This document shows positions 1 to 64,000 of a DNA stretch of 64,000 nucleotides, one piece after another. The notes beneath the pieces are model-generated. The model was not told the origin of the DNA and did not search any database. It saw only the letters and a list, made by a program, of their open reading frames with translations. Source of the DNA: Streptomyces sp. DG1A-41 (GTDB lineage: Bacteria; Actinomycetota; Actinomycetes; Streptomycetales; Streptomycetaceae); assembly GCF_037055355.1 (NCBI RefSeq), contig NZ_CP146350.1, positions 2,007,001 to 2,071,000 on the forward strand, in the 5' to 3' direction. The stretch's first letter is position 1. Each line of letters starts with the position of its first letter. Made by a program: the position numbers and the translations under genes.

Positions 1-658
1 GGCGCGGCCTGCGAGGCGTCGATGCAGACCAGCGCGCCGACCTCCTGGGCGCGGCGCACGATGGCCTCGACCGGGTTCTGGGTGCCCAGGATGTTGGAGA
101 CCAGCACGAAGGAGACGATCTTCGTCTTCTCCGTGATGACCTCGTCGATGTTGGACAGGTCCAGGCGGCCGTCGTCGGTCAGGCCGAACCACTTCAGCTT
201 CGCGCCCGTGCGCTGCGCGAGCAGCTGCCACGGCACGATGTTGGAGTGGTGCTCCATCTCCGTGATGACGATCTCGGTCTCGGAGTCCACCCGGTAGGGC
301 TCGTCGGCCCAGCCCAGCATGTTCGCCACGAGGTTGAGCGACTCCGAGGCGTTCTTGGTGAAGATCACCTCGTCGCGCGACGGCGCGTTGATGAACTCCG
401 CGACCTTGTCACGCGCGCCCTCGTACAGCGCCGTGGCCTCCTCGGCGAGGACGTGCACGCCACGATGGACGTTGGCGTTGTAGCGCTCGTAGTACTCGTT
501 GAGGGCGTCCAGCACCTGACGCGGTTTCTGGCTGGTCGCCGCGTTGTCCAGGTACACGAGCTTCTTACCGTCGTGGACCTGGCGGTCCAGGATGGGGAAG
601 TCCTTGCGGAGCGCCTCGCCAAGAAGATTGGACTCGGTGAGGAGGCCCGGCAGCTGTG

Positions 659-662
<4 letters not shown>
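1..662 (-). CDS. sufS: Cysteine desulfurase SufS, N-terminal part (runs off left edge)
   Basis: PLP-dependent cysteine desulfurase that takes sulfur from cysteine for Fe-S cluster assembly. About 220 N-terminal residues are visible, starting MTQLPGLLTESNLLGEALRKD. Class V aminotransferase hallmarks follow: VYLDNAATSQKP, the NANVHRGVH block, FTKNASESLNLVAN and TEMEHHSNIVPW. The PLP lysine and the catalytic cysteine lie beyond the window. The start is a GTG whose last bases overlap the sufC stop (GTGA), so translation is probably coupled. Last visible gene of the suf operon; a sufU-type scaffold gene usually follows in Streptomyces but is outside the window. Identification is secure, the end is missing only because of the window border. 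Confidence 0.95.
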
Positions 663-1423
<761 letters not shown>

Positions 1424-1430
1424 GGGTGCC

Positions 1431-1748
1431 TCAGGACTCCTGGGTGAGGGAGACGAGCACGTCGTCCCCTTCGATCTTTACGGGGTATACGGGGACGGGG
1501 CGCGTCGCGGGAAGGGCGTCGGGCTTGCCGGAGCGGAGGTCGAAGCGCGAGCCGTGCAGCCAGCACTCGATGTGACAGTCGTCGACCTCGCCCTCCGACA
1601 GGGAGACGTTCGCGTGCGAGCAGATGTCGTGGATCGCGAACACCTCGCCCTCGGTCTGCACGATGGACACGGGCGTGCCGTCGAGTTCCACCCGCTTCGG
1701 GGTGTCCTCCTCCAGCTCGCCGAGTCCACAGGCGCGTACGAAGGTCAT
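1431..1748 (-). CDS. Rieske [2Fe-2S] protein (NirD/ferredoxin-subunit type) in the suf operon
   Basis: Small 105-residue Rieske protein of the non-heme iron oxygenase ferredoxin / NirD-like group. The cluster ligands are clear: C43-S-H45 and C62-W-L-H65 (the CxH...CxxH pattern). The ATG overlaps the sufD stop (ATGA), which fixes the start and rules out the longer upstream reading. No oxygenase partner is nearby. Actinobacterial suf operons commonly carry this gene between sufD and sufC; its role there is not established, possibly electron delivery during cluster assembly. It could also be a substrate of the Suf machinery that is simply co-expressed. Function beyond being a Rieske carrier is inference. 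Confidence 0.9.
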   Translation of the reverse strand: MTFVRACGLGELEEDTPKRVELDGTPVSIVQTEGEVFAIHDICSHANVSLSEGEVDDCHIECWLHGSRFDLRSGKPDALPATRPVPVYPVKIEGDDVLVSLTQES

Positions 1749-2929
1749 CCGACCGCCGCCTCCAGCTCCTCCTCGATCTTGGCGATCAGGCGCTCCTCGA
1801 TGTCCGGGAGGCCGATCTGCTGGACCAGCTCGGCGAAGAAGCCGCGGACCACCAGACGGCGGGCCTCGTGCTCCGGGATGCCGCGGGCCATGAGGTAGAA
1901 GAGCTGCTCGTCGTCGAAGCGGCCGGTGGCCGAGGCGTGGCCGGCGCCGACGATCTCGCCGGTCTCGATCTCGAGGTTCGGTACGGAGTCCACGCGCGCC
2001 CCGTCCGTGAGGACCAGGTTGCGGTTCATCTCGTACGTGTCCGTGCCCTCGGCGGCGGCCTCGATGAGCACGTCGCCGATCCACACCGCGTGCGCGTCGT
2101 CGCCCTGGAGCGCGCCCTTGTAGACGACGTTCGACTTGCAGTGCGGGACGTTGTGGTCGACCAGGAGGCGGTGCTCCTGGTGCTGACCCCGGTCGGTGAA
2201 GTACAGGCCGAACAGCTCGGCCTCGCCGCCGGGACCGGCGTAGGTGACGCGCGGGTGCAGCCGGACGACGTCGCCGCCGAAGGTGACGACGACCGACTTG
2301 AAGGAGGCGTCGCGGCCGACGAGCGCGTTGTGCTGGGCGACGTGGACGGCCTTGTCGTCCCAGTCCTGGACACAGACGACGGTCAGCTTGGCGCCGTCGC
2401 CCAGGAGGTAGTCGACGTTGGCGGCGAGCACCGCGTCACCGGTGTGGTCGATGACCACGACGGCCTCGGCGAAGGCGCCCAGCTCGATCACCTGGTGGCC
2501 GAAGGCGATGCCGCCCTCGCCGTGCACCGCGATGCGGATCGGCTCGGTGAGTACGGTGTCCTTCGGGACGGTCACGACCGAGGCCTTCTCGAACGCCGAG
2601 TAGGCCTGCGCGGCGACGCGGTCCACGGGGGTGCCCGCCTTGCCGAGCCGCGCGTCGTCGCGGCCGACGGTCTCGACGGTGACGCCCTCGGGGGCCTGGA
2701 CGTCGACCTTCAGTCCGTCGCCGCCGGCCACGGCGGTGCCGTCGTGCAGCCCGCGCAGGCGCTCGAGCGGGGTGAACCGCCACTCCTCCTCACGGCCGTG
2801 CGGAACGGGGAAGTCCGCCACGTCGAAGGAGGGGGGCGCGCTCATGCGGGTGGCGACGGTCGACTCGGCCGCCACCGCGATCGAGCCGGCGGTGGTGGAG
2901 CCCACCGGGATGTTCTGGGCCTCAGCCAT
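1745..2929 (-). CDS. sufD: Fe-S cluster assembly scaffold subunit SufD
   Basis: SufD, 394 residues, partner of SufB in the SufBC2D scaffold complex. The N-terminal helical region (DFPVPHGREEEWRFTPLERL) and the C-terminal beta-helix with LETGEIVGAGHASATGRFDDEQLFYLMARGIPEHEARRLVVRGFF are typical of the SufB/SufD family. SufD has the shared SufBD core but lacks the cysteine-rich N-terminal part of SufB. ATG start; a 57-bp gap separates it from sufB and a 4-bp overlap joins it to the Rieske gene. Part of the sufRBD-Rieske-CS operon. Confidence 0.96.
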   Translation of the reverse strand: MAEAQNIPVGSTTAGSIAVAAESTVATRMSAPPSFDVADFPVPHGREEEWRFTPLERLRGLHDGTAVAGGDGLKVDVQAPEGVTVETVGRDDARLGKAGTPVDRVAAQAYSAFEKASVVTVPKDTVLTEPIRIAVHGEGGIAFGHQVIELGAFAEAVVVIDHTGDAVLAANVDYLLGDGAKLTVVCVQDWDDKAVHVAQHNALVGRDASFKSVVVTFGGDVVRLHPRVTYAGPGGEAELFGLYFTDRGQHQEHRLLVDHNVPHCKSNVVYKGALQGDDAHAVWIGDVLIEAAAEGTDTYEMNRNLVLTDGARVDSVPNLEIETGEIVGAGHASATGRFDDEQLFYLMARGIPEHEARRLVVRGFFAELVQQIGLPDIEERLIAKIEEELEAAVG

Positions 2930-2986
2930 GGCTGTCGTAATGCTCGCTTTCCGTTACGTAAGGGGGCTGATGGACTGCGGCGGGGA

Positions 2987-4408
2987 TCAGCCGACCGCGC
3001 CTTCCATCTGCAGCTCGATCAGCCGGTTGAGCTCCAGCGCGTACTCCATGGGGAGCTCCTTGGCGATGGGCTCGACGAAGCCGCGCACGATCATCGCCAT
3101 GGCCTCGTCCTCGCTCAGGCCGCGGCTCATCAGGTAGAAGAGCTGGTCCTCGGAGACCTTGGAGACGGTGGCCTCGTGGCCCATGGACACGTCGTCCTCG
3201 CGGACGTCCACGTAGGGATAGGTGTCCGAGCGGGAGATCGTGTCGACCAGCAGCGCGTCGCAGAGCACGTTCGACTTGGAGCCCGAGGCGCCCTCGCCGA
3301 TCTCGATCAGACCGCGGTAGGACGTACGGCCACCACCGCGCGCGACGGACTTCGACACGATGTTGGACGACGTGTTCGGCGCCATGTGGACCATCTTGGC
3401 GCCCGCGTCCTGGTGCTGGCCCTCGCCGGCGAAGGCGATGGACAGCGTCTCGCCCTTGGCGTGCTCGCCCATCAGGTAGACGGCCGGGTACTTCATCGTC
3501 ACCTTGGAGCCGATGTTGCCGTCGACCCACTCCATGGTCGCGCCCTCGTAGGCCACGGCGCGCTTGGTGACCAGGTTGTAGACGTTGTTCGACCAGTTCT
3601 GGATGGTCGTGTAGCGGCAGCGGGCGTTCTTCTTGACGATGATCTCGACGACCGCGGAGTGCAGCGAGTCCGACTTGTAGATCGGGGCGGTGCAGCCCTC
3701 GACGTAGTGCACGTAGGCACCCTCGTCGACGATGATCAGGGTCCGCTCGAACTGGCCCATGTTCTCGGTGTTGATGCGGAAGTAGGCCTGGAGCGGGATC
3801 TCCACGTGCACGCCCTTCGGCACGTAGATGAAGGAGCCGCCGGACCACACGGCGGTGTTCAGCGCGGCGAACTTGTTGTCGCCGGCCGGGATGACCGTGC
3901 CGAAGTACTCCTTGAAGAGCTCCGGGTGCTCCTTCAGGGCCGTGTCGGTGTCGAGGAAGATGACGCCCTGCTCCTCCAGGTCCTCGCGGATCTGGTGGTA
4001 GACGACCTCCGACTCGTACTGCGCGGCGACACCGGCGACGAGGCGGTTCTTCTCGGCCTCGGGGATGCCCAGCTTGTCGTACGTGTTCTTGATGTCCTCG
4101 GGCAGGTCCTCCCAGGAGGCCGCCTGCTTCTCCGTGGAGCGCACGAAGTACTTGATGTTGTCGAAGTCGATGCCCGACAGGTCCGAGCCCCAGTTCGGCA
4201 TGGGCTTCTTCTCGAACAGGCGCAGGCCCTTGAGACGGAGCTTGGTCATCCACTCCGGCTCGCTCTTCTTGGAGGAGATGTCGCGGACGACGTCCTCGTT
4301 GATGCCGCGCTTGGCAGAGGCGCCGGCCGTGTCGGAGTCGGCCCAGCCGTATTCGTACTTGCCCAGGCCCTCGAGCTCAGGGTGGGCAGTCTCCGTGGGG
4401 AGAGTCAT
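2987..4408 (-). CDS. sufB: Fe-S cluster assembly scaffold subunit SufB
   Basis: SufB, 473 residues, main scaffold on which the Fe-S cluster is assembled with SufC and SufD. The start chosen is the ATG that overlaps the sufR stop (ATGA), giving [20 protein letters not shown]; the reading frame is open further upstream but that part lies inside sufR. Family blocks seen include [44 protein letters not shown] (containing a conserved cysteine) and the C-terminal [24 protein letters not shown]. Length is normal. Very strong codon bias and a highly conserved sequence indicate an essential housekeeping gene. Confidence 0.97.
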
Positions 4409-5148
4409 GCGGGGTTCCTCCCGGCCGTGCTTGCAGATGCGTTGTGGGAAATCTTGGGGATGAACGTCGTGCAGACGCCGTCGCCGTGCGCGATGGTGGC
4501 GAGCCGCTGTACGTGTGTACCGAGCAGCTCGGCGAAAAATTCCGTCTCCGCCTCGCACAGTTGCGGGAACTGCTCGGCGACGTGGGCGACCGGGCAGTGG
4601 TGCTGGCAGAGCTGCTCACCCTTCTGCGGATGGGGCGCACTGCGCGCCGTAGCAGCGTACCCGTCGGCGCTCAGCGCCTTGGCCAGGGCTTCCGTACGCC
4701 GCTCGGGCGCGGCGGCCTCGACCGCCTCGCGGTACGCGCCCGCCTGCGCGGCGATCCTGGCGCGGGCGAAGGCGGCGATCGCCTCGTTCCCGCCCTCGCG
4801 GTCGGCGATCCAGCGCAGCGCGTCCGCCGCGAGCTTGTCGTACGACTGGTCGAAGGCGTCCCGGCCGTAGTCGGTCAGGGCGAACACCTTGGCCGGCCGG
4901 CCGCGGGTGCGCGCGCCGTAGACCCGCTGCTTGCGCGCCTCGACGACACCGTCGCCCGTGAGGGCGTCGAGGTGCCGGCGTACGGCCGCCTGGGTGAGGC
5001 CCAGGCGCTCGGCGAGCTCGGCGACGGTCGACGGGCCGTGGTCCAGGATGGACCGCGCGACGCGGTTGCGGGTGGACCGCTCCCCGGTCGCGAGCTCCTC
5101 CTGAGGGGCCCCCATGGGGGTCTCCCGAGCCTCGTCGACGTTTTTCAC
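4405..5148 (-). CDS. sufR: Fe-S sensing repressor SufR
   Basis: DeoR/ArsR-like winged-helix regulator of the suf operon, 247 residues from the GTG at 5148. The N-terminal HTH reads [24 protein letters not shown] (about 40-63), followed by a wing [13 protein letters not shown]. The C-terminal part carries four cysteines, C181, C185, C198 and C226, with CQHHC and QLCEAE, suited to hold a [4Fe-4S] cluster. In Streptomyces avermitilis SufR is known to repress its own operon through a CAAC-N6-GTTG site, and that site is present here at the start codon. An upstream ATG at 5220 would extend the protein by 24 residues, but it would place the operator and promoter inside the gene, so the shorter form is preferred. 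Confidence 0.93.
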
Positions 5149-5161
5149 AACGCCATTGTTG
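5148..5161. promoter_or_regulatory. SufR operator (CAAC-N6-GTTG)
   Basis: On the minus strand the sequence is CAACAATGGCGTTG, a perfect CAAC-N6-GTTG inverted repeat, the motif reported for Streptomyces SufR. It overlaps the sufR start codon and the proposed -10, so binding would block transcription of the whole operon. Binding itself is inferred. Confidence 0.8.
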
Positions 5162-5184
5162 CGTAATTCATCGGGGCCGGGCAA
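5155..5184 (-). promoter_or_regulatory. Putative leaderless sufR promoter
   Basis: Minus strand -35 TTGCCC (5184-5179), an 18-bp spacer and -10 AACAAT (5160-5155), followed six bases later by the GTG start at 5148. No Shine-Dalgarno sequence precedes the GTG, so a leaderless transcript is likely. Both hexamers are imperfect. Confidence 0.45.
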
Positions 5185-5220
5185 GCCGCGTCCGGCAACC
5201 CCCAAGGTGCGCTGCATCAC

Positions 5221-5239
5221 TTAGGTAAACCTAATCTGA
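5221..5239. promoter_or_regulatory. DmdR/IdeR-type iron box
   Basis: TTAGGTAAACCTAATCTGA matches 15 of 19 positions of a typical DtxR/DmdR iron box (TTAGGTAAGGCTAACCTAA). It lies 73 bp upstream of sufR and 71 bp upstream of the acetyltransferase start, so either divergent gene could be controlled. Iron control of suf is the more natural reading. Confidence 0.55.
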
Positions 5240-5309
5240 CCTGCGGAAATGATCTCTGATCGAGCAAACCGGTGGCATGCCGAAGCCGCTTCGGGGACAC
5301 TCCCGAACC

Positions 5310-6107
5310 ATGTCCACACCCCCTCCGACCGGCCCTCTTGTCACCCGGGACACACTGGGTGGACAGCTGTCCGAGCTGGGCGTGCGCCCCGGCGAGACCC
5401 TCCTCGTGCACTCCTCGCTCAGCTCCCTCGGCTGGGTCAACGGCGGCGCCGTCGCGGTGGTCCAGGGGCTGCTCGACGTGCTCGGCCCGGAGGGCACGCT
5501 GGTGGTTCCGACACAGACCGGCGACCTCTCGGACCCGGCCCTGTGGGGCAACCCGCCCGTGCCCCCGGAATGGTGGGCGGCCATCCGCGCCACGATGCCC
5601 GCCTACGACCCCCGGATCACACCCGCGCGCGGGGTCGGCGTCGTCCCGGAGACCGTGCGCACCTGGCCCGGCGCGCTGCGCAGTGCCCATCCGCAGACCT
5701 CGTTCGCGGCGGTCGGCCCGCGCGCGGCGGAGGTGATCGAGGGCCACGCCCCCGACTGCCGGCTGGGCGAGCGCAGCCCGCTCGCGAAGCTGGAGACCAT
5801 GGGCGCCCGGGTCCCGCTGCTCGGCGTCGGCTACGCCTCCTGCACCAGCTTCCACCTCGCCGAGTACCGGATACCGTCCCCGCGCGTCGCCGTGGGCCGA
5901 CCGGGTTCCGAGGGCTGGGAGACCGTGATCGAGGTGTCGATCAGCTCGGACCGGTTCGACGAGCTGGGCTACGACTTCGAGCGGGACCGTCCCGTCGTAC
6001 GCGGAAAGGTGGGGGCGGCCGAGGCGCGGCTGTTCCCGGTGGAGGACGCGGTGGCCTACGCCGAGCAGTGGCTGCCGCAGCACCGCTCCCGCGAGAAACA
6101 GTCCTGA
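5310..6107 (+). CDS. AAC(3)-family aminoglycoside N-acetyltransferase
   Basis: 265-residue member of the aminoglycoside 3-N-acetyltransferase fold, which transfers acetyl from acetyl-CoA to an amine. Family blocks seen: [24 protein letters not shown] near the N-terminus, [58 protein letters not shown] and [10 protein letters not shown] with the conserved histidine. ATG at 5310 is preferred because a GGGGA lies upstream; the alternative ATG at 5277 has no good ribosome site. Streptomyces carry several such genes, often without an associated antibiotic cluster, so the true substrate may not be an aminoglycoside. Transcribed away from suf. Confidence 0.85.
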
Positions 6108-6165
6108 GCCGGGCCGCCTGAGCCCCCGCTGATCTCGTACGGAGGCCGGTGCCAAGCGTCGGGGG

Positions 6166-6195
6166 TTACCTCCTGTGGCACATGATGCCTATAAA
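6166..6195 (+). promoter_or_regulatory. Putative promoter of the receiver/glycosyltransferase operon
   Basis: -35-like TTACCT (6166-6171), 18-bp spacer, -10 TATAAA (6190-6195) in an unusually AT-rich patch, with a strong GGAGG shortly after at 6205. The -10 is good, the -35 weak. Confidence 0.4.
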
Positions 6196-6212
6196 CCCTA
6201 TTTTGGAGGTCA

Positions 6213-6239
6213 ATGCCCTACTTCCCGGGACAGCGATGA
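6213..6239 (+). CDS. Possible 8-codon leader peptide MPYFPGQR
   Basis: A strong Shine-Dalgarno GGAGG sits just upstream of ATG 6213. This frame encodes only MPYFPGQR, and its TGA stop overlaps the ATG of the next gene as ATGA. The downstream receiver gene has no strong ribosome site of its own, so ribosomes ending here could reinitiate on it. Reading is direct from sequence; translation is inferred. Confidence 0.45.
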   Translation: MPYFPGQR

Positions 6240-6619
6240 ACTCTCCACACGTACCCGTCCACGTACTGGTCATCGAGGACGACCGGGATGTGAGCGCCCT
6301 GCTGGAGCGGTACCTCAGTGGCCTGGACTGCCGGGTGACCGTGGCCGACTCGGGTGAGAAGGGCCTGGATCGGGCGTTCGCCGACCCTCCGGACATGGCG
6401 ATCATCGATGTGCTGCTGCCCGGGATCGACGGGCGGGAAGTCGTCCGGAGGCTGCGGGCGGACGACCGGACGAAGGAGTGCCACCTCGTCGTCTCCTCCG
6501 TGCTCGACTCGGACGATCTGAGGGAGCTGGCGACGGGCCTGCTGGCCAAGCCGTTCCGGCAGGCGGCGGTGGCACGGCTCCTCGCCTCCTACCGGAACGC
6601 CGTATCACAGGAGGAGTGA
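6236..6619 (+). CDS. Stand-alone response-regulator receiver (first of two)
   Basis: 127-residue single REC domain. The acidic pair is in VIEDDRDV near residues 14-16, the phospho-acceptor is D58 in IIDVLLPG and the conserved lysine is K105 in AKPF. There is no output domain, so it probably acts by protein contact or phosphotransfer. The ATG at 6236 overlaps the leader peptide stop; a longer frame from 6149 exists but adds no homologous sequence. The stop overlaps the next ATG (TGATG). Head of a five-gene coupled unit. Partner is probably the histidine kinase encoded at the end of the unit. Confidence 0.85.
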   Translation: MNSPHVPVHVLVIEDDRDVSALLERYLSGLDCRVTVADSGEKGLDRAFADPPDMAIIDVLLPGIDGREVVRRLRADDRTKECHLVVSSVLDSDDLRELATGLLAKPFRQAAVARLLASYRNAVSQEE

Positions 6620-6993
6620 TGGCCCGTGTTCTGATAGCCGACGACGACGCCGACATTCGCGACCTCGTGGCGTTCAAGCTGAGTCAGAGCGGTCACCAGG
6701 TCACGCCTGTGGAGGACGGCATGTCGGCGCTGCAAGTGGCGCGTCGGCAGCCGCTGGATCTCGTACTCCTCGACATACGGATGCCGGGGATGTCGGGACT
6801 GGACGTCTGCCGGGAGCTGCGCGCGGCCCACGACACCGCGTCGCTCCCCGTCATCCTGATCACCGCCCGGTCTCAGGAGGGAGACGTCGAACTCGGCTTC
6901 GCCGCGGGCGCCGACGACTACATCATCAAGCCCTTCAGCCCGCGCGAACTGTCCAGCCGGGTCAACGCGGTGCTCACCCGGGTCGAGCGGTGA
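6619..6993 (+). CDS. Stand-alone response-regulator receiver (second of two)
   Basis: 124-residue REC domain of the PhoB/CheY type: IADDDADIRDL at the N-terminus, phospho-acceptor D52 in LLDIRMPGMSG, ITAR block, and lysine K104 in IIKPFSPREL. No DNA-binding output domain. The gene begins inside an AGGAGGAG ribosome site at the end of the previous gene and overlaps its stop by one base. With the first receiver it could form a two-step phosphorelay or give two separate outputs from one kinase. Confidence 0.88.
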   Translation: MARVLIADDDADIRDLVAFKLSQSGHQVTPVEDGMSALQVARRQPLDLVLLDIRMPGMSGLDVCRELRAAHDTASLPVILITARSQEGDVELGFAAGADDYIIKPFSPRELSSRVNAVLTRVER

Positions 6994-8090
6994 TTCCCCT
7001 CGACTTCGTCACCGGCGCGCTGCTGTGCCTGCTGGCCGTTGCGCTGGCGCTCGTCCTGCTGACCGCCTCCATCCGCTGCGTCCGCCTATTCCGGGAGCGC
7101 AGACGCGAGCGGGTCGCGGCGCCGGTACGCGGCCTGCTGCTGGAACTGCTGTGCGCCGAGGAGGACGCGCAGAGCGAGCTGCTGGACCGCCTGTCGCGCA
7201 TCGACAGGCGCACCTGGGCCGCGCTGGAGCCGACCGTCACGGCGATGCTGGGCAAAGTCTCCGGAAGAGCGCGCGCGGCGCTGGTCCCCCTGTTCGAGCG
7301 CCGCGGGTCCCCCGAGGACTGCATCGCCGAGCTGCACAGCCGCAGCGCGGCCCGGCGGGGACGCGCCGCACATGTACTCGGTCAGCTCCGCCACCGGCCG
7401 GCGGCCCCGTCACTGTGCCGTCTGCTCGACGACCGTGACCCGGAGGTGCGGCTGGCCGCGGCGCGGGCGCTCGGCCGAACGGGTGATCCGATGGCCGTAC
7501 CGTACCTGCTGAGGAGCCTGCACGGACCGCGGACCGTGCCGTACCAGGTAGTCACCGCGGCGCTGGTCTCCCTCGGCCCTGACGCGCAGTTCCGGGTCGC
7601 CGCAGGACTTCAGGACCCGGCGCCCCCCGTCCGGGCCGTGGCGATCGAGGTGCTCGGCGTGACCAGAGCGATTGCCAGCACCACCGAGGTCGTTTGTGCG
7701 CTGCGCGAGGGTCCGGAGACCGAGGTACGGGTCCGGGCGGCACGCGCGCTGGGCAGGCTGGGCATGCCCGACGGCCTGGACCCGCTCCTGGCGGCCATCC
7801 GGACCGGTCAGCCGGGTGCCCTGCGCATCGCGGCGACCGGGGCCCTGGGCAGTCTGGGGGCCTGCGCCGCGACGGGCCCGCTGACGGAGCTGCTCGCCGA
7901 CGCCGACCCGCATGTGGCCGGCACGGCCGCGCGGGCGCTGCTGCGGCTCGGCCCGGCGGGTGAGGTGGCACTGCGGGAGGCCGCGGACGGCCGCCCGGGC
8001 ACGCCCGCCGCCGCCCAGGCCAGGGCCGCCCTCGGGGAGGCTGCCGTCGCGGGAGTGCGTCACGACCTCCTGTTGGAGGTGACTCTGTGA
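6990..8090 (+). CDS. Membrane-anchored HEAT-repeat protein
   Basis: 366 residues. An N-terminal membrane helix (about residues 7-28, LLCLLAVALALVLLTASI) is followed by a basic RERRRERV stretch and then repeated alpha-helical HEAT/PBS-lyase-type units such as DDRDPEVRLAAARALGRTGDPMAVPYLLRSL and GPETEVRVRAARALGRLGMPDGLDPLLAAI. HEAT arrays are protein-binding scaffolds. GTG start overlapping the receiver stop (GTGA); its own stop overlaps the glycosyltransferase start the same way. Position between receivers and a polysaccharide synthase suggests it carries the phosphorelay signal to the synthase at the membrane; this is inference. Confidence 0.82.
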   Translation: MIPLDFVTGALLCLLAVALALVLLTASIRCVRLFRERRRERVAAPVRGLLLELLCAEEDAQSELLDRLSRIDRRTWAALEPTVTAMLGKVSGRARAALVPLFERRGSPEDCIAELHSRSAARRGRAAHVLGQLRHRPAAPSLCRLLDDRDPEVRLAAARALGRTGDPMAVPYLLRSLHGPRTVPYQVVTAALVSLGPDAQFRVAAGLQDPAPPVRAVAIEVLGVTRAIASTTEVVCALREGPETEVRVRAARALGRLGMPDGLDPLLAAIRTGQPGALRIAATGALGSLGACAATGPLTELLADADPHVAGTAARALLRLGPAGEVALREAADGRPGTPAAAQARAALGEAAVAGVRHDLLLEVTL

Positions 8091-9580
8091 GCGCGGCGGA
8101 CGTCGAGATGTGGGACGGACTGCTGGGCACGTTGCACGGCCTGATCGCGGTGTGCGACACGGCCATCGTCCTCTACTTCCTGGCCATCAACACCGGCTAT
8201 CTGGTGCTGATCCTCTTCGCCCTGGCTGAAGTGGTCAGGAGGCTGCGCCGGGCCCCCTTCGCCGGCTACGAGGACGCCTCCAGCAGTCCCTTCACCCCGC
8301 CCATCTCGGTGATCATGCCCGCGTACAACGAAGCGGCGGGCATCACAGAGGCCGTACGGGCCATGCTGCTGCTGCACTATCCGGTGTTCGAGGTCATCGT
8401 CGTCGACGACGGCTCCAGCGACGGCACGCTCGACGCCCTGGCCGACGCCTTCCACCTCGCCGAGGTCGACCACGTCGTACCCGAAGACGTCCCCATGCGG
8501 GGCAGCGTCACCTCGGTGCATCTGCCCCGCGGAGCTCCGGTGCCCCTGGTGGTGGCCCGCAAGGGCAACGGCGGCAAGGCTGACGCGCTCAACGTCGGGA
8601 TCAACCTGGCGCGTTATCCGCTGCTGTGCATGGTGGACGCCGACTCCATCCTCGACTCCCAGTCCCTGCTGGCCGTGGCCAAACCGTTCAGCGACGACCC
8701 GCTGCGGGTGGTGGCGACCGGTGGCGTGGTCGGTGTCGCCAACGGCTGCACCATCCAGGCCGGGCGCGTGGTCGAGGCACGCGTCCCCGCGGACGTGCTC
8801 GGACAGGCCCAGGTCATCGAGTACCTGCGCGGCTTCTTCCTCGGCCGTACCGGATGGTCCAAGGTCGGCGGGCTGCTGATCATCGCCGGCGCCTTCGGCC
8901 TGTTCCGCCGGGACGTGGTGGTGGCGGCGGGCGGCATGGACCCCGAATGCATCGGCGAGGACGCCGAACTCGTCGTCCGCCTCCACCGGCACCTGCGCGA
9001 GCAGGGCCGCCGCCACGGCGACTACCGCGTCGTCTTCGTCACCGAGCCGATCGCCTGGAGCGAAGCACCCTCCAGCCTCCGGGTCCTGGGGCGCCAGCGG
9101 CGTCGGTGGCACCGCGGTCTGACCGAGATCCTGATCAAGCACCGCCGCATGATCGGCAACCCGCGCTACGGCCGCATCGGACTGGTGGCGCTGCCGTTCT
9201 ACGTGCTCTTCGAACTGGCGGCCCCGCTGGTGGAACTCGCCGGTCTCGTGCTGGTGCCCCTGGGTGTGCTGATCGGCGCGGTCGACGCGGACTTCCTGTG
9301 GCGCTTCATGCTGGCCGCCTACGCCTACGCGATGGTCGTCAGCCTGGTGTCGGTCGCGGTGGAGGAATACGCCTGCCACCGCTTCTCACGGTGGCGGGAC
9401 GTGTGGGGCGCCCTCGTCGGCGTGCTCGTCGAGAACATCGGCTACCGCCAGGTCACGGCGTGGTGGCGGCTGCGCGGTATGTGGGACGCGCTGCACGGGG
9501 CCCCACAGGTGTGGGGGGCCATGACTCGCAGCGGATTCGGCCCGTCCCAGCGGGAGCGGGAGGGCGGTGGTCGTCCATGA
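8087..9580 (+). CDS. Membrane glycosyltransferase family 2 (processive polysaccharide synthase type)
   Basis: 497-residue integral membrane GT-A enzyme. One N-terminal membrane segment (about 25-48), then the GT2 domain: VIMPAYNEA near 73, VVDDGSSDG near 105, MVDADS near 181 (DxD-type), GEDAEL near 289 as catalytic acid region, and QRRRW near 336, the Q-x-x-R-W motif of processive synthases such as cellulose, hyaluronan and poly-GlcNAc synthases. Further membrane helices lie at about 365-400 and 405-430. No PilZ c-di-GMP domain is present. The donor sugar cannot be read from the sequence. Overlaps both neighbours by 4 bp, so it belongs to the receiver/HEAT/kinase unit. Confidence 0.87.
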   Translation: MSAADVEMWDGLLGTLHGLIAVCDTAIVLYFLAINTGYLVLILFALAEVVRRLRRAPFAGYEDASSSPFTPPISVIMPAYNEAAGITEAVRAMLLLHYPVFEVIVVDDGSSDGTLDALADAFHLAEVDHVVPEDVPMRGSVTSVHLPRGAPVPLVVARKGNGGKADALNVGINLARYPLLCMVDADSILDSQSLLAVAKPFSDDPLRVVATGGVVGVANGCTIQAGRVVEARVPADVLGQAQVIEYLRGFFLGRTGWSKVGGLLIIAGAFGLFRRDVVVAAGGMDPECIGEDAELVVRLHRHLREQGRRHGDYRVVFVTEPIAWSEAPSSLRVLGRQRRRWHRGLTEILIKHRRMIGNPRYGRIGLVALPFYVLFELAAPLVELAGLVLVPLGVLIGAVDADFLWRFMLAAYAYAMVVSLVSVAVEEYACHRFSRWRDVWGALVGVLVENIGYRQVTAWWRLRGMWDALHGAPQVWGAMTRSGFGPSQREREGGGRP

Positions 9581-11673
9581 GGTTGCCCGTACGGCTGCCC
9601 TGCGACTGCGTGGCACGCCGGCTCGCCATGGCCTTCGGACTGCTGATCGCTCTGCTGCTGCTCGTGGGAGCCGGGTCACTGACCACCGCCAAGGTGGCGG
9701 ACCACATGCACGATCGGGTGAGCCGACTTGAGCCGGTGCTCCGCGAGAACATGCGCGTGCGCGACCAGGTGACCCGTATGAGCCGTGCCGTGCGCACCTA
9801 TCTGCTCACCGGTGACACGGCCGCGAGGAGCAGCTACCACCAAATGCGCGACGAGCCCTTCGCCACCCTTGCCGAGGCCAGGCGGACCGCCACCGCGTCG
9901 GCCCAGCGGGATCTCGCGACGCAGGACCGGCAGCTGCGTGCCTACGTACGCGTCGCCGACCAGCAGGCGATGGCCACTCCCGGCAGCGCAGCCGCGAGCC
10001 GACTGACCGCCGAGGCGGCCCGGGAGTTCACGGCGTTCGACACCACCAACCAGCGGCTGGAGATGCAGGTCACCGGTGACATGCAGCGTCTGGAGGACCG
10101 GGCCGACGCGTTCCTCAACGGCAGCTTCGCGGGCATTGGCGTCCTGCTGGCGGCAGGCGGGGCACTGGCCGTCGTCACGGCGGTCCGCACCACCCGCGCC
10201 CTCACCCGGCCGCTGCAGAGCACGGCTGGGACCCTTTGCCGGCTGGCCTCGGGCGAACACTCGGCGCGGGCCGAGGAGGAGGGACCGGAGGAGATCAGGG
10301 CGGTGGCGCGGTCGGTGAACGCGCTCGCCGACGAGAGCGACCGGCTGCGGGCGATCGAGCAGGAGCGCGCCAGACTGGCACACACCGCACGGGCCGTCGG
10401 CGTCCGCATCCGTGAGCACCTCGACGTCGATCAGGTCCTCGACACGGCGTGCGCCGGAATCGGCGAGGGGCTGGAGGCCGACCACGCCTTCGTTCTCCTC
10501 ACCGAAGAGGACAGTCCCCTCGTGCGCGTGGCACGCGCCTGGATCGCGGGAAGGGGGCTGCTCCCCGCGCAGGACCAGCCGATTCCGCCCATCCCTTTCG
10601 ACGTGGTGCGCGACCACTACCGGCGGGGAACGGCCTGGTGCCTCAACGATCTGCCCGCCGTGCTGGCCGAGGGATCACCGCTGCCCGGGGCGCCCGGGTC
10701 CTTCGGCGAGGGCGGCCTGCCGCAGGACGCTCGGGCAGCCGCCGAGACGCTGGGCCTGGTGGGCGTGCTCGTCGTCCCGCTCGGCGTCGGTGAGAAACCG
10801 CTCGGTGCCGTCTTCCTCGCGCGGACCCGGCCGGATCGCCCCTGGCTCCCGGTGGAGATCGAGACCGCCGAGTCCATGGCCGCCGGCGTCGGCCGCGCAC
10901 TGCACACCGCCCAGCTCTACAAGAAGGAGACGCACCTGGTGGAGAAGCTGCGCGCCCTGGACAAGGCGAAGAGCGACTTCCTGTCCACCGTCTCCCACGA
11001 GCTGCGCACCCCGCTGACCAGCATCGTGGGATACATCGAGCTGCTGAAGGACGAGGAGACCGGGCCACTCAGCCCGCCGCAGCTGCACATGCTGGACGTC
11101 GTCGACCGCAACGCCAACCGTCTGCGGGCGCTCATCGAGGACTTGCTGACCCTGTCGCGCATCGAGTCGGGGGTGTTCGGCTCCAAGAAGGAACCGGTCG
11201 ACCTGTGCCTGCTCGTGGCTTCGGCGGCCGACGCCATCCGGCCTGCCGCCGAGGCCGCCTCCGTCACCCTGGAGACACACTGTCCATCCCGCCCCCTGAT
11301 ACTGGAGGCGGACAGTGACCAACTCGACCGGGTCGTGATGAACCTGCTGTCCAATGCCGTCAAGTTCACCCCGAAGGGCGGGAAAGTCACCGTACGTGCC
11401 GAGGACAGGGACGGCGAGTCGGTCCTGAGCGTCAGCGACACCGGCATCGGCATCCCCGCCGCTGAACAGGAGAAGCTCTTCCAGCGGTTCTTCCGTGCAT
11501 CGAATGCCACGGACGCGGCCATTCCGGGCACCGGTCTGGGCCTGACCATCGTCCGCACCATCGTGGCGAACCACGGCGGCGAGATGGAGGTGCACTCCGA
11601 GGAGGGCCGCGGCACCACCTTCACCGCCCGGTTGCCGATCGCCGCCGCGAGCGGGGCGGCCGCCTCGTCCTGA
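9577..11673 (+). CDS. GAF-containing sensor histidine kinase
   Basis: 698 residues. TM1 about 15-35, an extracytoplasmic helical region of about 140 residues (VLRENMRVRDQVTRMSRAVRTYLLTG, CHASE3-like), TM2 about 180-205, HAMP to about 255, GAF about 275-445, HisKA with phospho-acceptor H474 in STVSHELRTPLTSI, and HATPase with N box MNLLSNAVKFTPKGG near 585 and G boxes SDTGIGIP and GTGLGLTIV. ATG overlaps the glycosyltransferase stop (ATGA). Last gene of the unit. Likely phosphorylates one or both receivers at the head of the operon. The start inside the upstream gene is set by the overlap and the signal-anchor sequence. Confidence 0.9.
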   Translation: MRLPVRLPCDCVARRLAMAFGLLIALLLLVGAGSLTTAKVADHMHDRVSRLEPVLRENMRVRDQVTRMSRAVRTYLLTGDTAARSSYHQMRDEPFATLAEARRTATASAQRDLATQDRQLRAYVRVADQQAMATPGSAAASRLTAEAAREFTAFDTTNQRLEMQVTGDMQRLEDRADAFLNGSFAGIGVLLAAGGALAVVTAVRTTRALTRPLQSTAGTLCRLASGEHSARAEEEGPEEIRAVARSVNALADESDRLRAIEQERARLAHTARAVGVRIREHLDVDQVLDTACAGIGEGLEADHAFVLLTEEDSPLVRVARAWIAGRGLLPAQDQPIPPIPFDVVRDHYRRGTAWCLNDLPAVLAEGSPLPGAPGSFGEGGLPQDARAAAETLGLVGVLVVPLGVGEKPLGAVFLARTRPDRPWLPVEIETAESMAAGVGRALHTAQLYKKETHLVEKLRALDKAKSDFLSTVSHELRTPLTSIVGYIELLKDEETGPLSPPQLHMLDVVDRNANRLRALIEDLLTLSRIESGVFGSKKEPVDLCLLVASAADAIRPAAEAASVTLETHCPSRPLILEADSDQLDRVVMNLLSNAVKFTPKGGKVTVRAEDRDGESVLSVSDTGIGIPAAEQEKLFQRFFRASNATDAAIPGTGLGLTIVRTIVANHGGEMEVHSEEGRGTTFTARLPIAAASGAAASS

Positions 11674-11697
11674 CCCGCCCCGCCGTCTGCGGGCACC

Positions 11698-12612
11698 TCA
11701 GACGGTGTCCTCGAAAGACACTCCCCGCGACCGGTAGTCGGCGACAGCCGCCTGCACATCGGCCGGGCTGAGCAGCTGGTCCCGGACGAAGTAAACGTAG
11801 TCGACCTTCTCCTCGTACGCGCGTGTCTTACGGCTGTTGATCCCCAGCAGGTTGATCAGCCAGTGGTTGAAGCGGATGCTCATCGTCGACTCGGGCAGGT
11901 ACGGCTCGCTGTGCCTGGCGAAGAGCCGGCCGTCGATGTAGTAGGTGATCGCCGTGCTGTCGACGGTGATGACCAGGTCGTGCCAGCCGGCGAAACTCGC
12001 ACGCTCCTGTGTGGTGACGTGCTCCTCCTGCGGCGGGTCCTCCGAGTACGTCTCCCAGGAGCTCGCCAGCAGGGCACTGCCGGTGATGCCCCATCCGCCG
12101 TTGGGCAGGTACTCGAAGTCGAGCTCGCTGTAGGCCGGGTCCATCGGGTAGTTCAGCGGTGAGATGGTGAAGAACGTCTGCACCATGCGGTCGCCGTCCG
12201 GTCCGTAGATCGGCACGTCGCTGAAGCGGACCCGCGCGGCGTAGGTGCCGTACAGGAACTTGCGCTGCTGGTAGATCTCGGTGTGCTCGGTGCCGGACGC
12301 CGTGCCGTTGGTGCCGGAGCGCATCGTCATGACGGAGTTGCCGGACTCGGTGGCGAAGGTGATGTTCTGCGGCCTCCACGTGGCACCGGGCACGCCCGGC
12401 CCGCCCTGGCCGGACCGCAGGGTCCAGCCGCGCTGGGTGAGCTGCGGATCCGTGTAGTCGGTGTAGTTGAAGTCGTCGAACAGTGCCGGTCCGACGACGG
12501 GCTGGGCGGCCGCGCGCGGGCTGGGAAGGACGACTAGGGCTGCGCACAGCAGCCCCCATGCGACGAGGGCGGCAGCGGCCCTCATCCGGAAGAGCACGGC
12601 GCATCTGATCAT
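11698..12612 (-). CDS. Secreted GH16-like glycoside hydrolase
   Basis: 304 residues with a signal peptide (about 1-37, basic start then AAAALVAWGLLCAALVVLP and RAAAQP). The mature part is a concanavalin-type beta-sandwich with the GH16 catalytic motif E163-L-D165-F-E167 (ExDxE), plus FFTISPLN and WHDLVITVD blocks typical of the fold. Family members cut beta-glucans, agar or related polymers; the substrate here is unknown. It faces the kinase gene tail to tail with a 24-bp gap. A hydrolase beside a polysaccharide synthase is a common pairing for trimming or release of the polymer. An internal ATG at codon 10 could be the true start. Confidence 0.8.
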   Translation of the reverse strand: MIRCAVLFRMRAAAALVAWGLLCAALVVLPSPRAAAQPVVGPALFDDFNYTDYTDPQLTQRGWTLRSGQGGPGVPGATWRPQNITFATESGNSVMTMRSGTNGTASGTEHTEIYQQRKFLYGTYAARVRFSDVPIYGPDGDRMVQTFFTISPLNYPMDPAYSELDFEYLPNGGWGITGSALLASSWETYSEDPPQEEHVTTQERASFAGWHDLVITVDSTAITYYIDGRLFARHSEPYLPESTMSIRFNHWLINLLGINSRKTRAYEEKVDYVYFVRDQLLSPADVQAAVADYRSRGVSFEDTV

Positions 12613-12802
12613 GGGTCAACTGCCTTTCTGCGGAAGGAAGACGACGTCCGCGTCCCACCCCGGGCGGACCACGGCCAGTGAAGCATCGACAGAAGATCGG
12701 TATACGCCGGATACATCCGGCTCACCCGAACAGCCCAAAGAGCACGGTTTGCAGGATTGCGTGATCCGGGACGACGGAGCCTCCGCTGGGGTCGTGGCCG
12801 TC

Positions 12803-13471
12803 TCAGCGCAGACGTGCGGCGCCCTTGATGGCCAGGTAGACGCCGAAGACCAGGCAGATGACCATGCCGATGGCGCGGGTGTGCCGTTTCGCCGCGGCCA
12901 GCATCGGAGTGAGCAGCGCTTGCGCCTGGGCAGGGGCGATCAAGTACAGCCCGAGCGGCACGAGTACGGCGAGCAGCGCCAGCACCACGACGATCGCCAG
13001 GACGACGACCTGGTCGGCCGTCGATACGGAGTCGGCGAGGGCGATCTCCTTCACCGCGGGAACGAACAGCGCCAGGCTGGAGAAGTTCACCGCCATGAGG
13101 CCGGCCCCGAGCAGAGCACACGCCCTGGTACTGGTGACGGCGTGGCGCGGGTGGCGGTGTGATGTGCCGACTGCGGGTCTGAGCGCGGTGCGCACTGCCA
13201 AGAGCAGCAGGAGCGCACCGAAGACGAGGTCGACGACCGGCGAGACCCTGAAATGCCCCTGGCCTCGGGCTCGGTGGAAGAGAACGAGTCCGGCCGCCCC
13301 GATGACGGCGAGCGGAACCGCGGCTCCCGCCGTGAACGACCCCGCTCGCCAGCGGGGGCGGACCGGGTCGGAAAGGAGCACGACGGCTGCCACGAAGAGA
13401 GCCGGGCTGAGCGCGGCTCCCAGAGCCAGTGGCAGGACTTCGGCCAGCAGTGTCGTCACGAGGTCAGTCAA
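12803..13471 (-). CDS. GAP-family (Sap-like) integral membrane protein
   Basis: 222-residue protein with about six hydrophobic segments, beginning TLLAEVLPLALGAALSPALFVAAVVLLS, of the GAP/Sap group related to LysE-type exporters (mycobacterial Sap proteins help export glycolipids). The reading frame uses a TTG at 13471; a GTG at 13459 would remove four residues and is equally possible. Charged loops are histidine and arginine rich. It lies head to head with the ABC exporter gene. Transport substrate unknown. Confidence 0.72.
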   Translation of the reverse strand: MTDLVTTLLAEVLPLALGAALSPALFVAAVVLLSDPVRPRWRAGSFTAGAAVPLAVIGAAGLVLFHRARGQGHFRVSPVVDLVFGALLLLLAVRTALRPAVGTSHRHPRHAVTSTRACALLGAGLMAVNFSSLALFVPAVKEIALADSVSTADQVVVLAIVVVLALLAVLVPLGLYLIAPAQAQALLTPMLAAAKRHTRAIGMVICLVFGVYLAIKGAARLR

Positions 13472-13591
13472 CGCCGACGGGTGGGCCGTGCCGGTGCGGA
13501 CACGCCTGGCCCGGCCACGGCATCACCCGGAGAGGACCGGGACGGAGGAGGGGATCGACAACCCGCCCGTCCGGGGAGGTGGGCGCGTACC

Positions 13592-13597
13592 TAGACT
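13592..13597 (+). promoter_or_regulatory. -10 element of a leaderless ABC-transporter promoter
   Basis: TAGACT ends seven bases before ATG 13605, which has no Shine-Dalgarno site, so transcription probably starts at the ATG. No clear -35 is visible. Confidence 0.5.
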
Positions 13598-13604
13598 CGG
13601 GGCC

Positions 13605-14528
13605 ATGCGAAGTGAGCCCGTGGTCCAGGTCCAGGCCCTGGTGAAGCGGTACGGCACGAAGACCGCGGTGGACGGGCTCGACCTGGTGGCCCGGGAGGGT
13701 GTGACCGCCGTGCTCGGCCCCAACGGGGCGGGCAAGACGACCACGGTCGAGACCTGCGAGGGGTACCGGAAGCCGGACTCCGGCACGGTGCGCGTCCTGG
13801 GCCTCGACCCGGTCAGACAGTCCCAGGACCTGCGGCCCCGCATCGGCGTCATGCTCCAGTCCGGCGGCGTCTACTCGGGCTCCCGCGCCGACGAGATGCT
13901 CCGCCATGTCGCCAAGCTGCACGCCCACCCCCTGGACGTGGACGCCCTCATCGAACGCCTGGGCCTCGGCTCCTGCGGCCGTACGACGTACCGGCGGCTG
14001 TCGGGCGGGCAGCAGCAGCGGCTCGCCCTCGCGATGGCCGTGGTCGGGCGGCCCGAGCTGGTGTTCCTGGACGAGCCGACCGCCGGGCTAGACCCGCAGG
14101 CCCGCCGCGCCACCTGGGACCTGGTCCGGGACCTGCGCGCGGACGGGGTCTCCGTGATCCTCACCACGCACTACATGGACGAGGCCGAGCAGCTCGCCGA
14201 CGACGTGACGATCATCGACGCGGGCCGGGTCATCGCCCAGGGCTCCCCGGAGGAGCTGTGCCGGGGCGGCGCCGAGAACACGCTCCGCTTCTCCGGCCGC
14301 CCCGGGCTGGACGTCGGCTCGCTGCTGAAGGCCCTGCCCGCCGACTGCTCGGCCGCCGAGCTGACGCCGGGTTCGTACCGGGTCGTCGGCAAGGTCGACC
14401 CGCAACTGCTCGCGACGGTCACCTCCTGGTGCGCCCAGCACGGCGTGATGCCGGAGAAGATCTCGGTGGAGCGGCACACCCTCGAAGACGTTTTTCTCGA
14501 GCTGACCGGCAAGGAGTTGCGCTCGTGA
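13605..14528 (+). CDS. ABC-2 exporter ATP-binding protein
   Basis: 307-residue DrrA-like ATPase. Walker A GPNGAGKTTT near residue 42, Q-loop MLQSGGVY, signature LSGGQQQRLALAMAVVG, Walker B LVFLDEPTAGLD and switch TTHYMDEAEQ. The last 80 residues form the extra C-terminal region typical of exporters that recognise drugs or lipids, ending HTLEDVFLELTGKEL. The frame is open upstream, but ATG 13605 with its adjacent -10 is the natural start. Followed by its permease with a GTGA overlap. Conserved next to ctaA in Streptomyces; substrate unknown. Confidence 0.92.
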   Translation: MRSEPVVQVQALVKRYGTKTAVDGLDLVAREGVTAVLGPNGAGKTTTVETCEGYRKPDSGTVRVLGLDPVRQSQDLRPRIGVMLQSGGVYSGSRADEMLRHVAKLHAHPLDVDALIERLGLGSCGRTTYRRLSGGQQQRLALAMAVVGRPELVFLDEPTAGLDPQARRATWDLVRDLRADGVSVILTTHYMDEAEQLADDVTIIDAGRVIAQGSPEELCRGGAENTLRFSGRPGLDVGSLLKALPADCSAAELTPGSYRVVGKVDPQLLATVTSWCAQHGVMPEKISVERHTLEDVFLELTGKELRS

Positions 14529-15301
14529 CCGCCACCGGCACCGGGATGTACACGCCGAAGCCCGGCGCGGCGCCCCTCCCCCGCATGATCGCGGCCCAGG
14601 CCGTACTCGAGACGAAGATGCTGCTGCGCAACGGCGAGCAGCTGTTGCTGACCGTCGTCATCCCGACCCTGCTCCTGGTGCTCTTCAGCACCGTGGACAT
14701 CGTCGACACCGGTGCCGGCGAGGCCGTCGACTTCCTCGCCCCCGGCATCCTCGCGCTCGCGGTGATGTCGACCGCGTTCACCGGCCAGGCCATCGCGACC
14801 GGCTTCGAGCGCCGCTACGGCGTCCTGAAGCGACTCGCCGCCTCGCCCCTGCCCCGCTGGGGCCTGATGACGGCGAAGACGCTGTCCGTGCTGGTCACCG
14901 AGGTGCTCCAGGTGATCCTGCTGACGGTGATCGCCTTCGCGCTCGGCTGGTCGCCGCACGGCAACCCGTTCGCCGTCCTGCTGCTCCTGGTCCTCGGTAC
15001 GGCGGCCTTCTCGGGCCTCGGCCTGCTGATGGCCGGGACGCTGAAGGCCGAGGCGACGCTCGCCGCCGCCAACCTGGTGTTCCTTCTGCTGCTCGTCGGC
15101 GGCGGGGTCATCGTGCCGCTCGACAAGTTCCCTTCCGCCGCGCAGGACGTGCTCGGCCTGCTGCCCATCTCGGCCCTGTCCGACGGCCTGCGGGACGTGC
15201 TCCAGCACGGGGCCGGGATGCCCTGGGCCGATCTGGGGATCCTGGGCGTCTGGGCGGTCGTGGGGCTGGCGGCGGCCGGACGGTTCTTCCGCTGGGAGTA
15301 A
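14525..15301 (+). CDS. ABC-2 type exporter permease
   Basis: 258-residue permease with six hydrophobic segments, of the DrrB/ABC-2 family: an amphipathic start, TVVIPTLLLVLFSTV, then FLAPGILALAVMSTAFTGQAIATGFERRYGVLKRL with the family ER-YGVLKRL block, and a C-terminal LLLLVGGGVIVP and ISALSDGLRDVL. GTG start overlaps the ATPase stop. The two genes form an exporter; the neighbouring ctaA suggests only co-location, not a shared pathway. Confidence 0.92.
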   Translation: MTATGTGMYTPKPGAAPLPRMIAAQAVLETKMLLRNGEQLLLTVVIPTLLLVLFSTVDIVDTGAGEAVDFLAPGILALAVMSTAFTGQAIATGFERRYGVLKRLAASPLPRWGLMTAKTLSVLVTEVLQVILLTVIAFALGWSPHGNPFAVLLLLVLGTAAFSGLGLLMAGTLKAEATLAAANLVFLLLLVGGGVIVPLDKFPSAAQDVLGLLPISALSDGLRDVLQHGAGMPWADLGILGVWAVVGLAAAGRFFRWE

Positions 15302-15318
15302 GGCCATGACGGACCCTC

Positions 15319-15349
15319 GTGAAAGCGTGCACAAGCGGCGTCCTACGAT
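15319..15349 (+). promoter_or_regulatory. Putative leaderless ctaA promoter
   Basis: -35 GTGAAA (15319-15324), 19-bp spacer and -10 TACGAT (15344-15349), then seven bases to GTG 15357. This arrangement supports a leaderless start at 15357. Confidence 0.5.
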
Positions 15350-15356
15350 GGGCCGC

Positions 15357-16355
15357 GTGCCAAAAGTGACCCGCGCCGACGCCAGGGCGGCCCTGCGCAA
15401 CCCCCTCGCCTTCATCGCCGAGCGCTGGACCCCGGAACCCCGGACGGTCCAGCGCGCGGCCCTCTCCGCGATCGTGATGTCGGTGCTCATCGTGGTCACC
15501 GGCGGAGCGGTACGGCTGACCGGCTCGGGCCTCGGCTGCCCGACCTGGCCCAAGTGCACCGAGGACTCGCTCACCGCGACCAGCGCGATGGGCGTCCACG
15601 GCGCCATCGAGTTCGGCAACCGCATGCTGACGTACGTGCTGTGCGCCGCCGTCGGCTGGGCGATCATCGCCGCGCGATCCCAGAAGCCGTACCGGCGCGG
15701 CCTGACCCGGCTGGGCTGGGCGCAGTTCTGGATCGTGATGAGCAACGCGGTGCTCGGCGGCATCGTCGTGCTGGTCGGTCTCAACCCGTACACGGTCGCG
15801 GCCCACTTCGTGGCGACGTCCGCGCTCATCGCGGTGGCCACGGTGATGTGGCAGCGCACCCGTGAGGGCGACGCGCCGCCGCGCCCGCTGGTCGGCAAGG
15901 CCGTGCAGCAGCTGGTGTGGTTCCTGGTCGCGGCGGCCGTGCTGCTCATCCTGGTCGGCACGGTGGTCACCGGCGCGGGCCCGCACGCCGGCGACTCCAG
16001 CGAGGTCGAGCGGATGCCGGTCGACTGGGAGACGGTGAGCAAAGTGCACGCCGTGCTGGCGTGGATCGTGGTGACGCTGACGTTCGCCCTGTGGTTCGTC
16101 CTCAAGGCGGTCGACGCGCCGAGGAGCCCGCTGAACCGCACCCGCGAACTGTTCCTGATCCTGCTCGCGCAGGGCGTCATCGGCTACGTCCAGTACTTCA
16201 CGGACCTGCCCGAGGTCCTGGTGGGCCTGCACATGTTCGGCTCGGCCGTGATGTGGATCTGGGTGCTGCGGGTGGTGCTGTCGTTGCGCGAACGGCCGGA
16301 GATCGTGGCCGACGTGCCCGGTCCCGCCCCCGAGGCGACCCTGACGAAGGCCTAG
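15357..16355 (+). CDS. ctaA: Heme A synthase CtaA (COX15 family)
   Basis: Integral membrane enzyme that oxidises heme O to heme A for cytochrome aa3 oxidase. 332 residues with about eight membrane helices. Diagnostic blocks: VVTGGAVRLTGSGLGCPTWPKC, with the paired cysteine region, GAIEFGNRMLTYVL with the Glu-His/Arg heme region, AAHFVATSALIAVATVMWQR and the second-half HAVLAWIVVTLTF plus LVGLHMFGSAVMWIWVL with conserved histidines. Start set at GTG 15357 because a -10 lies directly before it; an ATG at 15306 in frame would add 17 residues. Works with the farnesyltransferase gene at 18 kb. Its end overlaps the convergent amidohydrolase gene by 4 bp. Confidence 0.93.
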   Translation: MPKVTRADARAALRNPLAFIAERWTPEPRTVQRAALSAIVMSVLIVVTGGAVRLTGSGLGCPTWPKCTEDSLTATSAMGVHGAIEFGNRMLTYVLCAAVGWAIIAARSQKPYRRGLTRLGWAQFWIVMSNAVLGGIVVLVGLNPYTVAAHFVATSALIAVATVMWQRTREGDAPPRPLVGKAVQQLVWFLVAAAVLLILVGTVVTGAGPHAGDSSEVERMPVDWETVSKVHAVLAWIVVTLTFALWFVLKAVDAPRSPLNRTRELFLILLAQGVIGYVQYFTDLPEVLVGLHMFGSAVMWIWVLRVVLSLRERPEIVADVPGPAPEATLTKA

Positions 16356-17458
16356 TCCAGCCCGTACACCCTGCCCGCGTTGCCCGACGCCAGCATCCCC
16401 GCCACACGCTGCGCGTCGGCCAGGGACCACGCGCCCTCGGCGACCCAGGTGCCGAGCACCCGGCCGAGAGCCTCGCGGAACAGCCGGGCGCCCACGACGT
16501 GCAGCTCGGGCAGCCCCTGGGCGCCGGTGGAGAAAAGGATCTTGCCGAAGGGGGCCAGCTCCAGGATCTCCGCGAGGACGGTCGCGGCCCGGGCCCCGGT
16601 GCGGACCAGGGCGGCGCCGCAGTCGACGTAGACATGCGGGAAGACACCGGCCAGGTGGGCGGCGTGCCGGTGGTACGGGTAGCCGTGCAGCAGGACGAGG
16701 TCCGTGCCGAGACCGGCCGTGGCCCGTACGAAGTCCGTCAGCAGCACCGGATCCGTACGGTCGATCCTCAGACCCGGTGCGCCGAGCCCCGCGTGCAGCT
16801 GGAGCGGCAGGCCCGAGGCGACGGCGCTCCACAGCAGGTGCCGCAGCAGCACGGGGTCGCTCAGCTCCCCGCCGACACCTCGCCCCGCGAGCCAGCGGCC
16901 GACGGCCCCCCGCACCTCCCCCGGCCCGGGCGGCTCCGGCGCGAGCACGAGGCCGTGCCGTACGCCCGCGACCGAGGTGAAGGCGACGGCGTTCGCGGCG
17001 GCGGCGTGCACGGACTCGGCGAGGTTGGTGAGGAAGGACTCGACGGTCCCGGAGGTGTCGGCGACCTGCTCGGCGAGCAGCTCCAGCCGCACGATCTGGC
17101 GGGCCTCGGCGGCTCCGGCGGAGGCCAGTTCGCCGGGTTCGGTCAGGTCGCCGGGCAGGCCCGTGTCGACCAGGTACGTCGTGATGCCGCTGCCGCGCAG
17201 AAGCCGGCGGGCGGACTCCAGGACGCCCAGTTCGCGGCGGCGGGCCAGGTAGCGGGCGGGCGCGCAGTGCGGTTCGAGGCCGAGCAGGGGCGGGCACCAG
17301 CGCCTCACGGCGAAGCCGGTCTGGGTGTCGAAGAGGGTGGTGCCGGGGGCGGGCGGACCCTCCGTGCGGGAGAGGTGGGCCTCGAAGGTGCCGAGGCCCA
17401 GCTCCGTGCGGAGTACTCCGTGGCAGTACTGGTCCACTAGGGACGGCGTTTCGATCAT
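16352..17458 (-). CDS. Amidohydrolase 2 family protein
   Basis: 368-residue TIM-barrel metal-dependent hydrolase-like protein of the amidohydrolase 2 group (resembles the N-terminal part of FluG). It starts VDQYCHGVLRTELGLGTFE, in place of the usual HxH start, and has CPPLLGLEPHCAPARYLARRRELG, LQLHAGLGAPGLRIDRTDP, VLLHGYPYHRHAAHLAGVFPHVYVDCG and FSTGAQGLPELHVVG. Histidine positions of a metal site are partly present, but the first HxH is reduced to YCHG, so catalytic activity is uncertain. Single gene, convergent with ctaA. Substrate unknown. Confidence 0.75.
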   Translation of the reverse strand: MIETPSLVDQYCHGVLRTELGLGTFEAHLSRTEGPPAPGTTLFDTQTGFAVRRWCPPLLGLEPHCAPARYLARRRELGVLESARRLLRGSGITTYLVDTGLPGDLTEPGELASAGAAEARQIVRLELLAEQVADTSGTVESFLTNLAESVHAAAANAVAFTSVAGVRHGLVLAPEPPGPGEVRGAVGRWLAGRGVGGELSDPVLLRHLLWSAVASGLPLQLHAGLGAPGLRIDRTDPVLLTDFVRATAGLGTDLVLLHGYPYHRHAAHLAGVFPHVYVDCGAALVRTGARAATVLAEILELAPFGKILFSTGAQGLPELHVVGARLFREALGRVLGTWVAEGAWSLADAQRVAGMLASGNAGRVYGLD

Positions 17459-17634
17459 CCGGGCTCCCCGGGGTGGACCCTGTTGTTCCTAAGGGTCCTA
17501 ACGGGTGAACCGGGCTGAGGTCGCGGTCCCGGGGCGGGGTGCCAGTGTTGCTCGGCGGGTGCGGGCCGTGTGTGGCTGGTCGCGCCCACGCGGCGGAGCC
17601 GCAAAATCGATACAGCCCCGCGCCTCCAAGAAGG

Positions 17635-17967
17635 TCAGTCGTTCTTCGGGCCGCCTACCTGGATCCCCGCCATGCGCGACCACTCGTAGCGGCCCGTCTT
17701 GGCCTTCGCGGCGAATTCGCCGTCGAAGGACTCGTGGGCGGTGATGCCCGACTTCTCCACCGCCTTCTCGGCGATCTCGTACGACGGGGCCATTAGGTCG
17801 CCCCAGTTGCCGTCCTCGCCGACCAGGACGATGCGGGCGCCGCGTTCGCCGAGGTAGGCGACCTGGCCCTCGGCACCGCCGTGGGCCTTGGAGAAGGAGC
17901 CGATCTGCTTGGCGAGCCGGGCCGCCTTGCGCTCGGCCTTCGGGTCGACCTGCTGTGTGTCTGCCAT
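17635..17967 (-). CDS. Conserved small actinobacterial protein of unknown function
   Basis: 110 residues from ATG 17967 (MADTQQVDPKAERKAARLAKQ), a basic helical start followed by VAYLGERGARIVLVGEDGNWGDLMAPSYEIAEKAVEKSGI and a C-terminal RYEWSRMAGIQVGG. The sequence is hydrophilic with no signal or membrane segment, so cytoplasmic. I recognise it as a conserved neighbour of the ctaB gene in Streptomyces but know no function. A GTG-type earlier start at 17985 adds six residues and is less likely. Confidence 0.75.
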   Translation of the reverse strand: MADTQQVDPKAERKAARLAKQIGSFSKAHGGAEGQVAYLGERGARIVLVGEDGNWGDLMAPSYEIAEKAVEKSGITAHESFDGEFAAKAKTGRYEWSRMAGIQVGGPKND

Positions 17968-18025
17968 GACAGGGATGCTACTCACGAGTAGATCGACTGG
18001 CGAGAGCAGGGCCCTGTGACGTACG

Positions 18026-18973
18026 TCAGCGCAGGAAGGGGTCGACGGCGACCGCCACGAACAGCAGCGAGACGTACGTGATCGACCAGTGGAACAGGCG
18101 CATCTCCTTCAGCTTCGCGCCCGTCACCTCCGCCTTCGCGCGGTTCTGGAGACCGTGTGCCTCCCAGAGCCAGAAGCCGCCCGCCAGCAGGGCGACCGAC
18201 GTGTAGAACCAGCCGGTGTAGCCGAGGGGGGTCAGCAGGAGCGAGACGGCGACCATGACCCAGCTGTAGATCACGATCTGCTTGGCGACGACCTTGTTGG
18301 AGGCGACCACCGGCAGCATCGGCACGCCCACGCGCGCGTAGTCCTCTTTGACCTTCATGGACAGCGGCCAGTAGTGCGGCGGCGTCCAGAAGAACATGAC
18401 GAGGAAGAGGATGATCGGCGCCCACGACATGGAGTTCGTGACCGAGGACCAGCCGATCAGCACGGGCAGGCAGCCGGCGATGCCGCCCCACACGATGTTC
18501 TGCGAGGTACGGCGCTTGAGGATCATCGTGTAGACGACGACGTAGAAGAGGAGCGCGCCGAGGGAGAGCCAGGCGCTCAGCCAGTTCACGGTGAGGCCGA
18601 ACAGCAGCGTCGAGGCGACGGCCAGGGTGATGCCGAAGGCGAGGCACTCCCGCGGGCTGACCATGCCGGTGACCAGCGGCCGCTGCGAGGTGCGGTCCAT
18701 CAGGGCGTCGATGTCGCGGTCGATGTACATGTTGAGCGCGTTGGCGCCGCCCGCGGACATGTAGCCGCCGACGCAGGTCAGCAGCACCAGCGTCAGGTCG
18801 GGCACGCCCTGCTGCGCCAGGAACATCACCGGGACGGTGGTGATGAGCAGCAGCTCGATGATCCGCGGCTTGGTGAGAGCCACGAACCCCTTGACACGGG
18901 CCCCGAACGGCCGGTGGGCCGGGCTCTGGTCCGTCCCGATCATCCCCGCTGGACGGGATTCAACGGCCGTCAC
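18026..18973 (-). CDS. ctaB: Protoheme IX farnesyltransferase (heme O synthase)
   Basis: UbiA-superfamily membrane prenyltransferase that adds farnesyl to heme b, the step before CtaA. 315 residues, about nine membrane helices. Prenyl-diphosphate site [20 protein letters not shown] (NxxxDxxxD with following RTxxRPL) and the second aspartate region [14 protein letters not shown] are clear, as is [14 protein letters not shown] 18973 has a TAGGGG ribosome site five bases upstream; GTG 18979 two codons earlier is the main alternative. Divergent from the transketolase gene. Confidence 0.95.
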
Positions 18974-19326
18974 GCACACCCCTACAGAGACATCCCAGCA
19001 AGCCTCACCCGTGTGAAGTCCCGGTAAAGGCTCGCGCGTACCACGCCACTTTAGACGTTGCCCAGAGTCGGACATTCGCGGGGGTCGGGTCGTGTTGGCG
19101 GGCGGCTTCCGAAGGGCGCGTGGCAGCTCGATTGAGCACCCGGATGAGCGGCTCCGTATTCACTTGCCGAATGGGATACGGCCCAGGCAGGAGGCGGATC
19201 CAAGCGAGTCCCGGCACTCGGGAGTGACTCGAAAGAACGCACGTCCCACGGGGGTAGGCTCGGCTGCGGCCGGTGGACGCCCCGATACACCGGCATCCGA
19301 CATGTGGAGAGGAGCCCTGACCCAGG

Positions 19327-21413
<2,087 letters not shown>

Positions 21414-21447
21414 CGCTCATATACGACACGTAGGAGATGGAATTTCC

Positions 21448-22566
21448 ATGACAGACGCACTCAAGCGCCTCTCCGAGGAAGGCGTCGCGATCTGGCTGGA
21501 CGACCTGTCGCGCAAGCGGATCACGTCCGGCAACCTCGCCGAGCTGCTCGACCAGCAGCACGTCGTGGGCGTCACCACCAATCCGACGATCTTCCAGAAG
21601 GCGATCTCCGAGGGCGACGGCTACGACCAGCAGCTCTCGGACCTCGCCGCCCGCAGGGTCACCGTCGAAGAGGCCATCCGCATGATCACAACGGCGGACG
21701 TCCGCGACGCCGCCGACATCCTGCGCCCGGTCTTCGACGCCACCGGCGGCCAGGACGGCCGGGTCTCGATCGAGGTCGACCCGCGCCTGGCGCACAACAC
21801 CAAGGCGACGGTCGCCGAGGCCCGCCAGCTGGCCTGGCTGGTGGACCGGCCCAACACGCTCATCAAGATCCCGGCCACCAAGGCGGGCATCCCGGCGATC
21901 ACCGAGACGATCGGCAGCGGCATCAGCGTCAACGTCACGCTGATCTTCTCGCTGGAGCGCTACCGCGAGGTGATGGACGCCTACCTGGCCGGTCTGGAGA
22001 AGGCGAAGGCCAAGGGCCTGGACCTGTCCAAGATCCACTCGGTGGCGTCCTTCTTCGTCTCGCGCGTAGACACGGAGATCGACAAGCGGATCGACGCGCT
22101 CGGTACCGACGAGGCCAAGGCGCTGCGCGGCAAGGCCGCCATCGCCAACGCCCGTCTCGCCTACCAGGCGTACGAGGAGGTCTTCTCCACGGACCGCTGG
22201 AACGCCCTGGAGCGCGAGGGCGCCAACAAGCAGCGGCCGCTGTGGGCCTCCACCGGCGTGAAGGACAAGGCGTACAAGGACACGATGTACGTCACCGAGC
22301 TGGTCGCGCCGAACACGGTGAACACCATGCCGGAGGCGACCCTGTACGCCGCCGAGGAGCACGGCGAGATCACCGGCAACACCATCGCCGGCACGTACGA
22401 GCAGGCCCGCGCCGACCTCGACGCGGTCGAGCAGCTCGGGATCAAGTACGACGACGTGGTCCGGCTGCTGGAGGACGAGGGCGTCGAGAAGTTCGAGGCG
22501 TCCTGGACCGACCTGCTGAAGTCGACCGAGGCCGAGCTTCAGCGCCTCGCCCCCTCGGAGGGCTGA
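21448..22566 (+). CDS. tal: Transaldolase
   Basis: 372-residue transaldolase of the long actinobacterial/cyanobacterial class, shuttling dihydroxyacetone units between sugar phosphates. Motifs: [15 protein letters not shown] near residue 45, [13 protein letters not shown], and the Schiff-base lysine region [18 protein letters not shown] 21448 has a GGAGATGG ribosome site; the longer open frame from 21313 lies in the end of tkt. Separated from tkt by 34 bp and from zwf by 4 bp, so part of one operon. Confidence 0.95.
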
Positions 22567-22570
22567 ACAG

Positions 22571-24094
22571 GTGTCGAGCAGCAACCCGCTGCGTGACCCC
22601 GCGGACCGACGGCTCCCGCGTATCGCGGGGCCGTCGGGCCTGGTCATCTTCGGCGTCACGGGCGACCTGTCCCGGAAGAAGCTCATGCCCGCGGTGTACG
22701 ACCTCGCCAACCGGGGTCTGCTGCCGCCGGGCTTCTCACTGGTGGGCTTCGCCCGCCGCGAGTGGGCGCACGAGGACTTCGCCCAGGAGGTCCACGACGC
22801 GGTCAAGGAGCACGCCCGCACGCCCTTCCGCGAAGAGGTCTGGCAGCAGCTCATCCAGGGCATGCGCTTCGTGCAGGGCACGTTCGACGACGACGACGCG
22901 TTCGAGCGGCTGCGCTCCACGATCGAGGAACTGGACAAGGCACAGGGCACGGGCGGCAACTTCGCCTTCTACCTGTCCGTGCCGCCGAAGTCCTTCCCGG
23001 TGGTCATCCAGCAGCTGAAGAAGCACGGACTGGCCGACCAGAAGGGCGGCTCCTGGCGGCGCGCGGTCATCGAGAAGCCGTTCGGGCACGACCTGAAGTC
23101 GGCCGAGGAGCTCAACAAGGTCGTCCACGAGGTCTTCGCCCCGGACCAGGTCTTCCGCATCGACCACTACCTGGGCAAGGAGACCGTCCAGAACATCCTG
23201 GCGCTGCGCTTCGCCAACACGATGTTCGAGCCGATCTGGAACCGGTCCCTCGTGGATCACGTGCAGATCACCATGGCCGAGGACATCGGCATCGGCGGCC
23301 GGGCCGGGTACTACGACGGCATCGGCGCCGCCCGCGACGTCATCCAGAACCACCTGCTCCAGCTCCTGGCGCTCACCGCCATGGAGGAGCCGGCCTCCTT
23401 CGACGCGGACGCGCTGGCCGCCGAGAAGACCAAGGTGCTCGGCGCGGTGAAGCTGCCGAGGGACATGGGCCGGGACACCGTGCGCGCCCAGTACGCGGCC
23501 GGGTGGCAGGGCGGCACGAAGGTGCGCGGCTATCTGGAGGAGGACGGCATCAACGCCTCCTCCAAGACCGACACCTACGCGGCGATCAAGCTGGAGATCG
23601 ACAACCGCCGCTGGGCGGGCGTCCCCTTCTACCTGCGCACCGGCAAGCGCCTGGGCCGCCGCGTCACGGAGATCGCGGTCGTCTTCCAGCGGGCCCCGCA
23701 CTCCCCCTTCGACACGACGGCCACCGAGGAGCTGGGCTCCAACGCGATCGTCATCCGCGTCCAGCCCGACGAGGGCGTCACGGTCCGCTTTGGCTCGAAG
23801 GTCCCCGGCACGTCGATGGAGATCCGGGACGTGTCGATGGACTTCGCGTACGGCGAGTCCTTCACGGAGTCCAGCCCGGAGGCGTACGAGCGTCTCATCT
23901 TGGACGTTCTCCTCGGAGACTCGAACCTCTTCCCGCGTACCGAGGAGGTCGAGCTGTCCTGGAAGATCCTCGACCCGATCGAGGAGTACTGGGACAAGAA
24001 CGGCAAGCCCGCCCAGTACCCGGCCGGTACCTGGGGGCCCGTCGAGGCGGACGAAATGCTCGAGCGACACGGACGGAGCTGGCGCCGGCCATGA
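22571..24094 (+). CDS. zwf: Glucose-6-phosphate 1-dehydrogenase
   Basis: 507-residue G6PD, first enzyme of the oxidative pentose phosphate branch, making NADPH. NADP-binding FGVTGDLSRKKLMPA near residue 28, the conserved EKPFGHDL block, and the substrate/active-site RIDHYLGKETVQNIL with catalytic histidine region are all present, as is FYLRTGKRL. GTG start four bases after tal, stop overlaps opcA (ATGA). Normal length. Activity probably needs the OpcA protein encoded next. Confidence 0.97.
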   Translation: MSSSNPLRDPADRRLPRIAGPSGLVIFGVTGDLSRKKLMPAVYDLANRGLLPPGFSLVGFARREWAHEDFAQEVHDAVKEHARTPFREEVWQQLIQGMRFVQGTFDDDDAFERLRSTIEELDKAQGTGGNFAFYLSVPPKSFPVVIQQLKKHGLADQKGGSWRRAVIEKPFGHDLKSAEELNKVVHEVFAPDQVFRIDHYLGKETVQNILALRFANTMFEPIWNRSLVDHVQITMAEDIGIGGRAGYYDGIGAARDVIQNHLLQLLALTAMEEPASFDADALAAEKTKVLGAVKLPRDMGRDTVRAQYAAGWQGGTKVRGYLEEDGINASSKTDTYAAIKLEIDNRRWAGVPFYLRTGKRLGRRVTEIAVVFQRAPHSPFDTTATEELGSNAIVIRVQPDEGVTVRFGSKVPGTSMEIRDVSMDFAYGESFTESSPEAYERLILDVLLGDSNLFPRTEEVELSWKILDPIEEYWDKNGKPAQYPAGTWGPVEADEMLERHGRSWRRP

Positions 24095-25209
24095 AGATAG
24101 ACCTCACGGACACCACAGCCAGCAAGATCAACAAGGCGCTGGTGCAGGGCCGCCGGGCGATCGGCACCCCGGCGGTCGGGATGGTGCTCACGCTGGTCAT
24201 CGTGACCGACGAGGAGAACGCCTACGACGCGCTGAAGGCCGCGAGCGACGCCTCGCACGAGCATCCCTCGCGCACGCTCGTGGTCATCAAGCGCGTCTCC
24301 CGCTCGCCCCGCGACCGTACGCAGTCCCGCCTGGACGCGGAGGTCCGGGTCGGCGCGGACGCCGGCACCGGCGAGACGGTGGTGCTCCGGCTGTACGGCG
24401 AGGTCGTCGACCACGCCCAGTCGGTGGTGCTGCCGCTGCTGCTGCCGGACGCCCCCGTGGTGGTGTGGTGGCCGGTGAACGCGCCGCTCGACCCGGCGAA
24501 GGACCCCCTGGGTGCCCTCGCCCAGCGCCGCGTCACCGACACGTACGCCTCCGAGCAGCCGGTACGGGACCTGGCCACCCGGTCCGGCACCTACACCCCC
24601 GGCGACACGGACCTGTCCTGGACCCGCATCACGCCCTGGCGTTCCATGCTGGCGGCCGCCCTCGACCAGGTCACCTGCGAGGTCAGGACCGTCGAGGTGG
24701 AGGGCGAGGAGTTCAACCCGAGCTGCGAGCTGCTGGCGATGTGGCTGGCGGACCGGCTTGACGTCCCCGTGAAGCGCTCTCTGTCCGGCGGGCCCGGTCT
24801 GACCGCGGTCCGCATGGACACCAGCTGCGGCGCGATCACCCTGGACCGTGCCGACGGGTCCCTCGCGACCCTCTCCATCGAGGGCCAGCCCGACCGTGGA
24901 GTGGCGCTCAACCGCCGGGACACGGCCGAGCTGATCGCGGAGGAGCTGCGGCGGCTGGACCCGGACGACACCTACGCGTCGGCGCTGCGGTACGGGGTGG
25001 ACCGGCTGAAGGCGTCCTGGTCGGCTCAGGTGGCGAAGGAAGAGCCGGTGGCCAAAGGAGAGCCCAAAAGCGGCGAGCGAGCACGGCTCGCCCTCCCCTC
25101 TCCCGTCGAAACGGCTGCGAAAGCACCCGCTTCGGAAGCGACGGCGGAGGCACCGGTGAAGCAGGACCCGCCCAAGCTGGAACCGGTACGGAAGGCGACG
25201 ACGAAGTGA
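24091..25209 (+). CDS. opcA: G6PD assembly protein OpcA, with C-terminal tail
   Basis: OpcA helps G6PD reach its active oligomer in cyanobacteria and actinobacteria. 372 residues. The core, about 1-315, has MKIDLTDTTASKINKALVQGRR, LPDAPVVVWWPVNAPLDP, WTRITPWRSMLAAALDQ and LDPDDTYASALRYG. About 55 further residues form a Lys/Pro/Ala/Glu-rich, likely disordered tail (VAKEEPVAKGEPKSGERARL onward). ATG overlaps the zwf stop; its own stop overlaps pgl (GTGA). Role of the tail unknown. Confidence 0.95.
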   Translation: MKIDLTDTTASKINKALVQGRRAIGTPAVGMVLTLVIVTDEENAYDALKAASDASHEHPSRTLVVIKRVSRSPRDRTQSRLDAEVRVGADAGTGETVVLRLYGEVVDHAQSVVLPLLLPDAPVVVWWPVNAPLDPAKDPLGALAQRRVTDTYASEQPVRDLATRSGTYTPGDTDLSWTRITPWRSMLAAALDQVTCEVRTVEVEGEEFNPSCELLAMWLADRLDVPVKRSLSGGPGLTAVRMDTSCGAITLDRADGSLATLSIEGQPDRGVALNRRDTAELIAEELRRLDPDDTYASALRYGVDRLKASWSAQVAKEEPVAKGEPKSGERARLALPSPVETAAKAPASEATAEAPVKQDPPKLEPVRKATTK

Positions 25210-25991
25210 GTACGGCACCGCAGCTGGTCGTCCACCGCGACAAGGAGCTGATGGCGCAGGCCGCGGCGGCGCGGCTGATCACCAGGATCGTGGACGCGCA
25301 GGCCTCCCGGGGTTCGGCGTCCGTGGTGCTGACGGGCGGCCGCAACGGCAACGGCCTGCTGGCCGCCCTGGCCGCGGCGCCCGCCCGGGACGCCGTCGAC
25401 TGGAGCCGGCTCGACCTCTGGTGGGGGGACGAGCGGTTCCTGCCCGAGGGCGATCCCGAGCGCAACGTCACGCAGGCCCGGGAAGCACTGCTCGACTCGG
25501 TGCCGCTGGACCCGAAGCGGGTGCACGCGATGCCCGCGTCGGACGGCCCCTACGGCGACGACGTGGACGCGGCGGCGGCCGCGTACGCGGAGGAACTGGC
25601 GCGGGCGGCGGCCCCGGAGAACCACGGCCCCGTGCCGACGTTCGACGTGCTGATGCTGGGCGTCGGCCCGGACACGCACGTCGCGTCGCTGTTCCCGGAG
25701 CTGCCGGCGGTCAGGGAGACCGACCGCACGGTGGTCGGCGTCCACGGCGCGCCGAAGCCGCCGCCGACCCGGGTCACGCTGACGTTGCCGGCGATCCGTT
25801 CGGCCCGGGAGGTGTGGCTCCTGGCCGCGGGTGAGGACAAGGCCCAGGCCGCGGCGATCGCGCTCTCGGGCGCGGGGGAGATCCAGGCGCCGGCGGCAGG
25901 GGCGTACGGCCGCAGCCGGACGCTGTGGCTGCTGGACGCGGCGGCGGCTTCCCAACTGCCACGGTCGCTGTATCCGCCGGCTTCGGCCTGA
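25206..25991 (+). CDS. pgl: 6-phosphogluconolactonase
   Basis: 261-residue lactonase of the DevB/NagB-like family that hydrolyses 6-phosphogluconolactone. Blocks: VVLTGGRNGNGLLAAL, WGDERFLPEGDPERN, MLGVGPDTHVASLFPE and PPPTRVTLTLPAIRSAREVWLLAAGEDKAQA. GTG start overlaps opcA. Last gene of the pentose phosphate operon; an 18-bp inverted repeat follows as terminator. Confidence 0.95.
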   Translation: MSTAPQLVVHRDKELMAQAAAARLITRIVDAQASRGSASVVLTGGRNGNGLLAALAAAPARDAVDWSRLDLWWGDERFLPEGDPERNVTQAREALLDSVPLDPKRVHAMPASDGPYGDDVDAAAAAYAEELARAAAPENHGPVPTFDVLMLGVGPDTHVASLFPELPAVRETDRTVVGVHGAPKPPPTRVTLTLPAIRSAREVWLLAAGEDKAQAAAIALSGAGEIQAPAAGAYGRSRTLWLLDAAAASQLPRSLYPPASA

Positions 25992-26006
25992 GGTACCAGG
26001 GGCTTC

Positions 26007-26090
26007 GCCCACCCGCCACCCGAAGCGGTCAGCCAGGAGGCTGGACTCGCCAGTCGCCCCTTCGAGGGCAGTTTCGGGTGGCGGGTGGGC
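26007..26090. terminator. Long bidirectional terminator between pgl and the sugar permease
   Basis: Perfect 18-bp inverted arms at 26007-26024 and 26073-26090 separated by 48 bp, which contain a smaller CAGCC/GGCTG hairpin. It lies between two convergent genes. Confidence 0.7.
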
Positions 26091-26139
26091 ATAGGCGGGG
26101 GTCAGGGGGCGGAACCCTCTGGGCGGGCATCGGCAGCGG

Positions 26140-26979
26140 CTACTTGACCGACCCCGCCATGACCCCCTGCACAAAGTGCCTCTGGAACGCGAAGAACACG
26201 ACGACGGGCACGACCAGGGACACGAACGCCCCGGGTGCCAGGACATCGATGTTGCTGCCGAACTGCCGTATCTGCGACTGGAGTGCCACCGTCAGCGGCT
26301 GCGAGGAACTGTCCGCGAACAGCAACGCCACCAGCATGTCGTTCCACACCCACAGGAACTGGAAGATGGCCAGGGAGGCGATCGCCGGCCGCCCCACCGG
26401 CAGCACGAGCCGCGTGAAGATGCGCCACTCACTGCCCCCGTCCATCCGCGCGGCCTCCAGCATCTCCTTCGGCATCTCGGCGAAGTAGTTCCGCAGCAGG
26501 AACACCGCGAACGGCAGCCCGTAGGCCACGTGGAACAGCACGACACCGGGAATCGTGCCGAACAGCCCCAGCTGCCCGAACAGTTTCGCGACCGGCAGCA
26601 GCCCGATCTGCACGGGCACCACCAGCAGCGCGACCACGACGAGGAAGATCCCCTCGCGCCCGGGGAAGTCCAGCCACGCGAAGGCGTACCCCGCGAGCGC
26701 CGCGATCACCACGACCAGCACCGTCGTCGGCACGGATATCAGCACCGTGTTCCAGAACGCCTGCGTGATCCCGGCGTTCTCCAGCAGCGACGAGTAGTTG
26801 TCGAAGGACAGTTGCCCGGGACTGGTGAACACCGTCCACCAGCCACCCTTCGCCGTGTCCTCGGCGGACCGCAGCGAGGACAGGAACAGCCCGGCCAGCG
26901 GCGTCATCCACACCAGGCCCACCACCACGAGGAAGGCCTGGACGACCCCGCTGCCCAACCCGCGCCGAACCGCGTTCAT
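26140..26979 (-). CDS. Carbohydrate ABC permease, MalG type
   Basis: 279-residue permease with six membrane helices of the CUT1 sugar importer family. The EAA loop EMLEAARMDGGSEWRIFTRLVLPVGRPAI near residue 185 marks the ATPase contact. ATG 26979 overlaps the stop of the MalF-like gene (ATGA). Last gene of the aglucosidase/binding-protein/permease operon. There is no ATPase gene here; Streptomyces CUT1 importers usually share the MsiK ATPase encoded elsewhere. Confidence 0.93.
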   Translation of the reverse strand: MNAVRRGLGSGVVQAFLVVVGLVWMTPLAGLFLSSLRSAEDTAKGGWWTVFTSPGQLSFDNYSSLLENAGITQAFWNTVLISVPTTVLVVVIAALAGYAFAWLDFPGREGIFLVVVALLVVPVQIGLLPVAKLFGQLGLFGTIPGVVLFHVAYGLPFAVFLLRNYFAEMPKEMLEAARMDGGSEWRIFTRLVLPVGRPAIASLAIFQFLWVWNDMLVALLFADSSSQPLTVALQSQIRQFGSNIDVLAPGAFVSLVVPVVVFFAFQRHFVQGVMAGSVK

Positions 26980-28337
26980 GGCTGACTCCTTCGGAAACGG
27001 CGGACGTTGAACACCATGGCCGGAACCACCAGCAGCAGGAGCAGCACACCGAGCGCGCTGCCGAGGCCCTGGTTGTTGCCGCCTCCGAACGACACCAGCC
27101 ACATCTGCGTCGCGAGCACGGTCGCGTCCTCCTGCACCGGCCCGGGCGCGATGATGTAGACGAGGTCGAAGACCTTCATCACGTTGATCACGAGGGTGAT
27201 GAACACGACCGTCAGCACCGGTGCCAGCAGTGGCACGGTGATCCGCCGGAAGATCTGCCACTCGTTCGCGCCGTCCATCCGCGCCGCCTCCAGCGCGTCC
27301 CGCGGCAGCGCCGACAGGCCCGCCCCGATCAGCACCATGGCGAAGCCGGTCCAGATCCACAGGTACGCGCCGATGATCGCCGGTGTGACGAGCGCCGGTC
27401 CGAGCCAGGAGACGCCCTCGTAGGGCGGGGCGAAGTTGGACGACGGCAGTCTCACCTCGTACGAGCCCGGTTCGAGTCCCTCGAAGCGGAAGGAGCCGTC
27501 GGACGCGGTGGTCGCCGTGGCGACGGCCTTGCCGTCGCGCACCGCCTCGACCTTCATCTGGGGCAGTCCGCTCTCCCGCCGGTCGACCTTGCCCTGTTCC
27601 CCTCCCCCGCCGGGCGTGAAGTCCAGGTAGACCACGCCGCGCAGTTCGTCGGGGCCGGCCTTCTGCCCCGCCGCCGCGTACGCGGGCCGGGTCCCGCCGG
27701 GCAGGTCGTCGGGCAGCACCCCGACCAGGCCCAGCGTCACCGCGTCGCCGGGGGACACGCTCGTGCTCGTGCGGTACGACCCGTCCTTGTCCTTGGTCAG
27801 GCCCTGCCCGTCACGAGCTCGGGCCGTCGGGTACGAGGACTCCGCCTTGAAGGCGTCGTGGACGGAGACGACCGCGGCGTTCAGGACGCCCTTGTCCGGG
27901 TCCTCGTCGTAGGCGAGCCGGAAGATGATGCCGGCGGCGAGGAAGGAGACCGCCATAGGCATGAAGAGGAGCAGCTTGAAGGCCGTGGCCCAGCGGACCT
28001 TCTCCACCAGGACGGCCAGGATGAGCCCGAGTCCGGTCAGCAGGGCCGGGGCCACGACGACCCAGATGGCCGTGTTGCGGACGGCCGTGAGGGTCGCCGG
28101 GTCGCGGAACATCTCGGTGTAGTTCTCGCCGCCGACGAAGGTCGTCCCGGAGGCGTCGAAGAAGCTGCGGCCGACGCTGAACAGCACGGGGTAGACGACG
28201 AGCGCGCCGAGCAGCAGCAGCGTGGGCAGCACGAACAGCAGGGCGATGATCTTGCCGCGCCGCCGCAGTCGCCGGGTGCGGTCGGCGACCGTGACGGGCG
28301 GTGGGGGGTTCGTCTCCTTGACGAGGGTCGCTGTCAT
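26976..28337 (-). CDS. Carbohydrate ABC permease, MalF type, with large outer insertion
   Basis: 453 residues, well above the usual 290-330. TM1 about 30-53, TM2 86-110, TM3 119-140, then an insertion of about 170 residues (141-312), then TM4 313-338 and the EAA loop ALEAARMDGANEWQIFRRITVPLLAP at 348-373. The insertion is predicted outside the membrane and contains a carboxypeptidase-regulatory/Cna-B-like beta unit at about 262-298 (VEAVRDGKAVATATTASDG, then FRFEGLEPGSYEVRLP). It occupies the same loop as the MalF P2 domain of E. coli, which contacts the binding protein. Operon partner of the MalG-like gene. Confidence 0.92.
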   Translation of the reverse strand: MTATLVKETNPPPPVTVADRTRRLRRRGKIIALLFVLPTLLLLGALVVYPVLFSVGRSFFDASGTTFVGGENYTEMFRDPATLTAVRNTAIWVVVAPALLTGLGLILAVLVEKVRWATAFKLLLFMPMAVSFLAAGIIFRLAYDEDPDKGVLNAAVVSVHDAFKAESSYPTARARDGQGLTKDKDGSYRTSTSVSPGDAVTLGLVGVLPDDLPGGTRPAYAAAGQKAGPDELRGVVYLDFTPGGGGEQGKVDRRESGLPQMKVEAVRDGKAVATATTASDGSFRFEGLEPGSYEVRLPSSNFAPPYEGVSWLGPALVTPAIIGAYLWIWTGFAMVLIGAGLSALPRDALEAARMDGANEWQIFRRITVPLLAPVLTVVFITLVINVMKVFDLVYIIAPGPVQEDATVLATQMWLVSFGGGNNQGLGSALGVLLLLLVVPAMVFNVRRFRRSQP

Positions 28338-28343
28338 GGCGGA

Positions 28344-29669
28344 TCAGTCCTGGTACGCCTTGGCCGCCGCGGCCTCCAGCTTCGCCGCGGTGCCCTTCGG
28401 GTCCGACGGGTCGCGCAGGAAGTCCTGGAGCAGCTTCCACTCGCCGGCGCCCTTGGTGCCGCCGAAGGCCGCCGGGGCCTGGTCGGACATGTCGAAGCGG
28501 ACCGAGTCCCCGGCCTGCACGAGGGACTTGGCGGTGGCACGGGTGACGTCGTCGCCGTAGGAGGCGAGGTCGAGCTTCTTGTTCGGGGAGAGGAAGCCGC
28601 CCGCCTCCGCCCACACGGCCGAGGCCTCCGGGGTCGCCAGGAACTCCAGGAGGGCCTGGGCGGCCTTCTGGTTCTTGCCGTCCTTGAGGACGACGGCCGC
28701 GTCACCGCCGCTGACGACCGGCGCCTCGCCACCGGCGACCGCCGGGAACGGGAAGAAGTTGGCGTCCTCGCCGACCTTCTTGCCGAACTGGTCCTTGGCG
28801 ACGCCGGCGACGAAGTCGCCCTCGTAGACCATGCCGGCCTCGGGTTCCGGCCCGAACACCTTCTCCACCGAGCCGGGGAAGTCGGTGTTCAGGGCGCCCG
28901 TCTGGCCGCCGGCGATGAGCTGCTTGTCCTTGAAGAGCTTGCCGAGCGTGGTGAGGGCGTCGACGACCGACGCGTCGGTCCACTTCAGCTTGTGCTCGGC
29001 GAGGGCGTCGTACTTCTCGGGCCCGGCCTGGGAAAGGTAGACGTTCTCGAACCAGTCGGTGAGAGTCCAGCCGTCCTGACCGGCGACGGAGAACGCGGCG
29101 AGACCGGAGTCGGACACGGTCTGCCCGGCCTTGAGCATCTCGTCGTAGGTCTTCGGCGGCTTCACACCGGCCTGGGCGAGGGCGTCGGGGCTGTACCAGA
29201 CGGTCGACTTGTGGGCGGCCTTGAAGTAGAGGCCGTAGAGGGTGCCGTCGACGCTGCCGTACTCCTTCCACACGGGGGCGTACCCCGCGTCCACGGCCTG
29301 CTCGGTCTTCTTCGACAGCGGCTTGAGCCAGCCCTTCTGCGCGAACTGCTTGAGCACGCCGACCTGCGGGACCATCACGACGTCGGGGGCGTTGCCGCCC
29401 TCGATCTTGCTGCCGACGACGGTGGAGACGTTGTCTCCGGTGGACACGAACTGCGTCTTGGCGCCGGTCTTCTCGGTGAAGGCGTCCAGCACCTTCTGGA
29501 AGTTCTTCTGCTCGGTGCCGGACCAGACACCGGCCACGGTGATCGTCTGGCCGCTGAGCGCCTTGTCGCCGCCACCGGCCGAGACGGGGCCGCCGCCGCA
29601 GGCGGTCGCGCCGAGCGCCAGGACGAGGGCGGTGCAGCCGGTGAGCAGGGTGGTACGTCGTCGCATCAT
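28344..29669 (-). CDS. Extracellular sugar-binding lipoprotein
   Basis: 441-residue solute-binding protein of the CUT1 family. Lipoprotein signal MMRRRTTLLTGCTALVLALGATAC with the lipidated cysteine at about 24 followed by GGG. Mature part has ITVAGVWSGTEQKNFQKVLDAF, APDVVMVPQVGVLKQFA and YGLYFKAAHKSTVWYSPDALAQAG. Resembles alpha-glucoside-binding AglE-like proteins. It sits 6 bp upstream of the MalF-like gene and 37 bp after the GH13 gene in one operon. Sugar specificity is inferred only from the neighbouring enzyme. Confidence 0.92.
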   Translation of the reverse strand: MMRRRTTLLTGCTALVLALGATACGGGPVSAGGGDKALSGQTITVAGVWSGTEQKNFQKVLDAFTEKTGAKTQFVSTGDNVSTVVGSKIEGGNAPDVVMVPQVGVLKQFAQKGWLKPLSKKTEQAVDAGYAPVWKEYGSVDGTLYGLYFKAAHKSTVWYSPDALAQAGVKPPKTYDEMLKAGQTVSDSGLAAFSVAGQDGWTLTDWFENVYLSQAGPEKYDALAEHKLKWTDASVVDALTTLGKLFKDKQLIAGGQTGALNTDFPGSVEKVFGPEPEAGMVYEGDFVAGVAKDQFGKKVGEDANFFPFPAVAGGEAPVVSGGDAAVVLKDGKNQKAAQALLEFLATPEASAVWAEAGGFLSPNKKLDLASYGDDVTRATAKSLVQAGDSVRFDMSDQAPAAFGGTKGAGEWKLLQDFLRDPSDPKGTAAKLEAAAAKAYQD

Positions 29670-29706
29670 CGTTGATGTCCCTTCGGGGAGTTGACTTGCG
29701 GGGCGT

Positions 29707-31365
29707 TCAGGAACGGATCCACCAGGCGGCCGTCGACCCGGAGAGCACTCCGGGCGCGCAGGGTCCGCTGGCGAGCAGGGGGGTGCCGGAGACCGGCGCG
29801 GGAGTGGGGGCGGTACCGAAGTTGACGGCACATACGAGGTCGTCACCGCGGGTGAAGGCCAGGACGCCGGGCGGGGAGTCCAGCCAGCGCAGTGTGCCTT
29901 CGCCCAACTGGGGCAGGGCGGCGCGCAGTTGGAGGCCGTCGCGGTACAGGTGCCAGAAGGAGCGGGTGTCGGCGAGGGCCCGGTCGGTGGCGTACTCGGC
30001 GAAGTACTCCGGCTGCGGCAGCCACGGCTTGGCGCTCTCCTCACCGGAGGTGAAGCCGAACGGCGAGGCGTGGCCCGACCAGGGCAGCGGCACCCGGCAG
30101 CCGTCGCGGATCCGGGCCCGGCTGCCGGTACGGCGGAAGATCGGGTCGGTGAGCACGTCGTCGGGCAGGTCCACGACCTCCGGCAGGCCGAGCTCCTCGC
30201 CCTGGTAGATGTACGCGGCGCCGGGCAGGGCGAGCATCAGCAACGCGGCGGCGCGGGCGCGGGCGGCACCGACTCCGCTGCCCTCGGTGGCGGGTTCGCC
30301 GTAGCGCGTGACGGTGCGGACCTGGTCGTGGTTGTTGAGGACCCAGGTGACGGTCGAGCCGGTCCCGGCGATGTCCTGCATGGCCTCGGAGATGACCTTC
30401 CGGAAGGCGTCGGGGTCCCACGGGGCGCTGAGCAGGTCGAAGAAGAAGGCCTGGTGGAGTTCGTCGGGGCGGACGTACTGGGCGTGCTCGCGGGCGGTCG
30501 GCACGGACACCTCGCCGACGAGCAGGCGTTCGCAGCCGTCGCGCTCGGTGTACTCCTCGCATATGGAGCGCCAGCGCCGCCACACGTCGTGCACCTCGGG
30601 CTGGTTCCAGGCGAGCGGGTTGACCGAGTCGCGGGTGCGGGCGTCGGCCTCCGGGTCGTCCGAGTCGGGCAGTTCCGGGTGCTTGAAGAGCCCGGCGGCG
30701 ACGTCGATGCGGAAGCCGTCGATGCCCCGGTCCAGCCAGAAGCGGAGGATGCGGTCGAACTCGGCGGCGATCTCGGGGTTGCGCCAGTTCCAGTCCGGCT
30801 GCTCGGGCGCGAACATGTGCAGGTACCACTGGCCGGGCCGTCCGTCGGCCTCGGCCACCCGGCTCCAGGCGGGGCCGCCGAACATGGAGTGCCAGTTGTT
30901 GGGCGGCTCGGATCCGTCCGGGCCACGGCCGTCGGCGAAGTGGAAGCGGGCGCGGGCCGGGCTGCCGGGCGGGGCCGCGAGCGCCTCACGGAACCAGGGG
31001 TGCTCGCTGGAGCAGTGGTTCGGGACGATGTCGAGCAGCACCTTGATGCCGAGCCGCCGCGCGGCGCCCACCAGCAGGTCGAACTCGTCGAGGTCGCCGA
31101 AGAGCGGGTCGACGTCGCAGTAGTCGGCCACGTCGTAACCGTGGTCGTGCTGCGGCGAGGGATAGAAGGGGCTCAGCCAGATCCCGTCGACGCCGAGCTT
31201 CTTCAGATACGGCAACCCGGCCCGGACTCCGGCGAGATCGCCGACGCCGTCACCGGTGCTGTCCAGGAAGCTGCGGACATAGACCTGATAGATCACTGCG
31301 TCACGCCACCAGTGGTGCCTGTTCAACCCATCGACCTGTCTCTGAGGAGGGCAGCGGTTATGCAT
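29707..31365 (-). CDS. GH13 alpha-glucosidase
   Basis: 552-residue alpha-amylase superfamily enzyme of the intracellular alpha-glucosidase type (no signal peptide). Catalytic motifs: DIVPNHCSSEHPWF (region I), GFRIDVAAGLFK with the nucleophile aspartate, GEVSVPT with the acid/base glutamate, and VLNNHDQVR. Start at ATG 31365 (MHNRCPPQRQVDGLNRHHWWRDAVIYQVYVRSF); a frame from 31437 is open but the ATG is closer to the conserved start. First gene of the operon with binding protein and permeases; likely hydrolyses imported maltose, trehalose-like or other alpha-glucosides. Confidence 0.92.
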   Translation of the reverse strand: MHNRCPPQRQVDGLNRHHWWRDAVIYQVYVRSFLDSTGDGVGDLAGVRAGLPYLKKLGVDGIWLSPFYPSPQHDHGYDVADYCDVDPLFGDLDEFDLLVGAARRLGIKVLLDIVPNHCSSEHPWFREALAAPPGSPARARFHFADGRGPDGSEPPNNWHSMFGGPAWSRVAEADGRPGQWYLHMFAPEQPDWNWRNPEIAAEFDRILRFWLDRGIDGFRIDVAAGLFKHPELPDSDDPEADARTRDSVNPLAWNQPEVHDVWRRWRSICEEYTERDGCERLLVGEVSVPTAREHAQYVRPDELHQAFFFDLLSAPWDPDAFRKVISEAMQDIAGTGSTVTWVLNNHDQVRTVTRYGEPATEGSGVGAARARAAALLMLALPGAAYIYQGEELGLPEVVDLPDDVLTDPIFRRTGSRARIRDGCRVPLPWSGHASPFGFTSGEESAKPWLPQPEYFAEYATDRALADTRSFWHLYRDGLQLRAALPQLGEGTLRWLDSPPGVLAFTRGDDLVCAVNFGTAPTPAPVSGTPLLASGPCAPGVLSGSTAAWWIRS

Positions 31366-31481
31366 GCATGTTAAGTAGGCGTGTCGAGAGGGTGTCAATG
31401 AAAAGGCAGAAGGTATTGAGAGGTTGAGGTGGTGCAATACGGGGCGTATCAGACATATTTCAGCCAGATGAGACGTCCGCG

Positions 31482-31496
31482 TTACCTAACAAGTAA
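31482..31496. promoter_or_regulatory. Second PadR-like operator candidate
   Basis: TTACCTAACAAGTAA, whose reverse strand TTACTTGTTAGGTAA matches 12 of 15 bases of the perfect repeat at 32845-32859. It lies 117 bp upstream of the GH13 start and 22 bp after the end of the second binding-protein gene. Confidence 0.4.
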
Positions 31497-31517
31497 GTAG
31501 AGGACTCGCCGACTGCG

Positions 31518-32789
31518 CTACCGGCGCGAGATGACGGCGAGTTCCCGTGCCAGGCGCCGCACCGCCGCCGCGGGCGTCTCGTGCCCGGCCAGCGCGTCGT
31601 GCACGACCGCCTGCACGACCAGGCTGACCTGGTCGTAGCGCGGGCTCTTGGGGCGCGGCGCCGCCGCGAGCACGCTCTCGCGCAGGGTCGGCAGGTACGG
31701 GAACCTGCGGATGAGCGCGGGGTCCTCGTAGAGATCGGCCCGGACGGGCGGCAGCGCGCCGCGCGTGAGGACCTGGCGCTGGACGCGCTCGCTGGTGAGG
31801 TACGCGATCAGGCGGGCGGCCGAGTCGGGGTGCCGCGCGTGCGCACTGACGGCCAGGTTGGAGCCGCCGAGGACACTCGTCCCCGGCCCGTCCGGTCCCG
31901 GGAGGGGGACCGCGCCGACCTTCCCGGCGACCTCGGAGCCCGGGGCGGAGGCGCCGACGTAGGCGTACGGCCAGTTCCGCAGGAAGAGCAGCCGGCCGTC
32001 CTGGAAGGCCTGCTTGGACTCCTCCTCCTTGTACGCCAGCGCTTCCTTCGGGATCCAGCCCTCGCGCACCCCCCTCACCAGGAACCCGATGCCCTCACGG
32101 GCCTCCGCCGAGTCGACGGTGACGCGCTCGCCCTCGTCGCCGAGGATCGAGCCGCCCGCCGAGTAGACGGCCTCGGCCGCGTTGACGGTGAGGCCCTCGT
32201 ACGGCAGGAACTGCCCGGCGTAGCCGTCGAGGCCGTACTTCGGGGCGATGGTCTTCGCGTACCGCTCCAGCTCCGCCCAGGTGCGCGGCGGCTCGACGCC
32301 CTCCTTGGCGAGGATGTCCTCGCGGTAGAGGAGAAGGCCGGCGTTGGTGACGTACGGGACGGCGTAGAGCTGTCCGTCGTAGGTCGCCGTGTCCACGACC
32401 GGCGGGAGGAAGGTCTTCAGGGGGAAGCGGTCGCGCGGCAGCGGCCGGATCCAGTCCGCCGCGGCGAACTCCGAGGTCCAGTTGACGTCGATGTTGAGCA
32501 CGTCGAACCGGCTGCGGTCGCCGTCGCGCAGATCGGTGACCATCTGCGCCTGGGTTTCGTCGGCCGAGTCCGGCAGCTCGACGAGGGTGACCTTTTCGCC
32601 GGGATGGGTGCGGTTCCAGCCCTCCAGCAGGGGACCGAGGTAGCCGGTAAGGTCTCCAGCGGTCGCGACGGTGAGCGGCCCGCGGCCACCGCCGGCGGGC
32701 CCTCCCGACTGCGCTCCGGCGGCAACATAACCGGTCAGGACCACGACGAGAACGAGAAGGCCCCTACCCGCGGCATGGATCCACCGCAT
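31518..32789 (-). CDS. Secreted solute-binding protein (CUT1 type), orphan, not lipidated
   Basis: 423-residue binding protein with LTVATAGDLTGYLGPLLEGWNRTHPGEKVTLVELPD, FDVLNIDVNWTSEFAAADWIRPL and WAELERYAKTIAP blocks seen in trehalose/maltose-binding (ThuE-like) proteins. The signal peptide LLVLVVVLTGYVAAGAQ ends in an AxA-type site and has no lipobox cysteine, unlike the binding protein of the neighbouring operon. Start ATG 32789 with GGAGGAACCT ribosome site. No permease of its own; it could feed the operon downstream. Divergent from PadR with the operator-like repeat between. Confidence 0.88.
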   Translation of the reverse strand: MRWIHAAGRGLLVLVVVLTGYVAAGAQSGGPAGGGRGPLTVATAGDLTGYLGPLLEGWNRTHPGEKVTLVELPDSADETQAQMVTDLRDGDRSRFDVLNIDVNWTSEFAAADWIRPLPRDRFPLKTFLPPVVDTATYDGQLYAVPYVTNAGLLLYREDILAKEGVEPPRTWAELERYAKTIAPKYGLDGYAGQFLPYEGLTVNAAEAVYSAGGSILGDEGERVTVDSAEAREGIGFLVRGVREGWIPKEALAYKEEESKQAFQDGRLLFLRNWPYAYVGASAPGSEVAGKVGAVPLPGPDGPGTSVLGGSNLAVSAHARHPDSAARLIAYLTSERVQRQVLTRGALPPVRADLYEDPALIRRFPYLPTLRESVLAAAPRPKSPRYDQVSLVVQAVVHDALAGHETPAAAVRRLARELAVISRR

Positions 32790-32844
32790 AGGTTCCTCCC
32801 TGTACACCGGCGGCGGGCACCCTTGCCCGGAACAGAGGCCATGT

Positions 32845-32859
32845 ATACCTGTTAGGTAT
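32845..32859. promoter_or_regulatory. Perfect inverted repeat, probable PadR operator
   Basis: ATACCTGTTAGGTAT, arms ATACCT and AGGTAT around GTT, in the divergent region between the binding protein and the PadR gene. A GATACT -10-like element follows at 32864-32869, so binding would affect the PadR promoter. PadR autoregulation is common; the link to this site is inferred. Confidence 0.6.
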
Positions 32860-32910
32860 GGGCGATACTAGGGCCTGGAGCACATTGGACCGGACAGGAG
32901 GACTGCACGC

Positions 32911-33426
32911 GTGCGCCTGCCCCTCCTGGCTCTCCTCGCCCGCGGACCCGCCCACGGCTACGAGCTCAAGCAGGACCTTGAGCAACTGCTGGGCTCCGCG
33001 TACCCTCAGCCGAACGTCGGCCAGATCTATGTGACCCTCGGCCGCCTCGAGAAGTCGGGACTGATCGAGGGCGAGGACGTGGCGCAGTCCAGCCGGCCCA
33101 ACAAAAAGGTCTACCACCTCACCGACGCCGGTCGGGAGGCGCTGCGCGCCTGGTTCGAGGATCCCGAGGACGAGCCGCGGGTGCGGGACGAGTTCTTCAT
33201 GAAGCTGGCGCTCGCTCCGCAGACCGGGCTGGCCGACCAGATCTCTCTGATCAACCGGCAGCGGCGCCAGTACCTGAACACCATGCGGCAGCTGTCGAGG
33301 CTGGCCGCCGCCGAAGACCGCGACAACCGCATCGCCCACCTGCTGATCGAGGGCGCGATGCTGCACCTGCAAGCCGATCTCGACTGGCTGGAGCGGTGCC
33401 AGGAAGAGCTGGAGGAGCTGGAGTGA
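32911..33426 (+). CDS. PadR-family transcriptional regulator
   Basis: 171-residue PadR protein: winged helix LPLLALLARGPAHGYELKQDL and PNVGQIYVTLGRLEKSGLIEG, wing KVYHLTDAGREAL, and a long C-terminal dimerising helical part ending ERCQEELEELE. GTG start at 32911. Its stop overlaps the ABC ATPase start (GTGA), the usual arrangement where a PadR protein controls a downstream FtsX-type exporter. Inducing ligand unknown. Confidence 0.92.
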   Translation: MRLPLLALLARGPAHGYELKQDLEQLLGSAYPQPNVGQIYVTLGRLEKSGLIEGEDVAQSSRPNKKVYHLTDAGREALRAWFEDPEDEPRVRDEFFMKLALAPQTGLADQISLINRQRRQYLNTMRQLSRLAAAEDRDNRIAHLLIEGAMLHLQADLDWLERCQEELEELE

Positions 33427-34190
33427 GCGACGACCGTCCCGCTCCTGTGCTGCGCGCCGAGGGGCTGGTGAAGACGCACCACGGCGAGGGCGCGCCCGCC
33501 CATGCCGTGCGCGGGGTCGACCTGTGCGTACGGCCCGGCGAGTTCGTGGCGATCACCGGCCCGTCCGGCGCGGGCAAGTCGACGCTGCTGCATCTGCTCG
33601 GCGGCCTCCAGCGACCGGACGCGGGCAGGATCTGGCTCGACGGCGAGTCCACCGACACCTACAGCGAGGCCCGCTGGGCGGTGGAGCGCAGGAAGCGAAT
33701 CGGAATCGTCTTCCAGTTCTTCAACCTCGTGTCCAACCTGTCCGTCGCCGACAACGTGGAGCTGCCCGCCCTGCTCGCCGGGACCTCGCCGAAGCAGGCC
33801 CGGGCCGAACGGGAGCAGCTGCTGGCGGAGCTGGGCCTTGTGGGCAAGGAGCGCAGCCTGCCGGGCGAGCTGTCCGGCGGCGAGCAGCAGCGCGTCGCCC
33901 TGGCCCGGGCCCTGGTCAACCATCCCCCGCTGCTGCTGGCCGACGAACCCGCGGGCAGCCTCGACAGCAAGGGCACCCGCGAGGTGATGCGGCTGCTGTC
34001 CCGCTTCCACCAGCGCGGCCAGACGATCCTGCTGGTCACTCATGACGCGCGGCTGGCGAGCGCCGCGGACCGGGTGATCAGCTTCTTCGACGGCCGCATC
34101 GCCGACGACGCGGAACTCGACGGCGGCACCCCGCCGCGCCGGGCCTGGCATATCCGGTGTGCTGGAACTCCGGGACTGACATGCGGGTGA
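33423..34190 (+). CDS. ABC exporter ATPase (MacB/LolD type)
   Basis: 255-residue ATPase: Walker A GPSGAGKST near residue 43, FFNLVSNLSVADNVELPALLAG, signature LSGGEQQRVALARAL, Walker B LLLADEPAGSLD and VTHDARLASAADRVISFFDGRI. Works with the FtsX-like permease gene that follows. The last residues (AWHIRCAGTPGLTCG) look unlike the family; removing one C in GGGCCTGG near 34143 would give an ending AGISGVLELRD with an earlier stop. A 17-base sequence is also repeated here. So the 3-prime end may carry a frameshift. The enzyme core is intact. Confidence 0.9.
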   Translation: MSDDRPAPVLRAEGLVKTHHGEGAPAHAVRGVDLCVRPGEFVAITGPSGAGKSTLLHLLGGLQRPDAGRIWLDGESTDTYSEARWAVERRKRIGIVFQFFNLVSNLSVADNVELPALLAGTSPKQARAEREQLLAELGLVGKERSLPGELSGGEQQRVALARALVNHPPLLLADEPAGSLDSKGTREVMRLLSRFHQRGQTILLVTHDARLASAADRVISFFDGRIADDAELDGGTPPRRAWHIRCAGTPGLTCG

Positions 34191-34208
34191 AGGACTGACA
34201 TGCGGGTG
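34173..34208 (+). repeat. Two copies of a 17-bp direct repeat with 19-bp period
   Basis: GGACTGACATGCGGGTG occurs at 34173-34189 and again at 34192-34208. The first copy contains the stop of the ABC ATPase frame; the second lies in the leader of the FtsX gene. Looks like a slippage duplication. Confidence 0.85.
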
Positions 34209-34249
34209 TACGACGACTGCCCTGTGGCCGGACCGAGAGGCTGAGGCCC

Positions 34250-36784
34250 GTGCGAGCCACCCTGCGCTGGGCGCACTCCGATCTGCGCACGCACCGCGGC
34301 GAGGCGCTGTTCCTCGTCCTCGCCACTGCGGGCATCGTCGCCTCCCTGCTGCTGGCCACGGCCCTGTTCGGGTACGCCACCAACCCCTGGCAGCGGGTGT
34401 TCACGCAATCCCACGGCGCGCATGTGTGGCTGCACACCGACACCGCGGCCGACACCGGGAAGCTGGCCGAACTGGACGGCGTCGACTCCGTCGCCGGCCC
34501 GTACCCCACCGCCGCCGCCACCGTAGCCTCGCGCGGCAGCCGCGCCGCCGTGGAACTGCGCGGCACTCAGGAACGGCCGTCCGTGGGCCGCCCGCCGGTC
34601 GTCTCCGGCCACTGGCTGGACCCCGCGACCCCGAACGGTGTGGTCCTGGAGAGCCGCCTCGCCCGCGCGCTGCTGGCCGAGCCCGGCGACACCCTCACCG
34701 TGCCCGGCACCGCCCGGGAACTGACCGTCGTGGGCCTCGCCGACAGCGCCGAGCCACGCTACCGGCCCGGTGAGCAGCCGGGTCTGGTGTGGGCGCTGCC
34801 GTCGGCCGTACCGGATCCCGGCGGCCAGGTGATCGGGCTGCGGCTGACGGACCCCGGCGACACCTCCTACGTCGTCCAGCGTGCCGTGACCGTGCTGGGC
34901 GCCGGGGCGATCGGGGAGGTGTCCACCTGGCAGCAGGCCCGCGCCGAGGCGCAGGGCGACAACCGGCTCCTCGGTCAAGTGCTGGGCCTGTTCGGGCTGG
35001 GCGCGCTGGTCGCCGCCGGGCTCGCCGTGCACGGGGCGATCGGCACCCGCATCCGCGGCCACCTGCGGGACCTCTCCGTGCTGAAGGCGATCGGCTTCAC
35101 CCCCGGCCAGGTGGTCCGTGTCTTCCTGCTCCAGCACCTCGCCTACGCCCTCCTGGGCGCCGTGGCCGCTGCCGCGCTCGCCGAGGCTCTGGGCAGCCGT
35201 ATCCCGGGGCGGCTCGGGGACGCGGTCGGGGTGTGGCAGGGGCTGCCCGGGCACACGGTGGCGCTGTTCGTGATACCGGTGGGCGCGGTGCTGTTCATCG
35301 GCGCGACCACCGGGCTGGCCGCCTGGCGGGCCGGACGCGTGCCGCCGGTGCCGGTGCAGAGGCCCGCGGCGGCGCTCGGCGGGCGGCTGACCGGGGCGAA
35401 CCCGAGCCGGGCCTGCGGACCGGTCCCCGCGGCGGCTGAGCCTGTCCGGCAGCCGACCGGGACGACGAGCCAGGACCCCGAACCGCACCCCACAGCGGCC
35501 GCACCTGACCGGCAGCCGACCGCGACAACGCCCCAGGCCTGCCGCCCACAACCCGCAGCGACACCGCCTGGCAAGCGGCTGGCCAAGGCCCTGCGCCGGG
35601 TCCTCGGGCTGCGGCCCGCGGCGCCCCGGACCGGGCAGCTCTCCGACCTGGCACGCCGCGCCCTCGGGGCGCGGGTTCCGCCCGCGCTGGTGCTGGGCTG
35701 GCACAAGGCGTTCACGCGCCGCCCCCGGTCCCTCGCCACCGTCGCCCGCCTCACCCTGCCGCTGCTGCTGATCGTCGTGGCGATGAGCGCGTGGACCACC
35801 ATCGACCGCTTCCACAGCGCACCCGAGCAGATCGGCCTGCCGACCGCTCTCAGCGTCCGCGCCGACGCCGGCCTGAACGAGCGGCAGACCCGCGCTCTCC
35901 TGGAACGCGACCCGGAGGTGGCCGCCGCCTACCCCGGCGTCGAGACGGCCGCCCTGGTCCCGGGCCAGACGGCGACCATCGCCCTGCGCGGCCTCGGCAC
36001 CGCCCAGGCCCCCTACCCGTACACCCTCGCCGAAGGCCGCCCCGCCCGCGGCGCCGACGAGGCCGTGGCCGGGCAGGGACTGCTCGACCTGCTGGACGTG
36101 CGTGTCGGCGACTGGGTGCGGATGACGGTCGGCGACCAGCCGCAGATCCTGCACATCGTGGGCCGCAGCATCGAGCCGGAGAACGCCGGCAGGGTCATCT
36201 CAACGTCCCTCGACAGCCTCCGCGCCAACGACCCCGGGCTCCGCCCGACCCTCTACGAGCTCCGCCTGGATCCCGGTGCCGACCCCCGGGAGGTCGCCGA
36301 CCGGCTGGCCACGGCCGGGCGCGGACACCTGGACGTGCACACCGTGACCAACCCCGCCGACGGGCTCTCCCCGCTGCGCGCGGTCGTCGCCGGGCTGATC
36401 GCGGTGCTCGCCCTCATCGGGCTCATCGAGCTGCTGACCGCGATCGGCGGCACCGTCCGCGAGAGCGAACGGGACCTGCTCGCGCTGAAGGCCATCGGCC
36501 TGTCCCCCCGGCAGATCACGGGCATCACGGTCACGGCCACCGGCTGTTCGGCGCTGGCGGCCGTACTCGCCGCCACCGCCCTGGGCCTGCCGCTCGCCCA
36601 CTGGCTGATCGACGCCCAGGGCAGATCGAGCGGCATCGGCGCCGGGATCGCCCAGGGCCCGTCCGCCCCGTTGATGCTGCTGCTCGGGGCGGCGGCGGTG
36701 CTCTGCGCTGCCGCGCTGGCCGCCGTACCCGCGGCCCGGGCGGCCCGCCGCCGGCTCGCGGACACACTGAGCGCGGTCGCCTGA
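34250..36784 (+). CDS. FtsX/MacB-like permease
   Basis: 844 residues, two FtsX-type domains. TM near 18-42 (ALFLVLATAGIVASLLLATALFGYA), then an extracytoplasmic domain, three helices about 245-375 (with HLRDLSVLKAIGFTPGQVVRVF), a second outer region and the last three helices to the end, including SERDLLALKAIGLSPRQITGI. Between the halves, about 370-450, there is a low-complexity Pro/Thr/Ala-rich linker with repeated Q-P-T-(G/A)-T-T motifs (RQPTGTTSQ, RQPTATTPQ). GTG start with GAGG upstream. Exports an unknown substrate with the ATPase and PadR control. Confidence 0.9.
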   Translation: MRATLRWAHSDLRTHRGEALFLVLATAGIVASLLLATALFGYATNPWQRVFTQSHGAHVWLHTDTAADTGKLAELDGVDSVAGPYPTAAATVASRGSRAAVELRGTQERPSVGRPPVVSGHWLDPATPNGVVLESRLARALLAEPGDTLTVPGTARELTVVGLADSAEPRYRPGEQPGLVWALPSAVPDPGGQVIGLRLTDPGDTSYVVQRAVTVLGAGAIGEVSTWQQARAEAQGDNRLLGQVLGLFGLGALVAAGLAVHGAIGTRIRGHLRDLSVLKAIGFTPGQVVRVFLLQHLAYALLGAVAAAALAEALGSRIPGRLGDAVGVWQGLPGHTVALFVIPVGAVLFIGATTGLAAWRAGRVPPVPVQRPAAALGGRLTGANPSRACGPVPAAAEPVRQPTGTTSQDPEPHPTAAAPDRQPTATTPQACRPQPAATPPGKRLAKALRRVLGLRPAAPRTGQLSDLARRALGARVPPALVLGWHKAFTRRPRSLATVARLTLPLLLIVVAMSAWTTIDRFHSAPEQIGLPTALSVRADAGLNERQTRALLERDPEVAAAYPGVETAALVPGQTATIALRGLGTAQAPYPYTLAEGRPARGADEAVAGQGLLDLLDVRVGDWVRMTVGDQPQILHIVGRSIEPENAGRVISTSLDSLRANDPGLRPTLYELRLDPGADPREVADRLATAGRGHLDVHTVTNPADGLSPLRAVVAGLIAVLALIGLIELLTAIGGTVRESERDLLALKAIGLSPRQITGITVTATGCSALAAVLAATALGLPLAHWLIDAQGRSSGIGAGIAQGPSAPLMLLLGAAAVLCAAALAAVPAARAARRRLADTLSAVA

Positions 36785-36887
36785 CGAACTCCGGATCCCT
36801 GAGCCTCGGCGCGGGCGGTGATTGAGCGTCGGGAGTCCGCGGGAAGCGGACGGCGTGCTGCCGCCCGCGTTCCCCGCCCGGGGGCCG

Positions 36888-38540
36888 TCACTGCCGGCCG
36901 CGCAGCTCCCGGTACGTGGCGACCAGGGCCTTGGTGGAGGCGTCCAGGCCCTCGACCACGGCGCCCTCGGTCAGCGCGGGCTCGACGCGCTTGGCCAGGA
37001 CCTTGCCCAGCTCCACGCCCCACTGGTCGAAGGAGTCGATGTTCCACACCGCGCCCTGCACGAACACCTTGTGCTCATAGAGGGCGACCAGCTGGCCGAG
37101 AACGGACGGCGTCAGCTCGGGCGCCAGGATCGTGGTCGTCGGGTGGTTGCCCTTGAACGTCTTGTGCGGCACCAGCTCCTCCGGCACGCCTTCGGCCCGC
37201 ACCTCCTCCGGGGTCTTGCCGAAGGCGAGCGCCTGCGTCTGGGCGAAGAAGTTGGCCATCAACAGATCGTGCTGCGCCTTGAGCCGGTCGCTCAGCTCAC
37301 CGACCGGCCGCGCGAAGCCGATGAAGTCCGCCGGAATCAGCTTCGTCCCCTGGTGGATGAGCTGGTAGTAGGCGTGCTGCCCGTTGGTGCCCGGCGTGCC
37401 CCACACCACCGGCCCGGTCTGCCACTCCACCTCACACCCGTCGCGGTCCACCGACTTGCCGTTGGACTCCATGTCGAGCTGCTGGAGGTAGGCGGTGAAC
37501 TTGGACAGGTAGTGGCTGTAGGGCAGCACCGCGTGCGACTGGGCGTCGTGGAAGTTGCCGTACCAGATACCCAACAGGCCCAGCAGCAGCGGCACGTTGG
37601 ATTCGGCGGGCGCAGTCCCGAAGTGCTCGTCGACGATCCGGAAGCCTTCGAGCATCTCCCGGAAGTTGTCCGGGCCGATGGCGATCATCAGGGCCAGACC
37701 GATCGCGGAGTCGTACGAGTAGCGGCCTCCGACCCAGTCCCAGAATTCGAACATGTTGGCCGTGTCGATACCGAACTCGGCGACCTTCTCGGCGTTCGTC
37801 GACAGGGCGACGAAGTGCTTGGCGACGGCGGCCTCGTCGCCGAGCGCGTCCAGCAGCCAGCCGCGTGCGGACGTGGCGTTGGTGACCGTCTCGATGGTGG
37901 TGAAGGTCTTGGAGGCGATGACGAACAGCGTCTGAGCCGGGTCCAGGTCCCGCACCGCCTCGTGCAGGTCCGCGCCGTCCACGTTCGACACGAAGCGGAC
38001 CGTCAGGTCGCGGTCGGTGAAGGCGCGCAGCACCTCGTACGCCATCGCGGGCCCCAGGTCGGAGCCGCCGATGCCGACGTTGACCACGTTCCTGATGCGC
38101 TTGCCGGTGTAGCCGGTCCACGCGCCGGAGCGGACGCGGTCGGCGAAGTCGGCCATCTTGTCGAGCACGGCGTGCACGCCCGGCACCACGTTCTCACCGT
38201 CGACCTCGATGACCGCGTCCCGCGGCGCCCGCAGCGCGGTGTGCAGCACGGCCCGGCGCTCGGTGGTGTTGATCTTCTCGCCGCGGAACATGGCGTCCCG
38301 GAGTCCGAAGACGTCGGCGGCGGCGGCCAGTTCGCGCAGCAGTCGCAGGGTGTCGTCGGTGACGAGGTGCTTGGAGTAGTCGACGTACAGGTCGCCGACC
38401 CGGAGGGTGTACGCGGTGCCGCGGCCGGAGTCGGCGGCGAACAGCTCGCGCAGCTGGACGTCGCCCAGCTCCTCGCGGTGCTTGGCCAGTGCCGTCCACT
38501 CGGACGTCTGGTTGAGCCTGGTACGGCCGTCTGCGTTCAT
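36888..38540 (-). CDS. pgi: Glucose-6-phosphate isomerase
   Basis: 550-residue phosphoglucose isomerase, interconverting glucose-6-P and fructose-6-P. Signature [54 protein letters not shown], the catalytic region [18 protein letters not shown], and [14 protein letters not shown] near the C-terminus. ATG 38540 gives [15 protein letters not shown]. Transcribed toward FtsX (convergent). Fits the nearby glycolysis and pentose phosphate genes. Confidence 0.97.
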
Positions 38541-38609
38541 CTCGGACTTCAGCCTTCTTTCCTGTCCTGCCTGCGTACCTTGCCCCGCTGCCGGTCCCAA
38601 CTTAATTGA

Positions 38610-39875
38610 TCAGCGCGTGACATCGGCTGTCGTGGCGCCGTCGTCCGGCTCAACAACATCTACGTTGACGTTGAGCGCGGGTATCAGCGCGATGACGGCG
38701 AGGACGAAGAATGCGGCCGTGAGCAGGGGCGGGGTGTTCGGCCCCCAAGCCGTGGCGACAGCCCCGCCCAGCAGGGCGCCGAGAGGTACCCCGGCGAAGG
38801 CCAGGGTCCGGAAGGCCGAGCTGACCCGGCCCAGCAGGTCGGCGGGGCTGCGCTCCTGCATCAGCGTCGTCGTGTTGACGTTCCACACCATGCCCATGAG
38901 CCCGAAGGCGGCCAGCGCGCACACCAGCACGGTCAGGCTGCGCACCGTGCCCATGACGACGAGGGCGGCGGTCTGCACCGAACCGGCGAGGAGCACGGAC
39001 CACAGCCGGCCAAGACGCGCGACCAGCCGGCTGTTCACCACTCCCCCGGCCAGACTGCCCAGGGTGAAGGCCGCGCCCGCCGCGGCGTACCCCGCGGGGC
39101 CCGCGTCAAGCCAGTCGGTGACGAGGACGACCAGCATGGCGAGCTGGGCGCCCATGCCGATGTTGCACAGAGCGGTGGCGGCGCACAGGCCGCGCAGGGC
39201 ACGGTCGCGCCACAGGGCGCGCAGCCCCTCCGCGATCTCGCGGCGCAGGGTGCTGCCCGACCGTCTCGGCTTCCGGTCGGACCCGGCGGCCGGCAGTGAG
39301 GCCACCAGCGCGGCGGCCACCAGGAAGGTCACGGCGTCGGCCGCGAAGGGCACAGCCGCCCCGGCCGCCAGCAGCAGCGGGACGACGGGCCCGCCCAGCA
39401 GGCCGCCCGCGATGCGCTGGCCGGTCAGCAGCCGGGCGTTGGCACTGCCGAGGGTGTCACGGTCGACGAGGGCGGGCAGCAGCGCCGTGGCGGCGTTGTC
39501 GAAGAGGGTCTGGAGGGTGGTCAGGGCGAAGGCCAGCACGATGAGCAGGCCGATCGAGGCGTGACCGAGCGCGACGGCCACCGCGAAGGCGGCGACCAGC
39601 AGCCCTCGTAAGGCATCCACCCTCCACATGGCACGCCGCTGGTCCACGCGGTCGGCGACGGCCCCGCCGAGCAGGCCGAATACGATCCAGGGCAGATAGC
39701 CGCAGGCCGTGACGGAGGCGATGAGCAGCGGCTCGTCGGTCAGCGTGACGGCCAGCAGGGGCAGTGCGGCCGTACGCAGCGCGTCACCGAAACTGCTCAG
39801 CACGGCGGCGCCCCACAGCCGCCCGAAGCCCCCGCGCCACGCGGGCGCGCGCATGCTTCCCACCTCGACCGTCAC
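38610..39875 (-). CDS. MFS transporter (DHA3-like)
   Basis: 421-residue major facilitator with twelve predicted helices. N-terminal FGRLWGAAVLSSFGDALRTAALPLLAVTLT and the motif A region LGGAVADRVDQRRAMWRVDALRG mark the family, close to macrolide-efflux type DHA3 transporters. The preferred GTG start at 39875 has GGGGGAG five bases upstream; the longer open frame to 40034 would add a non-membrane stretch. Sits beside pgi without operon link; substrate unknown. Confidence 0.88.
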   Translation of the reverse strand: MTVEVGSMRAPAWRGGFGRLWGAAVLSSFGDALRTAALPLLAVTLTDEPLLIASVTACGYLPWIVFGLLGGAVADRVDQRRAMWRVDALRGLLVAAFAVAVALGHASIGLLIVLAFALTTLQTLFDNAATALLPALVDRDTLGSANARLLTGQRIAGGLLGGPVVPLLLAAGAAVPFAADAVTFLVAAALVASLPAAGSDRKPRRSGSTLRREIAEGLRALWRDRALRGLCAATALCNIGMGAQLAMLVVLVTDWLDAGPAGYAAAGAAFTLGSLAGGVVNSRLVARLGRLWSVLLAGSVQTAALVVMGTVRSLTVLVCALAAFGLMGMVWNVNTTTLMQERSPADLLGRVSSAFRTLAFAGVPLGALLGGAVATAWGPNTPPLLTAAFFVLAVIALIPALNVNVDVVEPDDGATTADVTR

Positions 39876-40075
39876 CACTGCTCCCCCTCTACGGTCCGCC
39901 CGATGCAACAAACCGTAGAGGGCACCACTGACAATCGGTCCGCGAGCGGCCGGCCGCCGGTGCGGAAAGCGACTGCGGAAAGCAGCTCCGTAAGTTGTTC
40001 GGTGGCCTAGGACGAGTTGCAGTGAATGCCGCATTCCGGTTGTTCGGTGCGGCGGGGGAATGCAGCGTCGCGATC

Positions 40076-40563
40076 ATGGAATTACTGACCGGAACTATCA
40101 CTGACCAGGCGCCGGCAAACCCGGCCGCCACCGATGACATGCTGGCCACTCAGCCGGTCGGCCACTGGTGCGGCCTGACCCATGCGACCGTCACCCGGCA
40201 CCTGTGTGATGCCATGGCCAAGATCGACGTCACGCAGCCGCAGTACTGGGTACTCAACCCGCGTGAACGGCGGTCCCACAGCGCCGAGCCGCGAGGAGGT
40301 CGTCGCGCAGCTGACGCACCTTGCCGACGGGCCGCACGAAATCGCCAGGGTCGTCGACCAGTTGCTCCACCGCGAATGGCTCCGGATCGACGACGGGAAG
40401 CGCCTGCACCTCACGGATGCCGGGGAGGCCGCCAGAACGCGGCTCCGTGAGCTGGCGACCGAGGTACGCGGGGTGGTCCACCAGGGCATCAGCGACGAAG
40501 AATACGTGGCCGCGCTTAAGGTACTGCGCAACCCATCTGCACAACCTTGCGCGCCGCGCCTGA
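40076..40563 (+). pseudogene. MarR-family regulator with two +1 frameshifts
   Basis: Reading the three frames in order gives one MarR-type protein of about 161 residues: MELLTGTITDQAP to QPQYWVLN (40076 to about 40257), then RVNGGPTAPSREEVVAQLTHLADGPHEIARVVDQLLHREWLRI (frame 2), and finally HLHNLARRA (frame 3, stop 40563). Each switch lies at AACCC where AACC is expected, at 40258-40260 and 40532-40534. Both extra Cs could be real or sequence errors. Codon 3 is TTA, rare in Streptomyces and dependent on the bldA tRNA. The HTH lies in the middle part. Confidence 0.72.
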
Positions 40564-40589
40564 CCGCACCCGACCGAAGCACTGCCCGT

Positions 40590-41177
40590 TCAGGATTCGG
40601 TGGGCACGAGCTGGACCAGGCCGACCCAGTTCTCCTTGTCCACCTTGGTGTGGGTGGCGCGGACCCTCCAGCGGCCGACGGGCAGCGGGACCGATGCCTG
40701 GGCGGGCATCCCGCCGCCGGGATACTCGATACCCAATTCGGAGCCCGCTTCGGCGGAGTCCATGAGCACGGCCGGACCTTCCGACACCCACGCACCGCAC
40801 TCCTCCCACTCGGTGGCCGGGGCTGCAAGGACAGCTTCTGCCGGGGCCCTCAGTCCGGCCTCGGAGTCGGCGGCAAGCCACCGCAGGAACGCTCGGCGCT
40901 CGGGCAGATAACAGCTGGTGGCCGGCTCGTCCGCCAGCACCAGTGCCTGCGCACCGTTCTCGCCAACGGTGATCACACCGGCCAGACCGTCCACCGCACA
41001 GGCCCGGTCGTAGTCGTCTGGAGCGGTGGCGTCTCCCGCCATGACCCCGCTCTCCGTGCACCCGCGCCATAAAGCCAGGGCGGAGACGGGGACGACGATC
41101 AAAGGGCCGCCCATCGACTCCACCCAGACAGGGGAGGGGTGGGACGCATCGACTGCGGTGGATGAAGAGGCGCTCAT
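40590..41177 (-). CDS. Imm21-family immunity protein, orphan
   Basis: 195 residues, WVESMGGPLIVVPVSALALWRGCTESG and CAVDGLAGVITVGENGAQALVLADEPATSCYLPERRAFLRWLAADSE, characteristic of the Imm21 family of polymorphic-toxin immunity proteins. Start ATG 41177; an earlier start at 41222 is less likely. No toxin gene is visible next to it. Likely a cytoplasmic protein binding an incoming toxin from competitors. Confidence 0.7.
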   Translation of the reverse strand: MSASSSTAVDASHPSPVWVESMGGPLIVVPVSALALWRGCTESGVMAGDATAPDDYDRACAVDGLAGVITVGENGAQALVLADEPATSCYLPERRAFLRWLAADSEAGLRAPAEAVLAAPATEWEECGAWVSEGPAVLMDSAEAGSELGIEYPGGGMPAQASVPLPVGRWRVRATHTKVDKENWVGLVQLVPTES

Positions 41178-41300
41178 GCAGTCAGTGTGCCCTTGCCCAC
41201 TGACAACGTCCGCAGCGCTCATTGGCGCCCAGCACAGGGAACGGCTCAGCGCCTGCGGCAGCCGGCGGTTACGGGACAGTTTTTAGCGGACCGTGCTCTG

Positions 41301-41306
41301 TATCGT
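41301..41306 (+). promoter_or_regulatory. -10 element TATCGT for a leaderless gene
   Basis: TATCGT ends seven bases before ATG 41314, which lacks a ribosome site. Confidence 0.4.
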
Positions 41307-41313
41307 GCATGCC

Positions 41314-41628
41314 ATGAAGAAAGTCGCCTTAAGCTGCAGCTCAGTGCTGCTGTTCACAGTCGCTGGCCTCCTCTTTCTTGTCGCGATCAGAACATACTTC
41401 GATGACCCACTCCCTCAAGCCCCTCCTGAGCCGCAACCAGAGCAACCAGGGTCGCATGCGATATCGGTCATCAGTGCCATTAGCGGCCTAGTCACTGCCG
41501 CGGCTGGACTGATCACAGCGATTGCCGCACTGCGCACTTCCCGACAGGCTTCGGCTCACGGGTCGCCCCCAGCCCCAGGCACAACCCAGCTGCCTCACAG
41601 CCCCACCGATCCTCCCAGGAACGGGTGA
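41314..41628 (+). CDS. Small membrane protein of unknown function with TTA codon
   Basis: 104 residues: an N-terminal hydrophobic segment (VALSCSSVLLFTVAGLLFLVAI), a proline-rich stretch DPLPQAPPEPQPEQPG, then a second hydrophobic segment AISGLVTAAAGLITAIAALRTSR and a polar tail. Two membrane spans seem likely. Codon 6 is TTA, so expression may depend on bldA. Lower GC than neighbours. Not recognised; could be a small accessory or phage-defence related protein, but no evidence for this. Confidence 0.6.
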   Translation: MKKVALSCSSVLLFTVAGLLFLVAIRTYFDDPLPQAPPEPQPEQPGSHAISVISAISGLVTAAAGLITAIAALRTSRQASAHGSPPAPGTTQLPHSPTDPPRNG

Positions 41629-41824
41629 GAGCACCCAGAAGGCCATGTGTGCCCCTTAAGTGCCCGATCGAACGGCGACCGGCGGGGAACTACAGGGAGC
41701 GTCGGCGAGTATCCCGGGAACACGCAAGTCAGCGTCTCGCCAGGTCAGGCGACATGCGGTTACGCGATCTTCCAAGCAGGTGCTCCAGGACCTGGGTAGT
41801 GCGCTTGACTCGGTCATTGAAACT

Positions 41825-41854
41825 CCGGCCGGGCACCCGCTGGTGCCCGGCCGG
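41825..41854 (-). terminator. rbpA terminator hairpin
   Basis: Perfect 13-bp arms 41825-41837 and 41842-41854 with a CGCT loop, ten bases after the rbpA stop. Confidence 0.75.
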
Positions 41855-41863
41855 TCTCAACTC

Positions 41864-42199
41864 CTAGATCTCGCCCCGCAGTTTGGCGAGCGCCTCGGCG
41901 AGGATCGCCTCGCCGTCCGCGTCGCTGCGCCGCTCCCGCACATACGCCAGGTGCGTCTTGTAGGGCTCGGTGCGCGGCGGGTCCGGCGGGTTCTCCCGGT
42001 CCTGGCCGGCCGGAAAGCCGCAGCGGGGACAGTCCCAGGTGTCGGGCACCTGCGCGTCGCTGGCGAAGCTCGGCTGGGTCTCGTGTCCGTTGGAGCACCA
42101 GAAGGAGATGCGCAGCCGGGGCGCGGACTCGCCGCGCTCGGCCTCGCCCATCGGCCCCGCCCCGACCCGGCTTCCCCGGATCGCGTTGCCACTTGCCAC
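41864..42199 (-). CDS. rbpA: RNA polymerase-binding protein RbpA
   Basis: 111-residue actinobacterial transcription factor that binds RNA polymerase and the principal sigma factor. Sequence SGNAIRGSRVGAGPMGEAERGE, a zinc-ribbon-like core FWCSNGHETQPSFA and WDCPRCGFPAG (CxxxH and CxxC), and the C-terminal sigma-interacting region YKTHLAYVRERRSDADGEAILAEAL. GTG start at 42199 with AGGGAG upstream. In Streptomyces rbpA is under SigR control; I did not find a convincing SigR promoter upstream. Confidence 0.95.
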   Translation of the reverse strand: MASGNAIRGSRVGAGPMGEAERGESAPRLRISFWCSNGHETQPSFASDAQVPDTWDCPRCGFPAGQDRENPPDPPRTEPYKTHLAYVRERRSDADGEAILAEALAKLRGEI

Positions 42200-42436
42200 G
42201 GTCGTAACTCCCTGCGTGATGGTGCCGCGAAGCGAGTCGGCGTTCCGCTTCGCTGCGAGCGCCTCAGTCTACGTAAGGCCCAACGCGCGTCCAGTGATTG
42301 GAGTTACAACCCTCACACCTAGACGCAAGCCCCATGATAGGCCGCGCTTTGCCGCGCGTACCGAACATGGGGCCTTACGTACGTATCGCGTGAATACGCA
42401 GTGCGTGCGTACGTATGCGTGCGGAATGCGGGCCGG

Positions 42437-42673
42437 TCAGTTGTTCATCTTCATCAGGATGCCGAGCACGATGATGCACGCGAACCAGAGCAGACCGACC
42501 ACGACGGTGATCCGGTCGAGGTTGCGTTCGGCGACCGAGGAGCCGCCGACGGAGGACTGCATGCCGCCACCGAACATGTCGGAGAGGCCGCCGCCCTTCC
42601 CCTTGTGCATCAGCACCAGCAGCATCATCAGCAGGCTGAAGACGATCAGGGCGATCGAGAACCCCAAAACCAC
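42437..42673 (-). CDS. secG: Preprotein translocase subunit SecG
   Basis: 78-residue SecG with two membrane spans (VLGFSIALIVFSLLMMLLVLMHKGKGGGLSDMFGGGM and ITVVVGLLWFACIIVLGILM) joined by the typical glycine/serine loop. GTG start 42673 with GAGGAAG some eleven bases upstream. Follows tpiA on the same strand, with a strong hairpin between. Confidence 0.93.
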   Translation of the reverse strand: MVLGFSIALIVFSLLMMLLVLMHKGKGGGLSDMFGGGMQSSVGGSSVAERNLDRITVVVGLLWFACIIVLGILMKMNN

Positions 42674-42708
42674 GGCTGGACCAACTTCCTCGGATTCGGA
42701 TGGACGAC

Positions 42709-42737
42709 GCGGGGTCCAGCACAGTGCTGGACCCCGC
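42709..42737 (-). terminator. Hairpin between tpiA and secG
   Basis: Perfect 13-bp arms (42709-42721 and 42725-42737) around a CAG loop, between the tpiA stop and secG start, so it ends or attenuates the tpiA transcript. Confidence 0.7.
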
Positions 42738-42768
42738 AAGGGTACGACGGATCGCGCCTACCGCATAC

Positions 42769-43545
42769 TCACTGGTCGCGGAAGCGCACGATCTTGACGA
42801 ACTCGTCGGCGTCCAGCGAGGCGCCGCCGACCAGGGCGCCGTCGATGTCGGCCTGGGCCATGATCTCGGCGACGTTGCCGGACTTCACAGAGCCGCCGTA
42901 CTGGATGCGGACCTTGTCGGCCACGTCCTGCGAGTACAGCTCGGCGATCTTGCCGCGGATCGCCGCGCAGACCTCCTGGGCGTCCTCGGCGCCGCAGACC
43001 TTGCCGGTGCCGATGGCCCAGATGGGCTCGTAGGCGATCACGATGGTCTCGGCCTGCTCGGCGGAAAGGTCCTTCAGACCGCCCTCGACCTGGGCGAGGG
43101 TATGGGAGACGTGGTTGCCCGCCTCACGGACCTCCAGCTCCTCGCCGACGCAGAGGATGGGGGTCAGGCCGTGCTTGTAGGCGGCTTTGACCTTGGCGTT
43201 CACCAGCTCGTCGGTCTCGGCGTGGTACTGGCGGCGCTCGCTGTGGCCGATGGCGACGAACGTGCACTTCAGCTTGGCCAGCATGGGGCCGGAGATCTCA
43301 CCGGTGTAGGCACCGCTGTCGTGTGCCGAGATGTCCTGGGCGCCGTACTTGATCTTGAGCTTGTCGCCGTCGACCAGGGTCTGTACGGAGCGCAGGTCGG
43401 TGAAGGGCGGCAGGACGGCGACCTCGACGGCCTCGTAGTCCTTGTCGGCCAGGGCGAAGGCGAGCTTCTGGACGTGGGCGATGGCCTCGAGGTGGTTGAG
43501 GTTCATCTTCCAGTTGCCCGCCATCAGCGGCGTGCGCGTGCTCAT
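42769..43545 (-). CDS. tpiA: Triosephosphate isomerase
   Basis: 258-residue [10 protein letters not shown] at residues 9-15 with the substrate lysine, IGHSERR with the catalytic histidine near 100, [12 protein letters not shown] with the catalytic glutamate near 170 and the phosphate loop GGSV. Starts 5 bp after the pgk stop; part of gap-pgk-tpiA. Confidence 0.97.
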
Positions 43546-43550
43546 CTAGG

Positions 43551-44762
43551 TCAGTCCTCCAGTGCGGCGAGGCCGGGGAGCGTCTTGCCCTCGAGGTATT
43601 CGAGGGAGGCGCCGCCACCGGTCGAGATGTGGCCGAATGCCGTCTCGTCGAAGCCCAGGGTGCGCACGGCGGCGGCGGAGTCGCCGCCGCCGACCACGGT
43701 GAAGCCCTTGGATTCGACGAGGGCCTGGGCGACCGCCTTGGTGCCCTCGGCGTAGTCGGGGTGCTCGAAGACGCCCATGGGCCCGTTCCAGAAGACCGTG
43801 GCGGCGTCGGCGAGCTTGGACGCGTACAGCTTGCGGGTCTCGGGCCCGATGTCGAGGCCCTCCTCGTCGGCCGGGATGGCGTCCGCGGCGACGGTGGTGG
43901 GCTTGGCCGGGGCCTTGGTCTTCAGGTCCGGGAACTCGGCCGCGACCAGCGTGTCGACGGGCAGGACCAGCTCGACGCCGGTCTTCTCCGCCCGCTCGAT
44001 GTACTCCTGGACGGCGGGGATCTGGTCCTCCTGGAGGAGGGACTTGCCGATCTCGTAGCCCTTGGCCTTGAGGAAGGTGTAGGCCATGCCGCCGCCGATG
44101 AGGAGCCGGTCGGCCCTTCCGAGCAGCTGGTCGATGACGGCGAGCTTGTCGGAGACCTTGGCGCCGCCGAGGGCGACGACGTAGGGCCGCTGGAGGTCCT
44201 CCGTCAGCTTCTTCAGGACGGCGACCTCCTTGGCGATGAGGTAGCCGGCGGCGTGCGGCAGCCGGGCCGGGAGGTCGTACACGGAGGCGTGCTTGCGGTG
44301 CACGGCGCCGAAGCCGTCGCCGACGTAGAGGTCCGCGAGGGCGGCGAGCTGGTCGGCGAAGGCGCCGCGCTCGGCGTCGTCCTTGCTGGTCTCACCGGCG
44401 TTGAAGCGCAGGTTCTCGACGACCGCGACCTGGCCGTCGGCGAGGGCGGCGACGGTGGACCGGGCGGACTCGCCGACCGTGTCGGTGGCGAACCGTACGT
44501 CCGTACCGAGGAGCTCACCGAGGCGCGCGGCGGCCGGGGCGAGGGAGAAGGCCGGGTCCGGGGCGCCCTTGGGACGGCCCAGGTGCGAGGCGACGATCAC
44601 CCGGGCGCCCGCGTCGGCGAGGGCCTTGACCGTGGGCAGCACGGCGCGGATCCGGCCGTCGTCGGTGATGGTGGTGCCGTCCAGCGGCACGTTCAGGTCG
44701 GCGCGGACGAAGACCCGCTTGCCGGCCACCCCTTCGGAGAGGAGTTCGTCGATCGTCTTCAT
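43551..44762 (-). CDS. pgk: Phosphoglycerate kinase
   Basis: 403-residue two-domain kinase. [59 protein letters not shown] and [24 protein letters not shown] with the final GGGDSAAAV loop. Complete set of motifs. Follows gap after about 140 bp containing a hairpin. Confidence 0.97.
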
Positions 44763-44835
44763 GAGGGGACTCCTGGAAGAGCTCGTGATCGCTCGTAAGC
44801 GCTCGTGATCGAACAGCTCTGATCTGTACGTGAGT

Positions 44836-44875
44836 CAGGGCTCGGACAGCGCATTCTCGCGCTGCCCGAGCCCTG
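44836..44875 (-). terminator. Hairpin between gap and pgk
   Basis: Two 17-base arms (44836-44852, 44859-44875) with one A/C mismatch and a six-base loop. Could terminate part of the gap transcripts or process the mRNA so that gap is made in excess. Confidence 0.65.
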
Positions 44876-44904
44876 CTCTCACATGGACGTGCCTGCTCTG
44901 TGGA

Positions 44905-45990
<1,086 letters not shown>

Positions 45991-46040
45991 CTACCTCCCT
46001 GAGGCTGCGGTGGTGACATCCAGATGCCCCATACACGGCA

Positions 46041-46078
46041 GGGCGGTCCGTACCGGCCAGTAGGGGTACGGACCGCCC
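46041..46078 (-). terminator. Terminator of the secreted carboxypeptidase gene
   Basis: Perfect 14-bp arms 46041-46054 and 46065-46078 with a ten-base loop, downstream of the minus-strand carboxypeptidase (stop at 46156). Confidence 0.7.
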
Positions 46079-46155
46079 GTCGTCGAGAGCGAGATCACTC
46101 GATTTCGCTACTCGGCGTGGTGCCTGTTGACGGAGAGTTCCCAGCTCCTGTGGGG

Positions 46156-49110
46156 TCACACGTCGAGGGAGGCGAGCGCCTTTCTCATCAGTGCCGCCCG
46201 GTCGGCCGCGGTGGCGACGTGCTCCAGGCCGAAGCCCAGCAGCACGGTGTCGTCCGTGGTGACCGCGCCGTAGGTCTGGAACAGGGCCCCGGTGCGGGCC
46301 CAGTCCTTGAGGACGGCCGGGCTGCCCGCGGGCGGTCCGGCCACCTTCCAGGCGCCGAGCGAGGTCTCGAAGCCCTCGGTCTCCTTCGCCGTGCCGCCGA
46401 CGACGAGCGAGGCGTCGTCGGCGAGGACGCCGTACCCGCCGGTGCCCGGGTCGGTGACGTAGCTGATCGAGACCTCGACCGTCTTGCCGGCGTACGCGCT
46501 CAGGTCGAATTCCACTTGCCGCCAGCCGCCGGAGGAGCCGGTGAGGCTGTTCCACGATCCGGTGCTGCCGGTCGCGGCGCAGCCGTCGTCCGACAGGGTC
46601 AGGTAGTGCTTCAGCCAGGGATGCTCACGGACGTAGAAGCCGCCCTCGCACTCGGTCGGGACGGTGGCCTTGGTGGCGCCGCCCGTCTCCGGCAGGGTCG
46701 TCCAGTCGTCGGCGCCCGCCGTGTGGGCCTCGACCAGGACGTTGTCGTAGCCGGGCTCGGTGTCCCACATCAGCTGGGTACGCAGGGTGGGCTTGTCGGT
46801 CGTGGTGACGCCGGTGAGGTCCACGGTACGGGTGAGGCGCTTGTAGGCGTGGTCGGTGTGGACGGCGGCGGCCATCGAGGAGCCCGCGTACGGGCCGTAG
46901 GGGTTGACCGCTCCGGCGAACTGTCCGGCGCCCTTGCTCGCGAACTGCGGGAACTGGTCGCCGGGCAGCTCGTCGGAGGTCACGCCGTACCGGCCCGCCT
47001 TGTCCAGGGGGTTGCCGGGCGCGGCGGCGAGCGGGCCCGTGAAGCCGCCCAGCTCACCGGAGCCGGTGAAACCGGTGGCGCCGCCGGCCGAAGTACGGCT
47101 GTAGGCGCCCAGGTAGTACTGGCTGAAGTCGTTCGACAGGGTGCCGGCGCCGAGGTCGACGCTGCCGCCGGCCTGCTCGCCGGCCTCGATCAGCCTGCCG
47201 CCCTCGTTGAGGAAGGCGCGCAGCTGAAGCTGGGTGGCGTTGCCGGGGACGCTCGCGCCCGTGTAGTGGACGACGGTGTCGAAGTGGCTCAGCACGCCGA
47301 GCGCGTCCGGCGCGCCCTGCTTCGCGACGTCCCAGACGATCGCCTTGCGGCCGTTGGCCTTGAGGGCGTCCACATACTTCTGTGCCTGCGTGGCGGCCGC
47401 GCCCTCCTCGGCGACGACGAGGGTGTTCGCCTTGGGCCGCTCGGCGACGGTGTAGGTGAAGCGCTCGCTGGAGACCTTCTTTCCGTTCCTCGTCTCCGCG
47501 GTGAACCACACCTCGACCTTGTCGCCGGGGTCGCCGTCCTCGACCTTCGCCCGGTACTCGTCGAAGTAGAGGTTGTCCTCACCGCCGTAGGTTTCGCCGC
47601 CCTTCCAGGGCTTGAGCGCCATGTCCTCGGTGCGGCCGCCGTTGACGCGGTACTTCAGCTCCTTGTCGCGCAGCGACTTGCGGGCCACGACGGAGACTTC
47701 CTGGTCGGCGCCGCGGGAGTGCGACACCGGGAACACGGCCGGGGTGAAGTCGGCTGCCTTCAGCCCGACCGACGAGGACGGCCGGTCGGGGTGCGAGGCG
47801 GACTCGGCGACGGAGAGCGCGAACGGGACGTTCTTGGCGTACTCCTGCTGGATCAGCTTCTCGTCGTCCGGGAAGGTGAAGATCGACCGGCAGTCGGACG
47901 CCTTCCACTCGTCGTTCGGGTCGGCGTCGGAGGCGGACTGACAGGTCGACATCTCGGGGGTGAACATCGCCAGGCCGTTGACGTTCGCCGCGTGGCCGTC
48001 GGCCTCGCCGTTGGTGGTGTACAGCTCGGAGGAGACCTGCGGGTGGTAGCCGGGGATCGCGGGGTTCTCGGGCGTCCCGGCGAGCGCCTCGTAGACGACG
48101 TCGTCCGGGGTGGACGTGGCCACCTGCCAGCCGACTCCGTAGAGGATGAGTTCGGCGGCGGAGTGATAGTTGATGCCGTACGTGAAGCCGATCCGCTTCT
48201 GGAAGGCGTCAAGGGCCTGGGTCTCCGGCTCGGAGTTGGGTCCCGCGCCGCGGTAGGTCTCGCTGGCGGGGTTGGGGGACGATCCCTCGTTGTCGTAGCC
48301 CCACTTGTAGGCGAAGTTGCGGTTGAGGTCGACGCCGTCGCCGGTGCCGATGACGCCGTCGCCGTTGACGTCCCGCAGGTTCTTGCGCCACAGGCGGTTG
48401 TCGTCACTGGCGTGGGTGTGGTCGTAGCCGTCGGGGTTGGCCGAGATGACGAACCACAGTTCGGTGGAGTCGACGATCCTCTTGATGCGCCGGTCCTTGT
48501 TGTAGTTGTCCAGGTAGTGGTGCATCAGGCGCCGGGTCATCTCCGGCGTGATCCACTCGCGCGCGTGCTGGTTGGACAGGTAGAGGACCGAGGGCTTGGA
48601 GCCGTCCTTGGTCTTCTTCGCGCCCTTGGTGAGCTTCAGCGCGAGGATGTCCTGGCCCTTGACCGTCTTGCCGATGGAGACGACCTTGGTGAGGCCGGGG
48701 TTCTCCTGCGCGGTCCTGAGGATCTCCTCCTTCAGGCCGCCCTTGCCGCTGTACGGGCGGAACACGCCCTCGGCGGCGTCCTCGACGCGGGCTTCCGCCT
48801 TGGCGGAGAGGTCGTGCTCGGTGAGGTCGACGCCCTGCTTCTCCAGCTTCTTCGCCTGCTGGTCGGTCAGGTAGACCTCGATGGTCGCCGTGCCCTTTTT
48901 GGGCACCTGCTCGCTGAGTTCGTGGCCGTCCTGGCCGGCCGCGAGCAGCAGGGGTACCTGCTCGCGGGTGACGTCGGCGCGGAAGACCTTGACTTCGTCC
49001 GGGTCGGGCGGGGATGAACCGTCCGGTTGTGCCTGGGCGATGGGTGCGATGCTCGCTCCGCCGAGCAGGAGCGCGCCGACAGCGAGGATCGATCTCGCTC
49101 TTTGTCTCAT
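46156..49110 (-). CDS. Large secreted M14 zinc carboxypeptidase
   Basis: 984 residues from ATG 49110, which has AGGGGGG upstream. Signal peptide MRQRARSILAVGALLLGGASIAPIAQA. An N-terminal propeptide-like part, then the M14 catalytic domain with zinc-binding HAREW (HxxE) in LSNQHAREWITPEMTRRLMHHYLDNY, DLNRNFAYKWGYD and a later GINYHSAAELILYGVGWQ, and the catalytic glutamate region near the end of the domain. The C-terminal half holds beta-rich domains resembling immune inhibitor A (AVHTDHAYKRLTRTVDLTG, TELMW-like LMWDTEPGYDNVLVEAHTAG, GGWRQVEFDLSAYAGKTVEVSISYVTDPG). Likely degrades extracellular peptides. Confidence 0.9.
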   Translation of the reverse strand: MRQRARSILAVGALLLGGASIAPIAQAQPDGSSPPDPDEVKVFRADVTREQVPLLLAAGQDGHELSEQVPKKGTATIEVYLTDQQAKKLEKQGVDLTEHDLSAKAEARVEDAAEGVFRPYSGKGGLKEEILRTAQENPGLTKVVSIGKTVKGQDILALKLTKGAKKTKDGSKPSVLYLSNQHAREWITPEMTRRLMHHYLDNYNKDRRIKRIVDSTELWFVISANPDGYDHTHASDDNRLWRKNLRDVNGDGVIGTGDGVDLNRNFAYKWGYDNEGSSPNPASETYRGAGPNSEPETQALDAFQKRIGFTYGINYHSAAELILYGVGWQVATSTPDDVVYEALAGTPENPAIPGYHPQVSSELYTTNGEADGHAANVNGLAMFTPEMSTCQSASDADPNDEWKASDCRSIFTFPDDEKLIQQEYAKNVPFALSVAESASHPDRPSSSVGLKAADFTPAVFPVSHSRGADQEVSVVARKSLRDKELKYRVNGGRTEDMALKPWKGGETYGGEDNLYFDEYRAKVEDGDPGDKVEVWFTAETRNGKKVSSERFTYTVAERPKANTLVVAEEGAAATQAQKYVDALKANGRKAIVWDVAKQGAPDALGVLSHFDTVVHYTGASVPGNATQLQLRAFLNEGGRLIEAGEQAGGSVDLGAGTLSNDFSQYYLGAYSRTSAGGATGFTGSGELGGFTGPLAAAPGNPLDKAGRYGVTSDELPGDQFPQFASKGAGQFAGAVNPYGPYAGSSMAAAVHTDHAYKRLTRTVDLTGVTTTDKPTLRTQLMWDTEPGYDNVLVEAHTAGADDWTTLPETGGATKATVPTECEGGFYVREHPWLKHYLTLSDDGCAATGSTGSWNSLTGSSGGWRQVEFDLSAYAGKTVEVSISYVTDPGTGGYGVLADDASLVVGGTAKETEGFETSLGAWKVAGPPAGSPAVLKDWARTGALFQTYGAVTTDDTVLLGFGLEHVATAADRAALMRKALASLDV

Positions 49111-49203
49111 GAACCCCCCTAGTGTGGGCTCGCCACAGCAGCGAATAGATGCCAGGCTCATGACAGTCCATGATCGAGTCAAGAGCGCCCCAACGACACG
49201 CAA

Positions 49204-49244
49204 GAGCCGGTGCCGACCACCCAAATGGCGGTCGGCACCGGCTC
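49204..49244 (-). terminator. whiA operon terminator
   Basis: Perfect 15-bp arms 49204-49218 and 49230-49244 with an 11-base loop, 18 bp downstream of the whiA stop. Confidence 0.8.
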
Positions 49245-49261
49245 CTTGACGGACTGTGGGA

Positions 49262-50251
49262 TCAGCCTACGAGATTGTCGGCCAGCTCCTCGGAGAGGTT
49301 GGCCTCGGTGCCCGGAATGCCCAGGTCGGAGGCGCGCTTGTCGGCCATGGCCAGCAGGCGGCGGATCCGGCCGGCGACGGCGTCCTTGGTCAGCGGCGGG
49401 TCGGCGAGCGCGCCCAGCTCCTCCAGGGAGGCCTGCTTGTGCTCCATACGCAGCCGGCCGGCCGCGGCGAGGTGCTCGGGCACGTCCTCGCCGAGGATCT
49501 CCAGCGCGCGCTGTACCCGGGCACCGGCGGCGACGGCCGCGCGGGCCGAGCGGCGCAGGTTGGCGTCGTCGAAGTTGGCGAGCCGGTTCGCCGTGGCCCG
49601 CACCTCGCGGCGCATCCGGCGCTCCTCCCAGGCCAGCACCGACTCGTGGGCACCGAGCCGGGTGAGCAGGGCGCCGATCGCGTCGCCGTCGCGTACGACC
49701 ACCCGGTCCACGCCGCGGACCTCGCGGGCCTTCGCGGGGATCTGGAGGCGCCGGGCGGCGCCGACCAGGGCGAGCGCGGCCTCGGGGCCGGGGCAGGTCA
49801 CCTCCAGGGAGCAGGAACGGCCGGGCTCGGTGAGCGAGCCGTGGGCCAGAAAGGCGCCCCGCCAGGCGGCCTCGGCGTCGCAGGTGGCCCCCGAGACCAC
49901 CTGCGGGGGCAGGCCGCGGATCGGGCGGCCCCGCCCGTCGACCAGGCCGGTCTGGCGGGCCAGCTGGTCACCGCCCGCGACGACGCGCACGACGTAGCGC
50001 GAGCCGCGGCGCAGTCCGCCCGGTGCCATCACGATCAGCTCCGAGCTGTGGCCGAAGATCTCCAGGATGTCCCGCTTGAGGCGGCGGGCCGCCATCGCCG
50101 TGTCCAGCTCCGCCTCGATCACGATCCGACCGCTCACCAGGTGAAGGCCGCCGGCGAACCGCAGAATGGCGGAGACCTCCGCCTTTCTGCAGCAGGTCCG
50201 GGTGACGGGGAGCCGGGAGATCTCGTCCTTCACCGCTGCCGTCATCGCCAT
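49262..50251 (-). CDS. whiA: Sporulation regulator WhiA
   Basis: 329-residue WhiA, the DNA-binding protein that with WhiB starts sporulation septation in Streptomyces aerial hyphae. N-terminal LAGLIDADG homing-endonuclease-like fold ([52 protein letters not shown]) and C-terminal HTH ([34 protein letters not shown]). Overlaps yvcK by 10 bp, so translation is coupled. Last gene of uvrC-rapZ-yvcK-whiA. Confidence 0.97.
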
Positions 50252-51321
50252 GGGCCGATCCTTCCATGCATCCGAAAAATACGGTCGTACGCGGCGGCCA
50301 ACAGCTCCGGGTCATGCCTCGGGGTCCCGTCGGGCCGGGCCACCGGCGCCAGCTCGACCGCGGCCCCGAACCGCTTGGCGGCATCGGTCAGGGAGTCGCG
50401 ATCGGGCACGGCGGCCTCGTCGGCCAGCACCACGTCCAGGGCGAGTTTAGGGGCGTGTCGTCCCAAAACCTCCAAATGACGCTGCGGGGAGAAGCCCTCT
50501 GTTTCTCCGGGCTGCGGGGCGAGGTTCAGGGAGAGTACCCGCCGGGCCTTGGTCTGCGTGAGCGCGTCCAGCAGCTCGGGCACCAGCAGGTGCGGGATGA
50601 CCGAGGAGAACCAGGAGCCGGGGCCGAGCACCACCCAGTCCGCGTCCAGGACGGCTTCGACCGCCTCGGGCACGGCGGGCGGGTCGTGCGGCACGACGTG
50701 CACGGACTGCACCTCGCCCGGGGTGAGGGCGACGGTGGCCTGGCCGCGGACCGTGTCCACCTCGTCCGGGCGCGCCGGGTCGTGGCCCTTGACCAGGGCC
50801 TGGAGCTCCAGCGGGACGGCGGACATGGGCAGCACGCGTCCCTGCGCGCCGAGCAGCCGTCCGACCAGGTCGAGGGCCTGGACGTGGTCGCCGAGCTGCT
50901 CCCACAGGGCGACGATCAGCAGGTTGCCGACCGCGTGTTCGTGCAGGTCGCCCTTGGACTGGAAGCGGTGCTGGATGACGCGCGCCCAGGTCTGGCCCCA
51001 GTCGTCGTCACCGCACAGCGCGGCCAGGGCCTTGCGCAGGTCGCCGGGCGGCAGCACGCCCAGTTCGTCGCGCAGCCGGCCGCTGGAGCCTCCGTCGTCG
51101 GCCACGGTGACCACGGCGGTGAGGTCGCCGGTGATCCGGCGCAGCGCGGCCAGCGAGGCGGACAGCCCCATGCCGCCGCCCAGGGCGACGACCTTGGGCT
51201 GGGTGCCCCGGCGGCGGGGTCTTCCGCCCCGGGCCTCGGCAGGCCGGCCGCCCCTTCCGTCGGTGCTGCCCTCGGGCACCACCCGGCGCAGCCGGCTCAG
51301 CCGCGGAGTACGTCGTGTCAT
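50242..51321 (-). CDS. YvcK/CofD-like protein (gluconeogenesis factor)
   Basis: 359-residue YvcK-type protein. [42 protein letters not shown] and [24 protein letters not shown] are diagnostic. In Bacillus YvcK is needed for growth on gluconeogenic carbon and binds UDP-sugars; the role in Streptomyces is less clear. The N-terminal 40 residues are an arginine/glycine-rich extension. ATG overlaps rapZ stop, end overlaps whiA start. Confidence 0.93.
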
Positions 51322-52277
51322 TCGCGTCCCATGTCCCGGTGTACGACCACCGTCTCCACGCCCTCGGCGGCGAGCCGGGCGGCGAGCTTCTCCGACATGG
51401 CGACCGAGCGGTGCTTGCCGCCCGTGCAGCCCACGGCGATGGTCACATAGCGCTTGCCTTCACGGCGGTAGCCGGTGGCGATGAGCTGGAGGAGCTCCGT
51501 GTACCGGTCGAGGAACTCCTTGGCGCCGGGCTGGTTGAAGACGTACCCGGACACCTCGTCGTTCAGGCCGGTGAACGGGCGCAGCTCCGGGACCCAGTGC
51601 GGGTTCGGCAGGAAGCGGCAGTCGACGACCAGGTCGGCGTCGACCGGCAGCCCGTACTTGTAGCCGAAGGACATGACCGTGGCCCGCAGCTCCGGCTCCT
51701 CCTCGCCGGCGAACTGGGCGTCCATCTTGGCGCGCAGCTCGTGCACGTTGAGGCTGGAGGTGTCGATCACCAGGTCGGCGTCGCCGCGCAGCTCGCGCAG
51801 CAGCTCGCGCTCGGCGGCGATGCCGTCGACGATCCGGCCGTCGCCCTGGAGGGGGTGCGGGCGGCGCACCGACTCGAAGCGGCGCACCAGGGCCTCGTCG
51901 GAGGACTCCAGGAAGACGATCCTCCGGGTGACGTTCTTCGCCTCCAGGTCGGCGAGGGACTCGCGGAGGTTGTCGAAGAAGCGGCGGCCGCGGACGTCGA
52001 CGACGACGGCGATCCGGGCCACGTTGCCCTGGGAGCGGGCGCCGAGCTCCACCATGGTGGGGATCAGCGCGGGCGGCAGGTTGTCGACGACGAACCAGCC
52101 GAGGTCCTCCAGACATTTCGCGGCCGTCGAGCGGCCGGCCCCGGACATGCCGGAGATGATCACCAGCTCGGGGATGGCCGCGTCCGGGACTCCGGCCTTG
52201 TCGTTGGGCGTGCCCGTACTCACCTGTGCTCCGTCTCCGGCTTGCTCTGCTTGCCCGTCGTGCTCGTTCACATTCAT
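51318..52277 (-). CDS. rapZ: RapZ/YvcJ nucleotide-binding protein
   Basis: 319-residue P-loop protein. [34 protein letters not shown] carries the Walker A (GMSGAGRST), and the C-terminal [19 protein letters not shown] is the RapZ C-domain signature. In E. coli RapZ tunes GlmS levels through small RNAs; in actinomycetes the role is open. First 30 residues look unstructured. Overlaps uvrC and yvcK by 4 bp. Confidence 0.95.
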
Positions 52278-54346
52278 GTCTCCTGCCCCCGTCGTTCGTC
52301 CGGGGCGCCCGTCCGCACGGGCTCCCCACCGGCACCCATGGTGCCGGGTTCCTCTTCCATGATCTCTCCAGTCGCCGTGTTGACGGCGGGTGTGGCCGGG
52401 GCCGCCTGGGCGAGGGCCGCCGCGATCGTCTCGGCGGTCTTGCGGCCTATGCCGGGAACCTCGCAGATCTGGTCGATGGTGGCGGATCGCAGCTTCTTCA
52501 ACGAACCGAAGTACTTCAGGAGTGCCTGCTTGCGCGTGTCCCCGAGCCCCGGGACGTCGTCCAGGGGGCTGGCGCGGAAGCGCTTGGACCGCTTGGTGCG
52601 CTGGTAGGTGATCGCGAAGCGGTGGGCCTCGTCACGGACCCGCTGGAGCAGGTACAGGCCCTCGCTGGTGCGGGGCAGGACCACCGGGTCGTCGTCACCG
52701 GGCAGCCAGACCTCCTCCAGGCGCTTGGCGAGGCCGCACACGGCGATGTCGTCGATCCCGAGGTCGTCCAGGGCCCGCCGGGCGGCCGCGACCTGAGGGG
52801 CGCCGCCGTCGACGACCACGAGCTGCGGCGGGTAGGCGAACTTCTTGGGGCGGCCGTCGTCCTCGGTCAGGCTCGTTCCGATGGTCTCGCCGCTCTCGGC
52901 GGTCTCCCCGTCCTGGGTGGTCTCGTCCGCCCACTCGCCCGTCCTCTCCTTCTCGGCGAGGTAGCGGCGGAAGCGTCGGGTGATCACCTCGTGCATGGAG
53001 CGAACGTCGTCCTGCCCGGCGAAGCCCTTGATCTGGAACCGCCGGTACTCGCTCTTGCGGGCCAGGCCGTCCTCGAAGACGACCATGGAGGCCACCACGT
53101 CGTCGCCCTGGAGGTGGGAGATGTCGTAGCACTCGATCCGCAGCGGGGCGCTGTCGAGGTCGATCGCGTCGGCGATCTCCTCCAGGGCACGCGAGCGCGT
53201 GGTCAGGTCGGAGGCGCGCTTGGTCTTGTGCAGGACGAGCGCCTGCTGGGCGTTGCGCTGCACCGTCTCCATGAGGGCCTTCTTGTCGCCGCGCTGCGGG
53301 ATGCGCAGGGAGACGCCCGAGCCGCGCCGGCCGGTGAGCCACTCCTGGACGGGCTCCACAGGGTCGGGCAGGGCGGGGACCAGGACCTCCTTGGGCACGG
53401 CGTCGCCCGTCTCCTCGCCGTACAGCTGCTGGAGGGCGTGCTCCACGAGGGCGCCGGTGGTGATCTCCTCCACCTTGTCGGTGACCCAGCCGCGCTGGCC
53501 GCGCACGCGTCCGCCGCGCACGTGGAAGATCTGGACGGCCGCCTCCAGTTCGTCCTCGGCGACCGCGATCAGATCGGCGTCGGTCGCGTCGGCGAGCACG
53601 ACCGCGTTCTTCTCCATGGCCTTCTTCAGGGCCTCGATGTCGTCGCGCAGCCGGGCCGCCCGCTCGTACTCCATCTCCTCGGCCGCCTCGCCCATCTGCT
53701 GCTCCAGGCGGCGGATGTACGTGTTCGTACGGCCGGTCATGAAGTCGCAGAACTCGTCGGCCAGTTCGCGGTGCTCCTCGGCGGAGACCCGGTCCACGCA
53801 GGGGGCCGAGCACTTGTCGATGTAGCCGAGCAGGCAGGGGCGGCCCGTACGGGCGGCGTTCTTGAAGACGCCGGCCGAACACGTGCGCACGGGGAAGACG
53901 CGCAGCAACAGGTCGACGGTGTCGCGGATCGCCCACGCGTGCGCGTACGGCCCGAAGTAGCGGACGCCCTTCTTCTTGTGACCGCGCATCACCTGCACGC
54001 GGGGGAACTCCTCGTTCATCGTCACCGCGAGGTACGGGTAGCTCTTGTCGTCGCGGTACTTGACGTTGAACCGGGGGTCGTACTCCTTGATCCACGAGTA
54101 CTCCAGCTGGAGCGCCTCGACCTCCGTGGACACCACCGTCCACTCCACGGACGCGGCCGTGGTGACCATGGAGCGGGTGCGCGGGTGCAGGCCCGCCAGG
54201 TCCTGGAAGTAGTTCGCCAGGCGCTGGCGCAGGCTCTTCGCCTTTCCGACGTAGATCACCCGGCGGTGCTCGTCACGGAACCTGTAGACCCCCGGCGAGT
54301 CGGGGATCTCACCCGGTTTGGGGCGGTAGCTGGAGGGGTCGGCCAT
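52274..54346 (-). CDS. uvrC: Excinuclease ABC subunit C
   Basis: 690-residue UvrC, making both incisions in nucleotide excision repair. GIY-YIG domain [26 protein letters not shown] at 18-45, UVR motif [20 protein letters not shown] near 215, UvrC_RNaseH-like domain with [12 protein letters not shown], and a C-terminal helix-hairpin-helix pair [21 protein letters not shown] and [18 protein letters not shown] loop of acidic/threonine residues near 445 ([19 protein letters not shown]) is a variable insert. Heads the operon to whiA. Confidence 0.97.
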
Positions 54347-54550
54347 GTCTCACACCCTACTGGCGAGCACCGACAGTCCGACGGGACGGCGGGGCACGAG
54401 CACGGGCTCGGCGAGGGGGCGGTTTCCAACGGCATGCCCCGCCCGGGGTTACGGCACGCCGGGAGCGGGAATGGAGGCATCCCACGGGAACACGGCGATG
54501 TCCGGCGGACGGAGTCCGTGTCGGTGCAGGCACAGGTTGTCGGTGCGGAC

Positions 54551-54575
54551 CGCCCGTTTCGGTGAGAAACGGGCG
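54551..54575. terminator. Hairpin upstream of uvrC
   Basis: Perfect 10-bp arms (54551-54560, 54566-54575) with a GGTGA loop in the region between uvrC and a small plus-strand frame. May be a terminator remnant of whatever originally preceded; the rest of 54347-54600 shows no gene. Confidence 0.5.
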
Positions 54576-54600
54576 GGCCACGGGTCGGAGGGCTGCGCAG

Positions 54601-54762
54601 ATGAAGCGGATGCGGATCGAGAAAACCCGGCGGGCCGTCCGTGCCCGCCGGTACGCGGACGAACCGTTCGCGCTGCACGACGCCCTCGACCCTCGCGACC
54701 CCGACATAGTGCGGGCCAAGCGCCTGGCCGTCGAGGAACGGGGCGGAAGCGACCGCTCCTAG
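54601..54762 (+). CDS. Possible small basic protein
   Basis: 53-codon frame MKRMRIEKTRRAVRARRYADE, then DPRDPDIVRAKRLAVEERGGSDRS. Rich in arginine, no membrane segment. Codon use fits coding DNA. Its stop TAG is part of the CTAG that borders the adjacent IS remnant, so the original 3-prime end could have been altered by the insertion. Not recognised; may be spurious. Confidence 0.35.
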   Translation: MKRMRIEKTRRAVRARRYADEPFALHDALDPRDPDIVRAKRLAVEERGGSDRS

Positions 54763-55979
54763 TACTGCAACGGTGCTTGCCGTGACTGATGGCCAGGTCA
54801 GAGGCTGTGTCCGCGTCGTTTGTAGTGGCTGGTGCGGGCCTGGTGTTGTCGTCTTCGGCGCCAGGCCGACCAGTGCAGGATGTGCTCGACGGGGGCGGGT
54901 CGGCGGTCGGTGAGGCGGGTGATCAGCCGTCGTATCTCGGCGAGGCTGAGGTGGATGAGCTGGGAGGATCCGTTTCTGCTTTCCCGGCATCCAGCTCGCG
55001 GGCTCGCAGGACGGTCAGGCAGGCGTGGGCGGCCATGGCCAGGGTCATGTGTCGGTGCCAGCCGGGGAAGCGGCGGACTTGGTAGTCGTCCAGGCCGCAT
55101 TCCTGTTTCGCGCTCTGGAAGCACTCCTCGATGGCCCACCTGCTGCCCGCGATGCGGATCAGGTCGTCAAGTGTTGTCTCGGCCGGGCAGTAGGCGATGT
55201 AGAAGAGATCTCCCCGGGTCGGCTCACGCTGCGGCGGGCGATGACCCAGTGGCGGCGGTCGGGCCGGTGCCAGGGCCGGACCTCGACGCGTGCCCAGTCG
55301 TAGATCCGCAGGCCGTGAGCCCCGCTGCCGCAGGAACGACGCTTCCATTTCTGCCGGGCAAGACCGTTGAACAAGTCGTGGACGGGATGGTCGATCGCCC
55401 AGCGGGTGACCACGGTGTCGTGGCGGGTGGTGGCCATGACGTGGAAGACGTCCGCCCGCTCCAGTTCCGACCGCCAGCCTTTGCTGAACCCGTAGGCGGC
55501 ATCCGCGGTCACCCACCGAAACGGCATCTTGTCCGCCATGGCGCGGCGGACCATCGCCTTCGCCATGGCCACCTTGGTCTCAAAGGCGACCTCGTCATCG
55601 ACGCCGGCCCGGCGGCACCTTTCGCGGTCGTCGGTCCAGGAGGTGGGCAGATACAGACGCCGGTCGATCAGTGTCCGCCCGCGGTCGGTTGCATATGCGA
55701 GGAAGACGCCGACCTGGCAGTTCTCCGTCCGCCCAGCGGTGCCGGAGTACTGCCGCTGCACCCCGGCCGACCGCGTCCCCTTCTTCAGGAAGCCCGTGTC
55801 GTCCACGACCAGGACGGCGTCCTGGTCGTGGAGGTTTTCGACCACGTACTGACGCACGTCGTCGAGCACCTCATCCGCGTCCCACTCGATCCGGTTCAGC
55901 ATCCGGTGGATACGGTCCGGGCCTGCGTGGCCGGCTTCCTCCGCCAGCGTCCAGCCGTTCTTCCGCTGCAGCGGAGCGA
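54763..55979 (-). mobile_element. Truncated IS701-family element (first copy)
   Basis: Left end TACTGCAACGGTG directly follows CTAG (54759-54762), the kind of YTAR target typical of IS701. The interior is a transposase in broken frames. The other end is missing: the element stops at about 55979, where the TTAG target of the next element begins. Confidence 0.75.
54798..55979 (-). pseudogene. Degenerate IS701-family transposase
   Basis: DDE transposase in three frames. From 55979 the readable part begins IAPLQRKNGWTLAEEAGHAGP, then VLVVDDTGFLKKG with the first aspartate, VTADAAYGFSKGW with the second, frame break near 55206, then WAIEECFQSAKQECGLDDYQVR with the catalytic glutamate, a second break near 54960, and QLIHLSLAEIRRLITRLTDRRPAPVEHILHWSAWRRRRQHQ to a stop at 54798. 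The N-terminal start is absent. Cannot make an active transposase. Confidence 0.85.
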
Positions 55980-56005
55980 TTAGTACTCCAGTGCGGTTTC
56001 GTGAT

Positions 56006-57359
56006 CTATCCAGCGGGTTCGTCGGCGGATCGTCGTCGGTAGTGGCTGCGTCGGGCTGTGGCCTGGTGTCGTCTGCGCCAGGTGGACCAGTGCAGCAGCC
56101 TGGCCACGGACATGGCCGGCGGGGTGAGGACGGTGGCGAGCAGGTGGCGGATCTCCGGGACGGTCAGCGTGATCGGCTCGCGACTGCGGGTGGGGTGGTA
56201 GGGGTCGTTGGGCCGCTCGGGGGCCGCGCTGGCGGCGAGGGCGGTCAGGAAGGCCAGAGCGAACATGGCGAGGGTGATGTGCCGGTGCCAGGCGGTCCAG
56301 TTGCGGACCTGGTAGTGGTCGAGACCGACCTGGCCCTTGGTGGCCTGGAAGCACTCCTCGACGCTCCAGCGGACACCGGCGACGCGGACCAGCTCCGCAA
56401 GGGTGACCGTGGCGGGTGACCAGCACAGGTAGAAGGCGAGTTCGCCGGTAGTGCGGTTGCGGCGGACGAGCAGGTGGCGGTGGCTGCCGGTGCCGATGTG
56501 GATCCAGGCCCAGTCGTAGTAGCGCGGACCCTTCGCGCCGTTGCCTGCGCTGTGCCGCTGCCAGGCAGAGGCGGGCAGCCGGCCGGCGGCAGTATCCGCG
56601 CGGATGGGTGTGCGGCCGTGGTTGATCCTCACCCGAGTCGAGCAGGCGACGGCCAGGACGTAGCCGACGCCGCGTGCCTCGAGGGCGGCACGAAGCTGGG
56701 GGTCCTGGCCGTAGGCTTCGTCGCCGGTCACCCAGGGGGCGGTGATCCCGGCGTCCAGCGCGGCGGTGATCATTTCTGCGGCCAGGCGTGGCTTGGTGGC
56801 GAACTCCACGTCGTCGGGTATTCCGGCCGCGCTGCGGCGTTCGGGATCAGTGCACCAGGAGTCCGGAAGGTAGAGCCGTCGGTCGATCAGGGCCCGGCCC
56901 CGGCTGGTGGCCAGGGCGAGGAACACGCCGACCTGCGCGTTCTCGATGCGTCCCGCGGTGCCGGTGTACTGCCTCTGCACTCCCGCCGAGGACCGGCCCT
57001 TCTTCAGGAAGCCGGTCTCGTCGACGACGAGAACGCCGCCGTCAGTGCCGAGATGTTCGGCGGCGTAGACGCGCAGGTCGTCGCGGACCGCCTCGGCGTC
57101 CCAGCGGGCGTAGCGCAGCAGGCGTTGCATCGGCCCGGGCCGGGCAAGGCCGCCCTGTTCGGCCAGCTGCCAGCAGTTCTTCCGTTCGACGTTCGACGTT
57201 CGACAGTAGTCCGAGCAGGTAGGCGCGGGCCGCAGCCCGGGGTTCAACTCGCCGGAACCGGCCCGCGATCCGGGCCATGACCTGGTCGAACATCGCCCGC
57301 CAGGAGGCAGGGTCTACGCTATGGCCTGCGGCCACCGCACGATCTTCAGAAGTCCACAC
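56006..57359 (-). pseudogene. IS701-family transposase, out of frame by a 7-bp repeat
   Basis: N-terminal part from 57359 (MFDQVMARIAGRFRRVEPRAAARAYLLGLLSNVER) is followed, after three copies of a 7-bp unit at 57183-57203, by the main frame KNCWQLAEQGGLARPGPMQRLLRYARWD onward to 56006. Two copies would keep the frame and give about 448 residues. Catalytic residues are visible: VLVVDETGFLKKG, WVTGDEAYG and WSVEECFQATK. The main frame alone can still be read from an internal start, but would lack the N-terminal helices. Confidence 0.88.
57183..57203. repeat. Three tandem copies of CGTTCGA in the transposase gene
   Basis: Copies at 57183-57189, 57190-57196 and 57197-57203. Unit length 7 is not a multiple of 3, so gain or loss of one copy shifts the transposase frame. 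Confidence 0.9.
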
Positions 57360-57506
57360 AACCCCCGATGATCACGCGGTGGCCGTACCCGTTCCCAGCC
57401 GGGTCCGCGACAAGATCGCGAAGTCAGACTGGAGTATTAGGACAAACGTTGGCCTACTTCGTCGCTAACCTCCCTGCTGGCAATCAACTTCAGCGAAAGG
57501 ACCGCG

Positions 57507-58040
57507 ATGCCCGAGCAGACCAACGCCGCGCCGCAGGGCTACACCACCGTCGCACCTTGGGTCGTCACGGACGACACGGGGGCCTTCCTCGACTTCGTCG
57601 CCCAGGCGTTCGACGGTGAAGAACTGGCGCGAGTGGTGACCGAGGACGGCCTGATCGGTCACGCTGAGATCCGAATCGGCGACACCGTCGTGATGGCCTT
57701 CGACCGGCACGCCGACTGGCCCACCATGCCGAGCCTGCTGAACGTGTACGCAGCCGACGTGGACAAGGCATTCACCCAAGCCATCGAAGCCGGCGGCCAT
57801 GTCATCACGCCCCTGGCCAACGATGCCTTCGGGCAGCGCGGAGGACGTATCAAGGACCCCTTCGGCAACATCTGGTGGGTGTCCGGCCAGGTTGAGGACC
57901 TCACTGAAGAGCAGATGTGGGAGCGGCTGCAGGACCCCGTGTACGCCGAGGCCATGCGGGAGGCTCAGGAGACGCTCGACGCCGAGCTCAGCGGTCGACG
58001 CCACGGACGCAGCAGCGCACCCGTCAAGACCACCAGCTGA
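57507..58040 (+). CDS. VOC-family (glyoxalase/PhnB-like) protein
   Basis: 177-residue vicinal-oxygen-chelate protein of the PhnB-like type: VAPWVVTDDTGAFLDFVAQAFDGEEL, IGHAEIRIGDTVVMAFD, VYAADVDKAFTQAIEAGGHVITPLANDAFGQRGGRIKDPFGNIWWVSG. ATG with AAAGGA upstream. Such proteins bind metal and small molecules; often annotated as bleomycin-resistance-like, but function here is unknown. First gene right of the IS element; the IS ends 70 bp before it and may supply or disturb its promoter. Confidence 0.85.
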   Translation: MPEQTNAAPQGYTTVAPWVVTDDTGAFLDFVAQAFDGEELARVVTEDGLIGHAEIRIGDTVVMAFDRHADWPTMPSLLNVYAADVDKAFTQAIEAGGHVITPLANDAFGQRGGRIKDPFGNIWWVSGQVEDLTEEQMWERLQDPVYAEAMREAQETLDAELSGRRHGRSSAPVKTTS

Positions 58041-58167
58041 CTGAAAACGCGAGCCTCCATAGCGGCGGCCTCATGGTTTTCCACAACAACCACCTGCCTG
58101 ATCTCCCCGTCTGCCGTCGTCCCACCCGTAGGGGAAGCGGGCTTGGCCTTCGTGACAAGATCTGGGC

Positions 58168-58692
58168 GTGACGACGTTGTTCCTGACGGTCGGCCTGCCA
58201 GGGGCCGGAAAGACAACGAGAGCGCGGCAGCTGGCCAAGGAGCACAGCGCGCTGCGGCTGACGCCTGATGAGTGGATGCTCCCGCTGTTCGGTGATCCGC
58301 AGCCGGCCGGGAAGCGCGATGTGCTGGAAGGACGGCTGCTCTGGCTGGGTCTGGAGGCGCTGAAGCTGGGAACGAACGTGGTCCTGGATTTCGGATGCTG
58401 GTCTCGTGACAAGAGGTCCACGATCCGCTGGTTGGTGATGTCTGTGGGCGCGTCCTGTCAACTCGTGTACGTGCCGGTGGACCATGAGACCCAACGCGCT
58501 CGGATCGCCCATCGCCAGTCGACCACCCCTGATCAGACCTTCGCGATGAGCGAGACGGACCTCTTGCACTGGAGGACGCTGTTCGAGGAGCCCGACGCCA
58601 CGGAACTCGATGGACATGAGGTAGGAGGTCCGCCTCCTGGGTGGTCCGGATGGCTGGAGTGGGCCGCCGATCGGTGGCCATCGCTCGCGTGA
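58168..58692 (+). CDS. P-loop kinase-like ATPase
   Basis: 174-residue AAA_33/zeta-like kinase fold. Walker A VGLPGAGKTTRARQL at residues 8-20, LTPDEWMLPLFG, VVLDFGCWSRDKRS, and VPVDHETQRARIAHR with a lid arginine. A small-molecule or tRNA-type kinase is possible; the substrate cannot be read. GTG start without ribosome site, perhaps leaderless (CAAGAT 58156-58161 as -10). Zeta toxins share the fold, but no epsilon antitoxin gene is near. Confidence 0.8.
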   Translation: MTTLFLTVGLPGAGKTTRARQLAKEHSALRLTPDEWMLPLFGDPQPAGKRDVLEGRLLWLGLEALKLGTNVVLDFGCWSRDKRSTIRWLVMSVGASCQLVYVPVDHETQRARIAHRQSTTPDQTFAMSETDLLHWRTLFEEPDATELDGHEVGGPPPGWSGWLEWAADRWPSLA

Positions 58693-59060
58693 CTGTCCGG
58701 CCAACCTTGGTGCCGCCCAGTAACGCAGCTGTGCCAGGAGCGCCGAGCCCGGAAAGATCCGCCGGACAGGCTCTAGACAGGGCCGGCCCCGGCGGAGGCC
58801 GGGCGCACCGTCAGCAGAGACCGCCCGGGGTGCTGCACCCCGGGCGGTCGCATGTCCGGACGGGGCCGGGCGCAGGAGTACGTCACTGTCCGGCATCAGG
58901 TGTTGTCGGGACCAGGTCAACACGCTTCAATGCGGGGGAACTCGGGACCCTGAACGACGGCGTACGGATGTGAAGGTTTCCCCTGCGCCGGCGGGACGGC
59001 CCCGGGCGGGCCGTGCGAACGGTCTGACCAGCCGTCGCCGACTCACAGAGAGGCCCCTGC
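58693..59060. other. Intergenic stretch holding a terminator and a promoter region
   Basis: 368 bp with no convincing gene. It contains the strong hairpin at 58819-58849, then sequence leading to the next gene, including a GCTTCAATGC patch near 58921. No promoter could be assigned with confidence. Confidence 0.6.
58819..58849 (+). terminator. Strong terminator hairpin
   Basis: Perfect 14-bp arms 58819-58832 and 58836-58849 with a CTG loop, ends the kinase-like transcript. Confidence 0.8.
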
Positions 59061-60008
59061 ATGCCGCACGCCCCACAGCACGCGGACGTCGCCACCGCGG
59101 AACTGGACTCTGTTCTGCGAGGCGGCCCCTTCCACGTCGCCCTGCGTGCCGCGATCGCCGCCCGCGGGCTGCCGCTGCAACGCGTGCAGCACCATCTGTC
59201 CCGGCACGGGGTGAAGGTCGGCGTCACCAGCCTGAGTTACTGGCAGCAGGGGGCCAGGCGCCCGCAGCGCCCCGAGTCGCTGCGGGCCGTGCGCGCGCTG
59301 GAGGAGATCCTGGAACTTCCCGAGGAGTCGCTGATCCGGCTGCTCGCCGAGTCCGGCGAAGGCCCCTCCGGGCACCGGTCCGCGGCCCGCTCCTACCGCT
59401 CCCTCGTCGAGGCCTCCGGGGTCCTGGACCAGCTGCTGGCCGAGCTGGACTGCCCGCCGGACGGCGGTCTGCACACCCTCGGGCACCACGAGCGGCTGCG
59501 GATCGGGGCGCGGCGCGAACTGGCCGAGCGGGAGTCGCACCACATCGTGCGCGCCCACCGGGACGGCGTCGACCGCTTCGTGGCCGTCCACCACGGCGAC
59601 CGGGGGGCCGTGCCGGAGCGCATGAGGGTGCACGCGCTGGAGAACTGCCGCACGGGACGCGTCCGTTGGCACCGCGACACGGGTGTGCTCGCCGCCGAGC
59701 TGCTCTTCGACACCCGGCTGCGGGCCGGTGACACGTTCCTGTTCCGTTTCGGCGTCGAGGACGGCACGGCCGGTGTGTCATACGAGTACCTCCGCGGCTT
59801 CGACTCCCCCGGCGGCCAGTACGCGCTCCAGGTGTGCTTCGACGCGGCGGCCCTCCCGGCGCGCTGCCACCGTTTCGCCCAGCACTCGGCGGCGGCCCCG
59901 CGCACCGGCTGCCAGGACCTGGCGCTGAGCGCGCGGCACCGGTCGGTTCACCTGGTCGAGCCGCGGGTGCGGTCCGGGTTCGTGGGGATCGGCTGGGCCT
60001 GGGAGTAG
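59061..60008 (+). CDS. HTH-containing protein of unknown function
   Basis: 315 residues. The N-terminal third resembles an XRE-like HTH (FHVALRAAIAARGLPLQRVQHHLSRHGVKVGVTSLSYWQQGARRPQRPESLRAVRALEEILELP), followed by a C-terminal domain with alternating beta strands and conserved-looking RRELAERESHHIVRAHRDGVDRFVAVHH and FRFGVEDGTAGVSYEYLRGFDSPGGQYALQVCFD. No membrane or signal sequence. I do not recognise the C-terminal domain; it may sense a ligand. Start ATG 59061. Confidence 0.7.
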   Translation: MPHAPQHADVATAELDSVLRGGPFHVALRAAIAARGLPLQRVQHHLSRHGVKVGVTSLSYWQQGARRPQRPESLRAVRALEEILELPEESLIRLLAESGEGPSGHRSAARSYRSLVEASGVLDQLLAELDCPPDGGLHTLGHHERLRIGARRELAERESHHIVRAHRDGVDRFVAVHHGDRGAVPERMRVHALENCRTGRVRWHRDTGVLAAELLFDTRLRAGDTFLFRFGVEDGTAGVSYEYLRGFDSPGGQYALQVCFDAAALPARCHRFAQHSAAAPRTGCQDLALSARHRSVHLVEPRVRSGFVGIGWAWE

Positions 60009-60091
60009 CCGGACGGACGACGACGGGGCCGGCGCCCGGCCCCGGACCCGCCCGGCCCCGGACCAAGGACGTGACGAACACGCCGGCCGAC

Positions 60092-60115
60092 GTAAACGCT
60101 TGCGCAAACGTTTAC
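60092..60115. promoter_or_regulatory. Two abutting LacI-type operators
   Basis: GTAAACGCTTGC (60092-60103) and GCAAACGTTTAC (60104-60115) are LacI-type half palindromes with central CG; each matches the other in inverted orientation in 11 of 12 bases. They lie 85-108 bp upstream of the LacI-family start. Confidence 0.7.
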
Positions 60116-60139
60116 GTCCGGCATTGGATGCGATACCGT
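60111..60139 (+). promoter_or_regulatory. Putative promoter of the LacI/kinase operon
   Basis: -35 TTTACG (60111-60116), 17-bp spacer, -10 TACCGT (60134-60139). The operator overlaps the -35, fitting repression by the downstream regulator. Confidence 0.45.
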
Positions 60140-60199
60140 CCCGGCTGTGGGGCGCCGGACGGCGCATCGGAAGACGGACGGGAAGGCGGAGGGAACGCC

Positions 60200-61300
60200 A
60201 TGGCGACCATGGCCGACGTCGCACGGAGCGCCGGTGTCTCCGTGGCGACCGTCTCGCACGTCCTGAACGGCACCCGGCCGGTACTGCCGCACACCCGCCA
60301 GGCGGTCCTGGACGCCGTGGAGGAGCTGGGCTACACCACGAACACGCTGGCCCGTTCCCTGGTGACGGCCCGCACCCGGTCCATCGGGCTCGCGGTGTCG
60401 GCGATCAGCAACCCCTACTTCACGGAGATCCTCCAGGGCGTCGAGGCCAGTGCCCTGGAACACGGTTACAGCCTCCTGATCGCCGATCCGCACGACGACC
60501 CGGAGCACGAGCGCAAGGTCGTCCAGCTGCTGCACGAGCGCCGGGTGGACGGCATGATCGTCGCGCCCTCCGCGGATCCGCGCGGGCTGCTCGCCTACCT
60601 GGGGCGGCACGACGTACCGGCCGTGTTCCTCGACCGGCTGGTGGACGCCCCGGACGGCGGACCGCGCTTCGACCAGGTCTGCGCCGACAACGCCGAACCG
60701 ACGTCCCGGCTGGTCACCCACCTCGCCGGTCTCGGTCACCGGCGGATCGGGCTGGTGGCGGGACGGCCGGGGCTCAGCACCACGAGCGAGCGGATCACCG
60801 GCTACCGGACCGGCCTCGCGTTCGCGGGACTGCCGTACGACGAACGGCTCCTGGTGCACGGCGACTCGGAGTCGGCCGGCGCCGAACAGGCCACCGCCGC
60901 CCTGCTGTCCCTCGTGGTGCCGCCCACCGCGCTGGTCACCGGCAACAACGCCATGACCATCGGGGCGCTGCGTGCCCTGCGCGCGCACGGCCTGTCCGTG
61001 CCCGGCGACATCGCGCTGTGCTGCTTCGACGACTTCGCCTGGGCGGACCTGTTCTCGCCCCGGCTCACCGCGATCGCGCAGCCCAGCAGGGACATCGGCG
61101 CCCGGGCCGTACGCGTGCTCCTGGAACGTCTCGCCGAGCCGGACCGGCCCGCCCGGACCGTGCGGCTCCCCTGCGCCTTCGCCCACCGCACGTCGTGCGG
61201 CTGCCCCGAGGAGCCGGCACGGCCCGCGGAGTCGGGGCAGTCCGTGCGGCTCGAGCAGCCTGAGCAGTCCGCGCAGTCCGAGAGAGGAATCGTCGCATGA
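60200..61300 (+). CDS. LacI-family transcriptional regulator
   Basis: 366 residues. N-terminal HTH and hinge TMADVARSAGVSVATVSHVLNGTRPVLPHTRQAVLDAVEELGYTTNTLARSLVTAR, then periplasmic-binding-type effector domain. ATG 60200 has GGAGGG upstream; a second ATG at 60209 would remove three residues. The C-terminal tail is Glu/Gln/Ser-rich (ESGQSVRLEQPEQSAQSERG). It overlaps the sugar kinase gene by 4 bp (ATGA), so regulator and kinase share a transcript. Confidence 0.93.
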   Translation: MATMADVARSAGVSVATVSHVLNGTRPVLPHTRQAVLDAVEELGYTTNTLARSLVTARTRSIGLAVSAISNPYFTEILQGVEASALEHGYSLLIADPHDDPEHERKVVQLLHERRVDGMIVAPSADPRGLLAYLGRHDVPAVFLDRLVDAPDGGPRFDQVCADNAEPTSRLVTHLAGLGHRRIGLVAGRPGLSTTSERITGYRTGLAFAGLPYDERLLVHGDSESAGAEQATAALLSLVVPPTALVTGNNAMTIGALRALRAHGLSVPGDIALCCFDDFAWADLFSPRLTAIAQPSRDIGARAVRVLLERLAEPDRPARTVRLPCAFAHRTSCGCPEEPARPAESGQSVRLEQPEQSAQSERGIVA

Positions 61301-62202
61301 TCGTCGTCGCCGGTGAGGCACTGATCGACCTGGTACCGCGGGGCACGGGTGCCCTGGCGGCACTCCGGCCGGCGCTCGGCGGCGGCCCCTACAACACGGC
61401 GGTGGCACTGGGCCGTCTCGGCTCCCCCGCAGCCTTCTGCTCCCGGGTGTCGTACGACGCCTTCGGGGAGGTCCTTCTGGACCGGCTGCGGGAGACCGGG
61501 GTGGACGTGTCGTCGGTGCAGCGCGGCGCCGAGCCCACGACCCTCGCCGTCGCCACGGTCGGCGCGGACGGCTCGGCGGCGTACTCCTTCTACGTCGACG
61601 GGACGGCGGACCGGCTGTTCACGGCGCCCTCCGCGCTGCCGCCGGGCACCCGGGCCGTCTCCTTCGGGACCTGCTCGCTGGTGCTGGAGCCGGGGGCGAG
61701 CGCCTACGAGGAGCTGATGCGTGCGACGGCCGCGCGGGGCGTGTTCACCGCGCTGGACCCGAACATCAGGGCCGGGCTGATCCCGGACGCGGACGCCTAC
61801 CGGGCGCGGTTCAAGAGCTGGCTGCCGTCGGTGTCGCTGCTGAAGCTGTCCGAGGAGGACGCCCAGTGGCTCGGCGGCACGCCCCAGGAGTGGCTGGCGG
61901 CCGGTCCCGCGGCGGTCGTGATCACCCGGGGCGGCGACGGGCTGACCGCCTTCACCGCCGGTGGCGAGTACTCGGTGCCGGGCGAGCGGGTGGAGGTCGT
62001 GGACACCATCGGCGCGGGAGACACGGTGAACGCGGCGCTGCTGCACGGACTCGCGGCACGTGACGCGCTCAGCGTGCAGGCGCTGGCCACGCTGGGGCCC
62101 GACGGCTGGACGGGGCTGCTGGGCTTCGCGGCCCGTGCGGCGGCGATCACCTGCTCCCGGGCCGGGGCGGAACCGCCGTACGCGCACGAACTGGAGGGCT
62201 GA
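61297..62202 (+). CDS. PfkB-family sugar kinase (fructokinase-like)
   Basis: 301-residue ribokinase-fold kinase. N-terminal GEALIDLVPRG and GGGPYNTAVALGRLG with substrate loop, and the C-terminal catalytic signature DTIGAGDTVNAALLHGL with the general base aspartate. Best guess fructokinase-like because of GEALIDL, but sugar is not certain. Co-transcribed with the LacI gene. Confidence 0.92.
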   Translation: MIVVAGEALIDLVPRGTGALAALRPALGGGPYNTAVALGRLGSPAAFCSRVSYDAFGEVLLDRLRETGVDVSSVQRGAEPTTLAVATVGADGSAAYSFYVDGTADRLFTAPSALPPGTRAVSFGTCSLVLEPGASAYEELMRATAARGVFTALDPNIRAGLIPDADAYRARFKSWLPSVSLLKLSEEDAQWLGGTPQEWLAAGPAAVVITRGGDGLTAFTAGGEYSVPGERVEVVDTIGAGDTVNAALLHGLAARDALSVQALATLGPDGWTGLLGFAARAAAITCSRAGAEPPYAHELEG

Positions 62203-62255
62203 CACCTCCGGCGGTTCAGGGCGGACGACACGGAACGCGCCCCGGTGCGTGTCGC

Positions 62256-63101
62256 TCAGCCGGCCTCCCCCACGGCCCGCAGCGCGCCGGGGCGACGGCC
62301 GTTGAGGCGGTCCATGGCGGCGGCCGTGGCATCGTCCGCGGGCAGGTGGACGATCAGGCGCTGGCCCTCGTCGGACGCGAACGTCTCGTGCAGCAGTCGC
62401 AGCGATCCGGCCTCGGGGTGCTCGATGTGCTGGGAGCCCGTCCGTCGCGGTGCCGTGGCCAGGTCGGCGAAGTCCGCTCCGGCCGCCACCGTCAGCTCGT
62501 CGGCCGGCTCGGCGAGGTGCGGGTCCCGCAAGGGGACGCCGTGCCGGAGCCGGGCGACGAGGTCGTCGGCCACCCGGTCCCAGTCGCGGTAGGCGCTGCG
62601 GGCCCGCCCGTCGGTGAACAGGTACCTCAGCGGATTGGGGCGCTCGTCGTCGAGCAGGCCGATGGGGCCGACCAGGCGTTCGTAACCGGCCGTGTGGGTC
62701 AGGACGTCGCCGACCCAGTTGACCACCAGTGCGGGAGCCGGCTCCAGGTGGTCCAGCACGGCCCGTACGGTGGGGCGCGCCGTGCGGCTGAGCGGCGGGG
62801 CCGCCGCGCACAGCAGCGGGTCGCCGCCGTCGGCCTCCTTGGTCAGGCGGCGCAGCAGCATTCGGTCGGCGAGAGACAGGTTGAGAACGTCGGCGAGGGC
62901 GCCGAGCACCTGGGCGGAGGGGTTGCGGTCGCGTCCCTGTTCCAGCCGGTTCGACGCTGACGCCAGCGAGCGTGGCCAGTTCGGCACGCCGCAGGCCCGG
63001 GGTGCGGCGCCGGGCGCGGGGCCGGCGGGCAGGCCCGCCTCCGCCGGGGTGACGGCTTCGCGCCAGCTGCGCAGGAACGTGCCCGACTCGTAGCCGCTCA
63101 C
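62256..63101 (-). pseudogene. XRE/MmyB-like regulator with scrambled HTH
   Basis: Frame of 281 codons. The C-terminal MmyB ligand-binding-like domain is intact (LDHLEPAPALVVNWVGDVLTHTAGYERLVG, NPLRYLFTDGRARSAYRDWDRVADDLVARLR, and a final HLPADDATAAAMDRL). The HTH is not: the expected RRTPGLRRAELATLAGVSVE occurs in a different frame between about 62960 and 63015, and the main frame resumes at RLEQGRDRNPSAQVLGALADVL. A 1-base and about 8-base loss (net multiple of three) would explain it. The regulator is probably not functional, or the sequence is faulty. Confidence 0.75.
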
Positions 63102-63202
63102 CCGCCGAACGTTCAGCGCCTGCGGGCGCGGCGGGTAGCCCCTTCACCACCAGGTTCGGGCCGGTCTCCCTCGGAGCGCGCGCGGCCTTCAGGGTGGAGG
63201 GC

Positions 63203-63747
63203 ATGACGAATGACACCGCCACCACCGCACTGCCGCTGGCCCCTGGGCCCTCGACCCGCTCCACTCCGCCGTGGGCTTCACCATCCGTCACCTGGGCATC
63301 GCCAAGGTGCGGGGGCGCTTCGAGCGGCTGGAGGCCGAACTGTTCGTCGGGGAACGCGTCGAGGACGTGCGGGTCTCGGCGACCGTCGACCTGGCCTCGA
63401 TCGACACCGGCAACGCCGACCGGGACGCGCATGTACGCGCCTCCGATCTGCCCGACGTCGAGAAGCGCCCGACGATGACGTACCGCTCGACGCGGGTGTC
63501 GGGTGAGGGGGAGCACTGGACGATGGAGGGCGAGCTGACGATCGGCGAGGTGACTCGCCCGGTGGCGCTCGCCGTGGAGTTCGGCGGGCTGGTCGATGTG
63601 CCCATGGACGGCAGCCGGCAAGCCGGCTTCGAGGCGACGGGCGAGATCCGGCGCAGCGAGTTCGGGCTCGACTTCGCCCCCGGTCTGCTCGGTGAGGTGG
63701 TGAAGATCCAGCTCGACATGCAGTTCGTGGAGCCGGAGAACGCCTGA
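63203..63747 (+). pseudogene. YceI-family protein with 7-bp deletion near the start
   Basis: From ATG 63203 the frame reads MTNDTATTALPLAPG, then the correct continuation, ALDPLHSAVGFTIRHLGIAKVRGRFERLEAEL, is in another frame to 63747 (FAPGLLGEVVKIQLDMQFVEPENA). Restoring a GCGCTGG-type 7-bp unit near 63245 would give RWALDPLHSAVGF. YceI proteins bind isoprenoids in a lipocalin-like barrel; cytoplasmic form here, no signal. An internal start at 63271 could still make most of the barrel. Confidence 0.78.
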
Positions 63748-63755
63748 CCGCACTA

Positions 63756-63802
63756 CGACGCGCCGTGTCCCACAGGGACTCCCTGTGGGACACGGCGCGT
63801 CG
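63756..63802. terminator. Perfect 47-bp palindromic terminator
   Basis: Arms of 23 bp (63756-63778 and 63780-63802) with a single central base. Lies between two convergent genes, so works in both directions. Confidence 0.85.
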
Positions 63803-63818
63803 CGTGGGAAGGAGCCGG

Positions 63819-64000
63819 TCAGCCCTTCGTCGTCCGCGTCGTCTTCTTCGCGGCGGCCTTCGTGGACTTCGCGGCTGTCTTCTTGGCCGCGGTGCCGGCC
63901 GCGGTGTTGTTGACCGTCCTGGTGGCGGTCCTGGTCGCCCTGGTCTGCGCGGGGACCGTCTTCTTCGCGGCCGTCTTGCGCGGTGCCTTGACGGAGGACG
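63819..64000 (-). CDS. Lys/Ala/Thr-rich C-terminal tail of a DNA-binding-type protein (N-terminus outside)
   Basis: About 60 residues visible: basic repeats such as APRKTAAKKTVPA and TAAKKTAAKSTKAAAKKTTRTTKG, ending at TGA 63819. Such histone-H1-like tails occur on HU-type HupS and on Ku proteins of Streptomyces. The globular part is beyond the right edge, so which of these it is cannot be said. Confidence 0.6.
   Translation of the reverse strand, partial: SSVKAPRKTAAKKTVPAQTRATRTATRTVNNTAAGTAAKKTAAKSTKAAAKKTTRTTKG

Follow-up and report, generated by a model that had tools for sequence, protein, structure and literature searches.

A receiver, HEAT-repeat and glycosyltransferase gene unit of Streptomyces and its proposed control by phosphorelay

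The locus and its gene products

The window, a stretch of 64,000 nucleotides from Streptomyces sp. DG1A-41, contains a compact run of genes that the first-pass annotation had described as five overlapping members. An ORF check of the window confirmed this description: all five ORFs lie on the + strand, and the REC1/REC2, REC2/HEAT, HEAT/GT and GT/HK junctions overlap by 1, 4, 4 and 4 bp, respectively. The genes and an adjoining one are as follows, with Pfam matches in brackets.

6236..6619, + strand: REC1, a stand-alone receiver of 127 aa and an optional member of the unit (PF00072, 8.4e-15)
6619..6993, + strand: REC2, a stand-alone PhoB-like receiver of 124 aa without an output domain (PF00072, 8.4e-30)
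6990..8090, + strand: HEAT, a putative membrane-anchored HEAT-repeat adaptor of 366 aa (HEAT_2, 4.5e-28)
8087..9580, + strand: GT, a predicted GT2 processive-type polysaccharide synthase of 497 aa (Glyco_tranf_2_3, 1.2e-22)
9577..11673, + strand: HK, a membrane histidine kinase of 698 aa with CHASE3-like, HAMP, GAF, HisKA and HATPase_c regions
11698..12612, - strand: a GH16-like secreted glycoside hydrolase, convergent with the kinase and 24 bp beyond its end (PF00722, 3.4e-6)

Such tight packing exceeds chance: across 81 loci, 154 of the 209 same-strand gene pairs inside the unit overlap by 1–4 bp, versus 153 of 594 outside it. The start of REC1 is most likely the ATG at 6236 rather than position 6166, because the resulting N-terminus, MNSPHVPVHVLVIEDD, matches that of a relative (L043); a leader ORF ahead of REC1 showed no conservation by eye in the relatives printed. 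A GTG at 6616 is a possible alternative start for REC2.

Response_reg is the sole Pfam family above cut-off in each receiver, leaving neither with a transcription-factor output. The residues expected of functional receivers are intact: the phospho-Asp and Lys of REC1 are kept in 29 of 29 loci, as are D10, D53 and K105 of REC2 in 62 of 62 and its T83 in 61 of 62. The kinase carries HisKA (PF00512, 1.9e-22), HATPase_c (PF02518, 1.4e-32), GAF and HAMP domains, and its H474 is present in 45 of 45 kinases; with a phospho-His on the kinase and a phospho-Asp on the receivers, the kinase and receivers of a two-component system are in place. The Pfam analysis thus bore out the annotated domain types (two receivers, HEAT, GT2 and histidine kinase), except that CHASE3 scores only 0.0036 in the window kinase, below its cut-off, compared with 8.8e-8 in a related kinase (L099). 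It likewise upheld the claim that the unit has no PilZ or DNA-binding domain, with none among the Pfam matches of the five proteins.

A hydrophobic N-terminal segment is found in 76 of 76 HEAT proteins, and AlphaFold2 models the window protein as a helical, alphaRep-like solenoid (pLDDT 94.7). GT carries QRRRW, DDG, DAD and GED motifs, and D108, D184, D186, E291-D292 and Q337/R338/R340/W341 are invariant in 79 of 79 sequences. Its AlphaFold2 model resembles hyaluronan and cellulose synthases, with a GT-A domain and transmembrane and interface helices like those of HAS and BcsA. GT is predicted to polymerise and extrude a glycan. Two specific identities were considered and found to be unsupported. 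Against the NCBIfam model for PNAG synthase PgaC/IcaA (TIGR03937), GT scores 110.5 bits, below the cut-off of 422.3, which speaks against PgaC. Pfam finds no CE4 deacetylase domain (PF01522) in GT, whereas three further GT2 genes in this genome (paralogues L002, L003 and L004) have one, which speaks against MatB. An extension of the Cellulomonas GT gave no match to PDB sequences at the search threshold.

Of 18 Streptomyces loci, the window included, 10 have a GH16-like gene beside the kinase; nine of these neighbours were recognized by similarity to the window protein and one (L058) by Pfam. The translation also carries an ELDFE motif, in keeping with the GH16-like identity, and the protein had no match among PDB sequences at the search threshold. 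It is possibly a product-processing enzyme.

Conservation and natural fusions

The first-pass annotation had proposed looking for the same gene order in other genomes, and had seen the weak point of its reading in an order not kept elsewhere or in receivers paired with unrelated partners. All 114 assessable loci (75 + 39) have a HEAT gene just 5′ of GT or fused with it, mostly with a receiver upstream. Within the first set, HEAT is at most two genes 5′ of GT in 74 of the 75 assessable loci (of 81), and at the remaining one (L059) the HEAT ORF is present but had been overlooked by the gene caller; the second set shows HEAT–GT in 39 of 39, one of them fused. The unit's partners are conserved wherever GT was found and examined, which counters that concern. 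As both locus sets keep the order, we reject a chance arrangement peculiar to this locus.

Natural fusions support the HEAT–GT partnership. Nine of 120 relatives among the matches listed are HEAT–GT fusions, and HEAT and GT are fused in at least one further phylum, Spirochaetota. The same 120 relatives listed include two GT–HPt fusions (P0136 and P0220) and a GT–REC fusion (P0130), a singleton that may be an assembly join. A REC-GAF-kinase fusion at L145 likewise counts in favour of the unit. The HEAT–GT fusion at L133 was kept as weak evidence only, because its closest relatives have separate GT (P0121–P0123) and HEAT (P0124–P0126) proteins. One protein combining CheA-like parts, GT and an aldo-keto reductase (P0187) was discounted, as it probably reflects read-through between adjacent genes. 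Distance-matrix correlations of 0.85–0.95 were counted in favour of the unit, with shared descent contributing to them besides co-function. Parts, intact active sites, order and HEAT–GT fusions are all visible by computation.

REC2 lies immediately 5′ of HEAT in 62 of the 75 assessable loci and is separated from it by one gene in nine more; in three (L074, L089 and L099) there is none within three genes of HEAT. The full order REC1-REC2-HEAT-GT occurs in 29 of 75. Among the further loci, 7 of 40 have no receiver within 4.5 kb upstream, including L150, whose upstream sequence is missing. REC1 tracks the window's type of kinase, which is found in 28 of 29 loci with REC1 versus 14 of 46 without it, a count uncorrected for phylogeny. 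Taken as roles, REC2 is likely the output receiver and REC1 likely a phosphate sink or second input. No REC–HEAT fusion was found among the fetched loci; L157 and L159 were rejected as candidates, their receivers having an unannotated middle part, which by our own reading is HPt-like, and their HEAT gene being separate.

GT was detected in 7 of 199 congeneric genomes, its own included; S. djakartensis and S. humidus are carriers. The unit is therefore atypical of Streptomyces, and its core recurs in many other actinobacteria. The view that this layout was not a described Streptomyces system held to the extent that no title or abstract in the literature searched, a coverage in which subscription papers mostly fall outside, describes the unit; the core itself is widespread in other actinobacteria. 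Papers that share its vocabulary, such as PMC7159879 and PMC12419801, have titles and abstract openings that describe no such unit.

A phosphorelay model and its rivals

We consider it on balance probable, if only just, that phosphorelay gates the polysaccharide synthase of the unit, in a post-translational switch running from kinase to REC2 to HEAT to GT with REC1 as a sink or second input. The membrane kinase would sense an extracytoplasmic or GAF-bound signal, autophosphorylate on H474 and pass phosphate to D53 of REC2 and also to REC1, which would either compete as a sink or add a second input. Phosphorylated REC2 would then dock on the membrane-anchored HEAT solenoid in complex with the GT2 synthase, turning the activity or the assembly of that enzyme on or off post-translationally. 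A glycan would be polymerised and extruded, and its trimming in some Streptomyces may fall to the GH16 enzyme encoded next door. We infer the direction of phosphotransfer, the binding of REC2 to HEAT, the sign of the effect and the nature of the product. Of the control route originally suggested for this locus, the HEAT–GT partnership is backed by gene order and fusions, and control by the receivers is the part that we propose.

A different effector is the strongest competing explanation, although we judge it unlikely. The synthase–HEAT complex could be controlled mainly by c-di-GMP, with the receivers acting on diguanylate cyclases or phosphodiesterases or merely positioning the complex, and the window unit, while keeping its receiver, drawing on c-di-GMP from other sources in the cell. 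In relatives, GGDEF genes are about ten times as dense around the unit (34 across 26 of 80 loci, or 1.54 Mb, versus 11 in the 9 Mb of the window's own genome; 6–24 per genome across 31 genomes), and GGDEF matches occur in 18 of 40 loci of the second set. Proteins 5′ of the unit in some relatives are GGDEF-REC, HPt-GGDEF-REC or MshEN(x4)-REC, with REC-GGDEF nearby; GGDEF-EAL genes follow GT in L152, L157 and L159; and in several Streptomyces a PAS-kinase-REC-REC-HPt gene and then a GGDEF gene lie beside the unit. At L127 a single ORF joins GT to a C-terminal GGDEF domain, which moved our assessment slightly towards this explanation. Since GGDEF clusters with the unit and is fused to GT in that ORF, the actual effector, or an additional one, may be c-di-GMP. 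Against this, searches with the profiles of two c-di-GMP receptor domains, PilZ and MshEN, found neither in the one-contig own genome (E ≤ 0.001), no GGDEF domain lies in the 64-kb window and none was called in 54 of 80 loci, and the unit is more often partnered by a receiver, in most cases stand-alone. The first-pass annotation was right about the absence of PilZ, but the GGDEF and MshEN domains of relatives mean that this absence alone cannot dismiss the nucleotide.

It is less probable still that the genes are merely co-expressed, with HEAT as an assembly factor for the synthase and the kinase and receivers signalling to other targets or serving only as a phosphate sink. A same-strand kinase directly follows GT in 38 of 74 loci, and GT has no adjacent downstream kinase in 27. 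The REC1-REC2-kinase trio can stand near but outside HEAT–GT (L086 and L094), as can separate REC2-kinase pairs (L090, L096 and L121). In all five of these loci, however, HEAT–GT retains its own REC2 beside HEAT, and receivers persist 5′ of HEAT in distant lineages as stand-alone, divergent or fused forms. Weak sequence similarity of HEAT to phycobilin lyases and deoxyhypusine hydroxylase could mean that it is not an adaptor but a lyase or hydroxylase-like enzyme modifying the synthase or a sugar lipid, which we regard as highly improbable.

Relationship to known polysaccharide systems

The phosphorelay model may extend beyond this locus. It is possible, though we stop short of calling it probable, that receiver-gated GT2 synthases are widespread across Actinomycetota and at least one other phylum (Spirochaetota, with HEAT and GT fused), with phosphorelay through a membrane HEAT adaptor and a receiver or HPt sometimes fused to the synthase. 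Phosphorelay would then stand alongside c-di-GMP as a general way of controlling synthases; versions bearing GGDEF or MshEN could take the place of the receiver, and the two signals would meet at one adaptor and enzyme. If true, a phylum-wide receiver-HEAT-synthase module would give receiver control of synthases a general form, many orphan receivers and HEAT proteins would gain a function, and a surface polysaccharide found in Streptomyces and further actinomycetes would become accessible to direct genetic test.

Like the c-di-GMP-gated synthases (BcsA, PgaCD and Alg44-type systems), the unit has a membrane GT2 synthase with partner proteins, here with control after translation as a proposal, and the fold of GT, as judged from the model, is similar to that of BcsA. 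In contrast to these, the window genome has receivers and HEAT in place of PilZ or MshEN, and some relatives have GGDEF or MshEN. Hyaluronan synthase (7sp6 and 8snc) is 15% identical to GT, and we know of no HEAT or receiver partner for that enzyme. In Streptomyces, MatAB (PNAG) and CslA-GlxA (beta-1,4-glycan) likewise use a GT2-type synthase for surface polysaccharide. PMC5972031 describes MatB as a GT2 joined to an extracellular CE4 domain, a domain that the window GT does not have.

The closest parallel comes from Myxococcus xanthus. A 2025 paper (PMC12802240) describes post-translational control of synthase-dependent polysaccharides as well characterised and often involving c-di-GMP, and puts forward as novel a case in which a single-domain receiver controls a polysaccharide enzyme: phosphorylated EpsW, a single-domain response regulator, activates EpsZ at the protein level, and DifD of the Dif chemosensory kinase system is a stand-alone receiver acting as a phosphate sink. 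Both arrangements place a kinase-phosphorylated receiver on a polysaccharide enzyme alongside a second, sink receiver, here as a proposal from the genes, and in the window, too, a stand-alone receiver with an intact phosphoacceptor site adjoins a polysaccharide gene. They differ in that EpsZ belongs to the large monotopic phosphoglycosyl transferases and initiates a Wzx/Wzy pathway, whereas the partner here is a GT2 synthase and no such transferase; the proposed route in the window also passes through a HEAT adaptor, and a single operon encodes the kinase, the receivers and the enzyme. By analogy, the unit resembles the EpsW~P/EpsZ pair with another class of enzyme and an added adaptor.

Architecture and genomic setting of the unit

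The first-pass annotation had described five genes that overlap by 1–4 bp at every junction, and gene calls, coordinates and Pfam all agree with that description. They encode two stand-alone receivers (REC1 and REC2), a membrane-anchored HEAT-repeat protein (HEAT), a GT2 processive-type polysaccharide synthase (GT) and a membrane histidine kinase (HK), with overlaps at consecutive junctions of 1, 4, 4 and 4 bp.

Genes of the unit and the gene just upstream, in window coordinates
5277–6107: AAC(3)-like gene, an aminoglycoside acetyltransferase homologue scoring 176 bits versus a cut-off of 270
6236–6619, + strand: REC1, receiver domain alone above the Pfam cut-off
6619–6993, + strand: REC2, receiver domain alone above the Pfam cut-off
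6990–8090, + strand: HEAT, HEAT repeats (Pfam)
8087–9580, + strand: GT, GT2 domain (Pfam)
9577–11673, + strand: HK, HAMP-GAF-HisKA-HATPase_c (Pfam)

Comparison with L043, a locus with a relative of GT, favours 6236 over 6166 as the REC1 start. Within positions 6160–6240 of the window, an 8-codon ORF (6213–6239) with a GGAGG overlaps this start by ATGA, and by eye a CCTA(a/t)TTTG-like element recurs 5′ of REC1 across several Streptomyces loci. CHASE3 is sub-threshold in the window HK and significant in an HK homologue (Pfam); because hydrophobic segments at ~9–27 and ~182–200 flank them, the intervening residues are probably extracellular.

The genome is a single contig of 8.99 Mb, and the closest relatives of GT are Streptomyces proteins. 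With the AAC(3)-like, GH16 and SfLAP-like genes, the unit forms an islet (5221–13604) bounded upstream by a putative HTH regulator gene beside a putative SufB-like gene, and on the other side by ABC transporter genes. In the window's clade this islet is discrete: regulator gene and ABC permease stand 9.3 kb apart in the window and 8.2 kb apart in the carrier genome G110, but 1.0–1.9 kb apart in all six chosen non-carriers.

A GH16-like gene is convergent with HK, 24 bp past its end. Of 18 Streptomyces loci, 10 have such a gene beside the kinase, and in Dactylosporangium a CBM96/GH26-like gene lies upstream. These neighbours give a bare hint of a beta-linked glycan as product; among NCBIfam models, GT comes nearest to PgaC/IcaA, scoring roughly a quarter of that model's cut-off. 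In Planomonospora and Planobispora (L073, L076, L079, L080, L082, L085, L088 and L098) the convergent post-kinase gene belongs to one cluster that replaces GH16, its L073 member being a matrixin-type metalloprotease. In L057 (Streptomyces sp. CME 23) a second, different GT2 gene (13604–15526, − strand) is convergent 1 bp past the kinase.

Conservation of gene order and residues

Searching genome contigs with a profile of GT (alignment A1) yielded 148 confirmed relatives, the best 80 of which were analysed with the window; GT lay too close to a contig end in 6 of these 81 loci, leaving 75 assessable. A HEAT gene lies at most two genes upstream of GT in 74 of the 75 (directly adjacent in 73), and in the last, L059, a HEAT ORF overlooked by gene calling is present upstream. 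Excluding L059 from the position counts, REC2 adjoins HEAT on the same strand in 62/75 loci and is one gene away in nine more, eight of them with a kinase between; no REC2 was found within three genes of HEAT in L074, L089 and L099 of the 75. The order REC1-REC2-HEAT-GT occurs in 29 loci. Counting as kinase any best match to the window HK, whose subfamily is not always identical, one comes directly after GT in the same orientation in 38/74 loci and in the opposite orientation in 9/74, and 68/74 have some kinase-like gene no more than six genes away. An HK-type kinase is present in 28/29 loci with REC1 versus 14/46 without it, in counts that ignore phylogeny. A REC1-REC2-kinase trio (L086, L094) or a REC2-kinase pair (L090, L096, L121) can stand apart, HEAT-GT retaining its own REC2. 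Across the 81 loci, 1–4 bp overlaps join 154/209 same-strand neighbour pairs inside the unit (74%) and 153/594 outside it (26%). Many carriers belong to sporangium-forming genera, such as Actinoplanes, Planomonospora and Dactylosporangium; Cellulomonas and Arthrobacter also have the unit.

At E≤1e-60, and counting the own genome, GT relatives occur in 7/199 congeneric, 16/296 class-level and 57/396 phylum-level genomes. Forty of 60 phylum-level places were taken with wider flanks, and may overlap the first set. Here HEAT lies just 5′ of GT in 38/39 assessable loci, the other (L133) being a HEAT-GT fusion. A receiver occurs within 4.5 kb upstream in 33/40; roughly half of these ORFs are short, encoding a stand-alone receiver, some are divergent, and others are fused. 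Pooling both sets (75 + 39 loci), HEAT is upstream of GT or fused to it in 114/114, so the gene order that the first reading had proposed to look for is kept in other genomes.

Key residues are retained: D10, D53 and K105 of REC2 in 62/62 and T83 in 61/62, the phospho-Asp and Lys of REC1 in 29/29, H474 of HK in 45/45, the D/D/ED and QRxRW motifs of GT in 79/79, and an N-terminal hydrophobic segment of HEAT in 76/76. REC2 further keeps L17 (60/62), K21 (62/62), S60 (59/62) and R110 (57/62), residues that occur in 0/29 full-length OmpR-like regulators encoded at these loci, a small background. L17 and K21 fall in the first helix; in two-component systems, this helix makes contact with the kinase. 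Correlations between unit partners of 0.85–0.95 are expected from joint inheritance.

Fusions of the synthase

Searching proteins with the L133 fusion as query gave 782 relatives; among the 120 listed, 117 have a GT of this family and nine are HEAT-GT fusions with HEAT preceding GT, as in the operon (P0127, P0131, P0139, P0151, P0174, P0185, P0230, P0238 and P0239; P0230 is labelled Spirochaetota). The strongest evidence that HEAT would act on GT comes from these fusions. An HPt C-terminal to GT (P0136, P0220) and a receiver in the same position (P0130, Vicinamibacterales) suggest, more weakly, that phosphorelay parts may do so too. P0130 could be an assembly join, since a search with it gave no second GT-receiver protein among 120 of 7996 matches listed.

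The YaiO outer-membrane barrel (PF19413) is fused to GT in 20 of the 120 listed relatives (Pfam), an odd joining of an inner-membrane synthase to an outer-membrane barrel, and TPR is fused as well. P0129 and its relatives join GT to TPR, and P0151 (1390 aa) is a single chain with HEAT, GT, TPR and an extended C-terminal portion. In L111 (9971–13540, + strand; Cellulomonas sp. URHE0023), GT carries a C-terminal extension of ~690 residues with no Pfam match and no PDB sequence match.

Proposed control of the synthase

The first-pass annotation had proposed direct phosphorelay control of the synthase through HEAT. This is plausible and now better supported than from sequence alone, with a mechanism that is still a proposal. 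The kinase would phosphorylate REC2, which would act through HEAT on GT, with REC1 as a phosphate sink or second input. We regard this as the best explanation, at a confidence barely past even.

That c-di-GMP instead mainly controls the synthase–HEAT complex we consider rather unlikely. The own genome is without PilZ and MshEN, and there is no GGDEF within the 64-kb window; c-di-GMP may nevertheless reach the complex by another route. Within ~10 kb of the unit, 34 GGDEF genes occur in 26/80 loci (1.54 Mb), against ~2 expected at the density of the own genome (11 genes) and ~4 at the highest density among the 31 genomes searched (6–24 per genome), an enrichment of roughly tenfold or more that is rough, as background densities vary by genus. 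GGDEF also matches in 18/40 loci of the phylum-level set. A PAS-kinase-REC-REC-HPt gene adjoins the unit in several Streptomyces, together with a GGDEF gene. In L127 a single 1093-residue ORF (5173–8451, − strand) joins GT to a C-terminal GGDEF domain, and we have therefore moved a little weight from the phosphorelay towards c-di-GMP. MshEN, seen in L146, is a c-di-GMP-binding type domain.

Loci with GGDEF or MshEN genes near relatives of GT
GGDEF genes, 80-locus set: L050, L051, L053, L054, L055, L057, L059, L060, L063, L065, L066, L067, L069, L070, L071, L076, L077, L079, L082, L085, L088, L093, L095, L098, L105, L115
GGDEF-EAL genes 3′ of GT: L152, L157, L159
REC-GGDEF gene upstream of the unit: L126
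GGDEF-REC as upstream receiver protein: L139, L140, L141
HPt-GGDEF-REC as upstream receiver protein: L142, L153
MshEN(x4)-REC directly upstream of HEAT-GT: L146, 8243–10537, − strand

In literature searches targeting the unit, no title or abstract describes such an arrangement. According to one report, post-translational control of synthase pathways is frequently exerted with c-di-GMP; in Myxococcus, EpsZ is stimulated at the protein level by EpsW~P, and the receiver DifD acts as a sink for the kinase that serves EpsW (PMC12802240). The Myxococcus system offers a precedent for the proposed phosphorelay, with EpsW~P and EpsZ paralleling the proposed receiver control of GT and DifD paralleling REC1 as a possible sink.
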